Source: Candidatus Thorarchaeota archaeon (GTDB taxonomy: Archaea > Asgardarchaeota > Thorarchaeia > Thorarchaeales > Thorarchaeaceae). From it: a DNA stretch of 5,466 bases. The translations under genes and the position numbers were made by a program. The stretch covers positions 1-5,466 of the forward strand of contig JAEOUL010000241.1 in the NCBI GenBank assembly GCA_016839345.1, read 5' to 3'. Shown piece by piece: positions 1-5,466 of this stretch (position 1 is its first letter; each line of letters starts with the position of its first letter). The notes beneath the pieces were generated by a model. It saw only the letters and a list, made by a program, of their open reading frames with translations, did no database searches and had not been told where the DNA came from.

Positions 1-450
1 GATGTAATCAACCTTGGTTTGAAACATGGTGGCAGGGCATACTCAATCGGAATGTGGAATGCCGCCCATTCAAGAAGTTTCTATGGAAAAGAGGATTACG
101 CGAAGATGTCGAACCTTAAACAAAAGACTGACAAGAAGGGATATCTAAACTCTCACAAGGTCTTTCCTGGACCATTGGTTCTTAGTGTTCGAATGAACCT
201 GCTAGTCATGTTCATTGCAGGACTTGTCGCACCAGTTGTAATTTGGGTGGCAAGATTACTGGTACCTTCCATTTTCCAAGCATATGTCCCATGGATTATT
301 GTCAATGACCTTCCAAGTTTCTTGATATGGTTCATTGTGGGTATACTCGTTGGCTTTGTCGTAACTGAGTTTGCGAATTTAATTCCAATCACAGTTGTAC
401 TTTCAATTGGTACACCCTTCTTAAGATTAGGAAGGAAAATCTTCCATTGA
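1..450 (+). CDS. FAD-linked oxidase (GlcD-like), C-terminal part fused to a membrane anchor; 5' end outside window
   Basis: The frame is open from the first base, so the gene starts upstream of the window; a TTG at 19 is an internal codon rather than a convincing start. The 149 visible residues have two parts. Residues 1-56 look like the end of a FAD-oxidase C-terminal domain: HGGRAYSIG, then EDY, then LKQKTDKKGYLNSHKVF, which matches the family's usual D-P-K-G-x-L-N-P-x-K ending. The same stretch aligns with the C-terminus of the dehydrogenase at 1081-2559 (about 14 identities in 47 positions by eye, one gap), including the RMNL that follows. Residues about 67-90, 104-123 and 125-142 are hydrophobic and should span the membrane two or three times, which GlcD itself does not. 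Inference: a membrane-anchored flavoprotein subunit working with the downstream redox genes. The FAD-binding half is not visible, so the substrate is unknown. Confidence 0.7.
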   Translation, partial: DVINLGLKHGGRAYSIGMWNAAHSRSFYGKEDYAKMSNLKQKTDKKGYLNSHKVFPGPLVLSVRMNLLVMFIAGLVAPVVIWVARLLVPSIFQAYVPWIIVNDLPSFLIWFIVGILVGFVVTEFANLIPITVVLSIGTPFLRLGRKIFH

Positions 451-657
451 TGGAGGCGCAGTGAATCTTGGAAGTGACAGAAGCATGAACTCCATAATGG
501 ACCACATACATTCATCGAATTGTATGAATGTAAGTCTACGCTCATTTGCGAATAATCATATGAAGTTGAATTTTCACTACAGTTTTCTTTCAAAATCTAC
601 CTTATCTTTCAAGTTCACAGGCAGTGACTACTATTTCTCTCACAAGGAGGTATCTAA
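451..657. other. Intergenic region with an inverted repeat and a doubtful 66-codon ORF
   Basis: These 207 bases separate the anchored flavoprotein from the small membrane protein. They hold a 9-bp inverted repeat (507-532), and AAGGAGGT at 644-651, the ribosome binding site of the next gene, 6 nt before its ATG. I see no convincing TATA box. An open frame from GTG 461 to TGA 661 has GGAGG at 452-456 before it and overlaps the next gene by ATGA. Its product is rich in Ser, Asn, His and Phe with no recognisable domain, so I treat it as probably non-coding. Confidence 0.5.
507..532. repeat. 9-bp inverted repeat, possible operator or RNA hairpin
   Basis: TACATTCAT (507-515) and its exact reverse complement ATGAATGTA (524-532) flank the 8-base spacer CGAATTGT. 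The middle AATT is itself palindromic, so 22 of the 26 positions are symmetric. A dyad of this size fits a binding site for a dimeric winged-helix or ribbon-helix regulator. The same sequence in RNA could form a weak, AT-rich hairpin. It lies 125 bp before the start of the small membrane protein gene. The symmetry is seen; the role is inferred. Confidence 0.35.
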
Positions 658-1068
658 ATGACCACAACTATACCAACTAGTCAGTTACAGGCGTTGCAAA
701 TTGGTAATGTACATATGACTGTAATACTTGGCCTTCCTGCTCTAATACTCCTTTACATTGGTACAACGTTATACTATATTTCTAAGGAGAAATACACTTT
801 TGTTCACGGGGTATGTGCGGGTCTGTCATTATTGTTAACAACAGTCAATATTGTCGCTATACTACCTCTCACTGATACATTGCTCAGAGTGGGAGGAGCA
901 GACCTTTTTCATCTAATACATATTGGTTTGGGAGTGATAGGTTACCTGGCTGGTGTAGGTGCTTTCCTCACTGGAATCTCAGGTATTCGAACTCATATCC
1001 CTGGATTGGTAGCTGCAATTTGCTGGACAATAGTTTTCGTCATGGGATACATTCAGTACATCGCCTAG
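658..1068 (+). CDS. Small four-helix membrane protein with conserved-looking histidines; candidate b-type heme subunit
   Basis: A 136-residue hydrophobic protein starting at ATG 658, with AAGGAGGT at 644-651 as a strong ribosome binding site. Four membrane segments can be drawn at about 21-41, 49-70, 84-109 and 113-135, with a short polar N-terminus. Histidines lie at or near helix ends: H19, H50, H85, H88 and H113. H50 (helix 2) and H85/H88 (helix 3) are spaced as axial ligands might be in small four-helix cytochrome b-like families. I cannot assign a named family with confidence, so heme binding is a hypothesis. It ends 12 bp before the FAD dehydrogenase gene and probably shares its transcript. 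Inferred role: membrane electron acceptor or quinone-reducing subunit for the adjacent flavin and Fe-S proteins. Alternatives are a non-redox anchor or an unrelated DUF-type protein. Confidence 0.75.
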   Translation: MTTTIPTSQLQALQIGNVHMTVILGLPALILLYIGTTLYYISKEKYTFVHGVCAGLSLLLTTVNIVAILPLTDTLLRVGGADLFHLIHIGLGVIGYLAGVGAFLTGISGIRTHIPGLVAAICWTIVFVMGYIQYIA

Positions 1069-1080
1069 AGGTGAAGAAAG

Positions 1081-2559
1081 ATGAATTTAGTAGAACAAAT
1101 CTCCGAACTATCAGAGGTATCTTGGATCAGCGATCTAATGGCAGAACGTTTGTCTGCAAGTGGAGACACAACCGGAATCCCGTATTATCACTACCGATGG
1201 AAGAAAAATTGGCTTGCAGATTATGTAGCATGGCCAGAGTCCAGTGAGCAGGTATCATCTATTTTGAGATTTGCCTCACAACGGAAGATGCCTGTTATTC
1301 CAAGAGGCGGTGGAACTTGTTATTATGGATCAGCGAGTCCAACGAGAGGTGGAATTGTTATTGATACGAAACGGATGGATAGAATCAAAGAGGTAAACAA
1401 GCAGGAAGGATGGATTAGAGTAGAGGCTGGAGCTGTTTGGGAGATTCTGAACAACGAGTTAGCGAAACAAGGTCTTGCAATCCCAGTTGCGCCTCAGAGT
1501 GGTGTCGCATCCACACTTGCAGGTTGGTTAGCGATTGGCGGGTCAGCTGGTGTTGGAACCCCAAAATATGGTTCGATGATTGAAAATGTGTTTGAGATGG
1601 AAGTTGTAAGACCAGATGGCACGATTGATACTGTCACAGGGGAGGACATGATGCCCTTCTATGGCACTTCTGGAATATCAGGAGTTGTTACATCGATGAA
1701 GATGAAAGTAATCCCAATTCCTGAATTAACTGAAGGATTCATGTTTGCGTTTAATGAGCTTGATAAAGCAATAGATGCACTCTCCCGTCTTAGTAAGACC
1801 AAAATCCAACCGACATATCTGAGATTAACCGATCTTGAGTACGAGTGGCGTATTCAGGGTGGTCTTCCACCTGGAGTAACTGGTCTTTTCTTTGTCATGG
1901 TAACATATAGTGGAGCAGCTGATGAAGTGGTAGAGTCGATGAAGACAGCCCGTGGTATTTTTGAGATCGCTGGTGGGGAGGAGATGCCACAGGATTACTA
2001 TAGGAAGAATTGGGATGACAGGAATATTGTTGAAATGAAACTCAAACTGGAAGTTCCAACTCTATCCATGCAGAATTTTTGGATTCCAATTCAGAATATT
2101 GAACCCATAATAAGGAGAATGTACAAAATCGCAACTAAGTATCGTATAAACTCCTGTTTCTATCTTGTTTTTGGCAGCTCCTCAATGGCTCGGCTTTGTG
2201 TGTTTGCGCCATCAGACCATAGACACTGGATGCACTTCATGTCTGGAAAAGCAATGCTACATAAACTGGTTAAAATGATGTACCGACAAGGGGGTAGACT
2301 CTATACACTGGGTCTCCAGAACACAGTCTATATCAAAAAGTACCAACCAGAGGATTACCAACGTTACAAAGAGCTTCGAAAGAAATGGGATCCAAGGGAG
2401 ATGATGAACCCGGATAAGTTGACGCACTGCAATATGTCGTACACTAGGATGAATCTCATGTTTACAATGAACGGGTATTTCCGTAGGCTACAGGTGCTTC
2501 TTAGAAGAGCGGAAAAAATCCTACAGATACCAGTTGCTTACCAGGAGGGAAATTTCTAG
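1081..2559 (+). CDS. FAD-dependent dehydrogenase, GlcD-like (VAO/PCMH fold)
   Basis: A 492-residue protein, close to the length of bacterial GlcD. AGAGGTGA at 1067-1074 lies 6 nt before ATG 1081 and fixes the start. Residues about 50-210 form the FAD-binding domain: PVIPRGGGTCYYGSASP at 71-87 is the pyrophosphate-binding loop, and GWLAIGGSAGVGTPKYGS at 148-165 is the second FAD-contacting segment. Residues about 215-447 match the FAD-oxidase C-terminal domain and end in KKWDPREMMNPDKL (434-447). The usual GEHG-type active-site segment near the end is absent; GGRLYTLGLQN (404-414) occupies that area and is shared with the upstream paralog. A tail of about 45 basic, amphipathic residues follows. 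Family knowledge: these enzymes oxidise 2-hydroxy acids or similar compounds and pass electrons on. Inference: catalytic flavoprotein of a complex with the abutting Fe-S subunit. No signal peptide, so cytosolic or membrane-associated. Substrate unknown. Confidence 0.9.
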   Translation: MNLVEQISELSEVSWISDLMAERLSASGDTTGIPYYHYRWKKNWLADYVAWPESSEQVSSILRFASQRKMPVIPRGGGTCYYGSASPTRGGIVIDTKRMDRIKEVNKQEGWIRVEAGAVWEILNNELAKQGLAIPVAPQSGVASTLAGWLAIGGSAGVGTPKYGSMIENVFEMEVVRPDGTIDTVTGEDMMPFYGTSGISGVVTSMKMKVIPIPELTEGFMFAFNELDKAIDALSRLSKTKIQPTYLRLTDLEYEWRIQGGLPPGVTGLFFVMVTYSGAADEVVESMKTARGIFEIAGGEEMPQDYYRKNWDDRNIVEMKLKLEVPTLSMQNFWIPIQNIEPIIRRMYKIATKYRINSCFYLVFGSSSMARLCVFAPSDHRHWMHFMSGKAMLHKLVKMMYRQGGRLYTLGLQNTVYIKKYQPEDYQRYKELRKKWDPREMMNPDKLTHCNMSYTRMNLMFTMNGYFRRLQVLLRRAEKILQIPVAYQEGNF

Positions 2560-3777
2560 ATGTCGAGATTCTTTACACCAGAGCTTGATGTTGACCCAGA
2601 CCAGATAGTTCTATGCAGCAATTGCTCTACATGCAGATGGACCTGCACGAGTTACGAGGAGTTTCGTTCTGAGGCGATGTTCGCTGGAGGTCGGCTCAGG
2701 CTTCTCAGGTCATATGTTGAAAAGAACCTACCAGTGGATGAGGGATTCATAAGAGCAGTCTATGCATGCAGCACATGTGAGCAGTGTGTAGAGAGGTGCC
2801 CCATCAAAGTCCCATATGTAAGAATAATTGAGGATGTTCGCAAAAAACTGGTTCAGCTTGGGAAAGGACCCTATGGAAAACTGCATGTCATGGGAGACCT
2901 TGCATTCAAACACAACAATGTCTTTGGTGAAGATCCTCAGGAACGTGGCGATTGGGTCAAATCCGATACAAGAATATCCGATGATTCTGAGTGGGGATAT
3001 TTTGTAGGATGCACGGCATCGTACAAACGACCCGAAATAGCAGACGCAACCTTACGTATGCTCAACTTCTTTGACATAGAACCTCAAATACTGGGGGCAG
3101 ATGAATACTGTTGTTGCAGTCCGTTGATAAGAACAGGACAAGTAACTCGACCTATTCATGAAGAAACTGAGAATGGAGAGAAGGAGTATCTTGGTACTCT
3201 AGAAGCTGAGAAGTTCATACTCCATAATGTCGAACAGATGAAGAAGAGGGGCATTAAGCATGTGATATTCTCATGCTCAGGATGTTATCGGACAACAACT
3301 TTGGACTGGCCTAAGTTCTATAGAGAGAGACATGGAATCCTTCCATTCTCCACTCAGCATCTCACCCAGTTTCTGGCTCTTAAGTTAAAGAAGGGCGAAC
3401 TCAAGTGGAAAGGAAGTTACCCTGAAACAGTGACCTATCACGATCCGTGCCATCTAGGACGACATGTCGGTGTGTTTGAGGCACCACGAGAGATATTGAA
3501 GAGTATCCCTGGAATTAAGTTCGTTGAGATGGATCGTAACAGGCAAAATTCAGTTTGTTGCGGAGCAGGTGGAGGTTTCAAGGCAGGCTTTGGAGAGAAT
3601 GCAATAAATGTTGCAGAGAGAAGGCTAAATCAAGCTTTAGAAACTGGCGCTACGACCATTGTTTCGTCGTGTGTTTTCTGCAAATTGAACTTTCTCGATG
3701 CAGTTAAAAAACGCGGTGTGGATATCAAAGTCCTCAATATAGAAGACCTATTCATGAGCTTGATGGGGCTTGGTTGA
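2560..3777 (+). CDS. Fe-S oxidoreductase with two [4Fe-4S] motifs and two CCG domains (GlcF/HdrD-like)
   Basis: A 405-residue protein whose ATG directly follows the stop codon of the FAD dehydrogenase; its ribosome binding site AGGAGGGA (2543-2550) lies inside that gene, so translation is probably coupled. Two ferredoxin-type motifs are at C19-x2-C22-x2-C25-x3-C29 and C70-x2-C73-x2-C76-x3-C80-P. The first is followed by Thr instead of the usual Pro. Two CCG domains follow: C151, C184-C185, C239/C242, and C297, C333-C334-G335, C371/C374. In the first the motif reads CCCSP, with Cys186 where Gly is normal, and the distance from C185 to C239 is long (53 residues). CCG domains bind non-cubane or [4Fe-4S] clusters in HdrB/HdrD, and occur in GlcF and LutA-type proteins. 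Length matches GlcF. Inference: takes electrons from the flavoprotein and hands them to a membrane carrier. Reverse use as a disulfide reductase cannot be excluded. Confidence 0.92.
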   Translation: MSRFFTPELDVDPDQIVLCSNCSTCRWTCTSYEEFRSEAMFAGGRLRLLRSYVEKNLPVDEGFIRAVYACSTCEQCVERCPIKVPYVRIIEDVRKKLVQLGKGPYGKLHVMGDLAFKHNNVFGEDPQERGDWVKSDTRISDDSEWGYFVGCTASYKRPEIADATLRMLNFFDIEPQILGADEYCCCSPLIRTGQVTRPIHEETENGEKEYLGTLEAEKFILHNVEQMKKRGIKHVIFSCSGCYRTTTLDWPKFYRERHGILPFSTQHLTQFLALKLKKGELKWKGSYPETVTYHDPCHLGRHVGVFEAPREILKSIPGIKFVEMDRNRQNSVCCGAGGGFKAGFGENAINVAERRLNQALETGATTIVSSCVFCKLNFLDAVKKRGVDIKVLNIEDLFMSLMGLG

Positions 3778-3795
3778 GTAACCAAGCCATCAAGT
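3758..3795 (+). terminator. Strong hairpin enclosing the stop codon of the Fe-S gene; candidate transcript-end or processing structure
   Basis: Bases 3767-3775 (GGCTTGGTT) pair perfectly with 3780-3788 (AACCAAGCC) around the four-base loop GAGT. After a two-base bulge (3765-3766) the stem continues with 3758-3764 against 3789-3795, including one G-U pair. This gives 16 pairs in all. The stop TGA (3775-3777) lies at the top of the stem and in the loop. No T-run follows, so this is not a classical intrinsic terminator, and archaeal termination relies mostly on U-tracts. It may instead protect the 3' end, guide processing, or lower read-through into ccmA. Confidence 0.4.
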
Positions 3796-3846
3796 ATACG
3801 ATGGTTAGACCGGACTGAGTAAATCACTTGAGCAACCCATCCATCA

Positions 3847-3855
3847 TATTAAATA
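3847..3855 (+). promoter_or_regulatory. Possible TATA box for the ccmAB genes
   Basis: TATTAAATA resembles an archaeal TATA box. A start of transcription about 25 bases downstream would fall near 3877, leaving a leader of about 20 bases that contains the ribosome binding site at 3886-3891 before GTG 3900. The upstream bases do not form a clear purine-rich BRE, so this is a modest candidate supported mainly by spacing. Confidence 0.35.
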
Positions 3856-3885
3856 GGGATACCAAAAGCCTTCAGTCGACCCCAA

Positions 3886-3891
3886 AGGTGA
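3886..3891 (+). promoter_or_regulatory. Ribosome binding site that decides the ccmA start
   Basis: AGGTGA lies 8 bases before GTG 3900. The same core precedes the starts at 1081 and 4587 in this window. No comparable sequence precedes the in-frame TTG at 3828, so the shorter protein is preferred. Confidence 0.6.
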
Positions 3892-3899
3892 AACTACCA

Positions 3900-4577
3900 G
3901 TGACGATAGCCGTTGAAACAAATGAACTCACAAGACGATATGGCTATAGAGTTGCTTTGAGGAAAGTTTCACTGAAGTTTCCAATGAATGGTATCCACGG
4001 ACTTTTTGGTTCCAATGGAGCGGGGAAGACAACTCTGATGCGTGTTATATCCACTCTTCTTCGTCCACATGGAGGTACAATATTAGTCATGGGGTTCGAC
4101 CCACAAGAAGAACCTGAAGAAGTGAAGAAACGTATTGGTTTAGTCGGTGATAAGATTCTTCTCTATGATGAATTAACTGGCATCGAGAATCTGAGGTTCT
4201 ATTCGAAACTATATGGACTCCAATCTGATTTCTTTCAGTCTCAGATTGAGGATCTATCTAAACGATTTGCTGTTGATACATGGCTAGAAGAGCCTGTAAA
4301 GAACTTATCAACAGGTCTGAAAAAGAGATTCGATATTGTCCGAAGCCTAATACATGATCCTGAGTTGCTACTTCTGGATGAACCATTCAGTGGACTGGAT
4401 AAAGACACAACTGATGACTTTTGGGAATACCTGAATGAGTATAGACACAAGAGAACGACGATTGTAACCACACACAATCTCGCTTTTGGCGCAGCATTGT
4501 GTGATGAATATGTGACACTCAGAAAAGGCGTTGTGGTGAGCCAAGGTGCTATCTCTGAGTTTGATCAAACTCTCTGA
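3900..4577 (+). CDS. ccmA: ABC transporter ATPase, CcmA-like (heme exporter type)
   Basis: A complete ABC ATPase of 225 residues from GTG 3900; an in-frame TTG at 3828 would add 24 poorly structured residues but lacks a ribosome binding site. Motifs in order: Walker A GSNGAGKTT (37-45), ABC signature LSTGLKKR (136-143), Walker B LLLLDEP with catalytic Glu161 (156-162), D-loop SGLD (164-167) and H-loop His192. The position where most ABC proteins carry the Q-loop Gln reads LVGDK (81-85), without Gln; CcmA proteins often have LGHQP here. ELTGIENLRFYSKLYG (91-106) resembles the CcmA pattern LTALENLxFYxxL. The gene for the permease CcmB starts 9 bp after its stop, and the stop overlaps that gene's ribosome binding site, so the two should be made together. 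Family role: powers heme handling for cytochrome c maturation together with CcmB. CcmC, CcmE and CcmF are not seen here, so the cargo is not proven. Confidence 0.88.
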   Translation: MTIAVETNELTRRYGYRVALRKVSLKFPMNGIHGLFGSNGAGKTTLMRVISTLLRPHGGTILVMGFDPQEEPEEVKKRIGLVGDKILLYDELTGIENLRFYSKLYGLQSDFFQSQIEDLSKRFAVDTWLEEPVKNLSTGLKKRFDIVRSLIHDPELLLLDEPFSGLDKDTTDDFWEYLNEYRHKRTTIVTTHNLAFGAALCDEYVTLRKGVVVSQGAISEFDQTL

Positions 4578-4586
4578 GGTGATTGT

Positions 4587-5402
4587 ATGACATCAGGTCT
4601 TGGCGCAGCGATAGCAATTGCAAAGAAAGACATTGTCACACAATTTCGTAAGAAGTTTGAGGCATTCTCGATGTTCCTCTTCGCGCTCATAGCTGTAATC
4701 GCCTTTTCCTTTGCGGTTGTCACAGGAGGATCAGTTCCGGAGGAAGTTGGGAGTGCTCTTCTATGGGTCATCATCTTCTTTACAGGTATGTTTGGATTTG
4801 CACCAATCTTTCTCTCTGAATCAGAAACAGGCACTCTCCGAGGTCTTGCGGTTGTCACAGGAGGGTCAGTTCCAGAAGAAGTTGGGAGTGCTCTTCTATG
4901 GGTCATCATCTTCTTTACAGGTATGTTTGGATTTGCACCAATCTTTCTCTCTGAATCAGAAACAGGCACTCTCCGAGGTCTTGCGACTGCACCAATACCA
5001 GCCTGGTCAGTGTACCTTGGGAAAGTCATCTATGGTTTCTTTCTAATGGGACTTGTGGAGATATTCCTCGTTCCAATCATCTCAGTGCTTTTCGGTTTTT
5101 CAATTCTTAATGACCTTCCACTAGCAATCGCAACACTTCTTGTGGGGACTCTGGATCTTGCAGCAGTAGGATCTATGGCATCAGCTCTGACAATGCCCTC
5201 TGAATCGAAAGCAACAGTGTTTCCCCTTGTCTATTTCCCGACAGCCACTTCAGGTCTTATGCTGTTGATTGAGATTACAAAAATAATTGTCTTAGGACCA
5301 GGTTTGGTTCCTGTTATGTTAATTTTTGAAATTCTTTTAGCACATCTAGTAGCAATGTTGACACTATCAGCATCTGTATTCCACTTTGCGCTTTCACCTT
5401 GA
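4587..5402 (+). CDS. ccmB: ABC transporter permease, CcmB-like, with an internal 45-residue tandem duplication
   Basis: A 271-residue membrane protein starting at ATG 4587 after GAGGTGAT (4576-4583), which overlaps the ccmA stop. CcmB proteins are usually about 220 residues; removing one repeat copy gives 226. The N-terminal amphipathic stretch AIAKKDIVTQFRKKFEAF (10-27), the ESETGTLRGL segment before the third canonical helix, and LLVGTLDLAAVGSMASALT (184-202) all fit CcmB. Membrane segments lie at about 28-47, 55-76, 100-121, 145-170, 176-201, 209-231 and 238-267: six canonical helices plus one extra. The extra helix comes from exact protein-level duplication of residues 43-87 as 88-132. 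Family role: membrane half of the CcmAB heme exporter complex. An odd number of added helices would invert everything downstream unless the extra segment does not cross the membrane, so activity of this version is uncertain. The frame is intact throughout. Confidence 0.88.
   Translation: MTSGLGAAIAIAKKDIVTQFRKKFEAFSMFLFALIAVIAFSFAVVTGGSVPEEVGSALLWVIIFFTGMFGFAPIFLSESETGTLRGLAVVTGGSVPEEVGSALLWVIIFFTGMFGFAPIFLSESETGTLRGLATAPIPAWSVYLGKVIYGFFLMGLVEIFLVPIISVLFGFSILNDLPLAIATLLVGTLDLAAVGSMASALTMPSESKATVFPLVYFPTATSGLMLLIEITKIIVLGPGLVPVMLIFEILLAHLVAMLTLSASVFHFALSP
4711..4985 (+). repeat. 135-bp in-frame tandem duplication inside ccmB
   Basis: Unit 1 is 4711-4845 and unit 2 is 4846-4980; a third TTGCG at 4981-4985 closes the array. 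The units differ at only three positions: A4730/G4865, G4739/A4874 and G4742/A4877, all within the first 32 bases and all at third codon positions. The period is exactly 45 codons. TTGCG at 4711, 4846 and 4981 is the signature of duplication by joining at a 5-bp microhomology. A metagenome assembly error between strain variants would look similar. Confidence 0.97.
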
Positions 5403-5466
5403 AGCAGCGTTGATAACAAAACCTTCATATTGCAAACTGCAAACTTCGCCGACAATTCGAGTTGAA
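5403..5466. other. Short non-coding tail
   Basis: Nothing recognisable lies after the ccmB stop in these 64 bases. A heptamer, TGCAAAC, occurs twice in tandem at 5431-5444 and is probably chance. No T-run suggests a terminator. Whether another ccm gene follows cannot be seen. Confidence 0.4.

Follow-up and report, generated by a model that had tools for sequence, protein, structure and literature searches.

A CcmB-family permease gene of a Candidatus Thorarchaeota archaeon carries a 135-bp tandem duplication that keeps the reading frame and repeats membrane helix 2 together with most of the coupling helix that follows it. The gene lies in a 5,466-nt stretch of contig JAEOUL010000241.1, here called the window, and all coordinates are positions within this window (Table 1). 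The duplication is a genuine feature of the sequence. As to its origin, we lean towards a genuine in-frame tandem duplication in ccmB of one Thorarchaeota lineage, brought about by TTGCG-mediated slippage or illegitimate recombination.

Table 1. Coordinates of the genes, repeat copies, pentamers and membrane elements in the window.
Feature	Position	Strand	Details
CcmA-like ABC ATPase ORF upstream of ccmB	3828..4577	+	PF00005 92.4 bits; start uncertain
CcmB-family permease ORF with duplication	4587..5402	+	271 aa; PF03379 77.1 bits; TIGR01190 46.4 bits
Unit copy 1	4711..4845	+	residues 43-87; repeat searches and comparison of the copies
Unit copy 2	4846..4980	+	residues 88-132; three silent sites unlike copy 1
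TTGCG, left edge of copy 1	4711..4715	+	sequence
TTGCG, junction between copies	4846..4850	+	sequence
TTGCG past copy 2, repeat end	4981..4985	+	sequence, Tandem Repeats Finder
Span with three silent differences	4730..4742	+	4730, 4739, 4742; in copy 2 these are 4865, 4874, 4877
Membrane helix 2 core, first copy	4758..4814	+	residues 58-76; Kyte-Doolittle peak 2.25; pLDDT under 50
Membrane helix 2 core, second copy	4893..4949	+	residues 103-121; Kyte-Doolittle peak 2.25; predicted helix 97-126
Putative coupling-helix equivalent, first copy	4833..4853	+	residues 83-89; letters as at 128-133
Coupling helix	4968..4988	+	residues 128-134; aligned with E. coli CcmB 78-84; predicted helix

The duplicated unit in the DNA

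Tandem Repeats Finder reports a repeat of period 135 at 4711-4985, with 2.0 copies, 97% matches and 0% indels. A separate repeat search of the window places 4711-4845 head to tail with 4846-4980 at 98%, and in a self-BLAST of the window (plus strand, E<=1) the 135-bp unit is the only repeat (E 2.67e-65). The ORF stays open across both copies, and residues 43-87 recur as residues 88-132 with no amino-acid change. Both results bear out an earlier note on this DNA, which had described an in-frame 135-bp tandem duplication within a CcmB-family gene and an exact copy at the protein level. The pentamer TTGCG that it had placed at the junction is indeed present there, as well as at the left edge of copy 1 and past copy 2, where its third occurrence forms the end of the repeat.

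The earlier note overlooked that the two copies differ in their DNA. Three of the 135 sites are unlike (4730 A and 4865 G, 4739 G and 4874 A, 4742 G and 4877 A). All three are A/G transitions at third codon positions, all are silent, and they fall within 13 bp, so that the longest exact run common to both copies is 108 bp. By chance, three differences would span at most 13 bp with a probability of 0.020 and would all be silent with a probability of 0.018-0.035, both figures coming from post hoc tests. A reverse-strand ORF of 154 aa (4565-5029) also covers the repeat; we take it to be a mirror of the coding frame.

Family assignment and gene neighbourhood

The protein scores well above the gathering cut-off of Pfam PF03379 (CcmB, 24.9 bits) and below the cut-off of the NCBIfam ccmB equivalog TIGR01190 (156.2 bits). 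The low score against the equivalog is a property of the archaeal branch and not of the duplication, because all five single-copy archaeal relatives scored against TIGR01190 (P0001, P0005, P0029, P0072 and P0103) also fall below its cut-off, at 39.1-48.5 bits. These five and the window protein reach 39-49 bits where 156.2 are called for, yet ccm-type domains adjoin the gene in related genomes. A 21-sequence profile searched against the PDB (E<=0.001) matched one distinct sequence, that of E. coli CcmB (7f02_B and others). The 112 homologues, fragments included, are 152-248 aa long with a mode of 226 aa, and the window protein has the length of this mode plus 45 residues. The earlier statement that CcmB is of constant length is roughly right, in that 37 of the 112 homologues share the modal length.

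A CcmA-like ABC ATPase ORF precedes ccmB. With the GTG at 3900 used as the start for the domain search, it reaches 102.2 bits against TIGR01189 (ccmA), below the cut-off of 131.6. The window ends 64 bases past the ccmB stop. Nine related genomes were chosen for having a ccmB relative (G001-G008 and G014), and all nine encode PF01578 (CcmC/CcmF-type) and PF03100 (CcmE) domains above cut-off on the ccmB contig, with the PF01578 domain directly after ccmB. Among 14 control genomes, PF01578 is matched in nine and PF03100 in five. A CcmC-like frame also lies shortly downstream of ccmB in four translated relatives (L001, L005, L007 and L010). An Asgard transporter survey, in its account of the Heme Handling Protein family, lists these exporters in Asgard proteomes except Thor (PMC7997004). 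In contrast to that account, the CcmC/CcmF-type domain is above cut-off in 9/9 genomes here, eight of them with Candidatus Thorarchaeota loci.

Further upstream, positions 1-450 hold the C-terminal part of an ORF that is open at the window start and is found upstream of ccmA in several relatives. It gives a weak match to PF03390 (14.8 bits, below the cut-off of 26.2). Between this ORF and ccmA, the stretch 658-3777 comprises three genes encoding a 136-aa membrane-like protein, a GlcD-like FAD oxidase and a 4Fe-4S/CCG protein. The first (658-1068), which adjoins the FAD oxidase gene, encodes a hydrophobic protein for which Pfam gives no match, even at E<=1. The stretch has DNA matches in L001, L002, L005 and L010. 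In L004, L006 and L007, the match to ORF 1-450 is followed by ccmA within about 120 bases, as if the three genes had been gained or lost as one block.

Content of the unit and membrane topology

The unit comprises the loop after helix 1, canonical helix 2 and most of the CcmA-contacting coupling helix. The topology of CcmB is described as six helices, and the coupling helix of the E. coli protein as residues 78-84, between hII and hIII (PMC10457321). These residues align with residues 128-134 of the window protein, where a helix is predicted, in agreement with the earlier reading of the unit as one membrane helix plus a coupling segment before helix 3. At a hydropathy threshold of 1.6, the fifth canonical helix escapes detection in both the window protein and P0001, and is detected in P0005.

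A first AlphaFold run, with 21 sequences, gave a poor model (mean pLDDT 59.0). A second run with the window protein plus 106 of the 112 homologues, leaving out P0049, P0056, P0061, P0062, P0089 and P0100 as short, reached a mean pLDDT of 72.1. In this 107-sequence model, residues 45-93 have a pLDDT below 50 and the remainder is CcmB-like, copy 2 being the one used in building the canonical helices. The prediction thus contains all canonical CcmB helices and, at low confidence, a further helix 2 with its coupling segment. Its only PDB match at E<=0.001 is 8ce1_B, a solved CcmB whose fold it shares (E 1.4e-4, TM-score 0.79 by target length and 0.65 by query length, rmsd 5.3). The homologues are gapped across copy 1 in alignment A1, and in A2 the conserved columns lie in copy 2. 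These gaps partly build in the low model confidence of copy 1, and the model gives a weak indication of which copy is in use.

The earlier note suggested that a two-fold ATPase-facing segment would amount to a new permease architecture. This claim finds no support. With one extra spanning helix, the two coupling segments would face different sides of the membrane, unless a copy of helix 2 were non-spanning. If one more spanning helix were inserted after helix 1 and before helix 3, both coupling segments could not stay cytoplasmic while helices 3-6 kept their normal orientation. Either one copy of helix 2 would have to be non-spanning, or helices 3-6 would be inverted; the former is most likely.

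We consider it very improbable that a Thorarchaeota population maintains a two-unit CcmB with seven membrane segments (an altered topology) or with a second ATPase-facing element. A working CcmB with doubled helix 2 and coupling helix, its changed architecture kept by selection, would be consistent with the intact frame, with the absence of amino-acid changes against three silent ones, as purifying selection leaves, and with the full membrane hydropathy of both helix 2 copies. However, the doubled unit is seen in one sequence only, and three changes are too few for demonstrating selection. The extra spanning helix would conflict with a cytoplasmic coupling helix and normally oriented helices 3-6 under the topology described for CcmB (PMC10457321), and the model has a pLDDT under 50 over residues 45-93. 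On these grounds a maintained, functional doubling is hardly to be expected. If it were real and kept, it would show an ABC-2-type permease tolerating one more membrane-spanning helix along with a second coupling helix, and the protein would offer a natural experiment on the way topology and ATPase coupling are set.

Absence in relatives and origin of the duplication

The duplication is ruled out as a family trait. Of the 112 homologues, 109 match the unit (all except P0100, P0111 and P0112) and none of these carries it twice, while the window protein, used as a control, matches twice. The first protein search gave scores only for the 7998 candidates sharing most words. A junction-directed search with residues 66-130 returned 85 proteins, the longest of 248 aa, with a best coverage of 74% of this region (in a 224-aa protein). 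Against 227 Asgard genomes, the window protein matches 37. Thirteen of these matches are close and full-length (63-95% identity, open frames of 226-256 aa), and that in G020 covers residues 1-44 only (frame of 50 aa). The other 23 have 25-37% identity and some longer frames, up to 416 aa; because their identity is low, we take them to be other ABC-2 permeases.

At the DNA level, a ccmA-ccmB query matches 28 of the 47 genomes of the order, several in the ATPase part only. No second unit is found in the eight closest genomes (G001-G008). Both halves of the query match the same stretch there, so each of these genomes carries one unit. The alignment with ccmB of close relatives, put forward earlier as a check, thus leaves the duplication in the window sequence alone.

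Twelve related loci in the genome collection show 52-79% identity over the best segment; 11 are labelled Candidatus Thorarchaeota and one archaeon. Eight of them were aligned (all but L008, L009, L011 and L012). TTGCG occurs at the first place in one of the eight and at the second place in none, which makes the slippage substrate a peculiarity of the window sequence. At the three silent sites, the aligned relatives are mixed and give no pointer to which copy is ancestral. Among 200,000 random junctions drawn in the window, 0.64% have a microhomology of at least 5 bp. This low frequency, together with the rarity of TTGCG at these places in the aligned relatives, suggests that TTGCG annealed to make the join, either in the cell or in the tube.

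The mechanism of the duplication, like its topology and functional effect, is what we infer from these comparisons. Replication slippage or illegitimate recombination may have acted between two TTGCG 135 bp apart, one at the end of helix 1 and the other inside the coupling helix after helix 2. For small variable segments in bacterial genomes, PMC2884548 proposes slippage involving repeats shorter than 30 bp; our literature search on helix duplications found nothing relevant. The three silent differences speak against a duplication freshly copied from a single molecule. The differences could stem from unequal exchange between slightly different strains, or from a long-standing duplication gathering silent changes. 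If aged, the repeat would be a true duplication under purifying selection.

Alternatively, two strain alleles may have been joined as a chimera, and the organism would then possess an ordinary CcmB of about 226 aa. We regard such an artefact as possible, if less probable. During library amplification, a 3' end at TTGCG could have annealed to the upstream TTGCG of the other strain, or the assembler could have joined overlapping strain contigs end to end, with three mismatches hiding the overlap. Joined strain alleles explain three clustered silent differences at least as well as a true duplication does, the 5-bp join is also possible in the tube, and the duplication is found in no other sequence. 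The odd extra helix is moreover hard to fit with the six-helix topology described for CcmB (PMC10457321). Against a chimera, a blunt join by an assembler would have no preference for a 5-bp common end, the frame is intact (1 in 3 by chance), and there is no N, nor is any ORF of the neighbouring genes broken.

The duplication is thus either a mutation of an ordinary kind or a chimera. Assembly from k-mers requires reads across a junction. The window looks otherwise sound, in that the listed neighbouring ORFs are unbroken and the stretch is collinear with L001 (over 635-4850) and L005 (over 1-4843). Chiefly because of these two points we favour a true duplication over a chimera, if only by a small margin. 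Caution is called for when an in-frame duplication bounded by a pentamer occurs in one sequence only; pending a check of reads, a private allele or a chimera is the best reading.

If the duplication is true, the doubled protein would still have every part of a canonical CcmB. Its surplus copy of helix 2 with the coupling segment most likely would not span the membrane normally, and function would be lowered or at best spared. The allele would be private to a strain and neutral at best. It is probably transient, and it could revert through recombination between the 108-bp exact repeats.

Compared with known systems, the window protein belongs to the same sequence family as CcmB (PF03379), the permease of CcmAB, the ABC transporter of System I cytochrome c maturation, shares its fold and likewise follows an upstream ATPase gene. 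Unlike CcmB, it has 45 extra residues, with helix 2 and the coupling segment present twice. The head-to-tail unit with a short direct repeat at each edge is common to slippage and short-homology illegitimate recombination. Whereas the copies of a fresh slippage product are identical, those in the window differ at three clustered silent sites.
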